A stretch of DNA of 45,000 bases from NCBI GenBank assembly GCA_029261165.1, contig JAJDBV010000003.1:1-45000 (forward strand), given 5' to 3'. Below, one piece after another: positions 1-45,000 of this stretch; the first letter of the stretch is position 1; the number at the start of each line of letters is the position of its first letter. Under the pieces are notes generated by a model. The model saw only the letters and a program-made list of their open reading frames with translations. It was not told the DNA's origin and made no database searches. This DNA comes from Nitrospirota bacterium (lineage in GTDB: Bacteria > Nitrospirota > Nitrospiria > SBBL01 > JAADHI01). A program made the translations under genes and the position numbers.

Positions 1-50
1 TTTAAAAAGAAAATCCTTCCAGCTGACGATTTCTCTGGTATCGGATTACC

Positions 51-83
51 GAAGCGCCCCGCCCCCCGGGGGGGTGGCGCTTC
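51..83. repeat. GC-rich imperfect palindrome
   Basis: An 8-bp perfect outer stem (GAAGCGCC / GGCGCTTC) encloses a run of C followed by a run of G, so the 33 bases can fold into one long hairpin with two internal mismatches. No T-run follows on either strand, so it is not a standard intrinsic terminator. It may mark the end of a gene lying before the window or be a dispersed palindrome; nothing else here distinguishes these. Confidence 0.5.
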
Positions 84-491
84 CTATTCGAAAAGAGTAA
101 CCCTATAAATCATTCTCTCGCGAGACCCTGCCATGGGGACCGGGATTACATCCATCCTGTGCATTCTACCATTAATCCCTCCTTACTTTCATCGTTTAAA
201 TTGTATGCCAGGAGTTCAGTCTTAATGGAGAGTTGCTCCCGGCATTGGTTATAGCGTTACAGAGATACTGAATGTTCGTATTTCCATTGGCCTTGACTCT
301 GAGATTTTCCTCGCTGGTATCTTTAGATTTTCTATCGGTTTGCCCTTTCCGGAGCACATATGGTAATCCACGGTATGTAATTCACGCCGGAATTCCTCCA
401 CCCAAGTCATCTCATATTGCTTTGGTTCCTTTCTCGGTGTATCTTCGTCTTGATGAAATTGAAGTCTAGAGGACTGTAATAGGAAAGTGCG
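84..491. other. Intergenic stretch upstream of cupredoxin gene
   Basis: About 400 bases with no credible gene. The open frames here lack ribosome binding sites, and the longest one, on the minus strand, runs antisense through the cupredoxin gene. A possible but poor promoter (TTGACT at 293-298, TATCTT at 318-323, 19-bp spacer) points towards the cupredoxin gene. No RNA gene or repeat was recognised. Confidence 0.4.
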
Positions 492-863
492 ATGTTGCCA
501 GGTTATCACCGCATCTTTATACGAGGGCTGTTGATCTATTCGGTAGGACTTTTGGGCTGTGAGTTTCCTGGTGATCCTCAGCTCAAGCGGGTTGCTATTG
601 TTCTCAAAGCGGAATTTCTGGGGGATGAGGCCTTTACCCCGAATCCTGTTCGCGTTCCTCTGGCGGGGAAGATTGTCTGGAAAAACGAAGATAATATTGC
701 ACATTCGATCGTAGGCGACGCAGAATCGGGTCCCTGTGCCTTCAGGTCGGAACCGATTGCTCCGGGAAGGCGCTTCAAGAAGGTTTTCCATCAACGGGTT
801 GTGTGTCGTTATTATTGCGGTCTTCATGGACGGACGATGCGCGGAAAATTTATCGTAGAGTAG
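492..863 (+). CDS. Cupredoxin-domain lipoprotein (blue-copper-like)
   Basis: A 123-residue exported copper-protein candidate. A short hydrophobic N-terminus ends in a lipobox, LLGC at residues 20-23, so it is probably lipid-anchored in the envelope. The rest fits a single plastocyanin/azurin-type fold: a strand ending WKNED near 63-67, then His71 in AHSIV, and near the C-terminus Cys109, His112 and Met116 in YCGLHGRTM. These four are the usual type-1 copper ligands. Such proteins normally shuttle electrons, but the partner cannot be told from this locus. The M1 aminopeptidase gene begins 28 bases after the stop, so co-transcription is likely, though the functional link is unclear. The family call is firm; the electron-carrier role is inferred. 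Confidence 0.8.
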   Translation: MLPGYHRIFIRGLLIYSVGLLGCEFPGDPQLKRVAIVLKAEFLGDEAFTPNPVRVPLAGKIVWKNEDNIAHSIVGDAESGPCAFRSEPIAPGRRFKKVFHQRVVCRYYCGLHGRTMRGKFIVE

Positions 864-891
864 TTACCCTATAATAAACAAGGGAGAATGT

Positions 892-3474
892 ATGGAAAAG
901 GTGAAGACAGAGCGATTACCGGATCATATTCGGCCTGTCCTGTATGAGATCGCTTTAAAAGTACTTCCAAAAGCAAAATCTTTCTCCGGGAGCGTTCAGA
1001 TTGATCTTCAGATTGATGCGCCTGCCAAAGAAATTATTCTTCATTCTCTTGACTTGAAAGTTGACGGAGCGAAGATCATACAAGACGCGTCCAAGCCCAT
1101 TACAGTTGGGATCAAGACGGATCTTCCCTCAGAAACGATCTGCCTGTCATTGGGAGAATCGATTCCACCCGGTGAGGCTCGGCTTTCCCTGTCTTTCTCC
1201 GGCAAGTTGAACCGGCAGATGCGGGGATTGTATGAGGCTCACGCGGGAGGTGAAATTTATGCCTTTACGCAATGTGAGGCGACTGATGCCCGGCGGATCT
1301 TCCCCTGCTTTGACGAACCGTCGATGAAGGCCCGGTTTCGTTTAAGCGTGTCTATTCCTTCTGATCTCACGGCCCTTTCTAACATGCCGGTGATTGAAGA
1401 AAAACAGGAGGCCAATCAGAGTCGAGGGCTGAAGCAAGTTATATTCGGTGAAACGCCCGTCATGTCAACGTATCTTCTGGCCCTGGCCGTGGCGAGGTTG
1501 GAGAAAGAGGAGATTGAAGTCGCCGGGACGCGTATCGGGATCTGGACGCTTCCGGGAGAGCTTCAACTTGGAAAGTTTGCCCTGGAAGTGACGTCTGCCA
1601 CCCTTCCCCTCCTGAATGAGTATTTTGACCTACCTTATCCCTATCCAAAGCTCGACCTGATTTGTGTCCCTGATTTTGCCATGGGCGCGATGGAAAACTG
1701 GGGAGCCATCTTTTTTCGGGATTCCTGCCTCCTGCTCGATCAGGAAATCGCTTCGACGACAACGCAACGTCGCGTTGCAAATGTGATTACCCATGAGATC
1801 GTTCATCAATGGTTCGGTAATCTGGTGACGATGGAGTGGTGGGACGATCTTTGGCTGAACGAATCTTTTGCGACCTGGCTGGCTTGTAAGATTGTTGATC
1901 AATGGCGGCCGGAATGGCACTCCTGGGTGGAGTTCCAACAGGAAAAAGAGACCCCGCTTGCACTGGATGCCTTGAAGACGACTCGGCCCATTCGCGCCGA
2001 TGTGGTAAGCAGTGCTCAGATTGAGGAGATGTTTGACGTCCTGACTTATGAAAAGGGTGCGGCCTGTCTGAGGATGATCGAGCAGTTTCTGGGGGAGGGA
2101 CCATTTCGAGAAGGGATTCGCCAATACATCAAACAATATCAGTATAAAAATGCGCCGGCGGTTGCTCTCTGGAAGGCCCTGGAATCGGCGTCGGGCCAGC
2201 CGGTATCGGCCATTGCGACCAATTGGTTTACACGACCGGGCTTCCCGCTGGTGACGGTTGAGAGCACAGATGGGGATCTGAGAACGCTGCGCCTCACGCA
2301 GAAACGATTCCATGCATCCGGCCAGGAGGATGACCGCGGAGGAAACTGCTGGACAATTCCTTTCAGTATCAAGTATGAAGATTCCATTGGGACGCATGTC
2401 CATCGTCTCCTCATCATGGACGAGACGACAGGGTGCCGTCTTCCTGGAGAGGGGGCAGTTAAGTGGGTTTTTGGAAATGCCGGGGAGAGTGCATATCTCC
2501 GGACCGATTATGATTCCGGCTTACGAGAGAAGCTGCAATCGCGTGTTGCGACGCAGCTTGAGGCGCCCGAGCGGATCGGGATTTTAAACCATGTATGGGC
2601 CTTGAGCAAGAACGGCGCGGTTCCGATTTCTGATTTTATGGAGATGCTTTGTCGATTCAAGGGAGATCTTACGCGTGTCGTCGTCGAGGCGATGGCGGCA
2701 TATCTCGAAACATTGTCTCATCACCTGGTTTTACCCGAGGATCGCCCCGCCTTCATCTCGATGACAAAGGATCTCCTTAATCCGGTCTGGAAGGAACTGG
2801 GTTGGGACCCTGCGGTCGGGGAAAATGAGGATCTGCGCCTGACCCGTGCCGCAGCGCTTTGGGTCATGGGGGCCATCGTGCAGGATGTAGAGATCCTCTC
2901 CGAGCTTCCCAGACGCCAGATTCGATACCTCGCGAAGCCGGGATCTCTTGATCCGATATTGGCCACACCTCTTGTCCGTCTCTGTGCGCGGACTGATGGC
3001 GGGACCCGTTTCGACCAGTATCTTCAAAAAATAAAGACCAGCAAGACGCCGGAAGAAAGGGACCGCTACCTGATTGCGCTTTCCGATTTTCAGAAGCCGG
3101 CCCTCACCCGGAGGGTTCTGGACTTTATCTTGTCCGATGACGTTCGGGCGCAGGATGCCTGGAGGCCGGTCCGGGCGCTCTTTGCAAACACGACGACGCA
3201 AGGGGAGACATGGGATTTTATTCAGCATCACTGGTTGGCGTTGCGTGAAAAAGGGGGGAGCGTCGGCGCACAGCGCATTCTCCAGTCTACCTGTTCTTTA
3301 TGGCGGGAGGAATGGCATGATGCGGTGAAAACCTTTTTTGCAGCGCCGGAAAATAAGGTCCCATCCGCCGAACGGTCACTCCGTCAAACCCTGGAATTCA
3401 TTCAACTCGGTATCCGCTTTAAAGGGCGGCAGACGGATTGTCTGTCTCAATGGCTGAAGGAACGTGATACATAG
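892..3474 (+). CDS. M1 family zinc aminopeptidase
   Basis: An 860-residue zinc metallopeptidase of the puromycin-sensitive/ERAP1-like branch that removes N-terminal residues from peptides. The exopeptidase motif GAMEN lies at 265-269. The zinc site is HEIVH at 301-305, with the third ligand Glu324 exactly 18 residues further on in the segment WLNESFA. The N-terminal beta domain, catalytic domain and long helical C-terminal ERAP1_C-like domain all fit the length. No signal peptide is seen, so it is probably cytoplasmic. The start is supported by AGGGAGA at 881-887. An alternative ATG 4 bases earlier is out of frame. It follows the cupredoxin gene closely. The PepN name was avoided because architecture alone does not separate PepN from other M1 members. 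Confidence 0.93.
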   Translation: MEKVKTERLPDHIRPVLYEIALKVLPKAKSFSGSVQIDLQIDAPAKEIILHSLDLKVDGAKIIQDASKPITVGIKTDLPSETICLSLGESIPPGEARLSLSFSGKLNRQMRGLYEAHAGGEIYAFTQCEATDARRIFPCFDEPSMKARFRLSVSIPSDLTALSNMPVIEEKQEANQSRGLKQVIFGETPVMSTYLLALAVARLEKEEIEVAGTRIGIWTLPGELQLGKFALEVTSATLPLLNEYFDLPYPYPKLDLICVPDFAMGAMENWGAIFFRDSCLLLDQEIASTTTQRRVANVITHEIVHQWFGNLVTMEWWDDLWLNESFATWLACKIVDQWRPEWHSWVEFQQEKETPLALDALKTTRPIRADVVSSAQIEEMFDVLTYEKGAACLRMIEQFLGEGPFREGIRQYIKQYQYKNAPAVALWKALESASGQPVSAIATNWFTRPGFPLVTVESTDGDLRTLRLTQKRFHASGQEDDRGGNCWTIPFSIKYEDSIGTHVHRLLIMDETTGCRLPGEGAVKWVFGNAGESAYLRTDYDSGLREKLQSRVATQLEAPERIGILNHVWALSKNGAVPISDFMEMLCRFKGDLTRVVVEAMAAYLETLSHHLVLPEDRPAFISMTKDLLNPVWKELGWDPAVGENEDLRLTRAAALWVMGAIVQDVEILSELPRRQIRYLAKPGSLDPILATPLVRLCARTDGGTRFDQYLQKIKTSKTPEERDRYLIALSDFQKPALTRRVLDFILSDDVRAQDAWRPVRALFANTTTQGETWDFIQHHWLALREKGGSVGAQRILQSTCSLWREEWHDAVKTFFAAPENKVPSAERSLRQTLEFIQLGIRFKGRQTDCLSQWLKERDT

Positions 3475-3511
3475 AGGAAGTGTTGTGGATCCAGGAGAGG
3501 GCTTAAGAACC

Positions 3512-3541
3512 TTGACGTGTTTTCATTGAATCTTCTATAAT
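3512..3541 (+). promoter_or_regulatory. Sigma-70 promoter of lysS
   Basis: TTGACG at 3512-3517 and a perfect TATAAT at 3536-3541 are separated by 18 bp and lie 25 bp before the lysS start. A strong ribosome binding site, AAGGGGG, follows at 3553-3559. Confidence 0.75.
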
Positions 3542-3566
3542 GCTCTGTTTGTAAGGGGGTTTTTGA

Positions 3567-5081
3567 ATGGGCACAGAAAACGATCAATATACCCAGCGGG
3601 TTAAAAAGCTCCAAACGCTTCGCGAGGGCGGGATCGATCCATATGGTGCACGCTTTAGTGGAAAAATGTCTCTCCTTGAGATTCTGGATAAACACAATGC
3701 TGCGACTAAAGAATCGCTGGAGGCGCAGCCGCATTCGTACCGAATTGCCGGTCGCCTCATATCGCTTCGTCGATTCGGGAAGGCGGCCTTTGCACACATT
3801 CAGGATGGGTCAGGACGCTTGCAGGTTTATTTTAAAAAAGACCGTCTTGGGGAAGCGGGAGCAGCACTTTTCGAAAAGGTGGATATCGGGGACACTCTCG
3901 GTATCGACGGCCTCCTTTTTCGTACAAAGACGGATGAATTAACCCTTGAAGCGAAAACGCTCACCTTCCTCTCAAAATCACTGCATCCGCTTCCTGAAAA
4001 ATGGCATGGACTCACGGATGTCGAGTTGCGTTACCGGATGCGGTATGTTGATCTCATCTCAAATCCGGATGTTCGGCAGGTCTTTTTGCAACGCGGGAAG
4101 ATCCTTGATGCGATACGGCGTTTTCTGAATGAACGGGGCTTCCTGGAAGTGGAGACCCCGATGATGCACCCGATCCCGGGCGGCGCGGCGGCGCGGCCCT
4201 TTGTGACCCACCATAACACGCTTGATGTCGATCTCTATCTGAGAATCGCACCGGAACTTTATTTAAAACGTCTTATCGTTGGAGGATTCGAACGGGTCTT
4301 TGAGATTAACCGGAATTTTCGGAACGAGGGAATGTCCACCATTCATAATCCCGAGTTCACGATGCTGGAGTTTTACATGGCGTATGCCGATTATGGCGAA
4401 CTTATGAGTTTGACGGAATCACTCTTTTCAACGGTCTCACAGGAGGTTCTGGGAAAAACACGGTTTGAGTATCAGGGGACAGAGATTGATTTCGCCTCGC
4501 CCTGGGAGCGTCTTCCCTATCTTGAGGCGATTGCCCGAAAGCACGCGGTATCGCTGGATGATCTGGCCGACGCCAAGAAGGTGGCTGACCTCCTGCGCCG
4601 GGCCGCACTTCCTGTCAAAGAAGAGGATTCCATCTGGAAACAGCTCAATATTCTTTTTGAGGAGACGATTGAACCTGAACTTACGGGACCTGTCTTTATT
4701 ATTGATTACCCGACCGAAATTTCTCCCCTCGCAAAACGCAAGCCGGAACAACCCGAACTCACAGAGCGCTTCGAACTTTTTATCGCCTCTCGTGAGATCG
4801 CAAATGCTTTTTCCGAATTAAATGACCCGAAAGATCAGCGCGCCCGATTCGAGGCCCAGGTTGCCCAGCGGGATGCGGGAGACCTGGAGGCGCATCAGAT
4901 GGATGAAGATTATCTGAGGGCATTGGAATATGGGATGCCTCCCACAGCAGGGGAAGGCATCGGGATTGACCGGCTAGTCATGTTGTTGACGAACCAGAGC
5001 TCGATTCGGGACGTGATTCTCTTCCCTCAAATGCGACCTGAGTCTGTGGATAGCGGCACAAGCCAGGAGCCCCGGGAGTAG
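3567..5081 (+). CDS. lysS: Lysyl-tRNA synthetase, class II
   Basis: A 504-residue class II enzyme that attaches lysine to tRNA-Lys. An N-terminal OB-fold anticodon-binding domain (about 55-150, with GRLISLRRFGKAAF and a strand reading DGSGRLQVYF) precedes the catalytic core. Motif 2 begins at Arg243 (RVFEINRNFRNEG), and motif 3 near the C-terminus reads GEGIGIDRLVMLL. Length and motif order are standard for bacterial LysS. A good promoter and ribosome binding site just upstream fix the start. The lolC/E and lolD genes follow within 30 bases, an arrangement seen in several Deltaproteobacteria-like genomes, so the three are probably one operon. Confidence 0.97.
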   Translation: MGTENDQYTQRVKKLQTLREGGIDPYGARFSGKMSLLEILDKHNAATKESLEAQPHSYRIAGRLISLRRFGKAAFAHIQDGSGRLQVYFKKDRLGEAGAALFEKVDIGDTLGIDGLLFRTKTDELTLEAKTLTFLSKSLHPLPEKWHGLTDVELRYRMRYVDLISNPDVRQVFLQRGKILDAIRRFLNERGFLEVETPMMHPIPGGAAARPFVTHHNTLDVDLYLRIAPELYLKRLIVGGFERVFEINRNFRNEGMSTIHNPEFTMLEFYMAYADYGELMSLTESLFSTVSQEVLGKTRFEYQGTEIDFASPWERLPYLEAIARKHAVSLDDLADAKKVADLLRRAALPVKEEDSIWKQLNILFEETIEPELTGPVFIIDYPTEISPLAKRKPEQPELTERFELFIASREIANAFSELNDPKDQRARFEAQVAQRDAGDLEAHQMDEDYLRALEYGMPPTAGEGIGIDRLVMLLTNQSSIRDVILFPQMRPESVDSGTSQEPRE

Positions 5082-5110
5082 TTCGGGCGATACCTCGCAG
5101 GAAAAACCCC

Positions 5111-6415
5111 ATGTCCTTTCCCTATGAATTTTTTATCGGTCTTCGATATCTCAGGGCAAAGCGCCTTCGAAAGGGGGCTTCGCTCAACACAGCGATCTCC
5201 ATCGGCGGGGTCACGGTGGGCGTCGCTGCCTTGATTGCCACCCTTGCCGTTATGACCGGCTTTACGGAAGATCTACGGGATAAGATCCTGGGAACCAACT
5301 CCCACATCGTGATCACGGACCGGACCCGGGACAACATCAGCGACTATCAAAGGCTGGTTGAAGAAACGACTAAAATCCCCCATGTCAAGTCGGCGACCCC
5401 TTTTATCTTCCGCCAGGTATTGCTTTCGTCCAGGTCCAATGTTTTTGGCGTTGTTCTCCGGGGGATTGATCCTCAAAAAGAAGATGAAGTGACGGAGATC
5501 GGAAAGAACATCATTGAGGGGAGATTGGAAGATTTGACGGAGCCGCCTTCGCCTCTTCCGTTGGAGGGGCCGGGCGATTCCGAATCTGATTCTGAGAGGG
5601 TATACCCTGGTGTTATTATCGGAAGAGAGTTGGCCGGGCGCCTTGGCGTCTTCCGGGGGGAGATCATCAATGTCATCTCACCGGTTGGAAAAGACGGGAG
5701 TTCGATTGAGGAATCACTCGGCGGGCCGCTGGGTTTTACCCCGAAGATCAGGAAATTCCGTGTTGTCGGTGTTTTTGATTCGGGGATGTATGAATACGAT
5801 TCCTCTTTGGCATATATCTCCATCACGGAGGCACAGAAATTCTTCAATCTTTCCGATGTCGTCACCGGGATCGAGGTCAAAGTCGATGATATCTTCCTTG
5901 CCGGTGAGGTGGCACAGGATATAGAGTCGCGCTTGGAATTCCCCTATCAGGCCCGAGACTGGATGAAACTCAACCGGAACCTGTTTTCGGCACTGGAGTT
6001 GGAAAAAGACATGATGTTCGTCATCCTGATCTTGATCATCCTGGTCGCCTCATTCAATATTGTCAGTACACTGACGATGACGGTTGTCGAGAAAAGCCGG
6101 GAGATCGCCATTCTAAAAGCAATGGGGGCCACCCGGAAATCGGTTACGCGTATTTTTATGCTGGAAGGACTGATTATTGGCGGCGTCGGTGTCCTCCTGG
6201 GCATTCCGCTGGGGCTTTCCATCTGCTGGGGTCTACAAACATTTTATACCCTGCCGGGTGATGTCTACTATATCAGCCACCTCCCGGTCAAACTTCACGC
6301 CTTTGATGTGCTTCTGGTTTCCGTATCGGCGATGGTCATCGGTCTCCTTGCCACGCTCTACCCCTCCTGGCAGGCCGCAAAGCTTGATCCTGTTGTGGCG
6401 CTGCGTTATGAGTAA
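5111..6415 (+). CDS. lolC: LolC/LolE-family lipoprotein-releasing permease
   Basis: A 434-residue inner-membrane permease that with LolD extracts outer-membrane lipoproteins for transfer to LolA. The topology is the MacB/FtsX type: one N-terminal membrane segment (about 24-47), a large periplasmic domain, then three membrane segments near 300-325, 345-370 and 395-420. The C-terminal signature around [15 protein letters not shown] is the coupling region found in LolC/E. The periplasmic domain carries a Pro/Ser/acidic insert near 142-170. Only one permease gene precedes lolD, so it may act as a homodimer (LolF-like) instead of a LolC-LolE pair. Its TAA stop lies 27 bases before the lolD start. 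Confidence 0.9.
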
Positions 6416-6441
6416 TGCGCCTGCATAGGAAGGAACGCGTC

Positions 6442-7104
6442 ATGATTGATGTCGTCGATCTAAATAAATCTTTCACAATGGCCGGGGAGGAATTGGCTAT
6501 CCTCAAGGGGGTGTCCTTGTCGATCGTCGAAGGGGAGATGTTGGCGATTGTCGGGGCATCCGGCGTCGGGAAGAGTACACTCCTGAGCATCCTGGGTGGT
6601 CTCGATAGGCCGACGTCGGGAAAGATTACCTTTGAGGGTGTTGATCTGTTTGGATGTTCTGACGCGGAACTGGCAGAATTCAGAAATAAGAAGATCGGAT
6701 TCATCTTTCAGTTCCATCATCTCCTGCACGAATTTTCAGCCCTCGAAAATGTAATGATGCCCGGGTTGATCCGGCGGATGAATCGCGGCTTGATAGAGTC
6801 GGCCGCGCGGGAGATGCTGGGCTTCGTTGGCCTTTCTCACCGTCTCAATCATAAACCGGGAGAACTTTCCGGAGGAGAGCAGCAGCGGGTGGCCATTGCA
6901 AGAGCGCTGGTCCTTCAGCCCAAATTGATCCTGGCCGACGAACCAACCGGGAATTTGGATACCCATACCAGTGATGAGATTTTTGGACTGCTCAAGGATC
7001 TGAACAAAAAAAGAGGGATGACCTTCATTCTGGTCACCCACAACGAAAAGCTCTCTCTTCAGGCAGACCGGGTGTTTAGCATGGTGGATGGAAGGATAGA
7101 GTGA
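6442..7104 (+). CDS. lolD: Lipoprotein-releasing ABC transporter ATPase
   Basis: A 220-residue ABC ATPase that powers the adjacent LolC/E permease. Walker A is G38-T46 (GASGVGKST), the signature LSGGEQQR is at 142-149, Walker B ends LADEP at 164-168, and the switch His is in LVTHNE. ATG 6442 was chosen because AGGAAGGAA sits at 6427-6435 and the protein then begins exactly as other LolD proteins do ([11 protein letters not shown]). An in-frame ATG at 6415 would add nine residues but has no ribosome site of its own. The tight spacing indicates translation with lolC. It could also be described as a generic MacB-type ATPase, but the permease partner favours LolD. Confidence 0.93.
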
Positions 7105-7129
7105 GGGTGGACCGCCGATGGCTAGCGCG

Positions 7130-7245
7130 AGACCCATCCGCTTGCAATACTGCGCTATCGGCCATAAGGACTCCTCAATGTACGGACGCGTACACCTCGG
7201 ACGTCCTTGAGGCCTCTGGCCTTGTCTTTCAAGTGACTTGACGGT
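7130..7245 (-). repeat. Imperfect palindrome, possible dispersed repeat
   Basis: The gap between lolD and the convergent TraF-like gene holds nested inverted repeats: GGCC at the ends, AGGAC/GTCCT inside and GTAC/GTAC at the centre near 7180-7193. Read on the minus strand it shows the same order of elements as the two related repeats at 16844-16925 and 28536-28620: CAAGGC, GAGG, a small GTAC or CGTA palindrome, TGAGGA, then CAG. Sequence identity to those two is too loose to be certain. It may also serve as a bidirectional terminator for the two converging genes. Confidence 0.4.
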
Positions 7246-7267
7246 TCAGATAAGATTCTCTTCTTAG

Positions 7268-8839
7268 TCAAAAGAGCATTGTGAGGGCGAATTCGCCCTT
7301 TGCCTCTTCCGGGATCTCGTCACCGTCAATATTGGTTGTCTTTTCTGATAAAGCCGCACCGATATCGAGATTAAAAAGAAGGAGGTCCCAGCCGACGCCT
7401 GCGGTATAGACAAGGCCGATATCATTTTCGGCAAGGTTTTTATACGCGCCGCCCCGATAAATCGTGGGAATGATCCAACGAAAATACCAGGGAAGTTCCT
7501 TGTTCAAGGCAAATTCGATTCCCGCACCCAATGTTTGCGAGTCAAATTCATTTCCGACGGTTGTCGCATTTTTTGTAAGATCAAGGTCAGCGGCAAGGGT
7601 GATGAATCGGGCCGGTTTGTAGGCAAATCCAGCCCGAATTTGAGGCCTTTCGGTCAGGTGGTCCGGACCACCTGCGACGACCTTCATGTCAAATTCGGGG
7701 GAGTTCAGATTCCGGCCGACGATCCCAAGGCGTAAACGGTCTCCGGGACGGTAGAGGAAGGCGAGGTCCAGGCCGAGGTTCGTGCTTTCAACAAAATCAT
7801 CAAGAGCGAGATCAAGGGCGTCGTTAAAATCGGTGTTAAAGAGCCTCACGGCGGCATTGTAGACCCGTGCTTTCATGAATTTTACATTTCCGCCAATTGC
7901 AAAGTCCTCTGAGAGGGCCAAGCCATAGGTTAGAGGAAATTCGGCAATCCCTATTCCCTTGAACTGGACCGTCGATGTGTTGCTTGCGATTGTTCCCCCG
8001 GAAGTTGCGGCCGTTGCGATGCCATCTGCCAGAGTGGTTACATTCTCAATCTGTGTGGCAATGTCAGATGGAATGACTGTACCTGGAGGTACGGCGGCCA
8101 ACCCGGTATCCACAGCATTAATAAATCCGATTGCTTGAGCGGAGGTCCATCCCAGTGTTGCGGTAAGATGGGTATTTAAAGCGGTTTCTTCGGAGACACT
8201 CAGTCCGGTTGGATCTCCATTCAGAGTCGCTGTACTGCAAGCAGGGCAAGAGAAATTAGCCGGGTCTGAAAAATCAGCGATGGTAAATGTTGTTGTCGTG
8301 GCGTTTGTTGGCGCAATATTGACGAGGTCAATATTCGCTCTTGCGGTGATATCGAAAGATGCAGATCCACCAAATCCAAAATGACCAAACTGGGTCCTGA
8401 GTCCAGCGTTCCCATTAATAGTCAAGGCCCTGTTTTTATTTGCGTCAAAGGCCCTGAGCGTATCCAGGAGTTGAATGAAGTCGGAAACCTTATCCGGGGC
8501 AATCGTGGCAGCACTGAGGAGGGTAAAATCAAATTTAGAGAGGTCAGTCAGGAAGACCGCGAAGTCTTCATGACTCTCAGCCCCGACGCCGACATCCACC
8601 AGTTGAAGGCTCCAGTCTCGACTTCCATAATCTCCTCCGCTCGGATCGCTAAAAAAACCGAAGGCGGCGGGGTTCCAATAACTGGCGGTGGCATCGTTGG
8701 CGACGGCGACACCGGCGCCCCCCATTCCCAATGCCCTTGGCCCAATGATCTGCCATTCCCCGGCCATTGCTGTGAATGGCAGAGAGAGAGAAAATACGAA
8801 AAAAAAGAAAAGAAGTTTCAGATTGCTTGTATGCTTCAT
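7268..8839 (-). CDS. TraF-like outer-membrane protein
   Basis: A 523-residue exported protein with a clear signal peptide (about 1-26, ending TAMAG). Immediately after it comes the segment GPRALGMGGAGVAVANDA followed by WNPAAFGF, which is typical of the conjugal-transfer TraF-like (TraF_2) and related FadL-like beta-barrel proteins. The C-terminus ends in an aromatic residue after alternating strands (EFALTMLF), the usual outer-membrane barrel ending. The middle section, about 200-290, is Ala/Thr-rich and probably a surface or periplasmic insert. Despite the family name nothing here suggests conjugation, and the substrate is unknown. The lipoprotein gene upstream on the same strand is 177 bases away. 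Confidence 0.75.
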   Translation of the reverse strand: MKHTSNLKLLFFFFVFSLSLPFTAMAGEWQIIGPRALGMGGAGVAVANDATASYWNPAAFGFFSDPSGGDYGSRDWSLQLVDVGVGAESHEDFAVFLTDLSKFDFTLLSAATIAPDKVSDFIQLLDTLRAFDANKNRALTINGNAGLRTQFGHFGFGGSASFDITARANIDLVNIAPTNATTTTFTIADFSDPANFSCPACSTATLNGDPTGLSVSEETALNTHLTATLGWTSAQAIGFINAVDTGLAAVPPGTVIPSDIATQIENVTTLADGIATAATSGGTIASNTSTVQFKGIGIAEFPLTYGLALSEDFAIGGNVKFMKARVYNAAVRLFNTDFNDALDLALDDFVESTNLGLDLAFLYRPGDRLRLGIVGRNLNSPEFDMKVVAGGPDHLTERPQIRAGFAYKPARFITLAADLDLTKNATTVGNEFDSQTLGAGIEFALNKELPWYFRWIIPTIYRGGAYKNLAENDIGLVYTAGVGWDLLLFNLDIGAALSEKTTNIDGDEIPEEAKGEFALTMLF

Positions 8840-9016
8840 TGGCTTGGTTTTCCTCCTACGATATTTTTGTAAGGCTTCAATCCATAAGTATAGCTGGATT
8901 TGGCCTCAGGGCAAGGTGTGGGGAGAAAAGAATAGAAATATGGATGTTTCCGGGGGAGGATTTGGAGACACTAGAGATGGTGCATGGCGGTAGGCGTGCT
9001 GAAGGCTTACTTGTTG

Positions 9017-9571
9017 TTAGTGAGGCATTTCATCGAGGAGTATTTCCAGAACATTATCTGCAATATGGTCGAGCTTCGGCTTGAGAAGGAGGTAATCTTC
9101 GGTCAATTCATGGTTGGCCTTCCAGATGATTGTTCCTTTTGAAGCATCTACCAGCTTCAAACCGAGACCGACTCTTCCGATCTTGTTCCCGTCTATCCGG
9201 CCATAGCCCCATGAAGTAATATAGGTCAGAAACAGGGCGTCGGCCTTGAGCCTGTCGTGCAGCCGCCTTGCCATTTCAGAGTCGGATACCCCAAGGGTAT
9301 TTATTCTCTGGATATAGGACGAGAGGTCGTTCGCAAGTTCTGGCGTCCTTATGGTTTGGGTCTTAATCGTGGTGACATCGACAACATTGTCGAACCACCC
9401 GCGATTGGTGAGGCTCCTGGAAACGGCCACATCAACGATATCTCTTGCCGATTCATACTGGCCGACCGTTGCCGGAAGGATGGCGATGGTCTTTGGGTGG
9501 AAATTCCCGGCCTCTGGGCTGACTTGACTGAAATTAAGGCCGCCGCAACCAACGAGAAAGAGGATCATCAA
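9017..9571 (-). CDS. Small lipoprotein, DUF799/GNA1162-like
   Basis: A protein of at least 184 residues with a lipobox, LVGC, close to the N-terminus, so probably an envelope lipoprotein. Features of the DUF799/GNA1162-like or CsgG-like lipoproteins are visible: an early strand KTIAILPATVG, then a helix and ADALFLTYITSWGYG near the middle. The start is doubtful. TTG 9571 leaves only nine residues before the lipid-anchored Cys and no basic residue. The frame stays open upstream to a TAG near 9650 and would give a proper basic n-region (SKSLTKTFLFL), but holds no ATG, GTG or TTG there, and no ribosome site was found. It lies on the same strand as the TraF-like gene. Confidence 0.65.
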   Translation of the reverse strand: MMILFLVGCGGLNFSQVSPEAGNFHPKTIAILPATVGQYESARDIVDVAVSRSLTNRGWFDNVVDVTTIKTQTIRTPELANDLSSYIQRINTLGVSDSEMARRLHDRLKADALFLTYITSWGYGRIDGNKIGRVGLGLKLVDASKGTIIWKANHELTEDYLLLKPKLDHIADNVLEILLDEMPH

Positions 9572-9724
9572 AAACAGGAAGGTTTTTGTTAGCGATTTGC
9601 TTAAAAAGGGTTGCTCAGGCTGGAAGATCGGAAGGTTTATGGCGAATTCCTATACATATGTGGTAACTGAAACGGGGATGCAAAAAAGATCTTTCCAAGA
9701 GCGTATCGCACGCTGTAAAAGTTA

Positions 9725-9792
9725 TCAAGTAAACTTGGACTTGTCAAGTAAACTCTGGAAAACTTTACTTTTTTACTTGAAGGTGCGATAAT
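9725..9792 (+). promoter_or_regulatory. gltX promoter region with AAGTAAA repeat cluster
   Basis: The 11-mer TCAAGTAAACT occurs as direct copies at 9725-9735 and 9744-9754. Its inverse TTTACTTGA is at 9772-9780, and a shorter inverse TTTACTT is at 9764-9770. A candidate promoter is superimposed: TTTACT at 9764-9769 and GATAAT at 9787-9792 with a 17-bp spacer, 50 bp before gltX. Because the repeats overlap the -35 box and lie upstream of it, they look like operator half-sites. The regulator is unknown. Confidence 0.55.
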
Positions 9793-9841
9793 TTCTCTCT
9801 TATTTTTGGCAATTTTTTAAGATGTCTTATCAGGAGAATGT

Positions 9842-11257
9842 ATGAATCAGGTTCGCGTTCGTTTTGCCCCCAGCCCCACCGGATTTCTTCATGTTGGCGG
9901 TGCGAGGACGGCCCTTTTTAATTGGCTCTTTGCCCGTCATTCGAAGGGGAAATTCTTCCTCCGGATCGAAGATACGGACCTCTCCAGATCGACCGATGAG
10001 GCGATTGAGGCCATCTTTGACGGCATGCGCTGGCTCGGCCTCGATTGGGATGAATGGGAAGCGTCAGAAACGAATCCCGTTCGTCAGACCGCGCGCTTTG
10101 AGATCTATCGGGAGAAGGTTGAGACCCTCCTGGCTGAGGGGAAGGCCTATCGTTGTTACTGTAGTCCGGACGAGTTGGCCGCTCGGAGAAAAGAAGCGCT
10201 CGAAGCTCGAAAGGTCCCGCGCTACGACGGACGCTGCCGCTTGCTGACCGCCCCGGACCCTGAGCGCCCGGCAGCGGTTCGCTTCAAAGCCTCCTCCGAA
10301 GGGGAGATTGTTGTCGACGACATGGTCAAAGGGGAAGTGGTCTTTGACAGTAGAACGGTTGATGACCTCATTATCATGAGATCGGATGGGTCACCGACCT
10401 ATAATTTCTGTGTTGTTGTCGATGATGTCGACATGCAGATCTCCCATGTGATTCGCGGGGATGACCATTTAAACAATACCCCGAGGCAGATCCAACTTTA
10501 TGAAGCCCTTGGATATACCCAACCGCGATTTGGCCATCTTTCAATGATCCTGGGGGCGGATAAGAGTCGGCTGTCCAAACGGCATGGTGCAACCGCTGTC
10601 CAGCAATACCGTGATGAGGGATATTTGCCGGAGGCGATGGTCAATTATCTTGTTCGGCTCGGCTGGTCTCACAAGGACCAGGAACTTTTTACCTTGCCGG
10701 AGATGATCGAGAAATTTTCAATGGCACATGTCGGATCCTCAGCCGCTATTTTTAATCCGGACAAGCTCCTTTGGATGAACGCGAACTATATCAAGACGGG
10801 TGACGCTAAGCGTATCGCCCAACTGCTTCGTCCTCACCTGGAAGGGCTTGGAGTCGATGCGGGTCAATGCGACCCAGACCACTTGCTCAGGGTGGTAAAG
10901 GCCCTCCGGGAACGGTCTCGAACCCTGAAGGAGATGGCCGAATCGGCCTTCTACTTCTTCTCAGATAAAATCTCTTTTGATGATAAGGCGAAAAAATTTC
11001 TTACGGTCGAGAACCTTCCTATTCTTGGGGCCGTCCGCCAAAAATTGGAAGGCGTTCCGTTTGAACACGACCCCCTTCAGGAGGCATTCAGGTCGATCAG
11101 TGAATCGATGGATAAAAAGCTGGCCAAGATCGCCCAACCGGTCCGTGCGGCCGTAACCGGAAAGACGGTCAGTCCGGGGATTTTTGATGTATTGGAGATT
11201 CTTGGAAAAGAGAAGGCCTTGGAACGTCTGGATGATCAGATTGATGCATTGTCATGA
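9842..11257 (+). CDS. gltX: Glutamyl-tRNA synthetase, class I
   Basis: A 471-residue class I synthetase that charges tRNA-Glu. The HIGH-type motif is FLHVGG at 15-20 within the conserved opening APSPTG. The KMSKS-type motif is RLSKR at 243-247. The catalytic Rossmann core and all-helical anticodon-binding C-terminus fit the usual 460-490 residues. The start is supported by AGGAG at 9833-9837. No second gltX is in the window. Whether it is discriminating (Glu only) or non-discriminating (Glu and Gln) cannot be decided here because no gatCAB genes are visible. Confidence 0.97.
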   Translation: MNQVRVRFAPSPTGFLHVGGARTALFNWLFARHSKGKFFLRIEDTDLSRSTDEAIEAIFDGMRWLGLDWDEWEASETNPVRQTARFEIYREKVETLLAEGKAYRCYCSPDELAARRKEALEARKVPRYDGRCRLLTAPDPERPAAVRFKASSEGEIVVDDMVKGEVVFDSRTVDDLIIMRSDGSPTYNFCVVVDDVDMQISHVIRGDDHLNNTPRQIQLYEALGYTQPRFGHLSMILGADKSRLSKRHGATAVQQYRDEGYLPEAMVNYLVRLGWSHKDQELFTLPEMIEKFSMAHVGSSAAIFNPDKLLWMNANYIKTGDAKRIAQLLRPHLEGLGVDAGQCDPDHLLRVVKALRERSRTLKEMAESAFYFFSDKISFDDKAKKFLTVENLPILGAVRQKLEGVPFEHDPLQEAFRSISESMDKKLAKIAQPVRAAVTGKTVSPGIFDVLEILGKEKALERLDDQIDALS

Positions 11258-11300
11258 ACGGACAGACGATGACGACTTTTTACAGGTGAATCAAGGTTTA

Positions 11301-11939
11301 TCAGAGGTTTAAAAGTTTGGTCAGATGGTTTCGGATGAGAAGGATCTCTTCCGGGATCACCTGATGGCCCATAGCGTATTCCTGTAAATCGACCGTGTAC
11401 CCTTCCTTTCGGAACACATCCAGAGCCTGACGCGATCCATCCACGTTGACGACGTCGTCTCCCGTTCCATGGACCAGCAAAATCGGCATTTCAGCTGATG
11501 CCGGCGATTTTTCTGCCGGGATCGTCTCGGGAGAAGGGAGGAATCCGCTCATCGCGACGAGGCCGGCAAGCCGCTTTGGAAACCGAAGCCCGACATCAAG
11601 ACTCATTACGGCACCCTGTGAAAAGCCCATCAGCACAATCTGTTGGGGTGGGGTCTGCTCCTTTTCGATCAGCTGATTGAGCAGTTCAAAGAGGAGAGAC
11701 CGACTTTTTATGATTCCTCCCTGTTGGTCCGGGGGAGATGCGAACCACATGCGTCCGTCAAAATCTTCAAGGAAGGGGAGGGGTGCGTCGGGAAAGATCC
11801 AGCGTAGGGAAGGGAGGGCGATCTCATCCGCGAGTGGCATCAGATCTTCTCCTGTCGTCCCGCGCCCATGTAGAAAGACGACACAGCCTTCCATTTTTTT
11901 TGTCGGTGAAATCTCATTCCAGAAAATAGGACTTGGCAT
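11301..11939 (-). CDS. Alpha/beta hydrolase, carboxylesterase family
   Basis: A 212-residue serine esterase of the phospholipase/carboxylesterase family (Abhydrolase_2, like YpfH). The nucleophile elbow is GFSQG with Ser107; the acid is Asp161 or Asp162 in HGTGDDVV; the histidine is His192 in MGHQV. The oxyanion-hole region FLHGRGTTG lies at 22-30. Start ATG 11939 was chosen because GGGGAT precedes it by seven bases on the minus strand and the length then matches the family. The frame is open for 44 further codons to 12071, but that extension is low-complexity and unlike family members. Substrate is unknown; small acyl esters are usual. Confidence 0.85.
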   Translation of the reverse strand: MPSPIFWNEISPTKKMEGCVVFLHGRGTTGEDLMPLADEIALPSLRWIFPDAPLPFLEDFDGRMWFASPPDQQGGIIKSRSLLFELLNQLIEKEQTPPQQIVLMGFSQGAVMSLDVGLRFPKRLAGLVAMSGFLPSPETIPAEKSPASAEMPILLVHGTGDDVVNVDGSRQALDVFRKEGYTVDLQEYAMGHQVIPEEILLIRNHLTKLLNL

Positions 11940-12230
11940 CGGTTTATCCCCACAAGGTGAGGCGATGATACGATAAAGTGGATGATCTTTCAAGGGAGAG
12001 GCTTCTTTTACATGAGTCGGAAAAGAGGGATGCTGGGTCCTTGCAAGAGGAGAGGGGAAAGGACTTGACAAGAGAATATCAGTGGGATACTTTCAGGGAG
12101 GATCTTGATATCCATTATCAATATTATGGGTGAATGTCGGGTTTTAACGGACAAGATCCTGAGATGAATCACAACGCCGTGAAGAACAAGCGATGATATT
12201 CCTACTTTAGCCTGAAGGGATCCAGGAAAT

Positions 12231-12375
12231 CTCTGATTCAGTCTAAGCTGATTTTTTTAGGAGATAAAATGTCTCAATTGAAGGCGCAGATCTCAGAGAA
12301 GCGCTTGCTACTGTCAAAGTCTGCAACGCCGAAGTGGGACATTATTGGCCTAAAAAGAAAAATTACGAATTATTT
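12231..12375 (+). repeat. Dispersed repeat, copy A (coding element)
   Basis: This stretch aligns without any gap to 40597-40745, constant offset 28366, starting at the shared CTCTGATT and including the ribosome site AGGAGATAAAATG. Roughly three quarters of bases agree by eye. Translated from the shared ATG, 18 of 36 residues match (KAQI, LLS, DI and LK among them). In this copy the frame runs on into the histidine kinase. Confidence 0.8.
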
Positions 12376-13414
12376 GAGGGTTCCATCAAAACAGATGAAG
12401 AAGAGGATAAAGAAGATAGAAGAAAATATGTTGGCGATCAGTGTCGTGATCGCGGTGTTATTCTGGTTTGTGGAGTCCGCGCTAGATACTTATGTCTTTC
12501 ACGAAGGGTCCTATTTTGCCCGGCTGATGTCCCCTGATCCTAACGAAGCATGGATGCGTGTTTTTATTGGAATCGCTTTTATCGGTTTTGGTGCTTATGC
12601 CCAGAAGTGGATTGCGAAGTTGCGTAAGGTGGAAAGAGAACAGAAACAGATTCTGGAAACGCTAAAGCATGTAAATACTGATCTCCAACAGTTCGCCTAC
12701 GTTGCTTCTCATGACCTCCAGGAACCTTTACGGAGGGTCTCTGGTTATTTACAGCTTCTAAGTCGGCGTTACAAAGGCCGACTCGACGCGGACGCCGATG
12801 AATTTATCGGCTATGCCGTAAACGGCGCAAAAAGTATGCAGGAGATGGTCGAAGACCTCTTGTCCTACTCCCGTATTGGTACGCGCAGTACGCAAAGCCA
12901 GTTGACCGATTGTGCTGTTCTCTTTAACCAAGTCCTCACCGAATTAAAAGAGGAGATCGAGGAGAGCGAGGCAGCCGTAACCGTCGATACCCTTCCCAAG
13001 CTTCAGGTCAATACGGCCTTGCTGTACCAGGTGATCCAGAGCCTGATTGGTAATGCAATTAAATTTCGAGGAGTACAACCCTTAGAAATCCATATTGGGG
13101 CAGTGCAAAGAGAGTTTGTATGGCGCTTCTCCATTCGCGACAACGGGATCGGTTTTGATCAGAAGTACGCGGAGCGTATCTTCATCCTATTCCAACGCCT
13201 GAATGACAAGGATGGTCATCCAGGCACAGGGATCGGCCTTGCCATCACCAAGAAGATTGTGGAGCATCTAGGTGGAGAGATCTGGGCGGAATCGAAGCCA
13301 GAGTCCGGATCGATATTTTATTTCACGATTCCTGAAAGCCGCGATAGGAAAAAATTGGAAGCGCTGAGCAACGAATCATCCGAAAAACAGAAAGTCGGCA
13401 AGAATGCGGCCTGA
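12269..13414 (+). CDS. Membrane sensor histidine kinase
   Basis: A 381-residue kinase. Two membrane segments (about 54-72 and 97-115) bracket a short loop and are followed by a coiled linker. The HisKA dimerisation helix has the phospho-acceptor His148 in ASHDLQEPLR, the form seen in phytochrome-like kinases. The HATPase domain shows the N box (SLIGNAIKF), G1 (DNGIGFD) and G2 (GTGIGLAITKKIVE). No response-regulator gene is adjacent, so it is an orphan in this window. The first ~36 residues are homologous to a free small ORF at 40635 and are basic; the start ATG 12269 has AGGAGA at 12259-12264. The signal sensed is unknown. Confidence 0.9.
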   Translation: MSQLKAQISEKRLLLSKSATPKWDIIGLKRKITNYLRVPSKQMKKRIKKIEENMLAISVVIAVLFWFVESALDTYVFHEGSYFARLMSPDPNEAWMRVFIGIAFIGFGAYAQKWIAKLRKVEREQKQILETLKHVNTDLQQFAYVASHDLQEPLRRVSGYLQLLSRRYKGRLDADADEFIGYAVNGAKSMQEMVEDLLSYSRIGTRSTQSQLTDCAVLFNQVLTELKEEIEESEAAVTVDTLPKLQVNTALLYQVIQSLIGNAIKFRGVQPLEIHIGAVQREFVWRFSIRDNGIGFDQKYAERIFILFQRLNDKDGHPGTGIGLAITKKIVEHLGGEIWAESKPESGSIFYFTIPESRDRKKLEALSNESSEKQKVGKNAA

Positions 13415-13508
13415 TGAAGAAGGTTCTGTTGCTTCAGCACGCATAGCGAGCGCACGCCCAGAGTTTATAGAGCGAAGTTTGGCGAGCGATTAAAAGTATA
13501 ACGGTTTT

Positions 13509-13901
13509 TCATCTCGGGTCGGAGAATCCTTGCCGTACTGCGGCCTGGTTCTTCCACTTCCTCTCCAACCATTGCCTGAAGGCGTTTCGTGTGGTCGGGA
13601 TGAGCAGGGAGAATCCAAGAAGGTCAGTCAAAAGGCCCGGTGTCATCAGAACGAGCCCCGCCGCGAAGATTAAGACGCCGTTGACCATATCTTGAGTCGG
13701 GATTCTTCCGAGCTGAAGTTCCTCCGTGATTTTTTTCCAGACAAAGAGTCCTTGCAGCTTTGCCAGCGAAGCACCCATGATACCGGTCCCGATCTGGATA
13801 AAAATGGTCGGCCAGAACCCGATCAGCGCGCCCAGTTTAATAAGAATGGCGATCTCGATGAAGGGAACGACGATAAAAAGAACAAGCAGTGTTGCGAACA
13901 T
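13509..13901 (-). CDS. fxsA: FxsA family membrane protein
   Basis: A 130-residue inner-membrane protein. The opening VPFIEIAILIKLG, then GFWPTIFIQIGTGIMGASL, and finally AGLVLMTPGLLTDLLGFSLLIP are the hallmarks of FxsA, a small membrane protein whose E. coli member relieves exclusion of phage T7 by F plasmids. About three membrane segments are visible (2-22, 25-47, 75-100), with a basic cytoplasmic tail. The gene stands alone and is transcribed towards the kinase gene. The physiological role of the family is poorly known. Confidence 0.88.
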   Translation of the reverse strand: MFATLLVLFIVVPFIEIAILIKLGALIGFWPTIFIQIGTGIMGASLAKLQGLFVWKKITEELQLGRIPTQDMVNGVLIFAAGLVLMTPGLLTDLLGFSLLIPTTRNAFRQWLERKWKNQAAVRQGFSDPR

Positions 13902-14062
13902 GATTGAATACCCATCAGATGAGATAAAGAAGTGTAGCCTTTTAACGTGAAGACGGTCAAGATGAATCGGGTTTAGGTGGGAAAGGGGGAAAGAGCGCTG
14001 GTCTTGAGAAAATTCTTGTGTTAAAATCCCTTCTACCTAATAAGCCCTTGAGGAAAGGTAAA

Positions 14063-15079
14063 ATGCGGGAATTTATCCGGAAAATGGAAGAGAAGGCGAT
14101 TGCGGGGGAGCGCTTGTCTTATGAAGAGGGCTGCCGCCTGATTCAGGCAGAGGGGCCTGATATTATGGACCTCATTTCTTCTGCAAATCGAGTCCGCCTG
14201 CACCACCGGGGAGACCAGATCCATCTTTGCTCCATCGTTAATGCCAAGTCGGGGGACTGCTCTGAAGACTGCGGTTTTTGTTCTCAGTCAGCCTATCATG
14301 GGACGGCGGTTCCGGCTTATGGCCTACTGGATTCAGAGAAAATTGTTGAGGCCGCCAAGGAGGCGAGCCATAATAATGCCGAGGCCTTCGGCGTTGTCGT
14401 GGCCTGGTGGGGGCTGCGTGAGGGGCCTGATTTGGAGGCGATTCTGGAGCGTATTCGTGCCCTCACAGCTGCCGGACACACCCGGAATGATGCCTCTCTG
14501 GGGATTATCGCCGAAGAGGGGATTGCCCATAGGCTGAAAGAGGCGGGGCTGGCCTGCTACAACCATAATCTGGAGACGGCACGCTCCTATTTCCCAAAGA
14601 TCTGCACGACCCACTCTTATGAAGAGCGGATTCGGACGATTGAATATTGTAAGGCGGCGGGGATGGAGATCTGTTCGGGAGGGATCTTCGGGATGGGAGA
14701 GAGCCTTGATCAGCGGATTGAACTGGCCGTAGACCTTCAGGAGTTGGATGTCGATGTGGTGCCGCTTAATTTTTTAAACGCGATTCCGGATACCCCTTTT
14801 GAGGACATACCCCCGCTTCGCCCGATGGAGATCTTGACGATTATCGCCGTGTACCGCCTGATGCTCCCGGAAAAAGATATCATGACCGCCGGAGGCCGGG
14901 AAATTCATCTTCGGGATCTGCAATCGTGGATGTTTACAGCTGGCGCGAGCCATACTCTTGTTGGAAATTACCTGACGACCACGGGGCGCAAGTCGGAAGA
15001 TGATCTGAAGATGATCGAGGACCTCGATCTGCGCCATACCTCAGCCTGCCAGGACCCGCTACCCATGACGAAGGGATAG
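14063..15079 (+). CDS. bioB: Biotin synthase (radical SAM)
   Basis: A 338-residue radical SAM enzyme that inserts sulfur into dethiobiotin to form biotin. The [4Fe-4S] SAM cluster motif is Cys66-xxx-Cys70-xx-Cys73 (CSEDCGFC). Other BioB features include the segment YNHNLETA and the Arg-rich end of the barrel around TAGGREIHLRDLQ. ATG 14063 was chosen because AGGAAAGGT lies at 14051-14059. A GTG at 14018 in frame would add 15 residues and has no ribosome site. No other bio genes are near, but the biotin-dependent carboxylase at 24320-27736 would use the product. Confidence 0.95.
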   Translation: MREFIRKMEEKAIAGERLSYEEGCRLIQAEGPDIMDLISSANRVRLHHRGDQIHLCSIVNAKSGDCSEDCGFCSQSAYHGTAVPAYGLLDSEKIVEAAKEASHNNAEAFGVVVAWWGLREGPDLEAILERIRALTAAGHTRNDASLGIIAEEGIAHRLKEAGLACYNHNLETARSYFPKICTTHSYEERIRTIEYCKAAGMEICSGGIFGMGESLDQRIELAVDLQELDVDVVPLNFLNAIPDTPFEDIPPLRPMEILTIIAVYRLMLPEKDIMTAGGREIHLRDLQSWMFTAGASHTLVGNYLTTTGRKSEDDLKMIEDLDLRHTSACQDPLPMTKG

Positions 15080-15143
15080 GAGATGTTGGGGTGAGCCGGG
15101 GTGTTCGCCTTTTTTTATATTTTGATGATTAAGGAGTAATTCA

Positions 15144-16817
15144 ATGGAACGTGACCTGAGAAAGCAGAGCCGCATCATCATGGAGGGCGTCGATCGTGCT
15201 CCGGCACGGGCAATGATGAAGGGGATTGGTTTTAGTGATGAAGATTTGAGAAAACCGATCATCGGGGTCGCGAATACCTGGATTGAGACAATGCCCTGCA
15301 ACTATCATCTCAGGCGTCTCTCGGCAAAGGTGAAAGAGGGTATACGCGCAGCGGGAGGAACTCCGATAGAGTACAACACTATTGCGGTCTCTGATGGTGT
15401 GACGATGGGGACGGAGGGAATGAAGGCTTCCCTGATCAGTCGTGAGGTTGTTGCCGACTCTATTGAGCTTGTTGCGAGAGGACATCTCTTTGACGGGGTC
15501 GTTGCCCTTTCCGGTTGTGACAAGACAATCCCGGGGACGGTCATGGCGCTTGCCCGGCTGAATCTCCCATCCTTAATGCTCTATGGCGGTTCGATTGCGC
15601 CGGGATCTTTTCAGGGACATGACGTGACGATCCAGGATGTCTTTGAGGCGGTCGGTTCGGTCGCGAAGGGGAAGATGAGTGAAGCCGATCTGACGGACCT
15701 AGAAAATAAGGCTTGCCCCGGTGCTGGGGCCTGCGGCGGCCAGTTCACGGCCAATACGATGGCGACGGCGATTGAGATACTTGGGATGTCGTTCATGGGG
15801 AGCGGCAGCGTTCCGGCGGAAGATCCTGAAAAAGACCGGGTCGCCTTTGAAGCGGGGCAGTTGGTGATGGCCGCGCTCCGGAAAAATATCAGGCCAAGCG
15901 ATGTCATCACAAAAAAATCCCTGGAAAATGCCATCGCGTCCGTGGCAATGACAGGCGGATCGACCAATGCCGTCCTCCACTTTCTCGCGATTGCGAGAGA
16001 GATGGAAATCCCGCTGGTCATCGACGAGTTCGACCGGATCAGCGCGAAGACGCCTCTTCTGGCCGATTTGAAACCCGGCGGGAAATATGTTGCCGCAGAC
16101 ATGCATCACGCTGGCGGAATCCGCCTGATTGCCAATCGGCTTCTGAAGGCTTCCGTTCTCCATCCCGACGAGCAGACCGTCAGCGGGAAGACGATCGGCG
16201 AAGAGGCAAAAACGGCTCAGGAGACTGCCGGACAGGATGTGGTGAGATCGCTTTCCAGCCCGATCAAAGAGACCGGTGGACTGGTGATTTTAAAAGGAAA
16301 TCTGGCGACAGATGGCTGCGTGATCAAAGTTGCGGGCCATGAGCGAATGGAACATACGGGACCGGCGCGCCTTTTTGATTGTGAAGAGGCGGCCTTTGCT
16401 GCGGTTCAATCTAATATGATAAAGGCGGGAGATGTGGTGGTCATCCGCTACGAAGGTCCGAAAGGCGGGCCCGGAATGCGGGAGATGCTCGGGGTGACCG
16501 CCGCCATCGTCGGCGCCGGGCTGGGTGATTCGGTGGCCCTCCTGACCGATGGCCGTTTTTCAGGGGCAACACGAGGCTTGATGGCCGGACATGTCTCCCC
16601 GGAGGCCGCCGTCGGCGGGCCGATTGCCGCCTTGCAGGATGGTGATACCATTACCTTTGATATTAACGCCCGGCAGTTAAATGTCGAACTGACCGACGCC
16701 GAACTTCAGGACAGGTTAAAGGGATGGAAGGCCCCGGCACCGCGCTATAAGTCTGGCGTCATGGCAAAGTATGCGAGGCATGTGCTGTCCGCCTCAGAAG
16801 GGGCCATCACCCGGTGA
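15144..16817 (+). CDS. ilvD: Dihydroxy-acid dehydratase
   Basis: A 557-residue Fe-S dehydratase in valine and isoleucine synthesis that converts 2,3-dihydroxy-3-methylbutanoate (or pentanoate) to the 2-oxo acid. Cluster and active-site signatures are GCDKTIPG, then [16 protein letters not shown], and the C-terminal stretch [12 protein letters not shown], all standard for IlvD/Edd. The length matches IlvD, not the longer phosphogluconate dehydratase, and the start motif [12 protein letters not shown] is typical of IlvD. A ribosome site AAGGAG is at 15130-15135. It follows bioB by 64 bases and may be co-transcribed with it. Both enzymes need Fe-S clusters. Confidence 0.96.
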
Positions 16818-16843
16818 AGGTTCCAGGGCACTCATCTTTTCCT

Positions 16844-16925
16844 CCATGGTGGTGTTGCTGTGGTGCTCGAATCCTCACGTAGAGTAACTACGTTGCGGTT
16901 CTATGCTCCTCGCGCCTTGCCCTGG
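16844..16925 (-). repeat. Dispersed intergenic repeat, copy 1
   Basis: On the minus strand this matches 28536-28620 along its length, with two or three small gaps. A 20-nt block is identical (16862-16881 minus equals 28581-28600 plus), as are the segments CAAGGC, CGAGGAGC and AGAACC. A small palindrome, CGTA...TACG, lies at the centre, so the transcript could form a hairpin. It occupies the gap after ilvD. Not a coding sequence. Confidence 0.8.
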
Positions 16926-17000
16926 AGAAAAATCTAAGTGCTCTGAAACCCTCACCTCAAACCTGACTCTCACACATTATTCCTTATAGAGGTTTCCTTA

Positions 17001-17906
17001 ATGTGGCATTCCTGTTCTCCTTTGCGTTCTCCGCGTTCTCACCCGGCTGTGGCGGCTTATGATGGAAAGATCTATTCCTTCGGAGGCGGTGGACCTGGCT
17101 TCAAGAGCCTGGATCTTTCTGAGGTTTATGATCCCGAAACAGATCGATGGTCTTCTCGTTGCCCGATGCCGACGATGCGCTCTGGGGCCTTGGCCGTTAC
17201 GTCGGGGGACGGCATTACTGTGATGGGAGGGGGATTCCGAAAGTCGGATGGCAGGTTCAGGTTTCTTAAGACCGTTGAAACCTACTTTCCAAAGGAAGAC
17301 CGATGGGAGGCTGGTCCTGATCTGATCGCGCCGCATGACTATCCTGCCTGTGCCCTCGTTGATGGAAAAGTCTACATCATCGGCGGCCACCATCCCGATG
17401 CCACAGAAGGGGGACCGCAGACCGATCCCGCGTTTGCCTTTACGGAACGCTGGGACTTCAAGTCGGAAAAATGGGAAGAGATGCCGGCTTTGCCGACCCC
17501 GCGTTTTGCTGCCTCTGCGGTATCCGTTCAAAATCAACTCTGGGTCATGGGCGGTGTCGCCGCCACGACCGAGGGCTTCCACGAGTATGACCGGATTGAA
17601 ATCTTCGATCCGAAAAAAGAAGCATGGCACCGTGCCGCCGCAGTGCTCCCCTGGCCTTCCGCAGGCCAAGGCGTCTCTTTTGTGGATGGCAGGCTCTACA
17701 CAATAGGCGGATTCAGAGAAGAGGTGGGGATCGGCACACATGGGGCCGTATACGATTTCACCCAAAAGAACTGGACCGACCTCCCTCCGATGCCTGAGGC
17801 GCGGGCCGCCATGGGTATCGCCGTTATCGATCAGGCGATTTACCTTGTCGGGGGTTGGCGCCCCGACCGATCGGTGATGGAATCCATCGTAAGGTTTTCA
17901 GCTTAA
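17001..17906 (+). CDS. Kelch-repeat beta-propeller protein
   Basis: A 301-residue protein made of about five to six kelch repeats. Each has a hydrophobic strand, a Gly-Gly pair (YSFGGGG, VMGGG, IIGGHH, VMGGV, TIGGF, LVGGW) and a downstream Trp with a turn such as DRW, EKWEE or KNWTDLPPMP. Kelch propellers bind proteins or ligands and occasionally resemble N-acetylneuraminate epimerase. No signal peptide is seen with this start, so cytoplasmic location is likely. There is no adjacent gene that explains it. The fold is clear; the function is unknown. Confidence 0.85.
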   Translation: MWHSCSPLRSPRSHPAVAAYDGKIYSFGGGGPGFKSLDLSEVYDPETDRWSSRCPMPTMRSGALAVTSGDGITVMGGGFRKSDGRFRFLKTVETYFPKEDRWEAGPDLIAPHDYPACALVDGKVYIIGGHHPDATEGGPQTDPAFAFTERWDFKSEKWEEMPALPTPRFAASAVSVQNQLWVMGGVAATTEGFHEYDRIEIFDPKKEAWHRAAAVLPWPSAGQGVSFVDGRLYTIGGFREEVGIGTHGAVYDFTQKNWTDLPPMPEARAAMGIAVIDQAIYLVGGWRPDRSVMESIVRFSA

Positions 17907-17948
17907 AATAAAGAGGTTATTGTCCGTCCCCTCTTCCCTTCCATTTCG

Positions 17949-17978
17949 TTGACTTTTATCATGAAAATCTGTTACCCT
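17949..17978 (+). promoter_or_regulatory. Candidate promoter of ald
   Basis: TTGACT at 17949-17954 and TACCCT at 17973-17978 (18-bp spacer) lie just before the ald start at 17993. The -10 is weak and the start would leave a very short leader. Confidence 0.45.
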
Positions 17979-17992
17979 CCGCACAATTAATT

Positions 17993-19113
17993 ATGAATAT
18001 TGGTGTGCCGAAAGAGATCAAGGATCAGGAGTTTCGGGTCAGTCTCACTCCTGCGGGGGTCGGCGTGCTGACGCGGCAGCATCATCAAGTCTTTGTGGAG
18101 TCTGGAGCCGGTGTGGGAAGTGGTTTTCCAGACACTGCCTACCGAAAGGCGAAGGCGCGGGTTGTCCGGTCAAAAAAATCGCTCTTTGAGAAGTCTGATC
18201 TAATCGTCAAGGTAAAGGAGCCGCTTCCGGAAGAGGGACACTTCTTTCACCCTGGTCAAATTCTATTTACCTATCTCCATCTGGCGGCAAATAAGGCCCT
18301 GATGGAGGTCTTAATTACAAAAAAAGTCACCGCGATTGCTTATGAAACGATTGAACTGGCGGACGGCTCACGGCCGCTTCTGAGGCCGATGAGTGAGATC
18401 GCGGGCCGAATGTCAGTATTGGCGGGCACGCATTATCTTCAGAAGAGCCAGGGTGGTATGGGGCTTCTCCTCACCAGCGTCGCCGGGGTATCAAAAGGGA
18501 AAGTATGCGTCATCGGCGGCGGCGTGGTGGGTCGGAGTGCCGCTCAGGTCGCCCTCGCCCTGGGCGCGGATGTGACGGTCATTGATGAAAGTTCTTCCTG
18601 TCGCTCTCATCTTGATGATTTTTTTAGAGGCCGGGTAGTAACCCTTCCGTCCTACCCGGATGAAATTTCGGACCAGGTCAAGAACAGTCATCTGGTGATC
18701 GGCGCGGTGTCGAGAACGGGAGATAAGGCGCCGCATCTGGTCACGCGCCGAATGATTTCAAAGATGCAGAAGGGTGCGGTTGTGGTCGATGTCGCGATTG
18801 ATCAGGGAGGGTGTTTCGAAACCTCCCGCCCGACGTCCCATTCTGATCCGGTCTATACCGTGCATGATGTGGTTCATTATTGTGTTACGAATATGCCGGG
18901 TGCCGTACCGAAAACGGCAACATATGCTCTGGCGAATGAGACATTTCCATATGTACAAAAACTCGCGCTTTTGGGTTTGAAGCGAGCAAGGGAAACAGAT
19001 CTTTCACTTTCTCGCGGCGTAAATACGCATCAGGGAGAAATTGTTCATCCCGGTGTGGCCAAGGCCTTCGGATTACGTACAGTTAATAAGCAGGTAACGA
19101 TTCAGCATGAAGT

Positions 19114-19123
<10 letters not shown>
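17993..19123 (+). CDS. ald: Alanine dehydrogenase
   Basis: A 376-residue NAD-dependent enzyme that interconverts L-alanine and pyruvate plus ammonia. The opening [20 protein letters not shown] is the family signature. A central Rossmann domain has [20 protein letters not shown], and the C-terminal conserved part includes [20 protein letters not shown] with the PKTAT segment. It is close to the family's usual 370 residues. The last three sense codons and the stop lie on the start of the tRNA-Pro gene: TAG 19121-19123 is tRNA positions 8-10. The C-terminal residues Val-Gly-Ala are therefore dictated by the tRNA acceptor stem. The function is clear from sequence. Confidence 0.96.
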
Positions 19124-19191
<68 letters not shown>

Positions 19192-19240
19192 TTTCTGCTG
19201 TCAGTAAAGGCTTGCTGTTGTTCCCGCTGGAGTTGAGATA

Positions 19241-19537
19241 ATGATCGAAGGGGACGTTAGCAGGAATGCCTCCGCACATATTTTTGTCAGCGGGATCGTG
19301 CAGGGGGTTGGATTTCGGAATTTCACGCAGGGCCAGGCCGCGTCCCGGCGCTTGTTTGGCTTTACCCGAAACCTCTCCGATGGCCGGGTTGAGATCAAAG
19401 TAGAGGGCGAGCGTTTGCGTATTGAGGCCTTGATCCTAGATCTGAGAAAAGGGCCGCTTCGAGCAAGGGTTGATGACGTCGATGTCTCCTGGGGAGATCC
19501 TTCTTCCCGGTTCAGTGATTTTTCAATCATCTTTTAG
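19241..19537 (+). CDS. acyP: Acylphosphatase
   Basis: A 98-residue acylphosphatase that hydrolyses acyl phosphates. The signature [11 protein letters not shown] ends at the phosphate-binding Arg26, and the catalytic Asn is Asn44 in [11 protein letters not shown]. Strand and helix order fits the ferredoxin-like fold. The N-terminus is about eight residues longer than typical. The sigma-factor gene follows after 29 bases. It may share the readthrough transcript from ald and tRNA-Pro. Confidence 0.93.
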
Positions 19538-19566
19538 GACTTTATTGATCTTACTGTTAGGACGAG

Positions 19567-20565
19567 ATGGGTAGAAGAAAAAAAATTAATGACGAGTGGG
19601 TAAAGGAAGAGAAGGAGGGTAGCGAACAAGACGCGACCGAAACCACGGCGAAAGACCTTGAAGCCTCGCTACCCGGAATGGAACCTGAGCCCGTGACCGA
19701 AGCGGAGGAAGAAGAGGAAGAAGATCCGCATGAACCTCCTCCGGATGCCGTAAAGGTCTATCTGAAGAATATACGCCGTTCAAACCTCCTGAATTTTGAA
19801 GAAGAGGTGATGCTTGCCAAGAGGATCGCAAAAGGGGATGAACCGGCGAGACAGCGGATGATTGAATCCAATCTGCGCCTTGTTGTCAGCATTGGAAAAC
19901 GTTATATGAACCGAGGCCTTCCTTTCTCAGATGTGATCGAGGAAGGCAATATCGGTCTGATTAAGGCCGTTGAAAAATATGATCATACCAAGGGGTTCCG
20001 ATTTTCAACCTATGCTTCCTGGTGGATCAGGCAGGCCATTGAGCGGGCCATTATCAATCAGGGGAAATTGATTCGTCTTCCGGTGCATGTTGTTGAACGT
20101 GTCAATCAGTACCTGGGGCATCTCGAAGACCTTGTTCAGGAATTGGGAAGGGAACCGGGGCATAATGAAATTTCTCGGAAGATGAATATCACAGAAGGGG
20201 ACATTGCCCATATTCAACAGCTTCTGAAGAAAACCTACTCTCTGGACAGTCCAATTTCTGTGAACCAGGAGACCTCGCTGAGGGATATCATCGAAGACAC
20301 CAAACAAGTTTCTCCAATGAGCCGGGCAGAGGGGGTTCGCCGGAGAGAAGATCTCTTAGCGTGTATGGAAAATCTGAATGATAACGAACGCCGGGTGATT
20401 ATTATGCGGTTTGGATTGGAAGGAGATGAAACCTACACCCTGGAGCAGATAGGAAAAGATTTTGGTCTGACGCGTGAGCGTGTCCGCCAGATCGAGTCGG
20501 CCGCCCTTCGGAAATTACGCGGAATCCTTGCCGAAAAGACCATTACCCCCGAGGAAATACTGTAG
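19567..20565 (+). CDS. rpoS: Sigma-70 family factor, RpoS/RpoD-like
   Basis: A 332-residue group 1/2 sigma factor. After a highly charged, Glu-rich N-terminus (about 1-58) comes region 1.2 ([16 protein letters not shown]), region 2 with [17 protein letters not shown] and [18 protein letters not shown] (core binding and -10 recognition), region 3, and region 4 ending [19 protein letters not shown] (-35 recognition). It lacks the long non-conserved insert of primary RpoD, which together with size favours a stationary-phase or general-stress RpoS-type factor. In some lineages such short proteins are alternative primary factors. The apt gene starts 13 bases after the stop. Confidence 0.88.
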
Positions 20566-20578
20566 AAGAGACACTGTG

Positions 20579-21094
20579 ATGGATTTAAAGGCCACAATTC
20601 GAGAAGTCCCTGATTTTCCCAAGAAAGGGATTCTTTTTTATGACATCACCACGCTCCTGAAAGATCCGCTTGCCTTTCGTGAAGTGATCGATCGACTTGC
20701 CGCGCCCTTTGTCGATATGCAGATTGAGAAGATCGTTTCTATAGAAGCGCGGGGTTTTATCTTTGGTGCGCCCTTGTCCGAGCGGCTCAAGTCCGGATTC
20801 ATCCCTGTACGCAAACCCGGCAAACTTCCGGCGGATAAGATTGATGAGACCTATGAACTCGAATACGGCTCTGATCGGCTGTGTATTCATGAGGATGCTA
20901 TCTCGTCCGGGGACAGGGTCTTGATTGTTGATGATCTTCTCGCGACGGGAGGGACGGTTGCAGCGACGGTGAACCTTGTAAAACGGCTGGGCGGGGAGAT
21001 TGTCGGAACGGCTTTTGTGATCGAACTGCTCGGACTGAAAGGAAGAGACCGTCTTGACGGTGTTCCAGTGACCTCGCTGTTACAGTACGATTAG
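20579..21094 (+). CDS. apt: Adenine phosphoribosyltransferase
   Basis: A 171-residue purine salvage enzyme that makes AMP from adenine and PRPP. The PRPP loop reads VLIVDDLLATGGT near 121-133, preceded by EARGFIFGAPL and the flexible loop around RKPGKLP. Length and motifs are those of bacterial Apt. The ATG at 20579 was chosen because the protein then starts as Apt proteins do (MDLKATIREVPDFPKKG); a longer frame into the sigma-factor gene has no support. It probably shares a transcript with the sigma factor. Confidence 0.95.
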   Translation: MDLKATIREVPDFPKKGILFYDITTLLKDPLAFREVIDRLAAPFVDMQIEKIVSIEARGFIFGAPLSERLKSGFIPVRKPGKLPADKIDETYELEYGSDRLCIHEDAISSGDRVLIVDDLLATGGTVAATVNLVKRLGGEIVGTAFVIELLGLKGRDRLDGVPVTSLLQYD

Positions 21095-21142
21095 TGCCCC
21101 TCCCTTTTACAACCGCGGAATGAGAGACTTCCGATCCTGTAA

Positions 21143-22057
21143 TCACCCCCTCGGATGACTTTTCTGGTGTATTTTCTTTAGCCTTTCTCTTGCGACATGC
21201 GTATAGATTTGCGTAGTTGAAATGTCGGCGTGGCCCAACATCATTTGGATTGACCGGAGGTCGGCGCCCCGCTCCAGGAGATGACTTGCAAAGGAATGCC
21301 GGAGCATGTGGGGGCTGATTTGTTTTTGAATACCGGCCTTAAGCGCGATAGCTGCCAGTTGTTTCCAGAAGGTCTGACGGCTCATTCCTTTTCCGGAACG
21401 GCTGAGAAAAAGAGTCTTCGATATCTTTTCTTTCAGAAGTTTGGGCCGAACGCGTGAGAGATAAGTCTCGAGCTTTTTAAGGGCGTGTTGTCCGATCGGG
21501 ACAATACGTTCTTTCGATCCTTTTCCCCGTGCCAGTAAGTAGCCTGATTCCAGATTGATGCTCTCCACGGGAAGTTGAAGCAGCTCTGAAACACGCAAGC
21601 CCGTTGCGTAGAGCAGCTCGATCATGGTGTCATTTCGTAGAGCGTGAGGTGAATTTCCTTTTGGCGTATTTAAAAGGGATTCCACTTCTGAGAAATGGAG
21701 CGTTTTCGGAAGGCGGAAGCTTTTTCGAGGGCTTCGGATTTGTGCCGTTGGGTCGTGGAAAAGAATTTCCTCCCGAAGGAGGAAATTAAAAAAAGTTCGC
21801 AGCGTTGAGATAATCCGAGTGACGGATGCGGGTGAGAGTGCTTGCGCCCTCAGATCGGAGAGGAAGGCCATGAGATCTTTTCTGCTGATTCTTGTGATGT
21901 CGATCGGTGGTCTTCTGATGGGCGAAAGGGGGTGATGACGCTTGATTAGAAATGAGGAAAACTTCTTGAGATCCCGGTGATATGCCGTCAGGGTATTGGA
22001 GGAAAGTCCTTTTTCGATGGTGAGATGATTAAGGAACTGATCGATCAACTGATCCAT
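21143..22057 (-). CDS. xerD: Tyrosine recombinase XerD
   Basis: A 304-residue site-specific recombinase that with XerC resolves chromosome dimers at dif. The N-terminal SAM-like core-binding domain (1-105) precedes the catalytic domain with Arg155 (ATGLRVSELL), His250 and Arg253 (HMLRHSF), His276 (LGHADIS) and nucleophile Tyr285 (TQIYTHV). All key catalytic residues are present. Length and sequence fit a housekeeping XerD more than an integrase, and there are no phage or element genes or attachment sites nearby. It converges on apt. Confidence 0.92.
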   Translation of the reverse strand: MDQLIDQFLNHLTIEKGLSSNTLTAYHRDLKKFSSFLIKRHHPLSPIRRPPIDITRISRKDLMAFLSDLRAQALSPASVTRIISTLRTFFNFLLREEILFHDPTAQIRSPRKSFRLPKTLHFSEVESLLNTPKGNSPHALRNDTMIELLYATGLRVSELLQLPVESINLESGYLLARGKGSKERIVPIGQHALKKLETYLSRVRPKLLKEKISKTLFLSRSGKGMSRQTFWKQLAAIALKAGIQKQISPHMLRHSFASHLLERGADLRSIQMMLGHADISTTQIYTHVARERLKKIHQKSHPRG

Positions 22058-22085
22058 TCTATGATTTTATCTGATGTTGGCATTC

Positions 22086-22114
22086 TTGACAAGAAGAATC
22101 ATTTATTTTAATAT
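22086..22114 (+). promoter_or_regulatory. Sigma-70 promoter for the 22259-28449 operon
   Basis: A consensus TTGACA at 22086-22091, a 17-bp spacer and TAATAT at 22109-22114. It lies upstream of the LpoA-like gene, leaving a leader of about 140 bases in which no riboswitch or terminator was recognised. Confidence 0.7.
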
Positions 22115-22258
22115 GAATATACCGCATCAAGTTATTGTAATGGCTTTTGTGATTTCCATCCGATAGAAGAGCTTAGCCCGCCAAGGGAATAAGATTTCGC
22201 CTCCGTTCCCAGCTTACACTTTGGTTGATGTTCCACTTAGAGGTATTGGAGATTTTGT

Positions 22259-24298
22259 TTGAGAAAATATTTTCCCCTGGTATTACTTTCTATGACGCTG
22301 AACCTTTGTTTTCCGGTGACCGGAATGGCCCTGCAGTTGGTTCAGGATTTATCCCTTCCCTTTCCTTCATTTGAAATCCTGCCGGTTCAGAATCTGACGG
22401 GTTCCGTGTTATCTGAAGAGCGGCAACTCTTGGACCAGGCGCAATCATATTCCGATCGAGGCAACACCGGACAGGCACATTCAGCGCTGGAGGAATTTCT
22501 ATTAAGATATCCAAATAGCAACCTCCTTCCGGATGTTTATCTTCTACTCAGTGCTGTTTATACCAGGACGGAACAATTCAAAAGATCGATTGAAGTTCTC
22601 AAGACATTTCTGGACCAGTTTCCAAATGAGGCAAGAGCCGGCCAGGTGCGTCTTCTGTTGAGCGATATCTATTTTGATTTGGAAGCGTTCAAGGAAGTTT
22701 TCTCATTCTGGAAAGATATCCCCGGGGAAGAAGGCTCAAAATCAATCGTCTATGACAGGCTGGCCCAAGCGTATTCAGAACGTGAAGATTATTTGAATGC
22801 ACTCGTGGTTCTGATGGAAAAAAAAGCACTGGTGATCGATCCTCTGACAAATGAGCTTGTCCGGAACAATGTGACTTCCATTGTTCGTGGCAATCTGGAG
22901 GAAGACGAACTTTATTACATCATCAAAGAATTCAAGGCTGAGTTTCCTGCGGATGAGGCGATGATTCGTCTCATTGAGCTTTATGACGGGAGAGAGGATT
23001 ACCATCGCAGTGGAAGGGAGATTAAAAAATTTGTCTCGTTATTTCCGATGCACCCCTTTGCACCCCATGCCCGGAATCTTCTTGATGCCTTGAAGGACAA
23101 GGTCAAATCAAATCGTTTTTTGATCGGCGTGATGCTTCCTCTTTCCGGAAAACTGGCCCCATTCGGGAAGACAGCCCTGAATGGGACTGAATTGGCGCTT
23201 CACTTCTTTCAGGAGGAATTGCCGGGAGCCTCGGTCGGATTGGTTGTGAAAGATTTGAAGGAGAGGATTCTTCCTGATGAGTCCAGGGGCGTTCGTGATC
23301 CGTTCCAGGCTGTTATCGAAGACTGGTTGGAGGAGTACCGCCCTGTTGCGGTGATCGGGCCGCTCCTCAGCAGAGAGGTCAATCGTGTCGCACCGATGGT
23401 CGAGAGGGCTGATGTGGCCCTGATCACGCCGGCGGCAACAGCACGTCGTTTGAACTCTTTGGGGAAGAATGTCTTTCGAAATGCGGTGACCAACCGCTTC
23501 CTTTGTCGTGCAATTGCGGAGTATGCTGTTATTCACATGTCGTTGCGCCATTTCGGTGTTTTCTTCCCGGATGAGCGGACTGGGGAACAGTGGGTCCGGT
23601 GTTTTTCCAAGGCCGTGACTGCATTGGGTGGAGAAGTCCTCCATGCTGAACCCTACCCGATGAATAACTCGGATTTCTCCCGCGCAATCCTTCGCCTGAA
23701 AAAAGCGGATTTGGCCAGGCATGGTGCCATAGAAGTCGTCGAGGGGCTTGTGATTAATGAAACGGAAGAACCGGAAGAGGGGATAACGCAGGAGCCAGCG
23801 CAGGAGCCAGAGGAAGAGACCTTATATATTCCCGGGATAGATGCAATATTTCTTCCGGGTGACGCCAGGATTACGGGGCTGATTGTTCCTCAGCTTCTTT
23901 TCCATGGTTTTGAAGGGGTGACCCTCTTGGGAGAAAGAGGATGGAACTCTCCTCGATTTTTGAAGCTCGTCGGCCCGTATGCGGAAGGCGCTGTTTTTGT
24001 TGACGGTTTCTTCAAGGACAGTCCTGATCCTTTGACCCAGAGATTTGTTCATGAATATCGAAGGAAATATCATCAGGATCCAGATGTGTTTGCCGCACAG
24101 GCCTTCGATGCGGTCCGTATTGTTCTCACCGCACTCCAGGGTGGGGCTTTAAGCCCTGAAGAGATTAAAGCGCGTCTCTCAGAGATAACCGACTTCCCAG
24201 GTGTTTCAGGGTATATCTACGAAGTCCGGCAGGGAGATATGATTAAGAAACCGTTTTTTATTGAGATAAATAATAAGCGGTTTTTACAGTTGAATTAG
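22259..24298 (+). CDS. LpoA-like periplasmic protein (TPR plus LivJ-type domain)
   Basis: A 679-residue exported protein with a signal peptide (1-24). The N-terminal half (about 55-275) is TPR-like, with repeats such as [20 protein letters not shown] and [14 protein letters not shown]. The C-terminal half (about 285-675) is a type I periplasmic-binding fold like branched-chain amino-acid receptors: [16 protein letters not shown], then [10 protein letters not shown], and a late segment with [11 protein letters not shown]. This is the arrangement of LpoA, the activator of penicillin-binding protein 1A. The second half carries a Glu/Pro-rich insert near 500-525 containing an in-frame 12-bp tandem duplication (23787-23810). 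The start is TTG 22259, with GGAG at 22248-22251. It heads an operon with the carboxylase genes. Confidence 0.75.
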
Positions 24299-24319
24299 TC
24301 TTGAAAATGAGGAAAGTGG

Positions 24320-25786
24320 ATGTTTAAAAAGGTTTTGATTGCAAACCGGGGAGAGATTGCCCTTCGGATTATTCGGGCATGTAAGGAACTTTCAATCCGG
24401 ACGCTGGCCATTCATTCTGAGGTCGATGCCGCAACTCTTTTTGTGAAGAATGCCGATGAAGCCTGCCTGGTGGGTCCCGGCCCGATTGAAGGGTATCTTA
24501 ATATTTATCGTATTATTGACTTGGCGAAACAGAAGGGGGCTGACGCCATCCATCCGGGCTATGGTTTCCTTGCGGAAAATGCAGAGTTTGCCCAGGCCTG
24601 TCAGGACAACAACCTTACATTCATTGGGCCTTCACCAAAAGCGATCCGGATGATGGGGGATAAGATTGCTGCCCGAAAAATAATGAAGAAGGCCGGTGTT
24701 CCCATCGTTCCAGGCCTGATGGCACCGATACAATCCCTTGGGGATGCGGAGGGGTTTGCGAATAAAATCGGATATCCCGTGATGTTAAAAGCATCTGCGG
24801 GCGGAGGAGGAAGAGGTCTTCGTGTTTGCAATAATCGGGATGAGTTAAAGAAGTTTTTCCAGATTGTCCGGTCTGAAGCGAAGATTGCCTTTGGGAAGGA
24901 CGCTGTATTCATGGAGAAATTTCTCCTTTCTCCCCATCATATCGAAATTCAGATTCTTGCGGACAAGCACGGCAATGTGACCCATTTGGGCGAACGGGAT
25001 TGTTCTATTCAACGGCGGCATCAAAAGTTGATCGAGATTGCGCCTTCTCTTATGTTGGACGACGCACTCCGTGAGGAGATGGGGAGGGCGGCCGTACGGG
25101 CGGCCAGTGCTGTGAATTATGACAGTGCCGGGACGGTTGAATTTCTGGTTGATGCGAATCGGAACTTTTATTTTTTGGAAATGAACACCCGTATTCAGGT
25201 TGAACACACGGTCACGGAAGAAGTTACCGGTATCGACATCGTCAAGGAAATGATTCGTGCGGCGGCTGGGCAGCGTCTTTCACAGTTGCAGGACGAAATA
25301 TTCCTTCGTGGGTATGCGATCGAGTGCCGGATTAATGCCGAAGATCCTCAACAGCAGTTTGTGCCGACACCGGGCGAAATCACCTCGTATTATTCTCCCG
25401 GGGGATTCGGTATTCGGATTGACGGAAATATCTATAAGGGATATGTTGTTCCGCCATATTATGACTCTCTTCTCGCGAAGGTCACTGTACGGGCGATGAG
25501 TTGGTCCGGTGCAGTTCAACGGATGCACCGTGCCCTCGATGAGTATGTGATCAGGGGGGTGAAGACCACGATTCCTTTTCTGAAGCAGGTGATGCAGGAT
25601 CCTGATTTTGAGAAGGGTCGGTTCGACACCTCCTATATTGACTCTCATCTTGAAAAATTAAACATTGCATCTGCTGAGAACGGGATGGATAAAGTCATTG
25701 CCATTGCGGCCGTGATTGCCGCCCACTCCAGGAAAGAAACCAGGCCTCTGGGTAAAGAGAGAAGAAAAAAGTCCCAAGGGAGATAG
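24320..25786 (+). CDS. pycA: Biotin carboxylase subunit (pyruvate or acetyl-CoA carboxylase)
   Basis: A 488-residue ATP-grasp biotin carboxylase. The N-terminal lobe starts [20 protein letters not shown]; the ATP loop [12 protein letters not shown] and the catalytic segment [14 protein letters not shown] are present. It carboxylates the biotin on the partner subunit using bicarbonate and ATP. It is about 40 residues longer than AccC, with a Lys/Arg-rich tail, and is followed directly by a carboxyltransferase-biotin carrier gene. This indicates a two-subunit pyruvate carboxylase (PycA), or the related 2-oxoglutarate carboxylase of reductive-TCA bacteria, more than acetyl-CoA carboxylase. The enzyme class is certain; the substrate is inferred from the neighbour. 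Confidence 0.9.
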
Positions 25787-25843
25787 AATGTGCAACATGA
25801 CGGACGAATGTCGATACACATAGAACGATAAAGGAGTCACAGC

Positions 25844-27736
25844 GTGCCAAAATTAACATCAGAAAAAAAGCGTAAGTCAGGTGCCACCCCCGTTAAAATC
25901 ATGGACACGACACTTCGCGACGCTCATCAGTCCCTTCTTGCCACTCGGCTTCGGACGGAAGATATGCTCCCGATTGCGGCAAAGATCGACAAAGTCGGAT
26001 ACGCTGCGATCGAGATGTGGGGCGGGGCCACGTTCGATACGTCGATCCGCTATCTGAGGGAAGACCCTTGGGAGCGACTCCGGAAATTAAAAAAAGTGAT
26101 GCCGAAGACCCCGTTTCAGATGTTGCTTCGGGGACAAAACCTGGTCGGTTATCGGCATTACGCGGATGATGTGGTAGAGCGCTTTGTTGATCGGGCCATC
26201 TCGAACGGTATCGATATCCTGCGTATTTTTGATGCGCTCAACGATTTAAGAAATCTCAAGATGGCCTTCAAGGCAACACTTAAATACGGGGGAAAGGTGG
26301 AGGGTTCCTTTTGCTATACCCTGAGCCGTTTCCATAATAATAATCTCTTTGTTGAATTGGCAAAACGTTTGGAGGATATGGGTTCTGATGCAATCTGTAT
26401 CAAGGATATGGCGGGGCTTCTTTCTCCTTACGCCGCTTTTGATTTGGTCAGTAAGCTGAAAGAGGCCGTTTCCGTTCCAATTCACCTGCACAGCCACGAC
26501 ACGAGCGCAATGGCTGTCTCGACCTATCTCAAGGCGATTGAAGCCGGAGTCGATATTATTGATACCGCGATCTCTTCGATGGCCTCCGGAACCTCACATC
26601 CGCCGGTTGAAACGATTGTGAACATCCTGAAAGGGAGTCGATACGATCCGGGTATGGATATGGCCCTTCTCACAAAAATTGCCGATTACTTTAAAGAAGT
26701 ACGGAAGAAGTATAAAGAATTTGAATCAGACTATACCGGGGTGGATCCGCGTGTGCTGGTTTATCAAATTCCGGGGGGGATGACATCCAACCTGGCCTTA
26801 CAGCTTTCCGAGCAACAGGCCCTCGATCGGATGACGGAAGTCCTAGAAGAAGTCCCGAGGGTACGCAAGGATCTGGGTTTCCCCCCGCTGGTGACGCCTT
26901 CCAGCCAGATTGTTGGCACGCAGGCAACATTGAACGTTCTGACGGGAGAACGATACAAGGTCATTACAACGGAGACAAAAAATTATCTCAAGGGGCTTTA
27001 TGGGAAACCTTCAGGCCCCATCAATAAAGAAATCCAGAAAAAAGGGGTCGGGGGTGAAGAGCGTGTGACCTGCCGGCCGGCTGATCTAATCGAACCGGAA
27101 TTGGAGCAGTCCCGTCTTCGGCTTCGAAAAGAGAATAAATCCGCCGCAAAGAGTGTTGAAGATCTCCTGACGTATACCATGTTTCCGAAGGTTGCCCTTG
27201 ACTTTTTTGAGAAAAGGGACAATGCTGATAAGAGGGTAGCGGAGGTGGCAGAAAAGGGTGGCGTCCCTGCGGATGAAACCTCACGAGAATCCCCTCCCCT
27301 GATTGCGCCCAGCGAATTTACCGTGAAAGTTCACGGAGAGACCTTTCAGGTGAAGGTTGGAGGGATGGGGCATCCGGGAGAGGGAGGTCGGCCCTATTTT
27401 ATCTATATTGATGGACAACTGGAAGAGGTTCTGGTCGAGTCTCAACTTGAGGTGGTTCAGAGCGAGGAAGGAAGAATCGATTCCCGGGTGGGCGGACGCT
27501 CGACCCGGCCAAAGGTTGCTGACGAAGGAGATGTGACGACGCCGATGCCTGGGTCGGTTGTGGCAATAAAGGTTCGGGTCGGCAACAAGGTCAAGGCGGG
27601 GCAGGTGGTCCTTGTTATTGAAGCGATGAAGATGCAAAGTGAGGTACACACACCGGTTTCGGGTGTGGTCAAGGCCATTTATGTAAAGGAGGGGGACCGC
27701 GTGAATCCAGATGAAGTCCTCGTCCGGGTCGGATAG
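25844..27736 (+). CDS. pycB: Carboxyltransferase/biotin carrier subunit (PycB/OadA type)
   Basis: A 630-residue protein with three parts. The HMGL-like TIM barrel (about 18-290) begins MDTTLRDAHQSLLATRLR and transfers the carboxyl group; the conserved PYC_OADA domain follows (about 310-480, including YQIPGGMTSNL); the C-terminal biotinyl domain (about 555-630) has the biotin acceptor Lys596 in EAMKMQ. With the preceding biotin carboxylase it would form oxaloacetate from pyruvate. The same architecture serves oxaloacetate decarboxylase alpha, but no beta or gamma membrane subunit is near. 2-oxoglutarate carboxylase is an alternative. The start is GTG 25844 with AAGGAG at 25831-25836. Confidence 0.9.
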   Translation: MPKLTSEKKRKSGATPVKIMDTTLRDAHQSLLATRLRTEDMLPIAAKIDKVGYAAIEMWGGATFDTSIRYLREDPWERLRKLKKVMPKTPFQMLLRGQNLVGYRHYADDVVERFVDRAISNGIDILRIFDALNDLRNLKMAFKATLKYGGKVEGSFCYTLSRFHNNNLFVELAKRLEDMGSDAICIKDMAGLLSPYAAFDLVSKLKEAVSVPIHLHSHDTSAMAVSTYLKAIEAGVDIIDTAISSMASGTSHPPVETIVNILKGSRYDPGMDMALLTKIADYFKEVRKKYKEFESDYTGVDPRVLVYQIPGGMTSNLALQLSEQQALDRMTEVLEEVPRVRKDLGFPPLVTPSSQIVGTQATLNVLTGERYKVITTETKNYLKGLYGKPSGPINKEIQKKGVGGEERVTCRPADLIEPELEQSRLRLRKENKSAAKSVEDLLTYTMFPKVALDFFEKRDNADKRVAEVAEKGGVPADETSRESPPLIAPSEFTVKVHGETFQVKVGGMGHPGEGGRPYFIYIDGQLEEVLVESQLEVVQSEEGRIDSRVGGRSTRPKVADEGDVTTPMPGSVVAIKVRVGNKVKAGQVVLVIEAMKMQSEVHTPVSGVVKAIYVKEGDRVNPDEVLVRVG

Positions 27737-27750
27737 GAGGTTTCCGGGAA

Positions 27751-28449
27751 GTGAATGAAACATTTCAACAAATTACTATCATGGCGCTTCCACTGATTTT
27801 TGCGGTCACGCTACATGAGGCGGCCCACGCTTGGGTTGCGGATAAAAAGGGAGATGGGACTGCGAGGATGCTTGGACGGATCACCTTAAACCCCGTTGCC
27901 CACATCGATCCGTTTGGAACGGTTCTTATTCCCTTAATGATGTTTATGTCAACCGGTTTTATTTTTGGATATGCCAAGCCGGTTCCGGTAAATCCGAATA
28001 ACCTGCGGCGTCCCAAGGAGGACATGGCCTGGGTTGCGGCGGCGGGTCCGGGTATGAATTTATTCCTGGCCGTGGTCAGCGGCATCCTTTATCGGCTGGT
28101 TTTGATGATCGACCCGATGCTGTTGCTCCAGGGTTCCCTGATTTCCAATTCGGGCGGTACGCTCTCGTTTTTTCTTTTTCCCTTGATGCACATGCTCCGC
28201 TTTTCAGTGATGATCAACGTGGTCTTGATGGTCTTTAATCTGATCCCCGTTCCCCCGCTTGACGGCGGGCGGGTATTAATGGGCCTTCTCCCTGAGCGGC
28301 AATCACGCCTGATCCGGCAGATAGAGCCTTATGGAATGCTTGTTATTGTCTTCCTGGTTTTTCTTGATCCACTTGGATTGATGCAGAATCTCGTCTGGCC
28401 GCTGGTCTCGGTGGTTTCCAGTTATATTTTTGGCCAGAGACTCATCTAG
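27751..28449 (+). CDS. Site-2 protease family membrane peptidase (M50)
   Basis: A 232-residue integral membrane zinc protease. The zinc motif HEAAH is at 22-26 in the first membrane segment. The third ligand lies in NLIPVPPLDGGRVL within a later segment. About five membrane segments are visible, with a conserved amphipathic region around NPVAHIDPFGT and YAKPVPVNP. This is the compact subgroup without PDZ domain, often found as a lone gene. The start is GTG 27751, 14 bases after the pycB stop, with GGAGG in the gap, so it is translated as the last gene of the operon. Substrates are unknown. Confidence 0.9.
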   Translation: MNETFQQITIMALPLIFAVTLHEAAHAWVADKKGDGTARMLGRITLNPVAHIDPFGTVLIPLMMFMSTGFIFGYAKPVPVNPNNLRRPKEDMAWVAAAGPGMNLFLAVVSGILYRLVLMIDPMLLLQGSLISNSGGTLSFFLFPLMHMLRFSVMINVVLMVFNLIPVPPLDGGRVLMGLLPERQSRLIRQIEPYGMLVIVFLVFLDPLGLMQNLVWPLVSVVSSYIFGQRLI

Positions 28450-28467
28450 TCGTGTAACGACTAGATG
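28443..28467 (+). terminator. Perfect 10-bp hairpin at the M50 gene stop
   Basis: CATCTAGTCG (28443-28452), loop TGTAA, CGACTAGATG (28458-28467). The stop codon TAG (28447-28449) is inside the first arm. No T-run follows, so it may be a Rho-dependent or mRNA-stabilising stem, not an intrinsic terminator. Confidence 0.5.
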
Positions 28468-28535
28468 TATGTAGGCAGAAATCTGAAGGCTATTCGTAAA
28501 ATATGGGGTAAGTACTCAGGCTGCTTCAATTTGGC

Positions 28536-28620
28536 TTAGGACAAGGCACGAGGAGCGCAGAACCCGGAGCGTATGGTTTATACGTGAGGATTCGAGCACC
28601 GCAGCAATGCCGGCCTGGGG
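28536..28620 (+). repeat. Dispersed intergenic repeat, copy 2
   Basis: The counterpart of 16844-16925 on the opposite strand, with a 20-nt identical block at 28581-28600 and the same order of shared segments. It sits between the M50 gene and the 53-aa gene, ending 28 bases before the latter's stop codon. Confidence 0.8.
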
Positions 28621-28647
28621 CAAAAGGGAAGCAAGGTGAGTGCTTAC

Positions 28648-28809
28648 TTAATCGTGTTCCGGTTCGGCCGACCCCTGTCGATGAACAACCTTATCCTCGT
28701 CAAAGATCTCTTGCATTTCGTTGGCAATTTCTTCCGTTTCATTTGGAACAATACGGAGCGGAATTCGGAAGCTTCCTTCCTTTTTTTCGCTTTTTCCCTT
28801 TTCAGACAT
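28648..28809 (-). CDS. Hypothetical 53-aa charged protein
   Basis: A short gene with no recognised family. ATG 28809 is preceded by GGAGAC (minus strand, 5 bases away). The product begins MSEKGKSEKKEG and is rich in Glu, Lys and Asp. The middle, IPLRIVPNETEEIANEMQEI, looks like one strand followed by an amphipathic helix, and the tail is acidic. There is no signal peptide or Cys. It lies just downstream of the structured RNA candidate on the same strand, beyond its terminator stem, and just before the dispersed repeat. Codon use is unremarkable and the ribosome site is good, which is why it is reported despite its size. Confidence 0.6.
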   Translation of the reverse strand: MSEKGKSEKKEGSFRIPLRIVPNETEEIANEMQEIFDEDKVVHRQGSAEPEHD

Positions 28810-28856
28810 AATAGTCTCCTTCAGACAAAAAAATAAGACAACATCAATCGTAGAAT

Positions 28857-28916
28857 ATAAAACCCGGAAGCAGACCGAACGATCTCAAAGCGGCTACAGC
28901 ATCCGCGCTTCCGGGT
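28857..28916 (-). terminator. Intrinsic terminator of the RNA candidate
   Basis: A perfect 10-bp stem, ACCCGGAAGC with GCTTCCGGGT (28907-28916 and 28862-28871), holds an inner GCGG/CCGC hairpin. On the minus strand it is followed by TTTTA. It separates the RNA from the 53-aa gene. Confidence 0.65.
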
Positions 28917-28974
28917 CTCGGCGGCGCCGGGGAGCTGCCCCAAGCGTCACTTTTCGTGCTGTGTGACCGTCCTG

Positions 28975-29019
28975 TCAGGGCGTCGCCACCTCACATGCCG
29001 TAGGATTCATACTGCCCAC
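28975..29019 (-). CDS. Possible 14-codon ORF with near-perfect Shine-Dalgarno
   Basis: GTG 29019 lies seven bases after AGGAGG (29032-29027, minus strand). The frame encodes a 14-residue peptide containing MNPTACEVATP and ends at TGA 28977-28975. An internal ATG is at 29010. The ribosome site is far stronger than those of neighbouring genes, so either the peptide is translated (for example as a leader peptide inside the structured RNA) or the complementarity to 16S rRNA serves another purpose. Coding status is unproven. Confidence 0.3.
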   Translation of the reverse strand: MGSMNPTACEVATP

Positions 29020-29164
29020 TGGACCACCTCCTTTCACCGACGCGGAAACTTCACGGCAGGGCCCAGACCCTGCCCTCCCTTGAAAGCGGCTCGCCGAGCG
29101 CCGAACCAAGGAACGCCCCTGCTCATACAGGGACTTGGAGGGGTGTGTCGCCCCTCCTGTTTTC

Positions 29165-29173
29165 AATATAGCA
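29165..29173 (-). promoter_or_regulatory. Extended -10 element of the RNA candidate
   Basis: TGCTATATT on the minus strand matches the extended -10 pattern TGnTATAAT in all but one position. The predicted start falls near 29158, directly before the first hairpin. No convincing -35 is present, which extended -10 promoters do not need. Confidence 0.5.
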
Positions 29174-29177
29174 CATC

Positions 29178-29819
29178 TCATGAGTATTCTTTCCAGTTCA
29201 AGAAATTCTTCTCAAGGTATAAGCGTTCGATATCAAGAGGAATATGAATCTGACGGTGACGCAGAAAAGTGGCAATCGGGCGGAGAGGCAATCCGACCGC
29301 AGCAAGATAATCGCCTTTTAGTTTCTTGATGAACCGTCGGCCACCTCCCTGTAGGGAGTAGGCACCTGCTTTATCAAGAGGTTCATCCGTCCCAACATAA
29401 CGGTCTATCTCATCCCGATGAATCTGGCGCATTTGTATTTCGATCTGCTCCACAGAGATGTCCGCGGAGCCATCGTGAGTATCGATCAGGGCGATCGCGG
29501 TCCAGATATGATGTTGCCGTCCCTGTAAGCGGTGCAGAATTCGCTTGGCATCATCTGGTCCTGAAGGTTTTCCGATCTTTCCTTCTGCATCTTCAATGAG
29601 CGTGTCGCTGCCGATGAGTATGCTTTGCGGAAAAGTCCCTTTTACCGACTGAGCTTTTCCCAGGGCAAAGGCAATGGCGTCTTCTTTTGCTGAATGCGAG
29701 GGGTTCCAGTGTTCTTCAAAGTTGGGCGCTGTCATCTCGTAACGAATGCCCATGAGCGATAAAATTTCTTTTCTGCGAATGGAGGTGGAGGCAAGAACGA
29801 TTCGTGGATCAGGTTTCAT
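29178..29819 (-). CDS. maf: Maf-family nucleotide pyrophosphatase
   Basis: A 213-residue house-cleaning enzyme that hydrolyses non-canonical or modified nucleoside triphosphates. The N-terminal motif is IVLASTSIRRKEIL, and the conserved segments FALGKAQSV, IGSDTLIEDAEGKIGKP and DKAGAYSLQGGG are in their usual order. The C-terminal tail is some 15 residues longer than usual. Whether it acts on dTTP/UTP (YhdE type) or m7GTP (YceF type) cannot be told with confidence. The dus gene ends seven bases upstream on the same strand, so the two are co-transcribed, dus first. Confidence 0.93.
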   Translation of the reverse strand: MKPDPRIVLASTSIRRKEILSLMGIRYEMTAPNFEEHWNPSHSAKEDAIAFALGKAQSVKGTFPQSILIGSDTLIEDAEGKIGKPSGPDDAKRILHRLQGRQHHIWTAIALIDTHDGSADISVEQIEIQMRQIHRDEIDRYVGTDEPLDKAGAYSLQGGGRRFIKKLKGDYLAAVGLPLRPIATFLRHRQIHIPLDIERLYLEKNFLNWKEYS

Positions 29820-29826
29820 TATGGTT

Positions 29827-30990
29827 TTACGCGCATGTTAATTTTTTATTGAGGTAGGGACTGAGGAGGGTCTCAATCTCCTCCAGGCTGCTGACCCGAA
29901 CGATCTTTGCACGCAGGGCGCGTGCCCCTGCAAATCCCCGGCAATACCAGCCAAGGTGTTTTCGCAAGCCGACAAATCGGGAGACGCCACACGTCGCCTG
30001 AAAAATTTTAGAATGTTCCAGGGCGATATGAAATCTTTCATCCAGTGTCACGGGAAGGTCTGGCGGCATTGCGATCATCCCAGGATCTTCTCTCAGATCT
30101 GGCGTGTTGAAAATCCGCCGGAGAGCTTCTTTATTTCTAAAAATCCAGGGATTTCCCAGTGCGGCACGGCCAATAAGAACGCCATCGACGCCTGATTGTC
30201 GAATCTTCAAAGCCGCATCGTTCAATGACAGGATATCGCCATTTCCCAGGATCAGTGTGCCGGAACCGCGGGCCGTTTCGACCGCTTCTGAAATCGCGTC
30301 CCAATCCGCATTTCCCCGATACCGCTGTTCCAAGGTTCGCCCATGAATCGATATTGCGGCGGGGCTTTCCTCAAGGAGGTGCTGGACCCAGTCTCGAATG
30401 ACGACCTGATCAATCCCCAGTCTTGTTTTGAGTGAGACGGGGAGGGTTTGGCGAGGGGAAAGAGGATCCCGTTTCGCATAAAACGCGCCCATCTTGTTCA
30501 GGCGAAACTGTGCGTACCAATCGGCTACTTTTTTGTGGCACTTTAAAATAGAAAGAGGGGCACCGTCGACCCATGCGGCGATTCCTCGGCGTGTTTCCTG
30601 AAGGATCGTCTTGGCGCGCGGGGGGTCCTTAATCAGTCCGGCCCCGCATCCTCTCGATGAGATCTTTTTTGCAGGACAGCCCATGTTAATGTCGAGTCCG
30701 TCAAACCCTAATTCGCAGACAAGCTGAGCAACATGAAAAAAAGCCTCCGGTTCTGAGCCGTAAATCTGAGCAATAACAGGGCGTTCTACTTCACTATAGA
30801 GCAATTGGCGGAGTTCGCTCTCTGCGCCATGGCAAATCCCTTCTACAGAGGCAAATTCCGTGATGGTGAGATCCGGCTTTCCGTAAGTTGCGGCAATGCG
30901 CCTGAAACTGGCATCGGTCACGCCGTCCATCGGTGCTAGACCAACGATGGGATGGGGAAGGGTGTTCCAAAAATCAACCAAGGGTATCAT
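29827..30990 (-). CDS. dus: tRNA-dihydrouridine synthase
   Basis: A 387-residue flavoenzyme that reduces uridine to dihydrouridine in tRNA D-loops. The FMN-binding TIM barrel starts IVGLAPMDGVTDASFRRIAA; the signature DINMGCPAKKISSRGCGAGL carries the catalytic Cys in RGCGAG; later motifs are IHGRTLEQRYRGNADWD and ILGNGDI with GVLIGRAALGNPWIF. It is about 50 residues longer than a typical DusB, through an insert near 140-165 (YAQFRLNKMGAFYAKRD). DusA/B/C assignment is not attempted. It starts at 30990 and reads directly into maf. Confidence 0.94.
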   Translation of the reverse strand: MIPLVDFWNTLPHPIVGLAPMDGVTDASFRRIAATYGKPDLTITEFASVEGICHGAESELRQLLYSEVERPVIAQIYGSEPEAFFHVAQLVCELGFDGLDINMGCPAKKISSRGCGAGLIKDPPRAKTILQETRRGIAAWVDGAPLSILKCHKKVADWYAQFRLNKMGAFYAKRDPLSPRQTLPVSLKTRLGIDQVVIRDWVQHLLEESPAAISIHGRTLEQRYRGNADWDAISEAVETARGSGTLILGNGDILSLNDAALKIRQSGVDGVLIGRAALGNPWIFRNKEALRRIFNTPDLREDPGMIAMPPDLPVTLDERFHIALEHSKIFQATCGVSRFVGLRKHLGWYCRGFAGARALRAKIVRVSSLEEIETLLSPYLNKKLTCA

Positions 30991-31173
30991 TCTCGCGGAG
31001 TTGAAAGGGTATTACAGCGTTTATATATCATAAAGACAGTTCGGAACCAACTTTTCTCCATGAACTCGCGCTTTGATACCTTGGCAAAGCTCAAAATCAG
31101 TGGCAATATCTCCCCATTCATAGTAAAATGCCTACTCCAAAAATGGTAATTAAAATCCTTTGGTTAATGAACA

Positions 31174-32064
31174 ATGAATGCTTTTGTTTTTTTTAGCGGC
31201 AGTCGGGATGGTGCGCAGGGGGAAGAAGCTTTTAAGGCGTTTTTCCCTGTGGAGGGCCGTCCGATGTTCTTGTATGTCCTGAAAGCGCTTGACCAGGTCC
31301 GAAGCATCGATCAGATTGTTGTCATCGGTCCTCAGAAAAAGATCATGGGCGCGATTGAAAGATCGTTGCCAGATGCCCTCTTTGAAAAAAGTATCGTTGT
31401 CCTGGACCAAAAAGCACAACTCTTTGAAAATGTACAGGAGGTGTATGAAAGATCTCCGACCGTCTGCCAGGACACAACGGGGCTGAGCATGCTGCCTTCA
31501 TCCGATCCCCCAGCGCTTTTCCTCCCTGCGGAGATTCCCTTGGTGACGACACAGGAGATCGAAGCCTTTATCTCCGGATCAGACCTGTCGGAATATGAGT
31601 CTTGTCTGGGTGTGGCAAGGGACGAGACATTGGGATTGTTTCACCCTCAAGGAGAAAATCCCGGATTCAGGTTGAAAGGAATGCCTGTAAAAGGAGAGGC
31701 TTATCAGATGACCCACCTCCATCTTATCCGTGCAGACGATCTGAAGGGTGTCGCGACGGCCCAAAAGATCTATGAGAATCGCCTTGCGACGACTTCGGGC
31801 AAGCGAACCTGCTTGTTAAGCGAATTCATCAATGCTTTTGCAACGGAAGTGACAGCGCCCGAGGAGTCCGCACAAGTCAAAACACGATTCAAACTGGTCG
31901 AAACAACCCCATCCGGTGGGGCGGTCAAGGTGGATGATGAGGAATCCTATCGCACCCTATCGCTTCGCTTTAGCGAATGGCGGTCTGCTTTGATGCAGAA
32001 AAAAGAGGGTAGCGGTGAGACGGCGATCTGTCCCTCATCAGGACATATCTGTAAAGATGTCTAG
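31174..32064 (+). CDS. Nucleotidyltransferase-fold protein, function unknown
   Basis: A 296-residue protein resembling MobA-like or sugar-phosphate nucleotidyltransferases. The N-terminus has FFSGSRDGAQGEEAFKAFFP followed by VEGRPMFLYVLKALDQV and IDQIVVIGP, the layout of a Rossmann nucleotide-binding core. The usual Gly-rich loop (GGxGTRLG) is degenerate, so activity may be lost or altered. A second half with FLPAEIPLVTTQEIEAFI corresponds to the acceptor-side segment. A C-terminal extension (about 225-296) has no recognised domain. No strong ribosome site precedes ATG 31174. It converges on the CBS gene. The substrate is unknown. Confidence 0.6.
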   Translation: MNAFVFFSGSRDGAQGEEAFKAFFPVEGRPMFLYVLKALDQVRSIDQIVVIGPQKKIMGAIERSLPDALFEKSIVVLDQKAQLFENVQEVYERSPTVCQDTTGLSMLPSSDPPALFLPAEIPLVTTQEIEAFISGSDLSEYESCLGVARDETLGLFHPQGENPGFRLKGMPVKGEAYQMTHLHLIRADDLKGVATAQKIYENRLATTSGKRTCLLSEFINAFATEVTAPEESAQVKTRFKLVETTPSGGAVKVDDEESYRTLSLRFSEWRSALMQKKEGSGETAICPSSGHICKDV

Positions 32065-32105
32065 CCGTATCGGAACAACGGAGATTCAAGTCCGGAGGCT
32101 AAATA

Positions 32106-32915
32106 TTAGGTTTTTTTAGACGAAAATCTTGGAAGGTCCCGGATGGAGATCATACCAATCAGATCCCTGATAGAGAGAATACCGACAATCTCTTTTTCTT
32201 CTCTGACGGCAAGATGGCGAATCCCCTGGATGGCCATCTTCTCGGTTGCTTCCAGAACCGAACGAGAAATACTGATGTCGACAATCGGCGTGTTCATGAT
32301 AGACCCGACAGGAATGTCGGATGCCGGGAGGTCAAATCCAATGATTTTTCGAGTCAGATCTGTTTCAGTGACAATGCCGCTATACGCTTCAGCTTCAGTG
32401 ACCAAGAGGGAGCCTATCCTGCTTCCAGACATCTTTTGAGCCGCTTCCCGGCATGAAGCAGACCCGCTGATCGACTGGATATTCCGGCGGGTCAAGACGG
32501 ACAATGGATTGTAGATATCTTCCATCTTATTCAAAGTGCTATTTTGATCAAAATAAAAGTGCTGAACAAGGTCTCGAACCGAAACCAGGCCTGTAATCTT
32601 GCCTTTTTCTGAGATTGCCAGATGTCTGATTCCGTTTAAATGCATCAGGTGGTTTGCTTCGATCAACGATTTTTCAATGTCAATTTCAAGGATAGGCGAA
32701 TGCATGATATCGCGAACAGGCGTGTCGTAAGGGATCTTTTTTGTTAAAACCTTACGGACCAGGTCACTGTCGGTCACGATGCCGACGTACTGTCCATTTT
32801 CCTTAATGAAGAGAGACCCAATTTTCCTCTGACGCATTTCCTCTGCGACACTGAGTATTGTCGTGGAAGGGGATGTCGCCTTGATTTCCCGAGAAGCCAG
32901 TTCATTGAGTGTCAT
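32106..32915 (-). CDS. Four-CBS-domain protein
   Basis: A 269-residue protein consisting of two CBS pairs. The repeat pattern occurs four times, with linkers such as IGSLFIKENGQYVGIVTDSDLVRKV, HLAISEKGKITGLVSVRDLV, IGSLLVTEAEAYSGIVTETD and HLAVREEKEIVGILSIRDLI. CBS modules bind adenine nucleotides and act as energy sensors. No catalytic domain is attached. The recurring GIVTD.DL motif suggests nucleotide binding is retained. A partner enzyme or kinase cannot be identified locally. The neighbouring tRNA-Glu gene is divergent. Confidence 0.9.
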   Translation of the reverse strand: MTLNELASREIKATSPSTTILSVAEEMRQRKIGSLFIKENGQYVGIVTDSDLVRKVLTKKIPYDTPVRDIMHSPILEIDIEKSLIEANHLMHLNGIRHLAISEKGKITGLVSVRDLVQHFYFDQNSTLNKMEDIYNPLSVLTRRNIQSISGSASCREAAQKMSGSRIGSLLVTEAEAYSGIVTETDLTRKIIGFDLPASDIPVGSIMNTPIVDISISRSVLEATEKMAIQGIRHLAVREEKEIVGILSIRDLIGMISIRDLPRFSSKKT

Positions 32916-33015
32916 GGGATTTTCCTCGTATCCAAGGACAGTAATGTGAGGAATGATAACTGATTGATTTTATTCTGTCAATGCGGTATTTATCAGACGA
33001 AAACCTTAAAAATAC

Positions 33016-33043
33016 TTGACATCATTACGTTATCTCCGATAAT
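33016..33043 (+). promoter_or_regulatory. Promoter of tRNA-Glu
   Basis: TTGACA at 33016-33021 and GATAAT at 33038-33043 with a 16-bp spacer. The predicted start is about 12 bases before the mature tRNA 5' end. Confidence 0.7.
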
Positions 33044-33062
33044 ATCGCCAAATTCTTCGTAC

Positions 33063-33140
33063 GTCCCCATCGTCTAGTCAGGCCTAGGACACCGCCCTTT
33101 CACGGCGGTAACGGCGGTTCAAATCCGCCTGGGGACGCCA
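33063..33140 (+). tRNA. tRNA-Glu (anticodon TTC)
   Basis: A 78-nt cloverleaf. The acceptor stem GTCCCCA (33063-33069) pairs with TGGGGAC, the D-arm stem is GTC/GAC, the anticodon stem is CCGCC/GGCGG with loop CTTTCAC and anticodon TTC at 33099-33101, and the T-arm contains GGTTCAAATCC. The 3' CCA is encoded (33138-33140). It has its own promoter and a terminator downstream. It is the substrate of the GltX encoded at 9842. Confidence 0.96.
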
Positions 33141-33164
33141 GTTTTTTAAGCGCTCCAGCGTAAG

Positions 33165-33196
33165 GGGCCTTGATCTATTAAATCGGCCCGTTTTTT
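33165..33196 (+). terminator. Intrinsic terminator after tRNA-Glu
   Basis: GGGCC at 33165-33169 pairs with GGCCC at 33185-33189, extended by GAT/ATC inside, followed by GTTTTTT (33190-33196). Confidence 0.65.
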
Positions 33197-33265
33197 CTAA
33201 ATTGATCTTAATTCTCGCCCGTTTCCACAAAATTTAACCGAATTAGGATTCCAATCCCAAGTTGA

Positions 33266-33985
33266 TTGTCCTACAATGTTCTCATGGGAATGTTGTCCTC
33301 ATCTCCCTGTCGTCCGGGATTACGAGAAAATAGGAGTATCAATATAAAGCTTACCGCCTTCTTGGTCATGCTTCTCAGCTTGCTTCTTGTCGATAACGTT
33401 TCTGCCTTCATGGGTATATCGACGGAAGGCACTAGTTTGAAGTTGGACGATATCAGCTCCGTCGGGCGGGTGATGAATGGTCTGAGCCTGAGCCTTGGAA
33501 ATCCCTTATTTACTTCAGACGCGCTCTATAATGGACCCTTAGATGATGTGAACGGCATTTCGAGTTCGTTTGCACCGGCATCACGTCTCACCAATGGGGT
33601 GTCGATTAATCTTTCTGGCGAGTTTTCCGCCGGAGGGATCACCGGTCTGGCGATTGGTCCCTATGCGGTATGGGGCGGGAATTTGGCGGGAATTTTTGTC
33701 GGTGCGGGTGTTATCGTAAAAGATTTGGCCGGAATCGCGATTGGCGGTGTTCTCTTGAGTGATCGGGTCAATGGAATTGAAATCGGCCTTCTAATTCGGG
33801 TTGATCAGAAATTGACAGGTGTGGCGATTGCCGTCTCGAACAGAGCGAAGCGTTTGAGCGGCATTCAGATTGGTCTGATCAATTATGCTGAATTGCTTTA
33901 TGGCGTTCAAGTTGGCCTGATCAACTATGCTGGAAATAACTCAAAAGGACTCAAGTGGCTTCCTTTGCTCAACGCCCATTTTTAA
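33266..33985 (+). CDS. LA_2272-like surface repeat protein
   Basis: A secreted or envelope protein with degenerate Gly-rich repeats of about 18-20 residues in the C-terminal half: INGL/VNGIEIGLL, LTGVAIAVSN, LSGIQIGLINYAELLYGVQVGLINYAG. These match the LA_2272-type surface repeats known from Leptospira and related bacteria, probably forming a beta-sheet array. The canonical start TTG 33266, and ATGs at 33284 and 33290, all lack a ribosome site and put about 20 odd residues before the hydrophobic segment. An ideal site, AGGAG (33332-33336), precedes an in-frame ATA at 33344, and from there a textbook signal peptide (KLTAFLVMLLSLLL... ending VSA) follows. The true start may be ATA 33344. The selenoprotein-W-like gene follows by 12 bases. 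Confidence 0.7.
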   Translation: MSYNVLMGMLSSSPCRPGLRENRSINIKLTAFLVMLLSLLLVDNVSAFMGISTEGTSLKLDDISSVGRVMNGLSLSLGNPLFTSDALYNGPLDDVNGISSSFAPASRLTNGVSINLSGEFSAGGITGLAIGPYAVWGGNLAGIFVGAGVIVKDLAGIAIGGVLLSDRVNGIEIGLLIRVDQKLTGVAIAVSNRAKRLSGIQIGLINYAELLYGVQVGLINYAGNNSKGLKWLPLLNAHF

Positions 33986-33997
33986 GAGAGCAATCCG

Positions 33998-34285
33998 GTG
34001 AAAAATAAACCGCGTGTGGAAATTACGTATTGCACTCAGTGCCGTTGGTTGTTACGTGCGGCGTGGGTGGCCCAGGAGTTGTTGACAACTTTCGAGACTG
34101 AACTGGGAGAGGTTGCCTTGTGTCCCGCAACAGGCGGGACTTTCGAGATTCGGGTCGATGGCGAGATGCTCTGGTCCCGAAAGGACCGTGGACGTTTTCC
34201 AGAATCAAAAGAGGTCAAGCAGTTGATCCGGGATCGAATTTCCCCGGAGAAAGACCTTGGCCACTCAGACCGCGAAGCATTTTGA
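33998..34285 (+). CDS. SelW-like Rdx family protein (Cys form)
   Basis: A 95-residue thioredoxin-like protein of the SelT/SelW/SelH (Rdx) family. The redox motif is ITYCTQCRW with Cys-x-x-Cys, where animal SelW has selenocysteine at the second position. The C-terminal half contains ALCPATGGTFEIRVDGEMLW and FPESKEVKQLIRD, also characteristic. The start is GTG 33998, 12 bases after the upstream stop. The physiological partner is unknown in bacteria. The C-terminal tail after about 85 is not conserved-looking. Confidence 0.88.
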   Translation: MKNKPRVEITYCTQCRWLLRAAWVAQELLTTFETELGEVALCPATGGTFEIRVDGEMLWSRKDRGRFPESKEVKQLIRDRISPEKDLGHSDREAF

Positions 34286-34473
34286 AGAAAGATTTTCCCT
34301 CTACCTCTACTTGATATCCCTTGTCCCATCCCTTCAAATCACGTACCAGGTGAATAGAACAAATCTTTCCATCTGTTTTCTTTCTTGAAAAATTCTCTGT
34401 CAACCGATAAAGCGTTCATGCGTTATATAGGGTGTATGCATTCAATCGATGACGACGAATGGAGGGATGGACA

Positions 34474-34893
34474 ATGAAAAAGATGATATTATTATCAATA
34501 AGCTTGATGAGTGCACTGTCTTTCGGAAGTGCGATCGCCGAAGACGGTTTGGGCGAGCGGATTAATACGCGTTTGGACAAAAAAGGCGCTCAGCTGAGTG
34601 AGCGTCTTGACAAAGTTGGTGACCGTGTTAATGGGCACCTCGACCGTGTTGGAGAAAAGACCGGCGGAAAACTGGATCGGGTCGGAGACCGGATTGATGC
34701 TCGTCTGGACAGAAAAGGGGAGATGATTCGTGCGCGGCTAGACCGAAAGGGAGACCGGATTCAGGACCGATTGGCGCATCGCAAAGATCGCAGAGATCGG
34801 CTTCACAGACGGCATCATCGAGATCATCGTGAAAGAGATCATCGCCGACATCCCATACGTCCCGACCGTCCCAGAATGAATAGCCGTCGTTAA
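34474..34893 (+). CDS. Exported protein with seven 11-residue RLD repeats
   Basis: A 139-residue secreted protein. A signal peptide (1-22, ending AIA) is followed by seven consecutive 11-residue repeats of the form xRLDxxGDRIx (ERINTRLDKKG, AQLSERLDKVG, DRVNGHLDRVG, EKTGGKLDRVG, DRIDARLDRKG, EMIRARLDRKG, DRIQDRLAHRK), and then a tail of Arg/His/Asp (RRHHRDHRERDHRRH). The eleven-residue period suggests a right-handed amphipathic helix. The His-rich end could bind metal. ATG 34474 was taken over ATG 34459 because GGAGGG lies at 34461-34466 and the signal peptide then starts MKKMILL. It immediately precedes an ECF sigma operon. No known family. Confidence 0.75.
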   Translation: MKKMILLSISLMSALSFGSAIAEDGLGERINTRLDKKGAQLSERLDKVGDRVNGHLDRVGEKTGGKLDRVGDRIDARLDRKGEMIRARLDRKGDRIQDRLAHRKDRRDRLHRRHHRDHRERDHRRHPIRPDRPRMNSRR

Positions 34894-34914
34894 GAATATT
34901 TGTGGGTTTTAAGT

Positions 34915-34934
34915 CCCACCGCAAGCGCGGTGGG
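34915..34934 (+). terminator. Stem-loop between the RLD gene and the sigma factor
   Basis: An 8-bp perfect stem CCCACCGC / GCGGTGGG with loop AAGC. No T-run follows, so it is a stabilising or partial-termination stem at best. Confidence 0.45.
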
Positions 34935-34966
34935 GTAGGGACATACGCAGATGGACAAGGAGAGAA

Positions 34967-35524
34967 GTGTCAAGTACGGACCGATCTCAGGCCTTAGATC
35001 TCTTCCTGTCCGGCGTGGAGCGCCGCGCTTTTTGTATTGCGCACATCACAACGCGGGATCGGGATGAGGCGCTTGATCTGGTTCAGGACGCCATGCTCAA
35101 GCTGGTCCAGAATTATCGTTCCCGGGGTGAGGCGGAGTGGAAGCCCCTCTTTTATCGAATTCTCCAACGCCGTATTCAGGATTGGCGGCGTCGGACCTGG
35201 GTGCGCAACCGATGGCGGGTTTGGTACGATAAGGCGACCGGAGAAGATGAAGGGGAGCGGGAGGACCCGATTGAAAGGGCGGCCGATCCCGCGGGTGCAA
35301 ATCCGGCAGATCAGGTGAGCAATAAACGCGGGGTCAAGGCATTGCAGGGGGAGCTCCAGAAACTCCCTTTTAGACAGCGGCAGGCTTTTCTCTTGCGGGC
35401 CTGGGAGGACCTTAGTGTCGACGAGACGGCCCGGACGATGGGATGTTCTACCGGGAGCGTAAAGACCCATTATTCACGCGCCGTTCACGTACTTCGTGAG
35501 CGTTTGAAAGGCTATAAACCATGA
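34967..35524 (+). CDS. ECF-type RNA polymerase sigma factor
   Basis: A 185-residue extracytoplasmic-function sigma factor. Region 2 spans about 10-80 (ALDLVQDAMLKLVQNY and FYRILQRRIQDWRRR), followed by an acidic linker (about 90-120). Region 4 ends LSVDETARTMGCSTGSVKTHYSRAVHVLRERL, the helix-turn-helix that reads the -35. GTG 34967 is preceded by AAGGAGAGA. The stop overlaps the next gene as ATGA, so translation is coupled. An ECF factor followed by a DUF3619-like protein and a DUF3106-like protein is an order also seen in Betaproteobacteria. The signal is unknown. Confidence 0.92.
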   Translation: MSSTDRSQALDLFLSGVERRAFCIAHITTRDRDEALDLVQDAMLKLVQNYRSRGEAEWKPLFYRILQRRIQDWRRRTWVRNRWRVWYDKATGEDEGEREDPIERAADPAGANPADQVSNKRGVKALQGELQKLPFRQRQAFLLRAWEDLSVDETARTMGCSTGSVKTHYSRAVHVLRERLKGYKP

Positions 35525-35862
35525 ACCCCGATGAGGAAAAAGAACCGATTCCTGGTTCTGCAAAGCGGATGTTGGATGCGCTGTCTGAGGACCTTGATCC
35601 ACAGACCCTGGTCCGTTTACGTCAGGCGCGGCGGCGTGCGCTTGAATCTCCGAAGGGGAAGATCCCGTGGCTTATCCCGGCCGCCGGGTTTGCGATGGCG
35701 ACCGCGCTTATCGCGATTTTCCTATGGCAGGCGGAGCCAAAATCAAACGAGACTTTTTTTGCAATGGAGGATCTTGACCTTCTTGCAACTGCGGAATCTC
35801 TGGATTTTTACGGAGACTTGGAATTTTACAGTTGGTTGGAGGAGCGCGAGGGTGCGGGTTAA
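35521..35862 (+). CDS. DUF3619-like membrane protein, probable anti-sigma
   Basis: A 113-residue protein with a cytoplasmic helical N-terminus (about 1-47, SAKRMLDALSEDLDPQTLVRLRQARRRAL), one membrane segment (about 49-68) and a short acidic exterior part (MEDLDLLATAESLDFYGDLEFYSWLEE). This layout, the position directly after an ECF sigma gene and the ATGA overlap suggest it restrains the sigma factor, as DUF3619-type proteins are thought to do. No zinc-binding anti-sigma motif is present. The stop overlaps the next gene start by 11 bases. Confidence 0.75.
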   Translation: MNPDEEKEPIPGSAKRMLDALSEDLDPQTLVRLRQARRRALESPKGKIPWLIPAAGFAMATALIAIFLWQAEPKSNETFFAMEDLDLLATAESLDFYGDLEFYSWLEEREGAG

Positions 35863-36145
35863 CTGGTTATACGTCGGGATGGCCGTCCTTTCTTTTGCAG
35901 GAAATGGGATCGCGAAGGACAGTCAAAAAAGCGTCCCCGCGGATATGGAGTTCCTCGAATTTCTGGGTCGTTGGGAGACGAATGATGGAGAGTGGATCGA
36001 CCCGCTTTCACTCGATGTTGATTTGGAAAAGACACTCGAATCAGAGAAGATGAAAGGTGGACGACTGACCGGAGGCGAAGACGATGGTTCTTCTTTTCCA
36101 AAAGAAGAGAAGCGTTCTATAGGGGAGAAAGATGGAGATGATTAG
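35852..36145 (+). CDS. Small exported protein of the ECF operon
   Basis: A 97-residue protein. GTG 35852 is supported by GGAGGAG at 35838-35844 and an 11-base overlap with the previous gene. The N-terminal segment VNWLYVGMAVLSFAGNGIA acts as a signal peptide or anchor. A conserved-looking core follows, MEFLEFLGRWETNDGEWIDP, and the remainder is acidic and Lys-rich, probably disordered. The motif is seen in unnamed proteins in similar sigma-factor operons, but no function is known. The next gene begins inside its last codons (36132). Confidence 0.65.
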   Translation: MRVNWLYVGMAVLSFAGNGIAKDSQKSVPADMEFLEFLGRWETNDGEWIDPLSLDVDLEKTLESEKMKGGRLTGGEDDGSSFPKEEKRSIGEKDGDD

Positions 36146-36737
36146 CTGCTCTAAATGGGTGATGAGGCAGGTTGAAGTATCTCGGCCATTGCCCGCAATC
36201 TTGATGTCTTCGCACAGGACCGGTAAAAATGGCTTGAAAGCTTCGATAGGGTGCGTCTTATTTCTCTTGCTCCTCATCTCTCCGGCCTGGGGAGATTCAA
36301 GCCGTTCCAGGATTTCCTGGGAGAATTTAAACCAGAAGGAACAGCGTCTTCTTCAACGGTTTAAGGGGAGCTGGGACCAACTTCCTTTGGCCCGGCAGGA
36401 ACGAATTAGACGGGGGGCCAGGCGTTGGGAAACGATGACGCCCGCACAGCGTCGACGGGCCCGTTCCCAGTTTAAACGATGGAAGGCGCTCTCCCCGGAA
36501 GAGAAAAAACAGATCCGACGGCGTTTTAAGGGATTTCTTCAACTCTCTCCAAGGGAAAGAGAGGCGCTCCAAAGACGAAGGGCGTGGTTTCAAAGCCTTT
36601 CCCCGGAACGCCGGCATCGTCTTCGGGGGGAGTGGGATCGTCTTTCTCCGGAAAGAAGGGAGCGGCTGCGCCATCGGCTTGGACTCGACCGGCAGAGGCG
36701 GCGCCCGGGAACAGATCGGCCGCATCTTACCCGATAG
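36132..36737 (+). CDS. DUF3106-like exported protein
   Basis: A 201-residue protein, the last gene of the ECF operon. The DUF3106 region (about 60-180) is a series of helical repeats rich in Arg, Glu and Leu: LNQKEQRLLQRFKGSWDQLP, PAQRRRARSQFKRWKALSP, and PERRHRLRGEWDRLSPERR. A hydrophobic export segment lies at about 39-52 (CVLFLLLLISPAWG). The real start may be ATG 36204, which would give a standard signal peptide, but the ribosome site AGGGGAG (36121-36127) favours 36132 or 36138. The strongly basic repeats may bind polyanions; that is inference. Overlap with the previous gene implies coupled translation. Confidence 0.75.
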   Translation: MEMISCSKWVMRQVEVSRPLPAILMSSHRTGKNGLKASIGCVLFLLLLISPAWGDSSRSRISWENLNQKEQRLLQRFKGSWDQLPLARQERIRRGARRWETMTPAQRRRARSQFKRWKALSPEEKKQIRRRFKGFLQLSPREREALQRRRAWFQSLSPERRHRLRGEWDRLSPERRERLRHRLGLDRQRRRPGTDRPHLTR

Positions 36738-36785
36738 TAGACCGTTTCTTCAAATCTCTTTGTAAATATGCTATTATCTGACCCT

Positions 36786-37772
36786 ATGAAGATTGATCGA
36801 AGGCTGTTACTTTTATCGGTCCTTGCGGTTGGTCTCTGCCTTGTTTCCCTGCAAGGATTATCCGGTGAGATGCTTCCCAGGGAGCAAGTTGATCCGTCTG
36901 CGAGGGAGGAATGCGCGGTTTGCCACAAGGGTCCTTTTCGGCATCAGATTGATGACTCACGCGGTCCCTGGTGTGTCAATTGTCATAAACTGCACAATGT
37001 CGGGCACCGCTTGGGTCTTAAGACCTATTTCGAGCGGTTTGTCCGTGTTTCTCATGACGAAAAAAAGTCTCTTAAACCGAAGGACATCATTGCGCAAAAG
37101 ATGGTTCTCATTCCGGCCGGGGCATTTATCATGGGCGAAGACTTCTCAAAAAAGAGCCTCGGCCCGCGGCATACTGTCACACTGGACTCCTACTACATCG
37201 ATCAGTATCATGTGACCAATGCCCACTACAAACAGTTTGTTGATGCAACACGTCGTATGCCTCCGCCGCATTGGTTCGGGCCGGTGCCTGCTTTGTCTAA
37301 ACTGAATCATCCCGTCACGTTTGTGAGTTGGTTCGACGCCGATGAATATTGTGGTTGGGCGGGAAAACGTCTGCCGACTGAGGCAGAGTGGGAGAAGGCT
37401 GCGCGGGGGACTGACGGAAGGATGTTCCCATGGGGGAAGAAGTATTTAAAGCAGAGGGCCAACGTCACGTCAGAAGGTTTCAAGGATACGACGCCGGTAG
37501 ATGCCCTTCCTGAAGGGGTGAGCCCCTATGGAGTTTTTGACATGGCGGGGAATGTTTTTCAGTGGACTTCTGACTGGTTTCTTCCTTATCCTGGGAATAA
37601 GGTTCCCCATCCCAACTTTGGGGAAACATTGAAGGTCTTGCGCGGCGGGTCATTTTTTGATTGCAGTTATTATAAGTGTGGCATTTCATTCCAGACTTAC
37701 AACCGGATTTCTCTGATGAAACAGACCAAGTCGATCTCAGCCGGATTTAGGTGTGTTAAATCAAAACAATAA
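36786..37772 (+). CDS. Dihaem c-type cytochrome fused to FGE-sulfatase domain
   Basis: A 328-residue exported protein. After a signal peptide (1-27) come two haem-c motifs, CAVCH at 43-47 and CVNCH at 63-67. The rest (about 105-325) is a formylglycine-generating-enzyme/SUMF1 domain: MVLIPAGAFIMG, then HPVTFVSWFDADEYCGWAGK, RLPTEAEWEKAARG and GNVFQWTSDW, ending RGGSFFDCSYYKCG and SAGFRC. Cys293 and Cys298 are spaced Cys-x4-Cys like the copper-binding active-site pair of FGE, but offset by one residue from GGS. ATG 36786 is the likely start; ATG 36768 would add six residues. Many members of this family are not formylglycine makers. Substrate unknown. Confidence 0.85.
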   Translation: MKIDRRLLLLSVLAVGLCLVSLQGLSGEMLPREQVDPSAREECAVCHKGPFRHQIDDSRGPWCVNCHKLHNVGHRLGLKTYFERFVRVSHDEKKSLKPKDIIAQKMVLIPAGAFIMGEDFSKKSLGPRHTVTLDSYYIDQYHVTNAHYKQFVDATRRMPPPHWFGPVPALSKLNHPVTFVSWFDADEYCGWAGKRLPTEAEWEKAARGTDGRMFPWGKKYLKQRANVTSEGFKDTTPVDALPEGVSPYGVFDMAGNVFQWTSDWFLPYPGNKVPHPNFGETLKVLRGGSFFDCSYYKCGISFQTYNRISLMKQTKSISAGFRCVKSKQ

Positions 37773-37789
37773 GTGGGGTATCTTAAGCA

Positions 37790-38248
37790 GTGAGCAAGAA
37801 CTTGATAAATTTAATCGTTTTGTTGAGCATGGTCCTTGGCCTGGGTGCAAAGGTTTACGGGGCGGAATGGATCCTTTTCGGGCAAGACAATCTGTTTGAA
37901 CACTATTTTGATAAGGAAAATATTAAGACAACGCCGGAAAAGATCGTTCAAGTCCTCATCAAAGTGATTCCAAAAGGAAAAGAGGGGAAAGACCTCCTCC
38001 TCGGCGTTCGCGATGAGAAAATGTTTTTAATGGGTGGATTTGACGACTATTCCCATACGGTGACAGCAATTGAAATCAACTGCCCAGATAAAATGAGGGC
38101 CATATTGGAAAGTAGCGACTTTGACCATAAAGGAAATGTTCTTGATACGGTGAGAGACCCCCTTAGTACATTGAGGCGAGGTTGGAGCAAGATCATCCCG
38201 GATTCATATCCCTATTCTGGATATCATAAGGCGTTCTGTAAAAAATAG
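37790..38248 (+). CDS. Exported Adhesin_E-like protein
   Basis: A 152-residue secreted protein. A signal peptide (1-24) is followed by AEWILFGQDNLFEHYFDKENI and TPEKIVQVLIKVIPKGKEG. This pattern of a strand, Tyr/Asp turn, second strand and a later single Cys (IEINCPDKMRAIL) resembles the surface-adhesin-E fold. A second Cys close to the C-terminus (AFCKK) could form a disulfide with it. It follows the haem/FGE fusion by 17 bases and is probably co-transcribed. No adhesion role can be claimed from this. Confidence 0.6.
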   Translation: MSKNLINLIVLLSMVLGLGAKVYGAEWILFGQDNLFEHYFDKENIKTTPEKIVQVLIKVIPKGKEGKDLLLGVRDEKMFLMGGFDDYSHTVTAIEINCPDKMRAILESSDFDHKGNVLDTVRDPLSTLRRGWSKIIPDSYPYSGYHKAFCKK

Positions 38249-38299
38249 GCGTTCCCATGATCCGCGAACGGTTCCTGGGATTATTATAGTGAGGACTTT

Positions 38300-38785
38300 T
38301 TGGATCGTTTTCTTCGCGCACTACAACTGGAGGACCGGGTCTACGAAGAGGTGGCCTCTGATCCCCGTTCTCTTGCCCAGAGTATTCTTCTGATGGCTAT
38401 TTCGAGCCTTGCGGCGGGTGTCGGAGGGAGTGGCGGGATTGTTGAAAACATGCTTCCAGCGGCGAGTACCTTCTTGACCGCATGGATGTCTTCGGTGGTC
38501 GTCATTTACCTCGTTGGGACGAAGGTTTTTCCGGGCAGGGTGAGGCATAATCGGTTTCTCCCTTTATTGAGAACGACCGGATTTGCCACTTCCCCTGGCA
38601 TTGTTCGGTTTCTGGGCTTTCCCCCGGCGACCTCGGCTATCGTCGCGGTTGGTGCGACACTCTGGTTGTTTGGAGCGATGGTGTTTGCTGTTCGCTATAC
38701 CTTTCAATGTAAAAGTTTTTCTCATGCCCTTCGGGTCTGTATTCCCGGCTGGATTGTTTATCTTGCCGTCACCATGATGCGTTGA
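38300..38785 (+). CDS. YIP1-family membrane protein
   Basis: A 161-residue integral membrane protein. Four to five membrane segments (about 27-45, 55-72, 90-112, 115-130 and 145-159) and the loop RHNRFLPLLRTTGFATSPGI are typical of bacterial YIP1 domain proteins. The start is TTG 38300 with GAGGA at 38291-38295. Function in bacteria is unknown. It follows the adhesin-like gene by 51 bases. Confidence 0.75.
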   Translation: MDRFLRALQLEDRVYEEVASDPRSLAQSILLMAISSLAAGVGGSGGIVENMLPAASTFLTAWMSSVVVIYLVGTKVFPGRVRHNRFLPLLRTTGFATSPGIVRFLGFPPATSAIVAVGATLWLFGAMVFAVRYTFQCKSFSHALRVCIPGWIVYLAVTMMR

Positions 38786-38826
38786 TTCTTTTCTCAATTT
38801 CCTCATAAATCGTCTGTTAATATGGC

Positions 38827-38935
38827 TTGACTTGTTTCTAATTTCTTGGTACGGTGATATCGGCTTTGTTTCATTAAGTTTAGGAGGTAAGGATTTCCGC
38901 AGAGGTTTTTACATATGCTCCTGCGGTTTTTTTTT
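38827..38935 (+). promoter_or_regulatory. Promoter and early hairpin-plus-T-run before the cold-shock gene
   Basis: TTGACT (38827-38832) and TACGGT (38850-38855) form a possible promoter with a 17-bp spacer. About 40-80 bases later CCGCAG (38897-38902) pairs with CTGCGG (38921-38926) followed by nine Ts (38927-38935). This is a terminator ahead of the cold-shock gene: it could end the YIP1 transcript, release a short RNA or act as an attenuator within a long leader. Confidence 0.5.
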
Positions 38936-38988
38936 AGACCTTGAACCACTGAAGTGAAGCAGCATATCAATAAAAGGAGAACAGTAGC

Positions 38989-39189
38989 ATGCCAAAAGGT
39001 ACAGTGAAATGGTTTAACGGTAGCAAGGGTTTTGGATTCATCTCGCAGGAAGGTGGCGAGGATGTTTTCGTCCATTTTTCAGCCATTCAGGATGATGGTT
39101 TTAAATCGCTTGATGAAGGCCAAGAGGTTGAGTTTGAAATTACCCAGGGCCCCAAAGGTGCTCAAGCATCGAATGTCGTTAAGCTGTAA
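38989..39189 (+). CDS. Cold-shock protein (CspA family)
   Basis: A 66-residue single cold-shock domain that binds single-stranded RNA and DNA. RNP1 is KGFGFISQ and RNP2 is DVFVHFS, both complete. The C-terminus, [20 protein letters not shown], is standard. AAGGAG at 38973-38978 supports the start. A long upstream region with a hairpin and T-run precedes it, and an intrinsic terminator follows. Cold-shock mRNAs commonly have long structured leaders, so regulation by RNA structure is plausible. Confidence 0.96.
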
Positions 39190-39205
39190 TTCACTTAACA
39201 CGTGT

Positions 39206-39244
39206 AAAAAAGCCTCCCGATGATGCGTCGGGGGGCTTTTTTTT
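39206..39244 (+). terminator. Intrinsic terminator of the cold-shock gene
   Basis: GCCTCCCGA (39212-39220) pairs with TCGGGGGGC (39228-39236), followed by eight Ts and preceded by six As, so it can work in both directions. Confidence 0.9.
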
Positions 39245-39303
39245 GCCTTATAACCATTGGGTTTATTTGACACCCATCATCCTATCCGTTAGAATCGCTG
39301 ACT

Positions 39304-39942
39304 ATGTCTTGGAATGGTTTTTCTGGAAATTTGCTTCTTCTTCTCTCTTTCTTTCTGCTGATTGCTTGCCAAAAGGGTGAACGGGCAGTAGAGGTGAGAG
39401 AGGGATTGTCCGCCCTTCCCGTTGCCTCTCCCGCTCCGGTTCAGTCAGCCCCAATTGCACCGCATGCTCCCCCGCGGGGCGGTGTTTCATTTATGGAGAA
39501 GCTGGAAGGGTTTAAAAAGAAGCTAGCCAAAGACCCGAAAGATATTGAGGCCCTCATCTTCATGGCCAATGCAAATTTTGATATTCAGCGTTTTGAGAGG
39601 GCTCAGAAGTTTTATCTCCGAGCGCTTGAAGTTGACCCGAATAATCCTCACATCCGAACAGACCTGGCTTCGACTTACCGCCATATGGGAAACTCGGACA
39701 AGGCGATTGATGAACTGGATCATGTCATCAATGAGCATCCGAATCATGAAATTGCGCTTTACAATCTGGGGATCATATTACTCAATGATAAAGAGGATGG
39801 TGCAAGGGCCGCTAAGACCTGGGAACGCTTGGTCAAACTCAACCCGCACGACCCGCTCTCGGATGAACTGAGAAAAAAGATCAGTGAAATCAAGGAAGGC
39901 AAGCTCAAAAAAGTTGAACCTGAAAATCACCCGAGTCAGTAA
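39304..39942 (+). CDS. TPR-repeat lipoprotein
   Basis: A 212-residue envelope protein. The signal peptide ends in a lipobox, LIAC (Cys at 22). A Pro/Ala linker (about 40-60) leads to TPR repeats (about 75-190), for example AQKFYLRALEVDPNNPHIR, then DLASTYRHMGNSDKAIDELD and IALYNLGIILL. TPR lipoproteins typically act as scaffolds in envelope complexes; the partner is unknown. The transaldolase gene begins 12 bases after the stop, suggesting one transcript without an obvious functional link. Confidence 0.85.
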   Translation: MSWNGFSGNLLLLLSFFLLIACQKGERAVEVREGLSALPVASPAPVQSAPIAPHAPPRGGVSFMEKLEGFKKKLAKDPKDIEALIFMANANFDIQRFERAQKFYLRALEVDPNNPHIRTDLASTYRHMGNSDKAIDELDHVINEHPNHEIALYNLGIILLNDKEDGARAAKTWERLVKLNPHDPLSDELRKKISEIKEGKLKKVEPENHPSQ

Positions 39943-39954
39943 GAAAGGGACCCT

Positions 39955-40602
39955 ATGAAGTTTTTTCTAGATACCGCAAATATCAATGAGATTAAAGAAG
40001 CCGTTGCCCTGGGGTTGATTGATGGCATCACGACAAACCCTTCACTGGTTGCGAGAGAAAAACGGGATTTCAAGGGCTTGATGAAGGAAATCACAGAGAT
40101 CGTTGATGGACCGATCTCTGCAGAGGTTGTTGCCACGGATGAGGAGGGGATGTTTACTGAAGGGATGGACCTCTCAAAGATTCATGAAAATATTGTTGTG
40201 AAGGTTCCCATGACGCCGGACGGCTTGAAGGCCACCCGCCGGTTCGTGAATGAGGGCGTCCGGGTCAATGTTACACTTGTTTTTTCGGCCGCCCAGGCGC
40301 TTCTTGCCGCGAAGGCGGGCGCCAGCTACTGCAGTCCCTTCATTGGACGACTCGATGATATCGCGCAGGTCGGGATGGATCTCATTCAGCAGATTGTCAC
40401 AATATACACAAACTACGCATTCCAAACCGAAATATTGGTTGCCAGTATTCGAAACCCGGTCCACATTATCGAGGCGGCCCAACTCGGCGCGGATGTGGCC
40501 ACAATGCCTTTTTCGGTTATTCAAAAGCTCTTCAAACATCCCCTGACCGATGCGGGGCTTGCAAAGTTTCTTTCCGACTGGGAGCAGTCTGGGAAGCTCT
40601 GA
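39955..40602 (+). CDS. tal: Transaldolase/fructose-6-phosphate aldolase (short type)
   Basis: A 215-residue TIM-barrel aldolase of the short transaldolase (TalC/FSA) class in the pentose phosphate pathway. It starts [16 protein letters not shown]; the Schiff-base lysine is Lys83 in [26 protein letters not shown] and [10 protein letters not shown] are other hallmarks. The length is that of this subfamily, far shorter than classic Tal. It could be annotated as either transaldolase or fructose-6-phosphate aldolase; single residues that distinguish them were not judged. The stop codon overlaps the start of the repeat at 40597-40745. Confidence 0.92.
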
Positions 40603-40745
40603 TTAAGTCTGGGTTGAGTTTTTCAGGAGATAAAATGTTTCGATTCAAAGCGCAAATCGCAGAGAATAGCCCGCTATTGTCAAGATTTGCAACGCTGAAG
40701 CGGGACATTTTTGCCCTGAAAAAACAATTCATGACTTATTCATAG
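40597..40745 (+). repeat. Dispersed repeat, copy B (with free 36-codon ORF)
   Basis: The gap-free counterpart of 12231-12375. The alignment begins within the last codons of tal (CTCTGATT) and continues through a ribosome site, ATG and 36 codons. See copy A for match details. Confidence 0.8.
40635..40745 (+). CDS. Short repeated ORF, 36 aa, unknown function
   Basis: ATG 40635 has AGGAGATAAA directly upstream. It encodes a basic 36-residue peptide beginning MFRFKAQIAEN and ending KKQFMTYS. Half of the residues match the N-terminus of the histidine kinase at 12269, including KAQI, LLS, AT and DI. The predicted structure is one amphipathic helix. Because the reading frame and ribosome site are kept in both copies, coding pressure is plausible, but it could equally be a decayed fragment of a kinase-like gene. 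Confidence 0.45.
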   Translation: MFRFKAQIAENSPLLSRFATLKRDIFALKKQFMTYS

Positions 40746-40782
40746 CTTCCCTGAGACTACTTCATCCTGATCCCTCTCCGGA

Positions 40783-41277
40783 TTAACGATAATTTTCAAA
40801 CTGTAGGTCGATGCCGAAATCTTTGGACTTCAGGAGGGCCATCACCTCCTGGAGGTCGTCCTTGCTCTTTCCGGAGACGCGAAGCTGCTCTCCCTGGATC
40901 TGGGACTGCACCTTCAACTTGCTATCCCGTATCGCCTTGCCAACGGCCTTTGCTTTCTCCTGAGAGAGCCCTTGCTGGATCGCGATTTTCTGCCGGGCCG
41001 TTCCGCCAAGGGCCTGCTCCAGTTTTTCATAGACCAGGGCCTTGAGGGAGATCCCGCGTTTGTGCAGTTTGGATTGAAGAATATCATTCACCGCCTTAAG
41101 TTTATATTCATCAGCGGATGAGATCACCAGCCCCTTTTCGTCTTCCAGGCGGACCTCACTATTCGTACCCTTTAGATCAAAACGTTGCCGAAGCTCCTTG
41201 CTGGCTGTCTCAATGGCATTTTTTACTTCCTGAATATCAACCTTGGAAACAACATCAAACGAACTCGTACTCGCCAT
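40783..41277 (-). CDS. yajQ: YajQ-family nucleotide-binding protein
   Basis: A 164-residue two-ferredoxin-like-domain protein. The start MASTSSFDVVSKVDIQEVKN, the central FDLKGTNSEVRLEDEKG and the C-terminal segment KSKDDLQEVMALLKSKDF are characteristic. YajQ-type proteins bind nucleotides and, in Xanthomonas, cyclic di-GMP, and act as effectors with transcription factors. The gene has its own promoter and a good ribosome site, GGAGT, on the minus strand. Whether this member binds cyclic di-GMP is unknown. Confidence 0.95.
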   Translation of the reverse strand: MASTSSFDVVSKVDIQEVKNAIETASKELRQRFDLKGTNSEVRLEDEKGLVISSADEYKLKAVNDILQSKLHKRGISLKALVYEKLEQALGGTARQKIAIQQGLSQEKAKAVGKAIRDSKLKVQSQIQGEQLRVSGKSKDDLQEVMALLKSKDFGIDLQFENYR

Positions 41278-41312
41278 TTGTAACTCCTTTATGATTAGAT
41301 CGCGGTTTTTAA

Positions 41313-41342
41313 AAAGTACAATGGGCTTGTGGGATTTGTCAA
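41313..41342 (-). promoter_or_regulatory. Promoter of yajQ
   Basis: On the minus strand TTGACA (41342-41337) and TACTTT (41318-41313) are separated by 18 bp and lie 36 bases before the start codon. Confidence 0.55.
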
Positions 41343-41448
41343 GCGGTTGTTTCTCTTAGACATCCTGTAATTAGATACCTGATAAATGTGTAAATGAAGC
41401 CTTGCTCTATGATATCGATGCATTGTTTTTCTCCTGGCCGCAGATGAT

Positions 41449-43911
41449 TTATTCCCCCCGAGGTTTTCTCAGGAGGTCTCCTTCGACGTTAAATTTTTGT
41501 GTTTCTGTCCGCGTATAGAGTTCAATCCATTCGCTGGGGATGACCTTGAAGATGAATCGGGGCCGGAAGGTCATGATGATGGCGGGGAGGAGAATGACCG
41601 CGGAGAAGGCGCTGGTCAACATTGCGATGGGCATGAGGATGCCTTCCATATGAAGGTAGTAGCCGGGGAAGGCGACCAGAGAGGTTCCGGCTGCAAATGC
41701 AATCGCGATCAGGAGGATGGCCTTTCCAGCCGTTGTTAAGGTGATGTCCAGGACCTTTTCCAGATGCCGATTCATCGAGAGTTCCTCACGCAGGCGATAA
41801 AGGATATAAATGGAATAGTCGGCTCCCATCCCGACGGCCATGGCGGAAACGGTAGCGGTTGATATCCCGAGGGGGATTCCGACCAAACCCATGAATCCGA
41901 AATTCCAAAGGACTGCAATGACCAGAGGAATCAGGACAATCAGGCCGGCAACGAAGGAATGAAAGATCAATGAGACGAGGATGAAACAGATCACGATCAT
42001 CTGGGCGATATTTAAAAGTTTTCCGTGTATCACAACCTCATTGAGAGCTAGCGTCACCGGAACCGTTCCGGCCAGCGCCAGGCTTACATCCGGCGGAAAA
42101 TGCTCTGCCTTGTATTGATCGATTGTTTCGATCAACGCTTCACCAAGCTGTGTCGAATCCGATTTTAAAAAGGTGGTGATGACTGCTTTTTGAAATGAAA
42201 CGTCGGCCATACGTTTAAAATCCTCCGGGTTTCCGGAGATCGAATAAAGGAAGAGGAATTGCGCGGCCTCTTCTCGGCTTTCAGGTACCTGTTCCGCATT
42301 TGGATCATCCCCATAAAAAGAGCGGCGCATCCGTTTCACGTAGTCGACGTAAGATTCGGTGCGTCCCACCAGTGGATTTTCTTCGAGCCGGGCTTGAAGT
42401 TCATCGACGGCCCGCATGACTGCGGGTTCTTTCAGGCCGCCAGGGGAGGGTGTGGTCACGAGGATATTTAAGGTCGATGTTCCCCCGAACTTCTGATTCA
42501 GTACCTGATCGTCCTTGCGAAGTGTTGTCCCCTCAAAGAATAGGTCGCGGAGGCTATTTGCGAAATCGATTCGACTGATAAAGATGAAAGGGATCAGGAC
42601 CATCAAGACCCCGCCAACCAGGATCCACCGTTGTTTTGGGCCGAGCGCCCAGCGTCCAAAAGTTGAAAGGAGCCGGTCGGATTGTCCTTTTCGGAGGACG
42701 ACTTCCAACTCCTCTCCACTCGGAGGAGGAATCAGAGATCGCAGGGCCGGGACAAAGGTCATTTCAAGGAGAAGGGCGCTGAGGACGCCGAAAGCGGTCA
42801 TCAAACCGAAGGAGCGAAAGGCTGCCAGTTCAAAGGTGATCAGGGAAGCAAAACTTGCCGCGGCGACAAAGCCGGCCGCCAGGACGACCGGGGCCATCTT
42901 TGATGTTGCTTCGACAGCGGCCGTTTTCTGGGCCGGAATTGGAACATCCATTCCGATGGCATAATCGAGTTCCTCATAGAAACGCCGCAGGATCTGGACA
43001 GAGTGCCCTGCCGCCATGGCCACGATCAAAATCGGGGTGAGTCCCTTGGTCCAGAGGTCCAGTTTCATCCCGAACAGGCTGATGAGGCCCATTGCCCAAA
43101 TGACGCTGAGAATCGCGGTGAAAGAGGGAATGAGCATCCCTTGAAATGTTCTGAAGGAGAGGTAGTGGATGAGCATGATCAGGACAAAAGCGACCGGGAA
43201 GACCCACTGGTTCATCAGGACCGTATCTTTTTCCAAAAAGGCGAGCGAGATCGGGAGACCGCCAAGATGGATGCGGGTTTGGGCATCCTCCTCCTGATCG
43301 ACAATGGCTTGAAGTCGCTCATGAATCGCAGAATCGCTTAAGGGTTCATCCAGATCTTCCCCCGCAATCTCACGGCTTTTTTGAGCCGCCTCTTTATCCT
43401 GAACATCGATAATAATGGCGGCAGCCGTTTCGTCGGAAGAGATGAGAGACCCGACATAGAGCGGATTGGAGAAGACCCGTTCTCTGACTGACTCAGATTC
43501 AGCTTGAGTATTTGGGACCGAGGGCATTAAACGGTCAACATCAAAGCCCTGCTCATTAAAAAGGAGATGTTTGACCCTACGCGATGCGATACTGAGTACA
43601 TTGTCGGAATAGACCCCTGGGATCGCTTTTACTTCCTGGGTGATCCGATCAATCTTTGCAAGATGGTGGGGCGTGAAGATCGATCCTTCCCGGGAAACGA
43701 CACCCAGCACAATGACGCGTCCACCGCCAAAGCGTTGTTCAATTTCATTGTTTGTTTTGATATAAGGGTGATCCTGGGGGAGGATTTGTTTGGGATCGAT
43801 TTCCGTCTGAATGGACCCGATCTGTGAGATACAGAACAGGGTAACGACTCCAATGAGTCCCACAACGGCGTAGGCTTTATTTACAACAAATTCAAAATAT
43901 TTTCGCCCCAT
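41449..43911 (-). CDS. RND/MMPL-family membrane transporter
   Basis: An 820-residue inner-membrane protein with duplicated halves. Each has one isolated membrane segment, a large periplasmic domain and a bundle of five segments. The first bundle lies about 225-390 (including MLIPSFTAILSVIWAMGLIS), the second about 625-795 (GIPLGISTATVSAMAVGMGA, then DYSIYILYRLREEL). The latter is the conserved MMPL signature with a membrane Asp likely to carry protons. Such proteins move lipids or hydrophobic molecules, including hopanoids (HpnN type). No membrane fusion protein is adjacent, so substrate cannot be named. It starts at 43911 without a strong ribosome site. Confidence 0.9.
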   Translation of the reverse strand: MGRKYFEFVVNKAYAVVGLIGVVTLFCISQIGSIQTEIDPKQILPQDHPYIKTNNEIEQRFGGGRVIVLGVVSREGSIFTPHHLAKIDRITQEVKAIPGVYSDNVLSIASRRVKHLLFNEQGFDVDRLMPSVPNTQAESESVRERVFSNPLYVGSLISSDETAAAIIIDVQDKEAAQKSREIAGEDLDEPLSDSAIHERLQAIVDQEEDAQTRIHLGGLPISLAFLEKDTVLMNQWVFPVAFVLIMLIHYLSFRTFQGMLIPSFTAILSVIWAMGLISLFGMKLDLWTKGLTPILIVAMAAGHSVQILRRFYEELDYAIGMDVPIPAQKTAAVEATSKMAPVVLAAGFVAAASFASLITFELAAFRSFGLMTAFGVLSALLLEMTFVPALRSLIPPPSGEELEVVLRKGQSDRLLSTFGRWALGPKQRWILVGGVLMVLIPFIFISRIDFANSLRDLFFEGTTLRKDDQVLNQKFGGTSTLNILVTTPSPGGLKEPAVMRAVDELQARLEENPLVGRTESYVDYVKRMRRSFYGDDPNAEQVPESREEAAQFLFLYSISGNPEDFKRMADVSFQKAVITTFLKSDSTQLGEALIETIDQYKAEHFPPDVSLALAGTVPVTLALNEVVIHGKLLNIAQMIVICFILVSLIFHSFVAGLIVLIPLVIAVLWNFGFMGLVGIPLGISTATVSAMAVGMGADYSIYILYRLREELSMNRHLEKVLDITLTTAGKAILLIAIAFAAGTSLVAFPGYYLHMEGILMPIAMLTSAFSAVILLPAIIMTFRPRFIFKVIPSEWIELYTRTETQKFNVEGDLLRKPRGE

Positions 43912-44022
43912 AGATGTCTGTTTCCTGTCACATTGAACATGGTCTCAGAGTACGCGAACCGCGCTTGCCGGGCGGTGCCTGAATGATTCAGAGAATACCA
44001 TCTTGGGAGTGCAAGCGCAATA

Positions 44023-44046
44023 ATTCCGGTATGGATTCCGGTATGG
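44023..44046 (+). repeat. Tandem 12-mer, two copies
   Basis: The 12-mer ATTCCGGTATGG is repeated exactly at 44023-44034 and 44035-44046 in the divergent gap between the RND gene and the universal stress gene. Confidence 0.8.
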
Positions 44047-44137
44047 ATGGAGACGTTTCTCTTCTGGTTTGCAGGTCAAAAAATTACTGATTGATTATTA
44101 CTGAGGACTACAGTAGATTGAAGGTATAGGAGAGGTG

Positions 44138-44569
44138 ATGGAGATTAAGAAGGTTCTTGTTGCAACTGACTTTTCGCCCTTTTCGGAGCGGGCGGTTGAT
44201 CATGCGGTGGGCATGGCGGTAAAATTTGATGCCGAGATCCTTCTCGTTCATGTGATTGAGTCTTTAAATTACAGCCTGACCGATACCATGACTGTGGTCG
44301 GACATGAGAAAGCCCTTTCGGTGACAGCAACAGCCCTGCTTGAGAATCTCGTGAAGCAACTCATTGATAAGAATGTATCCGTCCGATCGTTTCTCGCCAA
44401 TGGGACCCCCTATCGTGAGATCATCACAAAATCTCAGGAGGAGGTTGTTGATTTGATCGTCGTCGGGACGCACGGTCGCACGGGCGTGGAGCACTTTTTG
44501 CTCGGGAGCGTAGCAGAGAAAGTGATTCGGCTTGCGGCCTGTCCGGTCCTGACGGTTCCCTCGTCATGA
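44138..44569 (+). CDS. Universal stress protein
   Basis: A 143-residue UspA-type protein. It begins MEIKKVLVATDFSPFSERAV; the ATP-binding motif is VVGTHGRTGVEHFLLGSVAEKVI, of the G-2x-G-9x-G-S type. ATG 44138 is preferred over GTG 44135 because AGGAG (44128-44132) is correctly spaced. The stop overlaps the next gene as ATGA. Binding of ATP is likely; the stress involved is not indicated. Confidence 0.93.
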   Translation: MEIKKVLVATDFSPFSERAVDHAVGMAVKFDAEILLVHVIESLNYSLTDTMTVVGHEKALSVTATALLENLVKQLIDKNVSVRSFLANGTPYREIITKSQEEVVDLIVVGTHGRTGVEHFLLGSVAEKVIRLAACPVLTVPSS

Positions 44570-45000
44570 TGGAACGCTTGCAAAAGGTCCTCGCCAGAGC
44601 AGGTATTGCCTCCAGACGCCACTCCGAAGCCTTGATCGAGGAGGGGCGGGTCCGGGTGAACGGCACGACCGTCACAACGCTCGGAACGAAAGTGGATCCC
44701 GAGAAGGATCATATCAAGGTAGATGGAAAGCGGATCACGGTCGAATCGCGGAAGGTTTACCTGGTTTTAAATAAGCCGATGGGGTGTATTACTTCGTTGA
44801 ATGATCCTGAGGGCCGTCCGACCGTCATGAATCTGATTCCTGAGATGAAGGAGCGGATCTACCCCGTGGGCCGCCTGGATTATGATACCGAGGGGCTGCT
44901 TCTCTTGACCAATGACGGCGCGCTTGCCTGTGACCTGATGCATCCCGGAAGCCATGTCGAAAAAATATACAGGGCCAAGGTAAAGGGTCGACTTTCGGAT
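44566..45000 (+). CDS. RsuA/RluB-type pseudouridine synthase (partial)
   Basis: The first 145 codons of a gene that runs past the window. An N-terminal S4 RNA-binding domain (ERLQKVLARAGIASRRHSEA, then EEGRVRVNG) leads into the catalytic domain with VYLVLNKPMGCITS and the active-site segment VGRLDYDTEGLLLLTNDG (Asp). This is the RluB/RluE/RsuA group that modifies rRNA uridines; RluB is most likely, but the missing end prevents a firm choice. Start ATG 44566 or 44569 overlaps the stop of the universal stress gene. Confidence 0.88.
   Translation, partial: MMERLQKVLARAGIASRRHSEALIEEGRVRVNGTTVTTLGTKVDPEKDHIKVDGKRITVESRKVYLVLNKPMGCITSLNDPEGRPTVMNLIPEMKERIYPVGRLDYDTEGLLLLTNDGALACDLMHPGSHVEKIYRAKVKGRLSD

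Follow-up and report, generated by a model that had tools for sequence, protein, structure and literature searches.

The window, the 45,000-nucleotide stretch analysed here (positions 1 to 45,000 of contig JAJDBV010000003.1 from a Nitrospirota bacterium), contains an RNA gene on its minus strand at 28857–29173, between maf and a gene of 53 amino acids. This gene is real and conserved. An earlier note on this DNA had placed here a dedicated RNA with its own promoter, a run of hairpins and a terminator, and these elements are borne out. The extended -10 element is present as TGC-TATATT (29165–29173, minus strand), with an equivalent element upstream of the RNA in relatives. A good -35 element was not found upstream of the RNA, and a consensus promoter scan did not report the -10. 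Hairpins H1, H2 and further helices follow, and the terminator consists of a 9–10 bp stem (arms 28863–28871 and 28908–28916) followed by TTTTAT. The features of the RNA are, in order:

29165–29175, minus strand: extended -10 element TGTGC-TATATT, read from the sequence, and matched by TG(n)TATA(n)T at the equivalent position in relatives; it adjoins the 3' end of maf
28857–29158, minus strand: whole transcript of ~300 nt, its start predicted from the -10; the unit from -10 to terminator is kept in 16–17 Nitrospirota sequences
29137–29157, minus strand: hairpin H1, whose loop CACA (29144–29147) can pair with UGUG of the ORF tail
29115–29136, minus strand: hairpin H2, with 7 pairs, 4 of which have changes on both sides that stay paired
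29036–29114, minus strand: what remains of the 5' domain specific to the clade, namely helix H3 and the hairpins that follow, as seen in the alignment
29019–29035, minus strand: ultra-long Shine-Dalgarno sequence GAAAGGAGGUGGUCCAG, complementary to the 3' tail of 16S rRNA over ~18 pairs including G-U
28975–29019, minus strand: micro-ORF with GUG start, 14 codons V(fM)GSMNPTACEVATP and stop UGA; frame, start and stop are kept in homologues
28985–28994, minus strand: invariant ORF-tail motif GUGAGGUGGC, predicted to pair with the leader or H1 loop and with the 3' motif
28928–28943, minus strand: hairpin directly 5' of the 3' motif, from sequence and alignment
28920–28926, minus strand: 3' motif CGCCGCC (CGCCACC in relatives), predicted to form helix P0 with GGUGGCG in the ORF tail
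28857–28916, minus strand: intrinsic terminator containing inner hairpins and followed by TTTTAT, present in all relatives and nearly invariant

By blastn, 18 of the 58 relatives have the RNA, among them members of other families in the same class. When 17 sequences are aligned over their full length, RNAalifold predicts 63 pairs, and in 22 of these both partners change while pairing is maintained. These compensatory pairs include some in H2, H3 and, in locus L164, part of the terminator stem, which is partially re-paired there; within the 5' domain, the helix of columns 87–100 and 108–121 contains many of them. The fold energy is modestly unusual compared to shuffled sequences (z -2.2, with 2 of 100 shuffles equally good). 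Energy alone would thus not carry the claim, and conservation is decisive. The RNA is present in a single copy in the window's genome. Terminator-like fragments resembling its 3' end occur elsewhere in two related genomes (L044, on contig 81 of G036, and L045, on contig 16 of G011), the first of which looks like a decayed partial copy. A similar insertion of ~20 nt (GGGGACAGATTTCAAAT), possibly a repeat or mobile sequence, is found 3' of the micro-ORF in two homologues from different families (L017 and L018).

The core of the window RNA consists of AAAGGAGGUGGUCCAG, the complement of the 16S rRNA 3' tail, followed by GUG and a 14-codon ORF ending in CEVATP-stop. Both the micro-ORF and its very strong Shine-Dalgarno sequence had been overlooked in the earlier note. 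The most conserved block of the alignment is GAAAGGAGGUGGUCCAG-UGG..., followed by the translation that starts at GUG. The duplex between the Shine-Dalgarno sequence and the 16S tail has a predicted energy of -34.0 kcal/mol, whereas among 40 ORFs of the window the strongest value is -26.6 and the median -12.9; the tail sequence was taken from actinobacterial 16S genes, since the 16S gene is absent from the window's assembly. As read from the alignment, the window's peptide is VGSMNPTACEVATP-stop, and its counterpart in relatives is VGS(x)NPTA(S/C)EVAAS-stop. The micro-ORFs of relatives display synonymous changes, one in-frame indel of 3 nt and three different stop codons, and in three species of another family (L039–L041) an AUG start replaces GUG. 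The earlier proposal of a dedicated RNA holds with regard to separate transcription and termination and to structure, as indicated by covariation, the retained promoter and terminator, and neighbours that vary between clades. Its tacit assumption of a noncoding RNA does not hold, given the in-frame micro-ORF.

The RNA had also been described as unassigned and unlike tmRNA. No Rfam family reaches its gathering threshold within the locus, and neither ARAGORN nor Rfam reports a tmRNA there. However, the locus has a match below threshold to RF02471, Ms_IGR-5 (17.6 bits, E 0.068 in a 471-nt search; gathering threshold 45 bits), which proved to be a real lead through intermediates. A scan of the window's whole genome with RF02471 gave no match, but the controls gave none either. 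With R1, a covariance model built on the core in the window clade, distant copies were retrieved from another two families of the window's class, L042 (32.9 bits, E 5e-6) and L043 (26.4 bits, E 2e-4). These lack the 5' domain and consist of a promoter, Shine-Dalgarno sequence and AUG, followed by MKSDRSTREVAER-stop and MQSKNSTSEVAER-stop, respectively. RF02471 scores the same two loci at 54.6 and 49.3 bits, both above gathering. Since the intermediates are linked to both sides, the window RNA can be placed in the Ms_IGR-5 superfamily by transitivity, and we consider it very likely to be a homologous member and a new 5'-extended variant.

The window RNA and Ms_IGR-5 have in common the Shine-Dalgarno block AAGGAGGUGGUCC, the ORF tail GUGAGGUGGC at the end of an in-frame micro-ORF, a motif directly before the terminator that is predicted to pair with this tail, and the terminator itself. 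The window RNA differs in that it has an extra 5' domain of ~125 nt and a terminator core of its own and lacks the GAAUCC motif. The short leader of Ms_IGR-5, with transcription starting just 5' of the Shine-Dalgarno sequence, is not found in the window; conversely, the part of the 5' domain at 29036–29114 is missing in minimal family members. The window RNA thus represents a 5'-extended, previously unlinked branch, from Nitrospirota, of a superfamily that has until now been recorded only as an actinobacterial sRNA.

Rfam annotates Ms_IGR-5 as a noncoding actinobacterial sRNA, a description in which "noncoding" fits neither the window nor the family, as members of RF02471 carry the micro-ORF too, including those from Mycobacterium and Micromonospora. 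RF02471 scores above threshold in Mycobacterium, Nocardia, Micromonospora, L042, L043, Zixibacteria and Deltaproteobacteria/Proteobacteria loci. Despite the actinobacterial label, the matches L055, L059, L054, L042 and L156 include Zixibacteria, Nitrospirota and Deltaproteobacteria. RNAs of the superfamily are expressed in relatives. In Streptomyces lividans and S. avermitilis, Ms_IGR-5 has been described as a transcribed sRNA (PMC8079986, PMC8780764). In M. abscessus and M. smegmatis, its homologues belong to the sRNAs on which ribosome footprints were recorded (PMC4974804); the authors of that study warn that such footprints on ncRNAs can stem from co-sedimenting RNPs. A description of the ORF was not found in the literature on the family, within a search limited to open-licence papers, and a literature search by the peptide letters returned only noise.

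To explore the distribution of the core, 85,000 species genomes were scanned with the pattern AAGGAGGTGRTCCA-N12-42-GTGAGGTGGC, which gave at least 120 matches. Among the matches listed, the unit of Shine-Dalgarno sequence, ORF, GUGAGGUGGC and stop occurs in many Actinobacteria, as well as in Acidobacteria, Zixibacteria/GN15, Deltaproteobacteria, Spirochaetia, Myxococcales and Sumerlaeia (taxa as labelled in the records). The superfamily therefore spans at least 7 bacterial phyla, with a patchy distribution. Neither the window RNA nor the core pattern was matched in the plasmid and viral collections. One match, L125 from Rhodobacteraceae, has a stop position that does not fit and was treated as chance or divergent.

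Nearly all pattern matches translate, in the same frame, as a start, a variable stretch and EVA-x-x-stop preceded by T, S, R or C. Of the 101 distinct copies among the matches listed, 98 combine an in-frame start with a stop at one fixed position; the stop codons there are TAG (80), TGA (10) and TAA (9). An in-frame start is found in 10.5% of cases when the variable part is shuffled, and the other two frames give 0/101 and 7/101. The spacing from GGAGG to the start ranges from 7 to 14 among distinct copies, with a mode of 10; across phyla the complementarity to the 16S tail extends over 13–18 nt and the ORF over 11–19 codons. Judging from these patterns, the micro-ORF is most probably translated. 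Only its last nucleotides are conserved, and the N-terminal half varies freely; selection seems to act on translation itself and not on the peptide. When the third codon positions in the pattern were freed, 21 of 267 genomes of the class had exactly one copy (none with a reversed control), and all copies still read GAGGTGGC. That this sequence is unchanged even with the third positions of GAG and GTG free indicates an RNA constraint on top of the coding one. Six of 80 genomes from the phylum of Mycobacterium contained one copy each, and the control none.

The architecture shared across phyla begins with a leader CACN, followed by the Shine-Dalgarno sequence, the ORF with its tail N'GUGAGGUGGCNG, five nucleotides, the stop and a stem, P1. 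On the 3' side of P1 there is usually GAAUCC, then the motif CAG(N)YCACC and the terminator. Within this architecture, covariation suggests that the ORF tail pairs both with the leader (the H1 loop in the window) and with the pre-terminator motif. For the latter helix, P0, six columns are paired in all 17 sequences of the window clade and the seventh covaries. Across phyla, where the tail reads GGUGGCNG, the wobble base of the Ala codon can pair with the 3' motif in 105 of 114 cases compared to 78.6 expected (0 of 20,000 permutations), as U-A (83), C-G (11) or G-C (9); the next position is nearly invariant and therefore little informative (89/114 vs 86). The leader CACN is paired with the tail N'GUG in 73 of 85 cases compared to 53.6 expected (0 of 20,000 permutations), in G-C, U-A and A-U versions. 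One side of these tail pairings is nearly fixed. P1, formed between the sequence just 3' of the stop and that just 5' of GAAUCC, has a value of -12.0 with its own partner and -8.6 (sd 0.37) when permuted (0 of 20,000). As the sequences are related and phylogeny was ignored, all these permutation counts overstate significance; the paired types nevertheless recur in separate phyla.

In the window clade, RNAalifold pairs columns 16–19 of the H1 loop with columns 218–221 of the ORF in the 17-sequence alignment. Position 19:218 is U-A in 12 sequences, A-U in 4 and broken in 1 (L003). Since the same tail position pairs with the H1 loop and shows this swap, H1 appears to take the role of the short leader. 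The window's own H1 loop–tail pairing would comprise 4 bp, and the leader pairing is generally 4–5 bp.

We propose that the RNA is a ribosome-gated switch in which translation exposes its 3' motif, a reading to which we assign a probability of about 0.5. In the rest state, the tail would be clamped by its pairings with the leader and the 3' motif, with the Shine-Dalgarno sequence and start displayed in the loop closed by the leader–tail pairing and open to the 30S subunit. A captured ribosome would translate to the stop and cover the tail and the beginning of P1, and its footprint would melt the leader–tail helix, P0 and P1, exposing the 3' motif. With the stop in the A site, GAGGUG would lie ~8 nt upstream of the P-site codon, which is a usual Shine-Dalgarno spacing, so that a terminating ribosome may linger. 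The freed motif of the CAG-YCACC type resembles the anti-Shine-Dalgarno segment of 16S rRNA and could putatively bind other RNAs. The peptide would be largely a by-product, and the RNA would report, and perhaps transmit by base pairing in trans, the availability of ribosomes with an intact 3' tail. More tentatively, these RNAs may represent an unrecognised cross-phylum class of ribosome sensors, in which a near-perfect complement of the 16S tail recruiting a ribosome, and a throw-away micro-ORF, allow translation to unclamp the RNA and arm a trans-acting 3' motif similar to an anti-Shine-Dalgarno sequence.

The main rival to this switch is a ribosome decoy or hold, which would tie up 30S subunits through the extreme anti-Shine-Dalgarno complementarity and the short ORF, with no exposed 3' effector. 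The long complementarity in all phyla, and the position of GAGGUG in the ORF tail, suitably spaced for a terminating ribosome, are in line with such a role. It is nevertheless rather unlikely, as it leaves the covariation of the tail with the leader and the 3' motif unexplained and a pure decoy does not need a reading frame. The frame, with its conserved start, stop and C-terminal EVA-x-x, could instead mark a functional micropeptide, the structure serving only to control expression. This is improbable: the length (11–19 aa) and N-terminal part are free to vary, the flanks of EVA change (R/S/C before it, A/V/E/D/G after it), and EVA itself is dictated by an RNA motif that is conserved at synonymous positions too. 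The freedom of the N-terminal half is the reason why we rate a peptide function below a translation-dependent function of the RNA.

Conversely, the strong conservation of the motif as RNA and the Rfam listing as an sRNA could be taken to mean a purely noncoding structured RNA, with the frame a coincidence of conserved motifs. We regard this as quite improbable, considering that a middle part of variable length keeps the frame with an in-frame start, that three different stop codons occupy one position, and that mycobacterial homologues have ribosome footprints (PMC4974804). The micro-ORF might also belong to a longer protein of 68 aa in the same frame (28975–29181), which runs on upstream without a stop in the window and in several relatives. 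Its ATG, however, lies upstream of the promoter -10, the 5' hairpins contain indels and compensatory changes, and the frame is closed shortly upstream in L008, L010, L011, L014 and many minimal members; the longer protein was rejected on this closure and is exceedingly improbable. The arrangement of a leader ORF and a terminator is also that of a leader-peptide attenuator, here of the 53-aa ORF, and the order maf–RNA–53-aa gene, which the earlier note had pointed out, is indeed kept in relatives of the same order. In other families of the class, however, metF or other genes lie 5' of the RNA and a different gene lies downstream; clades outside the order have no neighbour in common, and the downstream gene is often on the opposite strand. 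Neighbours that differ in this way point to a stand-alone gene and not a leader. As the terminator is also nearly invariant, attenuation is highly unlikely; it was rejected on the neighbourhood, where a conserved downstream gene on the same strand was not found. All-against-all clustering of neighbours returned mainly spurious high-GC ORFs.

The proposed switch resembles leader-peptide attenuators in its short ORF followed by a stem and an intrinsic terminator, where the ribosome position could switch the structure, but differs in that no downstream gene is conserved and the terminator appears constitutive. Like tmRNA, the RNA is structured with an internal short ORF; it lacks the tRNA-like domain that, together with a tag ORF, defines tmRNA. 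Dual-function or peptide-coding sRNAs are small RNAs with a short ORF (surveyed in PMC5521070), a feature that is shared here, whereas in the present RNA the ORF tail appears to act as a structural hub, conservation of the peptide is lacking and the spread is across phyla. A family listed as a noncoding sRNA of Actinobacteria is thereby extended to at least 7 phyla, with an apparently translated micro-ORF and an exceptionally strong ribosome-binding site. If the interpretation is correct, a widely distributed RNA would serve as a readout of the availability of ribosomes or of the 16S 3' end.

Several other features were noted in the window. The 53-aa ORF (28648–28809, minus strand), which has no significant Pfam match, adjoins the RNA in Manganitrophaceae-type relatives. 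Next to it, at 28500–28650 on the plus strand, lies an element with strong predicted structure (fold z -4.6), of which the window's genome contains at least 40 diverged copies; it is a dispersed repeat similar to MITE/REP elements. Further along, 38853–39241 on the plus strand matches the cspA thermoregulator of Rfam (78.3 bits, threshold 78), here in Nitrospirota.
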